A DNA stretch of 15,784 nt, taken from contig CAMPGV010000017.1 in NCBI GenBank assembly GCA_946885745.1, positions 1 to 15,784 on the forward strand. Reading direction: 5' to 3'. The notes beneath the pieces are model-generated. The model saw only the letters and a program-made list of their open reading frames with translations. It was not told where the DNA came from and searched no databases. Origin of the DNA: an uncultured Candidatus Saccharibacteria bacterium. Lineage in GTDB: Bacteria; Patescibacteria; Saccharimonadia; Saccharimonadales; JAEWBQ01. Each line of letters begins with the position of its first letter. Position 1 is the first letter of the stretch. The position numbers were made by a program, and so were the translations under genes. This document shows, piece after piece, positions 1-15,784 of this stretch.

Positions 1-44
1 CCTACCTTCAGGTAGTGTTGCGATGATTGTGTACCATGCTCCAT
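1..44 (-). CDS. Possible start of a leftward gene, cut by the window edge
   Basis: Only 14 codons are visible, beginning MEHGTQSSQHYLKV, so no product can be named. The support is translational: on the minus strand a purine-rich GGGGAGGAG (52-60) lies 7 bases before an ATG (42-44), and the frame stays open to the edge. The rightward secreted-protein gene starts at 249, so the two would be divergent and share the intervening promoter region. An alternative is the plus-strand frame ending with a TAG at 44-46, which could be the 3' end of an upstream rightward gene. Too little sequence is present to decide. Confidence 0.35.
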   Translation of the reverse strand, partial: MEHGTQSSQHYLKV

Positions 45-110
45 AGTGTCGCTCCTCCCCTAAATGATCACAAAGATATCTTTAGCATAGGCCTTTAGGT
101 AAAACCCGGT

Positions 111-128
111 ATGTGAGGTATCTCACAT
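111..128. promoter_or_regulatory. 18-bp dyad, possible operator
   Basis: ATGTGAG-GTAT-CTCACAT is an inverted repeat with 7-bp perfect arms and a 4-base centre. It lies in the non-coding stretch upstream of the surface operon, about 56 bp before the putative -35 box. The form is that of a homodimeric regulator site. No regulator gene is visible nearby. Confidence 0.4.
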
Positions 129-183
129 AAAATCCATTTCGTTTAACCCTTCTCATAAGATAAGCTGAGAGTTTGCTTTGCTA

Positions 184-213
184 TTGTCGACTATAACCGG
201 CGTATTGTATAAC
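184..213 (+). promoter_or_regulatory. Probable promoter of the surface (sortase) operon
   Basis: TTGTCG (184-189), an 18-base spacer, then TATAAC (208-213). This is 4/6 and 5/6 against the vegetative sigma consensus. It would start transcription near 220, about 30 bases before the ATG at 249. A second TATAAC at 192-197 lacks a good -35 partner. Confidence 0.45.
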
Positions 214-233
214 GAAAATATACCAGTGTAACG

Positions 234-240
234 AGGAGGT
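234..240 (+). promoter_or_regulatory. Strong ribosome binding site
   Basis: AGGAGGT, close to a perfect anti-16S complement, sits 8 bases before the ATG at 249. It fixes the start of the secreted protein and suggests efficient translation of the first gene in the operon. Confidence 0.8.
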
Positions 241-248
241 ACCAATAT

Positions 249-830
249 ATGAAACGATACTTGCGAGGTTTCGTAGCAATTGTAGCAACATTAGCATTCA
301 TGGGTGGCGTAGCAAATGCGCAAGAAGGACCCGGGGATTGCTCGGGCGATGCCATCATTACTCACACAGGACCTGACTCAGTCAACAAGATTGAATGCGT
401 TAGCGCGCGTGACATTAAAGTCACCTGTAAAAATAATATTTACGTCGTCACCGATAACTCACAGTCAGCCGGTTCGGGCGACACAACAAATGACGGCAAC
501 ACAACCGGCGGTAGCGCTATCAGCGGCAACGCCACAAATGAGAACGGTACAATCGTTGAAATTGGCGCCAGCTGTGGCGAACAGCCCGCGGTAATTACCC
601 CAGAAAATCCAAAGCCAGGCATGGGTGCAGTCACACCGAGCTCTCAGCAGCCAAGTGGCGGTGGCGGTGCAGTTGCTCCAACCCAAGCGCCTGTCGAAAT
701 TACGACACTACCAGACACTAGCAGCAACCCAATTCTCGACGGCGCACTGATCGCTGGTTCGAGCCTAACTGGACTACTTATTGCCTCACAACTCGGCATA
801 GCAGCATATCGCCGCTTTGCATTGAGGTAA
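249..830 (+). CDS. Secreted protein with a sortase-type (LPDTS) C-terminal anchor
   Basis: A 193-residue exported protein, probably anchored to the surface by the sortase encoded next. The N-terminus is a signal peptide (charged MKRYLR, hydrophobic core 8-20, likely cleavage after ANA24). The mature part has four cysteines (31, 50, 60, 109), enough for two disulfides, and a Ser/Gly/Asn/Thr-rich stretch (70-99) with GNTTGGS and SGNATN units. A Pro/Gly linker follows (112-152). The C-terminus has the order of a sorting signal: LPDTS at 154-158, a hydrophobic segment 161-186, and a basic tail with RR at 188-189. The classical motif ends in Gly (LPXTG), so Ser at position five is a variant; without that cleavage the tail would act as a plain membrane anchor. 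I do not recognise a catalytic domain. Similar SGNAT-rich small exported proteins occur in candidate-phylum genomes as I recall them. Confidence 0.85.
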   Translation: MKRYLRGFVAIVATLAFMGGVANAQEGPGDCSGDAIITHTGPDSVNKIECVSARDIKVTCKNNIYVVTDNSQSAGSGDTTNDGNTTGGSAISGNATNENGTIVEIGASCGEQPAVITPENPKPGMGAVTPSSQQPSGGGGAVAPTQAPVEITTLPDTSSNPILDGALIAGSSLTGLLIASQLGIAAYRRFALR

Positions 831-839
831 GTCACCAAC

Positions 840-1457
840 ATGACCGCTCCGATATCATGGTCTCAACGACTACGCTTCTTCCTTACAACGGGAGTGCTCT
901 ATATCGGAGCGGTCAGCTTGCTGGGGTACATCGGGGTCCTCGCCTATGCACCCCAGCCAGTTAGTATCACCACCCCAACTATCACACAGTCGCATCCCAC
1001 AGCAACCGCACCAACAGCATCGACAGCTGCAGTTATCTACGGTAAGCCAGTCCGTCTTGTCGTGGCAGATGCGGGCATTGATCTTCCTATTGACGAGGGC
1101 TACTATGACGCAACGCTTGATACATGGACACTTAGCGACACCCGCTTGCAATACGCCATGATGACCATGCCAGCAAATAACCAATCGGGTAATACGTTTA
1201 TTTATGGCCACGGCACCCCCCAGGTGCTTGAGCCACTTGCAAAGGCGCCTCTCACCGATAGCTCGTTAGCGCAGGTATATACTGACAACGGCCATATTTT
1301 TACCTATTCTTTTCAATCATCACACAATTTTACACCTAGCGACACAGGTATTTTTAACTATAGTGGCCCGCCCATTCTAACTGTTCAAACCTGCACCGGC
1401 GCCGCTAGTGAGTGGCGTACAATGTTTACTTTTAGTTTTAAGGAAGTGGTTTCATAA
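840..1457 (+). CDS. Sortase (class E/F-like transpeptidase)
   Basis: A 205-residue membrane-anchored cysteine transpeptidase that should cleave the sorting signal of the preceding protein and attach it to the cell envelope. There is an N-terminal membrane segment (about 16-36), a Thr/Pro-rich linker (41-62), and a catalytic domain from about residue 69. Catalytic residues are all visible: His124 in FIYGHGT, Cys185 in LTVQTC, Arg193 in EWRTMF. Its length and single N-terminal membrane span suit a housekeeping or dedicated class E/F-type enzyme rather than a pilin sortase. The start codon lies 9 bases after the upstream stop, with GAGGT overlapping that stop, so the two genes are almost certainly co-translated. 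The substrate and enzyme side by side suggest a dedicated pair; the exact nucleophile acceptor cannot be read from sequence. Confidence 0.88.
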   Translation: MTAPISWSQRLRFFLTTGVLYIGAVSLLGYIGVLAYAPQPVSITTPTITQSHPTATAPTASTAAVIYGKPVRLVVADAGIDLPIDEGYYDATLDTWTLSDTRLQYAMMTMPANNQSGNTFIYGHGTPQVLEPLAKAPLTDSSLAQVYTDNGHIFTYSFQSSHNFTPSDTGIFNYSGPPILTVQTCTGAASEWRTMFTFSFKEVVS

Positions 1458-2587
1458 TGACATTATTTTTGCTCATAAGTTTCGTTTTTATAGCCGTCGT
1501 CACCCTGACCCTTGGCATAGGAGCGGGCATTGACGACATTCGCGCCGTTAACCGAATTCGGCGTCATAAGTCTCAAGCATCACCTCTCGTAACCATCTTA
1601 TTCACCGTTGATGGAGATGTAGCCGCGACACAAAATTTCCTCGAAAATGTTCGTCAAAATTCGTATCAAAAGCTCGAAATCATACTCATGTGCACGCGAG
1701 CCGAACGCGCCAAGCTCCAAAAAACTATTACTCAGTTTCAGGACGAATATGCAATAAATATTTTTAGCGGCACACCAACATTTGCGAATGCCTACCGTCG
1801 CTATGGGCATGGCGCAATCATCCTAGCACTAGCTAGTTGTCATCAGCTGCAACGTAGTGCGATTGATCGTGCCTTGTGGCATTTTGATAGTCAGCCAAAT
1901 ATAGCCGTTCTTCGCCCAAGCGTCGCCACAACAACCCGCTACAGCAGTGTCGGACTTTTACAGCGATACATTGCGGGGATTGCTCGGCTGTGGAGAAAAA
2001 CAGCCAATACACTGCTACCATCGGCACCAACCAGTCCACTCTCACCCCCCACCTTCTACCGTAGGTCAGTACTGGCTGGACCGCTACAAAAAGACCCGTT
2101 GCTCCGAACATATTTTGCCGACAACGTCACTATCTTTACGCCCGCAATCAACAGTATCCGCACGCTCACGGAAGCTGTCTGTCGCTCCTTTGCCCATAAC
2201 TACACAGTCCTATGGCAGTCACGTGCCGACCATCCGCTTCTTGCTGGCTATCGACACTTCTTTGCACTTTGCGTAGGAGGACTACTCCTGACTCTACCTA
2301 TTTTTACTGCCTACACACTTTCGCTCGCAATCACCGCACGGCAACCACTCCTGCTTTTTACTGGAATTGGTGCCGCAGGATTGTATGTATTATTTAGCAT
2401 CTGGACGGCTGTCGACTTACGGCGGCGGCAAAAACTTTATCTAACCGCCCTACTCCCTGCATACTTACCACCGCTCCTACTCTATAGTCTCTTCTGCACC
2501 CTAGCTCTCATTGCGCTGGCAATACAGCACCTCCGAAAGACTACTCCTCAGTTAGTAGCTAATCTCAAAAAACCCTTGCTGCCCTAG
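1457..2587 (+). CDS. Membrane protein with a degenerate GT2-like glycosyltransferase domain
   Basis: A 376-residue protein with one N-terminal membrane helix (2-24), a cytoplasmic region, and a C-terminal group of about three helices (267-291, 298-319, 331-357). Residues 42-80 follow the opening of family-2 glycosyltransferases (hydrophobic strand PLVTILFTV, an alpha helix with FLENVRQNSY, then the strand LEIILMC). The acidic pair that normally follows that strand and the later DxD metal motif are absent, so it may be an inactive or highly divergent enzyme. The ATG shares its A with the sortase stop (TAATG), implying translational coupling and a joint role at the envelope. It might modify or present the anchored protein, but this is inference from position. 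An unrelated membrane protein with a chance Rossmann-like start cannot be excluded. Confidence 0.6.
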   Translation: MTLFLLISFVFIAVVTLTLGIGAGIDDIRAVNRIRRHKSQASPLVTILFTVDGDVAATQNFLENVRQNSYQKLEIILMCTRAERAKLQKTITQFQDEYAINIFSGTPTFANAYRRYGHGAIILALASCHQLQRSAIDRALWHFDSQPNIAVLRPSVATTTRYSSVGLLQRYIAGIARLWRKTANTLLPSAPTSPLSPPTFYRRSVLAGPLQKDPLLRTYFADNVTIFTPAINSIRTLTEAVCRSFAHNYTVLWQSRADHPLLAGYRHFFALCVGGLLLTLPIFTAYTLSLAITARQPLLLFTGIGAAGLYVLFSIWTAVDLRRRQKLYLTALLPAYLPPLLLYSLFCTLALIALAIQHLRKTTPQLVANLKKPLLP

Positions 2588-4230
2588 AAATTTCGTCGAA
2601 TATGAGCGAAGCTATAATCCCACGTGGCGTCAGTTTTCTTTTTTGGATTAAAGATTGTTAGCGGATCATAAAGAGTCTTAATTTCTCGCATATACCCAAG
2701 GACCGATGGGCTATACATTTGCTCAAGCCACGGACCACGAATCATGCCGTCGTTATGCTCACCCGAAACAGAGCCGCCGTACTTAATCACCAAGTTATTT
2801 ACTTCTTTCATAGCAGGCTCAAGCTTTGCTCGCTCATTTGGATCTTCGATTTTCATAAGGGGAATCACATGGAAATTACCGTCACCCATATGCCCAGCTA
2901 CAGTTGCCAGTAGCTTATACTTTTTGATAATCGTGCGGAGTTGTGGCAAGAATTCTGTCAATCGAGCAGGTGGCACAACAAAGTCATCGATAAACGGCGC
3001 GGTGTGTTTGTCCTTCACCTTGCTGCGTAGCAGGCTAAAGCTTTCACGGCGCATCAGCCAGAACTTGCGCGACTTCGCTTCGGTCTCATCCTCTTCCATA
3101 TAAGTAAAATCAAACCGCGACAAATCCTTCTTCGCTACATGAATCTTGTGACTCACTTCTTCGACGCTACTGCCGGTAAACTCAATCAGCAGAATCAATT
3201 GGGGCACACCCTTAAGGAGTGCGAGGCCGTCAGGAATCAGCTGCAATGCCATCTTGAGCCACGTTGCAAATCCGAGACGCTTCAAAAATGCCGGGAAAAA
3301 CTTAAAGCTAAGCCAGAGCGTATTGTCGTCGAAACTTTCAAACGTCGCCGGCTTATGGGCAAGTACAGCCGGTACAACTTCGCCAAGTTGGTCGATGTTG
3401 CGCATGTAGCAGACAAGAGTTCCAGAGTGAGCTGGTTTTGGCACCAGGCTTACCTTGATATCAGTCACGATACCGAGCGTTCCCTGTGCACCCACAAATA
3501 ACTTCGTGAGGTCAAAGATGCCCGTTTCACGATTCCAAACATTCCATAAGTGATAGCCAGTCGAGTCCTTGCTCACCTTTGGTGCCGCTGCCTTGATTTC
3601 ATCATAATGCCGATCAAGTAATTCATATGTCTGGCGATACAAGTTACCCTCAAAATCATCTTGGCTCATCTTGGCGTTCAACTCATCACGATTAAGGGGC
3701 TTAACGACGTACTCGCTGCCATCGCTCAGCACCACGCTTAACTCAGTAACAAAGTTGTCGGTCTTGCCGAATTCTAATGATTTTTCACCACCAGAGTTGT
3801 TATTAACCATACCGCCGACGCTAGCGAGATCGCGACTAGCTGGGTAACTTGGGAGAATACTGCCCTGCTCGATGGTTTTGACATCAAATTCGCGAAAAAG
3901 CATACCTGGCTGCACATGAGCAAAGGTCGGGGTAACCTCGCGAAGGTTATTCATATACTTACTAATATCAAGGAGGATCGATTCACCGATCGCACCACCA
4001 GACATATCAGTACCACGCGAGCGCGGTGTAATACTTAAGTCAGGGTGCTCCGCCTTATGCTCGTTGACGAAACGAACGACCGACTTAATATCATCCGCAT
4101 CTTTCGGGAAACCGACAACCTGTGGCTTCAGTTCAAACAAGCTAGCGTCGTGTGAGTAAAAGTCGCGCGTCTCATCAGTCGTATCGAGATCGCCTTTAAA
4201 AATCTTTTCAAGTTCTGTTTTGATATCCAT
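2584..4230 (-). CDS. FAD-binding dehydrogenase of the GlcD/D-lactate dehydrogenase family
   Basis: A 548-residue flavoprotein expected to oxidise a 2-hydroxy acid such as D-lactate or glycolate. The N-terminal PCMH-type FAD domain shows PRSRGTDMSGGA (69-80), VQPGM (106-110), SYPASRDLASVGG (128-140) followed by NNNSGGEKS, and ELSVVLSDG (163-171). The C-terminal substrate domain carries AGHMGDGNFHV (445-455) and SGEHNDGMIR (489-498), corresponding to the GHxGDGNxH and GEHGDGxxR signatures of the family. The Asn at 493 replaces the usual Gly. The gene ends in DPLTIFNPKKK (522-532) plus a short tail; there is no fused Fe-S domain. No convincing ribosome binding site precedes the ATG. Its stop overlaps the stop of the converging operon. 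Substrate specificity is not resolved. Confidence 0.85.
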   Translation of the reverse strand: MDIKTELEKIFKGDLDTTDETRDFYSHDASLFELKPQVVGFPKDADDIKSVVRFVNEHKAEHPDLSITPRSRGTDMSGGAIGESILLDISKYMNNLREVTPTFAHVQPGMLFREFDVKTIEQGSILPSYPASRDLASVGGMVNNNSGGEKSLEFGKTDNFVTELSVVLSDGSEYVVKPLNRDELNAKMSQDDFEGNLYRQTYELLDRHYDEIKAAAPKVSKDSTGYHLWNVWNRETGIFDLTKLFVGAQGTLGIVTDIKVSLVPKPAHSGTLVCYMRNIDQLGEVVPAVLAHKPATFESFDDNTLWLSFKFFPAFLKRLGFATWLKMALQLIPDGLALLKGVPQLILLIEFTGSSVEEVSHKIHVAKKDLSRFDFTYMEEDETEAKSRKFWLMRRESFSLLRSKVKDKHTAPFIDDFVVPPARLTEFLPQLRTIIKKYKLLATVAGHMGDGNFHVIPLMKIEDPNERAKLEPAMKEVNNLVIKYGGSVSGEHNDGMIRGPWLEQMYSPSVLGYMREIKTLYDPLTIFNPKKKTDATWDYSFAHIRRNF

Positions 4231-4238
4231 ATAGGATT

Positions 4239-4276
4239 ACTGTACCCTGTTAACAGAGTAAGCACAAGCTGCTTAC
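4239..4276 (-). promoter_or_regulatory. Putative promoter and operator of the FAD dehydrogenase
   Basis: On the minus strand TTGTGC (4262-4267), 17 bases, TACAGT (4239-4244) form a weak promoter that would start only about 10 bases before the ATG. The -35 box lies inside a perfect inverted repeat, GTAAGCA-CAAGC-TGCTTAC (4258-4276), and the spacer contains the palindrome CTGTTAACAG (4247-4256). The overlap suggests repression at this promoter. Confidence 0.35.
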
Positions 4277-4285
4277 ATAGGAAAG

Positions 4286-4314
4286 CCCCGTCAAACCATT
4301 GTGATCTGACGGGG
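4286..4314 (-). terminator. Terminator hairpin after the acetyltransferase gene
   Basis: CCCCGTCA (4286-4293) pairs perfectly with TGACGGGG (4307-4314) across a 13-base loop. It lies just beyond the acetyltransferase stop. The following minus-strand tract is CTTTCC, so the U-run is poor and termination may be incomplete, allowing some read-through to the dehydrogenase. Confidence 0.6.
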
Positions 4315-4321
4315 TGTGAAA

Positions 4322-4990
4322 TTAAAGGAGCTCCACATTATCCTTGGCCCATGCCATGATCTCTTCGGTCACAACACGAGCTTCAATGGCTTCGTCGTCA
4401 GGTTCATCCCCGTGCCACCACTGATCCCAAAATACAGGCAGTGGATTCAACACGGCAAGGTTATCCATATGGCGCAGCTCGCCGTCAACAAACTGCTCGT
4501 TGCGCTCGACGTAGACCAATCGGTAACCAGACTTTTCAAGCGCCTTACGGCTACCTTCATTTCCCTGAATCACCGCCGACATAATACGGTGGAGACCCAT
4601 GTGCTGAAAAGCATACCACGTGCGAGCCTTGTGGATTGAGCTAGCGATCCCTTTTCTCCAATACTGAGTATTGAAAATCAGAGAGCCGCTAGTAGCCTGG
4701 TGAATATGCTTGCGCTGAATATCCATCAGTGCTGTGTCACCGATCAATATCCGCTCATCACCCTTGACCACCCAGATACCCCAGTTAAGACGTGTTTTAT
4801 CAGCACGTACTTTATCAAACCATTCCAGTTCATCTTCCAGAACCGGAGCAGCCTGGCGCGAAAGATATCGCGTAATGCTCGCCTGCTGCAACCCCGGCTT
4901 AACGAATTCCTCCATTGATTCCTTCGTCAGCGGAGCAAGCTCAATATCAAGCTCACCAACCCTTACCTTCATGATGGGTCCGAATGCCAC
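4322..4990 (-). CDS. GNAT-family acetyltransferase (RimJ/RimL-like)
   Basis: A 222-residue N-acetyltransferase using acetyl-CoA. The core runs from VRVGELDIELAPLT at the start through a strand near LIGDTALMDI to the acetyl-CoA loop YWRKGIASSIHKA (110-122), then GNEGSRKALEKSGY (143-156), the typical end of the RimJ/RimL-type fold. The substrate (a ribosomal protein, another protein N-terminus or a small amine) is not determined. I chose the GTG at 4990 because AAAGGAG lies 6 bases before it. An in-frame ATG at 5047 would add 19 basic residues, but its nearest GGAGG is 13 bases away inside a terminator, and the added codons contain a perfect hairpin. Expression is probably governed by the long structured leader upstream. 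Confidence 0.82.
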   Translation of the reverse strand: MAFGPIMKVRVGELDIELAPLTKESMEEFVKPGLQQASITRYLSRQAAPVLEDELEWFDKVRADKTRLNWGIWVVKGDERILIGDTALMDIQRKHIHQATSGSLIFNTQYWRKGIASSIHKARTWYAFQHMGLHRIMSAVIQGNEGSRKALEKSGYRLVYVERNEQFVDGELRHMDNLAVLNPLPVFWDQWWHGDEPDDEAIEARVVTEEIMAWAKDNVELL

Positions 4991-5010
4991 GGATCTCTCC
5001 TTTCTTTTCT

Positions 5011-5029
5011 CGGTCTCTTTCTGAGACCG
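5011..5029 (-). promoter_or_regulatory. Hairpin just before the acetyltransferase start
   Basis: CGGTCTC and GAGACCG form a perfect 7-bp stem around a 5-base loop, 12 bases upstream of the AAAGGAG ribosome binding site. It lacks a U-run, so it is not a terminator; it may position or shield the translation start. Confidence 0.4.
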
Positions 5030-5054
5030 GATGAGCCCCCTAGCCATTGGTATG

Positions 5055-5081
5055 AAAAAACCTCCGACCGGGAGGCTTATC
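5055..5081 (-). terminator. Intrinsic terminator inside the acetyltransferase leader
   Basis: On the minus strand CCTCC, loop CGGTC, GGAGG and then six U's (5055-5060). The stem is short but all but one pair is G-C. It lies upstream of the coding start, so it can act as an attenuator. Its 5' arm shares two bases with the GATAAGCC element (5074-5081), which pairs with GGCTTATC at 5113-5120. Confidence 0.65.
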
Positions 5082-5101
5082 TAGTACCACAAATGATGTA
5101 T

Positions 5102-5194
5102 TTACGAGAGAAGATAAGCCATACCACGATTAATCACGCCTGCTGTAGCGCTGACGAGATTCATCTTAATGTGGTATGAAGCAAATCTGTTCAT
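5102..5194 (-). CDS. Possible 30-codon leader peptide
   Basis: An ATG at 5194 opens a 30-codon frame (MNRFASYHIK… to …MAYLLS, TAA at 5102-5104) covering stems 1:2 and 2:3 and stopping before the terminator. The -10 box TATAAA (5201-5206) would place the transcript start essentially at this ATG, so it would be leaderless. The same frame extends upstream to an ATG at 5245 (47 codons), also without a ribosome binding site. It has no recognised homologue, and chance occurrence is quite possible. Confidence 0.25.
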   Translation of the reverse strand: MNRFASYHIKMNLVSATAGVINRGMAYLLS

Positions 5195-5200
5195 ACGATA

Positions 5201-5229
5201 TTTATAACATAACACAACCATTGCAACAA
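5201..5229 (-). promoter_or_regulatory. Promoter for the leftward leader and acetyltransferase
   Basis: Minus-strand TGTTATAAA is an extended -10 (TG, one base, TATAAA at 5201-5206). The best -35 at 17-base spacing is TTGTTG (5224-5229), 3/6. It is divergent from the much stronger rightward promoter at 5239-5267. Confidence 0.4.
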
Positions 5230-5238
5230 TAGCTCTGC

Positions 5239-5267
5239 TTGACATTTTGTTTATTTTTATTTATAAT
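5239..5267 (+). promoter_or_regulatory. Perfect consensus promoter of the small gene
   Basis: TTGACA (5239-5244), exactly 17 bases, TATAAT (5262-5267), inside an A/T-only-rich tract. This is a full match to the vegetative sigma consensus, so high constitutive transcription is expected unless repressed. The start would be near 5274. Confidence 0.88.
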
Positions 5268-5280
5268 ATTATTAATTCCT

Positions 5281-5347
5281 ATCGGATGGTAGGTGGTCGA
5301 TTGGGCAACTGATCGAATAGCGTCCGATGCCGAGGACAGATCGGCAT
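5281..5347 (+). promoter_or_regulatory. Structured 5' UTR of the small gene
   Basis: The roughly 90-base leader holds ATCGGA (5281-5286) pairing with TCCGAT (5323-5328), an inner TCGAT/ATCGA stem (5297-5301 with 5312-5316), and a 7-bp hairpin ATGCCGA/TCGGCAT (5327-5333 with 5341-5347) just before the ribosome binding site. The outer stem and the last hairpin compete for 5327-5328. I see no known riboswitch signature. Confidence 0.4.
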
Positions 5348-5365
5348 AGCAGAAAGGTGAGTCGG

Positions 5366-5650
5366 ATGACTAACCGAAAAGATATCCTTGACGGGCCAAG
5401 CCTTGCAGAGCTTGCAGACGCATGGAAGTATGTAGGCCGACGCGGCTTCACAGTGCACTTCCACACAGGTCATATCACAGGACCCCTTGACTGGAATTCG
5501 GACCCAAGAACTACCGAAGTAGTAGTCCTTGGGCTTCGACACATACCAGAAGAGGAGGATACAATCTGGTTTGAAGCTCGTGTTATCGACGGCGGCACCC
5601 TCGTACAGGGTCGCTACAAGCCAGGTCGCCGCAAGGGCTACTTCGAGTAG
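5366..5650 (+). CDS. Conserved-looking small protein of unknown function
   Basis: A 94-residue soluble protein with no signal peptide or membrane span. The N-terminal part is helical and acidic (DILDGPSLAELADAW, 6-20). It is followed by a basic/aromatic stretch with the His-rich FTVHFHTGHITG (28-39), a beta-rich middle (TTEVVVLGL, 48-56), and a basic Gly/Arg/Lys C-terminus (GRYKPGRRKGYFE). I do not recognise a family. The start at 5366 is chosen because AAAGGTG lies 6-7 bases before it; the upstream in-frame ATG at 5327 has no ribosome binding site and lies within a UTR hairpin. A perfect consensus promoter and a tight terminator make it a stand-alone, probably highly expressed gene. The basic tail would suit nucleic-acid or ribosome binding, but that is a guess. 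Confidence 0.75.
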   Translation: MTNRKDILDGPSLAELADAWKYVGRRGFTVHFHTGHITGPLDWNSDPRTTEVVVLGLRHIPEEEDTIWFEARVIDGGTLVQGRYKPGRRKGYFE

Positions 5651-5664
5651 AACGGCGCGCACCG

Positions 5665-5691
5665 CCCCGCAGCAGCCAGTTGCGGGGTTTT
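5665..5691 (+). terminator. Intrinsic terminator of the small gene
   Basis: CCCCGCA (5665-5671), 9-base loop, TGCGGGG (5681-5687) and TTTT (5688-5691), 14 bases after the stop codon. Confidence 0.85.
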
Positions 5692-5701
5692 CCATGTCAA
5701 T

Positions 5702-5732
5702 AAAAACCAGCCGCTACATGCGGCTGGTTTTC
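5702..5732. terminator. Bidirectional terminator between the small gene and dnaK
   Basis: A perfect 12-bp stem AAAACCAGCCGC/GCGGCTGGTTTT (5703-5714 with 5720-5731) with a 5-base loop. It has U-runs on both strands (TTTT rightward, TTTTTA leftward). It ends dnaK 18 bases beyond its stop and backs up the terminator of the small gene. Confidence 0.9.
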
Positions 5733-5749
5733 TGTCTATGAAGCCTATT

Positions 5750-7639
5750 TTACTTCTTGTCGTCGACAACTTCGCCTTCGACTGGACCGTCATCGGTCTT
5801 CTTATCACCACCTTCAGCTTCGGCATCTTTCGAAGCGGCTTCGTAAAGCTTGGCACCGATAGGCATGATCTTATCGTTGAGCGCCTTAAGTGCAGCTTCG
5901 AGCTCATCTTTGCCGGCATCAGCGTTATCTTTTACCTTCTTCGCTTCGGCCGCAGCCTCTTCGATTACCTTCTTATCGTCGTCGGAAATTTTATCCTTGT
6001 ACTCAGTTGGCATCTTCTCAGCCTGGTAGACAGCGTTTTCGAGCTGATTACGCGTATCGATTGCTTCGCGCTTCTTCTTGTCTTCTTCAGCGTGAAGCTC
6101 CGCTTCCTTCTGCGCCTTTTCGATATCTTCCTTACTCATGTTGCCGCTGTCCTGGATGGTTACTGAGTTTTCCTTGCCAGTACCCTTGTCTTTAGCCGTC
6201 ACATTGAGGATACCGTTAGCGTCGAGACTAAAGGTCACTTCGATCTGCGGCACGCCGCGAGGAGCTGGTGCGATACCATCGAGGATGAAACGACCAAGTG
6301 ACTTATTGTCAGCAGCCATTTCACGCTCACCCTGGAGGACGTGAATCTCGACCTGAGGCTGATTGTCAGCAGCAGTTGAGAACGTCTCACTCTTTGAAGT
6401 TGGGATGGTGCTGTTGCGTTCGATGAGCTTAGTAGAGACACCACCCATGGTTTCGATACCGAGTGAAAGTGGCGTCACGTCGAGAAGGAGAACATCCTTC
6501 ACGTCACCCTGGAGAACACCACCCTGGATTGCGGCACCAACAGCCACGACTTCGTCTGGGTTCACACCCTTGAGTGGATCTTTGCCGAAGATAGACTTCA
6601 CCTTTTCAACGACAGCTGGCATACGAGTCATACCACCAACGAGGACGACTTCGTCGATATCGCCTGCTGACATGTCAGCATCCTTGAGCGCCTTATGAAC
6701 AGGCTCGGCCAGGCGATCGATCAGATCAGCCACCAGCTCTTCGAGCTTACTGCGGGTTAGCTTATATTCGAAGTGCTTTGGACCATCGGCATCAGCTGTG
6801 ATGAACGGTAGGTTGATTTCAGTTTCTGACGTAGAAGAGAGTTCCTTCTTTGCCTTTTCGGCTTCGTCCTTAAGACGCTGCATGGCTGCCTTGTCGCCTT
6901 TAAGATCGATACCTTCCTGTTGCTTGAAAACTTCGAGGAAATGGTTAACGATACGGTTGTCAAAGTCTTCGCCGCCGAGGTGGGTATCACCATTGGTTGA
7001 GCGAACCTCAAACACACCATCACCAAGTTCAAGCACAGAAACGTCGAACGTACCACCACCGAGGTCGAAAACAGCGATCTTCTCATCCTTCTTACCTTCG
7101 AGGCCGTAGGCAAGTGCAGCGGCGGTTGGCTCGTTAATAATACGCTTCACCTCAAGGCCAGCAATCTTACCAGCGTCCTTAGTCGCTTGGCGCTGTGAGT
7201 CATCGAAATACGCAGGCACGGTAATAACCGCTTCGGTGACTTTTTCGCCCAGGAATGCTTCGGCATCAGCCTTAATCTTTGAAAGGATCATAGCTGACAC
7301 TTCTTCTGGAGTGTATTCCTTATCGCCCATCTTCACTGCCACGCCACCGTCTTTCTTGACGATTTCGTATGGCATAATGTCGTGGTCCTTCTGAACTTCC
7401 GCATCGCTAAACTTGCGGCCGATCAAACGTTTGACGCCATAGATAGTATCTTTCGCATTCGTCACGCGCTGGCGCTGCGCTACCTGGCCAACGAGACGCT
7501 CGCCTTTCTTGTTAATAGCCACAACACTAGGAGTAGTGCGGTTGCCTTCAGCATTTGCGATTACCTCAGGCTTACCTGCAACCATGTAGGCAAATGCACT
7601 GTTGGTCGTACCAAGGTCAATACCAATGATTTTTCCCAT
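5750..7639 (-). CDS. dnaK: Molecular chaperone DnaK (Hsp70)
   Basis: A 629-residue cytosolic Hsp70 that folds proteins through ATP-driven binding cycles with GrpE and DnaJ. The nucleotide-binding domain has GIDLGTTNS (6-14), [20 protein letters not shown] (138-157), [12 protein letters not shown] (168-179), the phosphate loop [10 protein letters not shown] (192-201) and [10 protein letters not shown] (332-341). The interdomain linker is [13 protein letters not shown] (382-394), followed by the substrate domain, helical lid and acidic end EVVDDKK. The segment around 76-104, missing from Bacillus-type DnaK, is present. AAAGGA lies 8 bases before the ATG. Transcription is under CIRCE/HrcA control. 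No dnaJ follows: a terminator and an opposing gene lie directly downstream. Confidence 0.99.
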
Positions 7640-7686
7640 ATTCGTTCCTTTCGTTAACTATCAGTCAAAGGGTTTCTACATCTATT

Positions 7687-7713
7687 TTAGCACTCACCTA
7701 CTGTGATTGCCAA
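7687..7713. promoter_or_regulatory. Second, degenerate CIRCE operator
   Basis: TTAGCACTC (7687-7695), 9 bases, GATTGCCAA (7705-7713). One half matches the CIRCE consensus 9/9 and the other 7/9, with the canonical 9-base spacing. It lies in the dnaK 5' UTR, with its centre 46 bp downstream of the perfect element's centre. Confidence 0.65.
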
Positions 7714-7720
7714 TAATTTT

Positions 7721-7750
7721 AGTCTAATAAAGTTAGCACTCTAATGTCAA
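7721..7750 (-). promoter_or_regulatory. dnaK vegetative promoter
   Basis: Minus-strand TTGACA (7745-7750), 18-base spacer, TAGACT (7721-7726, 4/6). The perfect -35 hexamer lies inside the spacer of the CIRCE element, so HrcA binding would block sigma contact directly. Confidence 0.7.
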
Positions 7751-7759
7751 GAGTGCTAA
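7733..7759. promoter_or_regulatory. Perfect CIRCE operator (HrcA site)
   Basis: TTAGCACTC (7733-7741), 9-base spacer, GAGTGCTAA (7751-7759): an exact match to the CIRCE consensus bound by the heat-shock repressor HrcA. It abuts the stop codon of the ABC permease gene (7760-7762), so there is no room for a terminator between the two transcription units. Confidence 0.97.
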
Positions 7760-9652
7760 CTAAGTATCATCACGCATATCTTTGATTGGACTACGAGCCA
7801 AGTTGCGTGCAAGCGGCAAGAGCATCCCAACCAGCCCGGACAATACAATTAATCCCACCAAAGCTAGAAGTGCGGTCCACCAAAAACCAATCATACTAAA
7901 ACGTAGTGCGTCATCAGCAAATGTGTAAATCAGATGAGCACGGACCGTGAAGTCGCCGGCAAACTTCGCCTCTATCCACCAAGCCGCCAGAAGACCAAGC
8001 ACCAACGAAACAATGGCTACGATTATCGTTAACATAACTGTGTACAGCGTATAAATGGAGCGGATGTCGCTACGTGTCGCTCCAATCGCACGAAAGACCG
8101 CGGTTTCACGTCGACTATCACCGATCACCCGACCGATCATGCCCATGAGAATGAGTGCCGCAATAAATGCCACTATCAAGGCAGCATACTGCAAGACCTG
8201 GACCGCTTGCTTTCGAATATCCTCAACCAAAACCGCATTACTCCCAAAGTAATTTGCTGATACCTTTCCTGGTTCGCAGTACATCATACTGCACCCCATT
8301 CCATCAACAAAGCGCTTCAGTTCTGCGACACTACTGAACTCAACGAGTCGACGATCCATATCATAGTTAAATGTTGTCGCATCCTGCACTACGGGGCGAA
8401 TCAACGACGCAAGCTCTTTGCTGTCAGGCATCGCGTCAAAAAGCTGCTGTGGCACTACCCACTGCCCTTCAAGCGTAGAACCGGCAATAGTCGTTAGCAA
8501 TCCATCAACACCAGAGAATGACTCTGCCGATAAGCCATTTGGTGAAATACCAACAACTCGGAATGTCAGCTTTCGCTGTACCGGTTCAGTCGCCTGCCCG
8601 AACTGTGCGGAAAATTGACTATACTTAGCAGCAAGCTGCTTCTCGCTTGTCGTCCGTACGTCGCGAACTACCGTCGCTGCAGCACACTCGCCCGCCGACG
8701 GTAATCCATAAATGAGTGACGGCTTCTGATAATCCTTATTGGATTTATTTTGGTCAATCTCCTTCGCCACGCGCAGAGCCTCATTGATCTGCTGCTGCGA
8801 GACGCTATTTCGATAGCAAGAGACGTACGTTGCCTGCTCAGCATGCGCTTTGACGTAGCGAAGCCGATCTAGTTTTTCTTCAGGGGTGGCCGAGTTGGGT
8901 AGACGCTTTAGACCAAGCGCTTTCTCCACTTGATTAAACGGCGCTATCACGGGAATTGCCGACGTATCAGGCTGGCGCGCAATCTGCTCAGCACCAAGCA
9001 TGAACGGCCTCACAACTGACTCATCAATGTATGACCAACCAAAATCGATAGTCATTTGCGACATATCGTTAGATGGTTCAGGGTCCTTTGTAAAATCTTC
9101 CTTGCCGTCGACGATTGGCTTAAGTCGACCATCGGCAATACTACTCTGCGCAACTGGGTATGTCCTGATAGGCCCATAGGAAGCTACTACTCTATCAACC
9201 TCATCTTCTGCACTAGGAAATGTCGCTACATACTCATTAAACGCCTGGGTTGCGGCTGGTGACGCCGGATTTAAAAACGACAGGTCATCACCGATATCAT
9301 TGATTGGCTGCTGTTCGGTTGCAGAATCATACTCAATACCTAGCTTTTTTGCAGCACTTTTCTTGTCAATTATCAGCTGGTCATAAATCTCTTGAGCACG
9401 TTTTTTGACACTCTCGGGAGTGTCAGGGCCTGGATAATGCTCCGGTGAGTACGAAACCATCGCCAAATATCGCTCCGAGAGAGTGCCGGCCGTAAATTTC
9501 TGTAAGCTCCCAGTCGCTCCCTGCAGTACAAAAAGCGCCAGAGCTATCACGCCAAAAAGGAGGCTCGCAATAACGACTGTCACCATCGTCCGGATACGAC
9601 GAGTGCGCAGTTTTGTATAAGCTAACGTAAACGCGTCACGAATTCCGATCAT
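7760..9652 (-). CDS. ABC transporter permease of the MacB/FtsX type
   Basis: A 630-residue membrane protein, partner of the ATPase encoded just upstream. One N-terminal helix (about 24-44) is followed by a very large external domain (about 45-485). Three C-terminal helices (about 486-508, 534-558, 586-612) flank the cytoplasmic coupling segment GDSRRETAVFRAIGATRSDI, which is the FtsX/MacB fold signature. Four cysteines all lie in the external domain (in YVSCY, AGECA and MGCSMMYC), so disulfides are likely. The external domain is roughly twice the usual MacB size. Such systems do not pump through a channel but transmit ATP-driven motion to extracytoplasmic partners, for example peptide or lipoprotein export or hydrolase activation. 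The substrate is unknown. The start overlaps the ATPase stop (ATGA). Confidence 0.88.
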   Translation of the reverse strand: MIGIRDAFTLAYTKLRTRRIRTMVTVVIASLLFGVIALALFVLQGATGSLQKFTAGTLSERYLAMVSYSPEHYPGPDTPESVKKRAQEIYDQLIIDKKSAAKKLGIEYDSATEQQPINDIGDDLSFLNPASPAATQAFNEYVATFPSAEDEVDRVVASYGPIRTYPVAQSSIADGRLKPIVDGKEDFTKDPEPSNDMSQMTIDFGWSYIDESVVRPFMLGAEQIARQPDTSAIPVIAPFNQVEKALGLKRLPNSATPEEKLDRLRYVKAHAEQATYVSCYRNSVSQQQINEALRVAKEIDQNKSNKDYQKPSLIYGLPSAGECAAATVVRDVRTTSEKQLAAKYSQFSAQFGQATEPVQRKLTFRVVGISPNGLSAESFSGVDGLLTTIAGSTLEGQWVVPQQLFDAMPDSKELASLIRPVVQDATTFNYDMDRRLVEFSSVAELKRFVDGMGCSMMYCEPGKVSANYFGSNAVLVEDIRKQAVQVLQYAALIVAFIAALILMGMIGRVIGDSRRETAVFRAIGATRSDIRSIYTLYTVMLTIIVAIVSLVLGLLAAWWIEAKFAGDFTVRAHLIYTFADDALRFSMIGFWWTALLALVGLIVLSGLVGMLLPLARNLARSPIKDMRDDT

Positions 9653-10464
9653 ATGATTACTCCATCTTTTAATCGAACCTCACGGTCTGCGCGTGCGGCA
9701 ATACCCGGATCATGAGTAACAACAACAATGGTCGTACCAAACTGCTTTCGGATCTCTTCAAACAACTCAATAATTGCAGCACCATTGTGGCTATCGAGAT
9801 TTCCTGTCGGCTCATCGGCGAGAAGAATCTTTGGCTGGTTCATCAGTGCCCGTGCCACGGCTACGCGCTGCATCTGCCCGCCCGAAAGCTCTCTTGGCAA
9901 ATGACGCATCCTATCGTCAATTCCAACCGCGTCAGCCAGTTCAACGGCTTTTACTTGACGCTGACGCCGCTTCGCCCGAGCAAACATTGCTGGTACTTCG
10001 AGATTAGTGGCAACTTTTAAAAATGGCTGCAGGTAAAAAAACTGGAAAACAAACCCGATTGTCTGGCCACGAAATTTTGACAGCTTTCCATCACGCAGCT
10101 TACTAAGGTTGACCCCATCCACCTCAACCACTCCACTGGTCGGCTTATCAAGTCCACCAAGCATTTGAAGCAGCGTTGACTTACCACTACCGCTAGTGCC
10201 AGTCAAGGCGACAAATTCTCCTTCACGAATCTCAACAGACACACCGGCAAGCGCTTGTACTTTTTGTCGGCCAATTTTGTACTGCTTCGTGAGATTGGTC
10301 ACTTTTATAATAATTGGTGCCGTCGACGCAACTTTTGGTCGCTGCTCACGACGTCGCGCTACTCCAACGTACTCACGGATGGCTCGCACCGCCTGGACCG
10401 CATCACCATCGAAAATAGCAAGAAAACGCTCAATATCCCCACTGCCCACCGGTAGATTTGCCAT
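9649..10464 (-). CDS. ABC transporter ATP-binding protein (MacB/LolD/FtsE-like)
   Basis: A 271-residue ATPase that powers the downstream permease. Motifs: Walker [10 protein letters not shown] (89-97), Q-loop FVFQFF with Gln141, signature [15 protein letters not shown] (193-207), Walker [13 protein letters not shown] (213-224) and switch His251 in VVTHD. It has an unusual N-terminal extension of about 50 residues ([11 protein letters not shown]…[13 protein letters not shown]) before the ABC core, predicted helical and ending in a basic cluster. I chose the ATG at 10464; a TTG at 10485 in the same frame would add seven residues. A TATACT box at 10474-10479 would give a transcript starting almost at the ATG. 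The gene could also be read from the tail-fibre cassette, whose last stop is 55 bases upstream. Confidence 0.9.
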
Positions 10465-10473
10465 AGTGCTCTC

Positions 10474-10479
10474 AGTATA
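10474..10479 (-). promoter_or_regulatory. Possible -10 box of the ABC transporter operon
   Basis: TATACT on the minus strand, in the context GGTATACTGAG. The same GGTATACT core precedes the fibre gene at 14205-14210. The -35 region is poor (TAGTAT). It would yield a nearly leaderless mRNA. Confidence 0.3.
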
Positions 10480-10519
10480 CCCCAAGCGTAAGCGTTATAC
10501 TACAACGACGCCACGTCCG

Positions 10520-11932
10520 CTAATACCGAGTCCCCCAGCCCCGATACCGCAGCTTCGATGGCGTCAGGACTTCAATCGATTGTCGTGATAAGAGACGGTT
10601 GCCAGACGCGCTGACCGTAATAGCCTCGACCGACTGGCGCGACAGGAGACGATTACCCATCGTACTGGCTGCAATTACCTCAAGAGATTGCCGAGACAAC
10701 GAGCGCGTTATTGCAACCGGCGATGATGCAATAACAAGCAGTGTATATTGATAGCCGCTACCACCACCAGGAGCATTGAAAGCATAGGACGCATTCACGA
10801 TGTCATAGCCAAGCGCTTCGTGTGCGATAACTCCTGAGAAGGCTGTCGTACCACCCGAGCCACTAGCATCTACCGTCGTGCCAGGCACGACAGGTACGTT
10901 ATTTGCAGCACGGTTGGCACCGAGAGCTAATACCCAGTCCCCGTTACTTGCCGACCCTAGATCATTTGGCTGATACGACGCGCCAGAGCTCGACCAGTCA
11001 TGACTCATGCGCCGTATGCCATACCCGGGTGTTACAAGCGCAATCAGCTGTAGCACACCCGACTGATTACCGCTCCACGTCACTGTAACGACTGAACCAG
11101 CGTCACCTGCGCTAGCGGTCTTTGCAGCCACAAACGAGCCGACATTCATACCCGAATTAGCGTACAGCGAACTCCAGCCACTCGGCATCGTTGGCGCCCA
11201 AGCGCCCACTGCCTGCAAGATAAGATAATCGCCTTCTTGAATTGTTGCTGGAATAGTAATCGTTGTACTCACCCCATTAACAAACACCTGCGCCTTATCA
11301 CGAAGCGAGATAGCACTCACGGCTGCCGGCGGCGTCTCGCCGGCAATAACCAGTGTCGAATATGAGTAACCCTGTGTGGAACCGCCAGATGGAGAAGTAA
11401 AGCTCGCCTGCAAGCCGGGCGTATCAGCAGCAAGTACTTCATGAGCAATTACGCCACCCATATTAGTTGAGCCACTACCCGATATGTCGACCGATCCACG
11501 ACTAATCGCAGGTGCACCACCGCCACTTCGGTTGGCGCCAAGGTATAGCACCATATCACCATTTAGCGCATTTAATGCACCTGGCGATGCATTACCGCCG
11601 CTACTAGCCCATAAATTCGCAACCCCCCGGACCCCAAGACTACCCGTGACGGCAATCATCGTCATCACCGCCTGACTGGCACCTGACCATGATATCGATA
11701 CGGATGTACCAGCATCGCCGCTTCCCGCCGTTTTGGTTGCCACAAAACACCCGACATTCGTACCGGACCGTGTATAGTATTTTGTCCAGCCAGCAGGCAA
11801 TGACGGCGTAAAGTAACCCGCGACATGCAGCACCAATAAGTCACCCGTTTGCGCTGCAACCGGAATAGTGATCGAACTAGTCGTGCCGCTTGTGAGAAAA
11901 GCCTGTGCCGTTGCGCGAATCGTTGCTGCCAT
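10520..11932 (-). CDS. Phage-tail-like protein with two tandem copies of one domain and C-terminal 18-residue repeats
   Basis: A 470-residue protein with no signal peptide or membrane span. Two homologous domains of about 195 residues (about 1-198 and 206-403) share a run of landmarks: IPVAAQTGDLLVL / IPATIQEGDYLIL, LPAGWTKYY / MPSGWSSLY, GSGDAGTSVSISWSG / SAGDAGSVVTVTWSG, LYLGANR / LALGANR, GGVIAHEVL / SGVIAHEAL. This GWT-type beta domain resembles minor tail proteins of actinobacterial phages. The C-terminus has three LSRQS-h-E repeats of 18 residues (from about 409) and ends VLTPSKLRYRGWGTRY, a tag shared with the 82-residue protein. It starts 8 bases after the preceding stop without a clear ribosome binding site, so it is likely translated by coupling. 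Role inferred: outer tail, baseplate or adhesion component. Confidence 0.7.
   Translation of the reverse strand: MAATIRATAQAFLTSGTTSSITIPVAAQTGDLLVLHVAGYFTPSLPAGWTKYYTRSGTNVGCFVATKTAGSGDAGTSVSISWSGASQAVMTMIAVTGSLGVRGVANLWASSGGNASPGALNALNGDMVLYLGANRSGGGAPAISRGSVDISGSGSTNMGGVIAHEVLAADTPGLQASFTSPSGGSTQGYSYSTLVIAGETPPAAVSAISLRDKAQVFVNGVSTTITIPATIQEGDYLILQAVGAWAPTMPSGWSSLYANSGMNVGSFVAAKTASAGDAGSVVTVTWSGNQSGVLQLIALVTPGYGIRRMSHDWSSSGASYQPNDLGSASNGDWVLALGANRAANNVPVVPGTTVDASGSGGTTAFSGVIAHEALGYDIVNASYAFNAPGGGSGYQYTLLVIASSPVAITRSLSRQSLEVIAASTMGNRLLSRQSVEAITVSASGNRLLSRQSIEVLTPSKLRYRGWGTRY
10523..10708 (-). repeat. 18-residue (54-bp) repeats and GWG tag at the end of the 470-residue protein
   Basis: Three units with the core (R)xLSRQS-h-E-h begin at about residues 409, 427 and 445. 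The second and third both begin NRLLSRQS. The last unit runs into VLTPSKL-x-Y-R-GWG. The same period and ending appear in the 82-residue protein at 14261-14473. Confidence 0.75.
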
Positions 11933-11940
11933 CGTCGCTA

Positions 11941-12897
11941 CTACGAGGTCTGTACACCGAATTCAGCTGTATTAACATCAGTGGGTGTCCACGGTGCATT
12001 ATCACTCGGTCGTGTCTGATATATATCTGTTGCAGCTACCCATGACGCTGATAGCATTTGCGGCTGAGCATTTGCATAATCAGTTGAGCCCATACGCACA
12101 ACTGTAGCAAGGCCGGCTGCAACTGGAGCGTCCTTTGAGGCGTAGTTTGTTACCGCAACCGCATGAACCGATGACGTATTAGCCGTAAGCTGCTGGTATT
12201 TGTAACTATCTTTTACACCGGCGGCACCAGAGAAAACGTAGGATGTTGTGTCTGGGGTCGCTTCATTCACACGATTGTAATGAGTTGTCCCCGAATCAGG
12301 TGACATTGCAAGATTTGCTCCGTCCGATGAGGGCAAAAGGGTCTGTACTCGTACATCGCCGAGATAATTATTATTGGTCGCCCCGGTTGAGTCCAGCACA
12401 TACAGATCATCTATCCAGTATTGATTCCCGCTAGGATAATCAAAGGCAAGTGACGATACCGATGCTGTCGTCGGTACATTACCGTTTACGCGCAAGACAC
12501 CGTCGACTCGTATTTCACATGCTCCCGTGCCTGGCGTATATTTCAATTCAATATAACGCCACACACCAGCCGCCGACCAGGCTGGGCCGGTGGAAATAGC
12601 TATCTGCGCATTATTGTCGCTGCGGTAGAGTGCAATATACCCACCGGACACTAGACCAACACGTGCCATGCCACTCGTCATCAAGGAAACCGTTGTCGCT
12701 GTTTGCGATGAGCTAATAGCAACACCGATCACGATGGTATTGGTCAGCGCGCCTGGGTAGGACCGTGTCATCACTCCCCACTGATTGAGCGCCGCTCTTC
12801 CGCCAAACCGGCCAGTCACAGTCCCGCCACCGAAGTTATTCCAGCCCTTAGCCGTCGTCAGGCCATCATCGAAGCCTTCCATGAATATCAGTGCCAT
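11941..12897 (-). CDS. Lectin-fold-like phage tail protein, paralogue 2
   Basis: A 318-residue protein with no export signal. It opens MALIFMEGFDDG. A jelly-roll-like region follows with YIALYRSDNN, WRYIELKYTPGTGACEIRVDG (Trp/Glu/Asp pattern of concanavalin-like domains) and YWIDDLYVLDSTG. Next come LGDVRVQTLLPSSDG and a C-terminal part ending in NAPWT…EFGVQTS. The arrangement IDDLY-x-D-x-TG-NN-LGDVRVQTLLP is a pattern I recognise from prophage minor tail proteins. It is a paralogue of the 356-residue protein at 14482-15552. Its ATG follows the fibre gene's TAA with no gap, and GAGGTGGT precedes it, so the two are coupled. It probably binds carbohydrate on a virion or tail-like particle. No active-site motif is visible. 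Confidence 0.7.
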   Translation of the reverse strand: MALIFMEGFDDGLTTAKGWNNFGGGTVTGRFGGRAALNQWGVMTRSYPGALTNTIVIGVAISSSQTATTVSLMTSGMARVGLVSGGYIALYRSDNNAQIAISTGPAWSAAGVWRYIELKYTPGTGACEIRVDGVLRVNGNVPTTASVSSLAFDYPSGNQYWIDDLYVLDSTGATNNNYLGDVRVQTLLPSSDGANLAMSPDSGTTHYNRVNEATPDTTSYVFSGAAGVKDSYKYQQLTANTSSVHAVAVTNYASKDAPVAAGLATVVRMGSTDYANAQPQMLSASWVAATDIYQTRPSDNAPWTPTDVNTAEFGVQTS

Positions 12898-14163
12898 TTA
12901 CACCACCTCTAACTGAACTGTTAAATCGCTACCAGGAATTATTGACCCTACCTGGGCGACGTCAACGGTTACATATGCCCCTGCCGCAACCGACGTAATG
13001 TTCATATTTGTCACATACCCAGAAGTCATTGACCCAGCAGAAATCGTAGGGCGATTTGCCTGAGTAGTGAAAATAGTCGTACCATTTACTTTAATATCGA
13101 CAATCAAAGACGCTCCGGTTGGTGCCGTTCCGACAGACGCACGAACCCCATTGATAGTCCAGGCACTTGAGCGGTTGTTATAAAGTCGATGCGTGCCCGT
13201 TTCAACAGCAATGCTCCCGGTCGAAGAAAAGGTATGCATCTGTATCGTGGCCGGTAGTTGGGTAGTCGGCACTTTGCCGCCAGTGTCTAGCGAAGCGTAG
13301 CCGTTCGCCACACCTTTGTTCACTGCCTGCTCTGCACCCGTAATACGACTGTCATTACCCTCTGCGACCGTACCAGCAGCTGTACCAAAGTTTACCGCCA
13401 ATGTTCGGTTGGCAGAAAGATCTCCCCCGCCGGTCAAGCCAGCGCCTGTAGAAATTGTGGTCGCTGTGGCTGCTTTATTAATAAGACCCGGAACTGTCGG
13501 CGAGGCGGCCGTGCCACCAAGGTCACCGGAGAGCTGAATAAGTCCTCTTGTCGTTGTCGTAGCATCCGGCGGCGCTACCGCTGGCGGTAGCTGCGAAGCA
13601 GGCACGAGGCCATCGCTGCCAAGAGATGCATAGCCATTAGCCGCACCCTTATTCGCAATTTGCTCAGCACCCGCAATACGCGCGTCATTTCCTGCAGCTA
13701 CTGTTCCATCGGTTGTACCAAAATTAACAGCCAAAGTCCGATTGGCGCTCAGATTACCGCCGCCAGTCAAGCCAGCTCCAGCGCTAATTGTCATTGCCGC
13801 CGCAGCTTTATCGGCAAGACCTGGAACCGTCGGCGCAGTGGCGGTGCCACCCAAATCACCAGAGAGCTGAATAAGCCCCTTGGTAGCTGTAGAGGCGTCT
13901 GGTGGCGAAGTTATCGATGGCAACTGCGAGCTAGTCACGAGGCCGTCAGTCCCTAGAGTTGCAACACCATTGGGCTGCGCTTTTTCATTTGCTTGGATAT
14001 AAGTTTGAGCTAACTTACTGGCCATAATAGAGCCGTTAGGAATGGCCTTGATGACAGAACCGTCTTTTAATTCCCCGTCCCCGCTAAGCGACACACTCAA
14101 ATAGTCGTTGAGGATATCCCCCCATTGCCCTTGATCTGAACCAGGTATCGGTAATCGTGCCAT
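12898..14163 (-). CDS. Tail-fibre protein with 111-residue tandem repeats and receptor-tip-like domain
   Basis: A 421-residue fibre-like protein, without signal peptide, very rich in Gly, Ala, Thr and Ser. The N-terminus RLPIPGSDQGQWGDILNDYL (3-22) is a base module common in phage-like fibres. Two exactly 111-residue repeats (65-175, 176-286), each with GLIQLSGDLGGTA, PTVPGL, GLTGGG, SANRTLAVNFGT and GNDxRI, form the shaft, followed by the start of a third (287-308). The C-terminal domain (309-421) contains SVGTAPTGASLIVDIKVNG, TTIFTTQANRPTI and VDVAQVGS, a tip domain seen in phage tail proteins. It probably trimerises and contacts a receptor. A TATACT box (14205-14210) precedes it, but no good ribosome binding site does. 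A bacterial surface-adhesion role is possible only if another route exports it. Confidence 0.78.
   Translation of the reverse strand: MARLPIPGSDQGQWGDILNDYLSVSLSGDGELKDGSVIKAIPNGSIMASKLAQTYIQANEKAQPNGVATLGTDGLVTSSQLPSITSPPDASTATKGLIQLSGDLGGTATAPTVPGLADKAAAAMTISAGAGLTGGGNLSANRTLAVNFGTTDGTVAAGNDARIAGAEQIANKGAANGYASLGSDGLVPASQLPPAVAPPDATTTTRGLIQLSGDLGGTAASPTVPGLINKAATATTISTGAGLTGGGDLSANRTLAVNFGTAAGTVAEGNDSRITGAEQAVNKGVANGYASLDTGGKVPTTQLPATIQMHTFSSTGSIAVETGTHRLYNNRSSAWTINGVRASVGTAPTGASLIVDIKVNGTTIFTTQANRPTISAGSMTSGYVTNMNITSVAAGAYVTVDVAQVGSIIPGSDLTVQLEVV
13306..13638 (-). repeat. Fibre repeat, second 333-bp unit
   Basis: Encodes residues 176-286, from NGYASLGSDG to NKGVA. It aligns without gaps to the first unit (65-175), so it is an in-frame 333-bp duplication. 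Many codons differ, so the duplication is not recent. Confidence 0.85.
13639..13971 (-). repeat. Fibre repeat, first 333-bp unit
   Basis: Encodes residues 65-175, from NGVATLGTDG to NKGAA, equal in length to the unit that follows it. Shared blocks are GLIQLSGDLGGTA, PTVPGL, SANRTLAVNFGT and GLTGGG. Confidence 0.85.
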
Positions 14164-14204
14164 TATTTTGCTTTTGCGGCGACCTATTTATTCTGATTGT
14201 GCTT

Positions 14205-14233
14205 AGTATACCACCACTACTAACTGAGTTCTA
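14205..14233 (-). promoter_or_regulatory. Possible promoter inside the tail-fibre cassette
   Basis: Minus-strand TAGAAC (14228-14233), 17 bases, TATACT (14205-14210), in the 73-base gap before the fibre gene. The -10 is good and the -35 poor (3/6). The GGTATACT context recurs before the ABC ATPase gene. Confidence 0.35.
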
Positions 14234-14236
14234 CTG

Positions 14237-14485
14237 CTAAATTGGCATTCCCCATCCCTTAAAACCGAGCTTTGAGGGGGTCAGCACTTCGACATACAGT
14301 GACGCAACTTGCCGGGGAGGCGCCCCATTCAATGCCGCCACTTCCACATACATACTTCCAATACGTCGCGGAGCATCAGTCGAACCTGTAGCAGCCTCAA
14401 TGTAGAGCGTATTTAATCGACGAGATGGATCTGCCGTTGCACTGGCCACCTCAACGTACTCAGTCAAAGCACGTACATCTGTCAT
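14237..14485 (-). CDS. 82-residue repeat protein sharing the GWG C-terminal tag
   Basis: Nearly the whole protein is four imperfect 17-18-residue units, each starting with Arg and carrying (Y/L)(V/I)E(V/A): RALTEYVEVA (5), RRLNTLYIEAA (22), RRIGSMYVEVA (40), RQVASLYVEVL (58). It ends VLTPSKLGFKGWGMPI, almost the same as the end of the 470-residue protein in this cassette. The repeat style (short beta strand ending in VEVL, then a Pro/Gly/Ala turn) resembles low-complexity ends of phage minor tail proteins. It could form a stacked beta structure or dock to a shared partner. It overlaps the preceding gene by ATGA, which supports a real, coupled gene despite its size. Function unknown. Confidence 0.7.
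   Translation of the reverse strand: MTDVRALTEYVEVASATADPSRRLNTLYIEAATGSTDAPRRIGSMYVEVAALNGAPPRQVASLYVEVLTPSKLGFKGWGMPI
14261..14473 (-). repeat. 18-residue repeat array of the 82-residue protein
   Basis: Four units begin at residues 5, 22, 40 and 58 with the pattern R-h-x-x-h-(Y/L)-(V/I)-E-(V/A), period 17-18 residues (about 54 bp). They run into the VLTPSKL tag. Confidence 0.75.
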
Positions 14486-15552
14486 GAAGCAACTTCAACT
14501 CCTGCTTCCAAGCCATTGATACTTCCTGTTGTCCAAGCTACCGATGTAGATGGATCGGTCTCATGAATTTGCGTGTAAGGCGTAGCGCTCGTGCCGAGTG
14601 AGCGCGTTGCATCATAGTAAACAGTTCCGCCCGACTTCAGTGCCACTCTTGCATTTGCCGTACCCGCATCAGACTTCTGCATGTGCGCCACAGTCTGCAC
14701 GCCTTTAACAGAAGTGGTTCCTGCGGTCAGATCGGATAGTCCGTAAAGATCGAGTTGGCCAACCGTGGATGAGGCATTGTAGGTGGTGTTATTAAATGGC
14801 ACTTCACTGACATTTGCCCAGTTATTAGCCGAACCAGTCGGAGCAAACTGAGTAGAAGAACCGGCTGCATTCGGCAACATAGTCTGCACTCGCACGTCAC
14901 CGAGAAAAGTATTGTTTGTCGTACCCGTTGCATCACATATATAAAGATCGTCTATACTGATCGCGCAGGAGCCACCCGTATACCTACCGGTACGGAACCG
15001 AACAGCGTCAATATTCATACTTGTGCCACCATTACGGGTATCTCCAGTAAAGTCAATCACCACGACACCGTCCACCTTAACGATTAAACGGCCGGTAGTG
15101 TCATGAATGATCGCATACACTTCCATATAATGCCAGTTCCCGTCCAGGACCCCGGCAGAAGATGCGGCAATTTGCGTACCGCTTGGATTATTGACGTCCC
15201 CCGTGCTAGGATTGCCACGATACACGGCAATTGTATTAGTACTCAGTCGACGCAGATAGACATGGCCATTCACTCCTGCATCTGTGTAAATACCGAATAA
15301 ATTTGCACTCGGATCGTTGCCGGCACCCTCGGCTCCTACCTGGATAGCGGCGCCAATATAAATAGAACTAGAAGCCGCAAAGCCGCGCGTGACATAAGAT
15401 GACGCGGCAGCGTTTGTGGTACTGATTGTAAGTGCCTTTCCAGCACCAAATCGAGTCATCGCGCCGTACGTAAATTCATTTGCCGACCCGCTTTGCACCC
15501 ATCGAAGTGCACTGTCCTGCGCGTCAAACCCGTCCATGTAGAGTAGCGCCAT
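14482..15552 (-). CDS. Lectin-fold-like phage tail protein, paralogue 1
   Basis: A 356-residue protein, first gene of the cassette, without signal peptide or membrane span. It starts MALLYMDGFDAQD, matching the start of the 318-residue paralogue. The middle has the beta-sandwich markers HVYLRRLSTNTIAVYRG, WHYMEVYAIIHDTTGRLIVK and VDGVVVIDF, then IDDLYICDATGTTNN, LGDVRVQTMLP and a C-terminal region ending VAWTTGSINGLEAGVEVAS. This is the layout of concanavalin-like domains in prophage tail proteins, so carbohydrate binding is likely. GGAGGGG lies 4 bases before the ATG. A promoter lies just after the grpE stop. The stop overlaps the start of the 82-residue gene. Confidence 0.72.
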   Translation of the reverse strand: MALLYMDGFDAQDSALRWVQSGSANEFTYGAMTRFGAGKALTISTTNAAASSYVTRGFAASSSIYIGAAIQVGAEGAGNDPSANLFGIYTDAGVNGHVYLRRLSTNTIAVYRGNPSTGDVNNPSGTQIAASSAGVLDGNWHYMEVYAIIHDTTGRLIVKVDGVVVIDFTGDTRNGGTSMNIDAVRFRTGRYTGGSCAISIDDLYICDATGTTNNTFLGDVRVQTMLPNAAGSSTQFAPTGSANNWANVSEVPFNNTTYNASSTVGQLDLYGLSDLTAGTTSVKGVQTVAHMQKSDAGTANARVALKSGGTVYYDATRSLGTSATPYTQIHETDPSTSVAWTTGSINGLEAGVEVAS

Positions 15553-15578
15553 TATACCCCTCCAAATATATTAGTAGG

Positions 15579-15607
15579 AGTATATAAGATTTTATATAAG
15601 ACGTAAA
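15579..15607 (-). promoter_or_regulatory. Promoter of the tail-fibre cassette
   Basis: Minus-strand TTTACG (15602-15607, 4/6), 17 bases, TATACT (15579-15584, 5/6), in the 56-base gap after grpE. It gives the cassette its own start independent of the chaperone operon. No terminator hairpin is visible after grpE, so read-through is also possible. Confidence 0.5.
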
Positions 15608-15608
15608 G

Positions 15609-15784
15609 CTATTGCTTAGTCACTTTAACCATAGCGTGGCGAATAGGACTGTCACCCAAGGTATAGCCCGCCTGAAGCTCTTCGGCAATAACCTCTTTGT
15701 CACCCTCGGCATCTTCATCAAATTGGATCGCCTCATGCAGGTCGGGGTTAAATTCGACACCTTCCTTGGCATCGATACGCTTAA
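15609..15784 (-). CDS. grpE: GrpE nucleotide exchange factor, C-terminal part (cut by window edge)
   Basis: The last 57 codons of grpE, the exchange factor that releases ADP from DnaK. The visible part is the beta-wing domain: EFNPDLHEAIQFDED, then EVIAEELQAGYTLGD and PIRHAMVKVTKQ. The family pattern is FDPxxHEAV…V…GYxLxDRVLRPAxVxV; here SPIRHA replaces the usual RVLRPA. The N-terminal coiled coil lies beyond the window. grpE usually sits directly before dnaK, yet here dnaK is nearly 8 kb further along the same strand, with the tail-fibre cassette and ABC operon between them. Confidence 0.9.
   Translation of the reverse strand, partial: KRIDAKEGVEFNPDLHEAIQFDEDAEGDKEVIAEELQAGYTLGDSPIRHAMVKVTKQ

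What the first reader, a model, noticed from the sequence alone, without database searches (positions are those of the whole stretch)
5054..5200. Attenuator-like leader RNA of unrecognised class before an acetyltransferase gene
Seen: a 7-bp hairpin (GTATGAA/TTCATAC) whose 3' arm is also the start of a 13-bp helix with 5120-5133; a third stem (GGCTTATC/GATAAGCC) that shares two bases with a terminator carrying six U's; and a further CATACC copy after the U-run that can re-pair with the third segment. All lie upstream of the coding start. Known: chained exclusive stems plus an intrinsic terminator are the hallmark of attenuators and riboswitches. Inference: it senses a metabolite, an RNA/protein ligand or translation of the small ORF within it. 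I could match it to no known riboswitch.
Basis: partly seen in the sequence, partly recalled or inferred. Interest (0 to 1): 0.75.

Follow-up and report, generated by a model that had tools for sequence, protein, structure and literature searches.

The report
Translation-sensing RNA switch in Saccharibacteria
The stretch is the start of a messenger RNA in an uncultured Saccharibacteria-like bacterium that very probably lets the next gene (an acetyltransferase) be read only when a ribosome gets stuck on a tiny upstream gene, and similar switches sit before related acetyltransferases and efflux-type transporters in other genomes of the same phylum.

Summary
On the minus strand a weak predicted promoter (5229-5201) starts a transcript at or near the ATG of a 30-codon uORF (5194-5102). 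Its 5' part (S1) pairs with its last codons (S2); S2 also pairs with S3 (antiterminator), and S3 is part of a terminator ending in six U. The acetyltransferase (GNAT) probably starts at GTG 4990. The architecture recurs upstream of 29 of 35 GNAT loci examined (window included). A covariance model then found it before further GNATs and before MFS transporters, in Saccharibacteria and three other classes of the phylum: 57 leaders accepted by eye, 37 GNAT and 20 MFS. Antiterminator pairs covary, three pairings are specific to their own leader, and the uORF runs to S2. Modelled folding gives read-through for a ribosome at codons 4-13 and termination with none or one at the stop. Best reading: a ribosome-mediated transcription attenuator responding to translation inhibition, in the manner of vmlR, with a leaderless uORF and an extra post-terminator element. 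No Rfam match in the window or in 20 other leader loci. The inducer is inferred, not shown.

The parts
5201..5229 (-). predicted promoter: -35 TTGTTG (5229-5224, 3 of 6 consensus), 17 bp, -10 TATAAA (5206-5201, 5 of 6)
   Evidence: sequence and my own scoring script: -10 ends 6 nt before the uORF ATG, as for the best-scoring box in 20 of 29 leaders. Not listed by the stricter scan; not mapped experimentally.
5102..5194 (-). leaderless (predicted) uORF, 30 codons, MNRFASYHIKMNLVSATAGVINRGMAYLLS, stop TAA 5104-5102; an inner in-frame ATG lies at 5164
   Evidence: frame of the promoter-proximal ATG compared over 47 leaders
5171..5188 (-). S1: uORF codons 3-8, pairs with S2 (anti-antiterminator)
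   Evidence: fold; own-versus-other duplex test z -11.1 for 29 leaders, z -15.4 for 47
5134..5154 (-). apical hairpin inside the S1:S2 stem; its 3' arm carries the GGC (Gly) codon 19
   Evidence: fold; Gly at codons 17-21 in 44 of 55 leaders
5112..5127 (-). S2: GTGGTATG (pairs S1) overlapping GGCTTATCT (pairs S3); encodes the end of the uORF
5071..5082 (-). S3: AGATAAGCCTCC, partner of S2 (antiterminator), of the terminator 3' arm and of S5
5055..5075 (-). intrinsic terminator CCTCC-CGGTC-GGAGG + T6
   Evidence: sequence; my script finds a terminator-like hairpin 18-35 nt after the uORF stop in 29 of 29 GNAT leaders; not listed by the scan
5029..5040 (-). S5: GGGGGCTCATCC, post-terminator segment complementary to S3
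   Evidence: 88.3% of cells paired in 20 leaders; z -10.7, 47 leaders
5012..5028 (-). hairpin h6 GGTCTC-AGAAA-GAGACC next to S5
   Evidence: 6 pairs, 99.2% of cells paired, 3 pairs with changes on both sides
4997..5003 (-). Shine-Dalgarno AAAGGAG of the acetyltransferase gene
   Evidence: sequence
4322..4990 (-). GNAT acetyltransferase (Acetyltransf_3), start GTG 4990, VAFGPIM...
   Evidence: Pfam PF13302 E 5.4e-17; conserved MAFGPxM start; best of five models pLDDT 86, pTM 0.84 (the other four 71, 66, 48, 41), best PDB matches lasso-peptide acetyltransferase 9iy3 and SpeG, RimJ at rank 47

Best explanation
The region is a ribosome-mediated transcription attenuator. Transcription starts at or near the ATG of a leaderless uORF. 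With no ribosome S1 pairs with S2, S3 is left for the terminator and transcription stops at about 5055. A ribosome that finishes the uORF sits on S2, and the terminator forms too. A ribosome slowed or stalled in the first dozen or so codons covers S1 but leaves S2 free; S2 pairs with S3, the terminator cannot form, and the acetyltransferase is transcribed. Because similar leaders stand before GNATs and MFS transporters and show no run of control codons, the most likely input is slowed translation in general, above all by ribosome-targeting antibiotics. Shown here by comparison: the uORF, the pairings, their covariation, the terminator, the gene families. Modelled: the switch by ribosome position. 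Inferred: that the transcript starts at the ATG, that the uORF is translated, that drugs are the inducer, and that S5 with h6 acts after read-through by holding S3 (CCUCC, complementary to Shine-Dalgarno sequences) away from the gene's ribosome-binding site.
For: Leader present in 29 of 35 GNAT loci. The frame of the promoter-proximal ATG stays open over 24-55 codons in 47 of 47 leaders (chance product 10^-27 before allowing for relatedness); frame +1 is open in 17 of 47, +2 in 6 of 47. The best partner of S3, sought over the whole stretch from the uORF ATG to before S3, ends -9 to +12 nt from the stop codon in 50 of 55 leaders, a window that is on average 19% of the stretch. S2:S3 on 35 leaders, alignment not fitted to that helix: 96.5% of cells paired, 7 of 9 pairs with changes on both sides, 0 of 500 shuffles as high for cells paired, double changes and covariation score. 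Own-versus-other duplex energies on 47 leaders: 2:3 z -10.8, 3:5 z -10.7, 1:2 z -15.4; on the 15 MFS leaders alone -5.2, -6.1, -6.8; 0 of 20000 permutations in each. Folding model of the window: P(terminator) 0.94 without ribosome, 0.01-0.08 with a ribosome at codons 4-13, 0.95 at the stop; among 55 leaders 45 shift the predicted way by more than 0.05 and 0 the other way; switch size 0.38 against 0.01 for 550 shuffled uORFs. The 28 leaders found through the RNA model and accepted by eye precede a GNAT (8 of 8 by Pfam) or an MFS transporter (20; 19 scanned, 19 MFS_1; L079 partly masked, not scanned).
Against: No transcript, ribosome-profiling or induction data. In the window the predicted -35 box is poor (3 of 6), and the stricter scan lists neither this promoter nor this terminator. 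The folding model is equilibrium and not strong for all: 28 of 55 leaders exceed a switch of 0.3, 10 show no clear change, L017 predicts termination (0.94) with a ribosome at codon 4, and in the window codon 20 gives 0.03 although codons 14-18 give 0.94. 6 of 35 GNAT loci lack the leader. Peptides are only weakly constrained (pN/pS 0.51-0.80 in 4 close pairs), as expected if only translation matters but not positive proof of coding. Gly at codons 17-21 in 44 of 55 leaders is not explained by the model. S3:S5 has one position mismatched in 12 of 20 leaders. The RNA models also match the opposite strand of leaders (22 of 66 matches, down to E 4.5e-8), because the element is nearly palindromic, so their E-values flatter. 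GNAT substrate unknown; NCBIfam matches of the transporters to tetracycline-efflux families are far below the cut-offs.
Confidence: 0.8

Rival explanations
1. Same attenuator, but the input is shortage of a particular amino acid (Gly or Met) rather than drugs: ribosomes pause at control codons in the uORF.
For: Gly 70 against 41 expected and Met 31 against 12 expected in the mid uORF of 29 leaders; Gly at codons 17-21 in 44 of 55 leaders, 56 of those 60 codons GGC or GGT; in the window a ribosome at codon 20 gives read-through in the model.
Against: No runs of control codons seen; 11 of 55 leaders lack the Gly; in the window a ribosome at codons 14-18 gives termination in the model; by eye the GG lies in the 3' arm of an apical hairpin, which can explain it, and in L092 the hairpin persists without a Gly codon; GNAT and MFS genes do not make Gly or Met.
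Confidence: 0.1
2. Metabolite- or protein-binding riboswitch whose ORF is incidental.
For: Strong conserved stems and a terminator.
Against: The ORF runs to S2 in each leader examined and S2 lies at its stop in 50 of 55; variable length (24-55 codons); no Rfam match in the window at E <= 1 or in 20 other leader loci at gathering scores; no conserved unpaired core noticed in the alignments.
Confidence: 0.06
3. The inducer is drug-stalled ribosomes but the main control is translational (S5/h6 and the gene's ribosome-binding site), with the terminator secondary.
For: S3:S5 is specific and covaries; the vmlR leader combines both layers (PMC9226507, abstract and passages).
Against: S5/h6 seem to be missing in L025 and L049, where the terminator ends 28-34 nt before the gene; no direct evidence that S5 or h6 hides the ribosome-binding site.
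Confidence: 0.15
4. Chance fold plus the terminator of an upstream gene.
For: Terminator-like sites are common: 3 found against 1.5 expected in this stretch, and this one is not among the 3.
Against: Conservation, covariation and leader-specific pairing.
Confidence: 0.01

Closest known systems
Bacillus subtilis vmlR leader (PMC9226507; abstract and passages seen)
   Same: uORF inside an anti-antiterminator stem, antiterminator, intrinsic terminator before a resistance gene; drug-stalled ribosome on the uORF frees the antiterminator; an extra hairpin after the terminator.
   Different: vmlR uORF has its own Shine-Dalgarno sequence, here the uORF is leaderless by prediction; vmlR is an ABCF protein in Bacilli, here GNAT or MFS in Saccharibacteria and other classes of its phylum; the vmlR extra hairpin hides the ribosome-binding site, which is not shown here; S3:S5 pairing not described in the passages seen.
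E. coli toiL uORF upstream of topAI-yjhQ (PMC12121999; abstract, outline and one section seen)
   Same: One uORF reports several classes of ribosome-targeting antibiotics; stalling along a base-paired ORF relieves repression.
   Different: toiL works on a ribosome-binding site and Rho-dependent termination, not an intrinsic terminator.
Sinorhizobium meliloti trpL attenuator (PMC7298713; passages seen)
   Same: Leader-peptide ORF whose transcript starts with the ATG; exclusive antiterminator and terminator.
   Different: Trp control codons and an amino-acid biosynthesis operon; here W occurs in 1 of 29 peptides.
Actinobacterial whiB7 uORF leader (named in the section read; otherwise recalled)
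   Same: uORF-linked sensing of several classes of translation inhibitors.
   Different: Different gene and phylum; no common origin tested.
Tn916 tet(M), ermK and cmlA leaders (recalled, no call)
   Same: Leader-peptide attenuation of resistance genes, including an MFS pump, as recalled.
   Different: Not compared here.

Membership tests
ribosome-mediated transcription attenuator | short ORF in the leader overlapping the switching stems | tested here: met
   frame open to S2 in 47 of 47; S2 at the stop in 50 of 55
ribosome-mediated transcription attenuator | mutually exclusive antiterminator and intrinsic terminator | tested here: met
   covariation of S2:S3; terminator-like hairpin in 29 of 29 GNAT leaders by my script; the scan does not list the window's
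ribosome-mediated transcription attenuator | ribosome position decides the fold | tested here: inconclusive
   equilibrium model only: 45 of 55 as predicted, 0 opposite, 10 neutral
ribosome-mediated transcription attenuator | uORF is translated and read-through changes with it | not testable with these tools
   needs reporter or ribosome profiling
amino-acid biosynthesis leader-peptide attenuator | run of control codons for the product amino acid | tested here: not met
   no runs seen; genes are GNAT or MFS
antibiotic-inducible resistance leader (vmlR, erm type) | downstream gene is a resistance determinant | tested here: inconclusive
   MFS_1 and GNAT families; only sub-threshold matches to tetracycline efflux and AAC(6') models (five proteins)
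antibiotic-inducible resistance leader (vmlR, erm type) | induced by ribosome-targeting drugs | not testable with these tools
   no expression data
antibiotic-inducible resistance leader (vmlR, erm type) | uORF with its own Shine-Dalgarno sequence | tested here: not met
   best -10 box ends 6-11 nt before the ATG in 29 of 29 GNAT leaders, so no room for one; MFS leaders were looked at by eye only
Rfam riboswitch or T-box | match to a curated covariance model | tested here: not met
   0 at E <= 1 in the window; 0 at gathering scores in 20 other leader loci

The most novel reading that the evidence does not exclude
A single ancient sensor, present in at least four classes of the Patescibacteria (CPR) phylum, couples ribosome stalling on a leaderless (70S-initiated) uORF to transcription of unrelated protection genes (GNAT acetyltransferases and MFS pumps), with a second, post-termination switch (S3:S5 plus h6). 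It would be a general translation-stress module of bacteria with very small genomes, and the genes behind it would be uncharacterised resistance genes marked by their leader.
Probability: 0.4. Interest if true: 0.82.

Novelty: new variant of a known kind. Interest (0 to 1): 0.7.

Why it matters
I found no description of a leader-peptide attenuator in Saccharibacteria or other Patescibacteria in an open-access full-text library (searches naming these bacteria; searches on attenuators and uORFs; subscription papers and preprints are not held), and Rfam has no match for the window or 20 other leader loci. If right, it shows how these tiny-genome bacteria can sense translation stress without a protein regulator, gives a covariance model that points to unrecognised drug-response genes, and offers a natural leaderless uORF in which initiation itself could be the sensor.

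Tried and rejected
Rfam search of the window and of 20 other leader loci: nothing. Viral-contig scan for the GNAT: 55 pattern matches, no relative. Amino-acid control codons: no runs; Gly and Met enrichment noted but not accepted as control. Peptide conservation as the cause: pN/pS 0.51-0.80 in 4 pairs, so the peptide itself is little constrained. RNA-model matches rejected by eye for lack of a uORF, antiterminator and terminator before a gene: L090, L091, L093-L101 (11 loci, E 0.003-0.084), L112 (E 4.3e-4), L116 (E 0.004); this sorting by eye is a weakness, and accepted leaders L092 (E 0.018), L109 (E 0.0098) and L113 (E 0.001) lie in the same range. Rows dropped before counts: L040 (only 21 nt upstream); L001-L013 and L015 as duplicates of whole-genome loci; weaker GNAT hits (L041-L045, L055, L056 and hits without a locus) were not taken into the upstream comparison, though two of those genomes (L041, L042) gave L084 and L078 through the RNA model. 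L025, L034 and L049 are counted as leaders from their uORF and terminator but are not matched by R1. The uORF start was chosen by eye among ATGs near the promoter. In one search the S3 window of L047 and L052 was mis-anchored, S2 was sought only near the stop (repeats this over the whole uORF), and the overlap guard for 1:2 lets the shortest uORF (L049) touch by a few bases; the overlap was a few bases for L049 and L052. L114 and L115 were added after the 55-leader calculations. Substrate of the GNAT: fold matches do not decide it. The genome search scored only part of the candidates per genome with the RNA models (8 to 150), so its tallies are lower bounds; a paper listed mentions Patescibacteria only in a figure legend on proteome statistics (passages seen).

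Full report
What was checked. The finding lies on the minus strand. A simple consensus scan lists neither the terminator nor the leader's promoter: A residues before the stem extend it into the U-run, and the -35 box TTGTTG matches 3 of 6. Rfam gives nothing for the window at E <= 1. The relatives of the acetyltransferase point to a Saccharibacterium: two named ones are Saccharibacteria or Saccharimonadales, and the 15 loci bear Saccharibacteria, Saccharimonadia or Microsaccharimonas titles. No whole genome is held for the window.

Anatomy in the window. A predicted promoter TTGTTG-17-TATAAA ends 6 nt before an ATG (5194), so the transcript should begin at about that ATG. The uORF has 30 codons and stops at 5102. 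S1 (5188-5171) pairs with S2 (5127-5112); the S2 part GGCTTATCT pairs with S3 AGATAAGCC (5082-5074); S3 runs into the terminator 5' arm (CCTCC), followed by GGAGG and six T. After the terminator S5 (5040-5029) can pair with S3, and a hairpin h6 (5028-5012) follows. The acetyltransferase very probably starts at GTG 4990, since homologues start MAFGPxM, not at ATG 5047.

Relatives of the gene. In 394 genomes of one Saccharibacteria family, 26 have the gene at E <= 1e-15; 5 of 13 genomes of a second family have a distant one at E <= 1e-10. Of 36 loci taken for upstream comparison one was cut too short (L040); of the other 35, window included, 29 have the leader and 6 (L026, L027, L028, L029, L031, L054) do not. 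In the 29, the uORF has 24-44 codons, and my script finds a terminator-like hairpin 18-35 nt after its stop. The best-scoring -10 box ends 6 nt before the ATG in 20 of 29 and 7-11 nt in the other 9, so the uORF is leaderless or nearly so; the usual distance from -10 box to start site is general knowledge, not measured here.

Covariation and specificity. On an alignment of 20 leaders the S2:S3 and h6 helices have 98.7% of cells paired, 6 of 15 pairs with changes on both sides, and 0 of 500 shuffles as high for cells paired, double changes and covariation score; the count of further pair types was not unusual (154 of 500 shuffles as high). S3:S5 has 88.3% paired and 4 of 12 pairs with double changes (17 of 500 shuffles as high), with one position mismatched in 12 of 20 leaders. 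On 35 leaders, in an alignment fitted to S3:S5 and h6 but not to S2:S3, S2:S3 has 96.5% paired and 7 of 9 pairs with double changes. A separate test asks whether each leader's segments pair better with each other than with those of other leaders: 2:3, 3:5 and 1:2 exceed 20000 of 20000 permutations for 29 leaders, for 47 leaders and for the 15 MFS leaders alone. Relatedness among leaders is not removed in these tests, but similar leaders make own and other more alike.

Other genes with the leader. The covariance model R1 was searched in 392 genomes of the class; 45 have a match at E <= 0.1, of which I accept 36 and reject 9 by eye. Besides the known GNATs, leaders stand before another GNAT homologue (L072), two further GNATs (L078, L084) and 15 MFS transporters. 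Among 53 loci searched again with R1, 44 of 47 leaders match on the sense strand (misses L025, L034, L049) and 0 of 6 loci without leader; 22 further matches lie on the opposite strand of leaders, as the element is nearly palindromic, which also means that E-values flatter. 20 of the 47 built the model, so 24 of the 27 others match. Model R2 in 286 genomes of the phylum gives 10 genomes at E <= 0.01, among them new GNAT loci L102, L103, L105 and MFS loci L107, L108, L109. A class of 45 held genomes, none of them listed in the first class, has 7 with a match, of which L102, L103, L105, L111 (GNAT), L108 and L113 (MFS) are accepted and L112 rejected. In a third class 4 of 85 genomes match: L114 (GNAT), L115 and L109 (MFS) accepted, L116 rejected. 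In a fourth class 1 of 8 matches: L107, MFS. In total 57 leaders accepted by eye: 37 GNAT (window included), 20 MFS. The 28 found through the RNA model precede a GNAT (8; 8 of 8 scanned are Acetyltransf_3, E 1.9e-15 or better) or an MFS transporter (20; 19 scanned, 19 MFS_1, E 3e-13 or better; L079 is partly masked and was not scanned). NCBIfam matches of five of these proteins to TetA(P), Tet(40), HP1165, AAC(6') and the like are far below the cut-offs, so 'resistance gene' is an inference from family and leader. Rfam gives no match at gathering scores in 20 of the leader loci.

The uORF. The frame of the promoter-proximal ATG is open over 24-55 codons in 47 of 47 leaders; the chance product under a first-order Markov model is 10^-27 before allowing for relatedness, and frames +1 and +2 are open in 17 and 6 of 47. 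The best partner of S3 over the whole stretch from the ATG to before S3 ends -9 to +12 nt from the stop codon in 50 of 55 leaders (2 to 9 nt in 42), against an average share of 19% of the stretch. The peptide is little conserved (pN/pS 0.51-0.80 in 4 close pairs). Mid-uORF residues are rich in Gly and Met and poor in Glu; Gly occurs at codons 17-21 in 44 of 55 leaders, while no 5-codon window starting before codon 9 has it in more than 3. By eye this Gly lies in the 3' arm of an apical hairpin, and L092 keeps the hairpin without the Gly; whether the RNA or the codon is selected is open.

The switch. Folding with a ribosome footprint of +/-15 nt: for the window P(terminator) is 0.94 without a ribosome, 0.71, 0.41 and 0.14 at codons 1, 2 and 3, 0.01-0.08 at codons 4-13, 0.94 at codons 14-18, 0.85 at 19, 0.03 at 20 and 0.90-0.96 from codon 21 to the stop. 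Over 55 leaders 45 have a higher P(terminator) at the stop than at codon 4 by more than 0.05, none the reverse. The mean switch is 0.38 against 0.01 for 550 uORF shuffles; above 0.3 are 28 of 55 real and 12 of 550 shuffled. L017 does not switch at codon 4. This is an equilibrium model and ignores the order of transcription.

Reading. The anatomy works like the vmlR attenuator of B. subtilis (anti-antiterminator with a uORF, antiterminator, terminator; PMC9226507, abstract and passages). The predicted early-stall window fits drugs that stop ribosomes at or soon after start codons, as described for tetracycline and retapamulin on toiL (PMC12121999, abstract, outline and one section), although at codon 1 itself the window's model gives only a partial shift (0.71). 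A leader-peptide ORF at the very 5' end of an attenuator transcript is known from S. meliloti trpL (PMC7298713, passages). What is new is the spread through Saccharibacteria and three more classes of its phylum, the sharing of one kind of leader by two unrelated gene families, the leaderless uORF in a resistance-type leader, and the S5/h6 element. A survey of resistance genes in CPR genomes (PMC8651080, passages) lists acetyltransferases and has no occurrence of 'attenuat', 'leader' or 'MFS' in its main text. The one paper that pairs Saccharibacteria with 'attenuator' in the library is a pig-gut study, seen in the listing only.

Limits. No transcript or induction data. Inducer and GNAT substrate are unknown. 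Class names of the other genomes are not given by the tool. Acceptance of weak model matches was by eye.

Noticed in passing
window 5239-5368 (+): Back-to-back with the attenuator promoter lies a perfect sigma-70 type promoter (TTGACA-17-TATAAT) and a leader before an orphan ORF of about 94-107 aa without Pfam or NCBIfam match; its fold is not clearly better than chance (z -1.9, 11 of 200 shuffles as good).
   Followed up: partly
window 10520-15552 (-): Row of repetitive Ser/Gly/Thr-rich ORFs (470, 318, 421, 82, 356 aa) with a recurring LSRQS motif and KLGFKGWG-like ends; perhaps surface or fibre proteins.
   Followed up: no
window 249-1457 (+): Small Thr/Gly-rich protein with an LPDTS-like tail directly before a sortase gene.
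   Followed up: no
uORF codons 17-21 in 44 of 55 leaders (window codon 19, 5140-5138): Sharp Gly (GGC/GGT) peak at a nearly fixed distance from the uORF start, with Gly nearly absent from codons 2-12; cause unresolved (apical hairpin or codon).
   Followed up: partly
L057 (G357:C1, about 975820-977304): Tandem pair of the GNAT genes; the RNA model finds no leader in this locus.
   Followed up: no
L027 upstream, about -331: A uORF-like start MSRFDSY... resembling leader peptides stands well upstream of a GNAT whose leader is otherwise missing; perhaps a remnant.
   Followed up: no
L025 and L049: Leaders with uORF and terminator but apparently no S5/h6: the terminator ends 28-34 nt before the gene, so S5/h6 look like an optional second layer.
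   Followed up: partly
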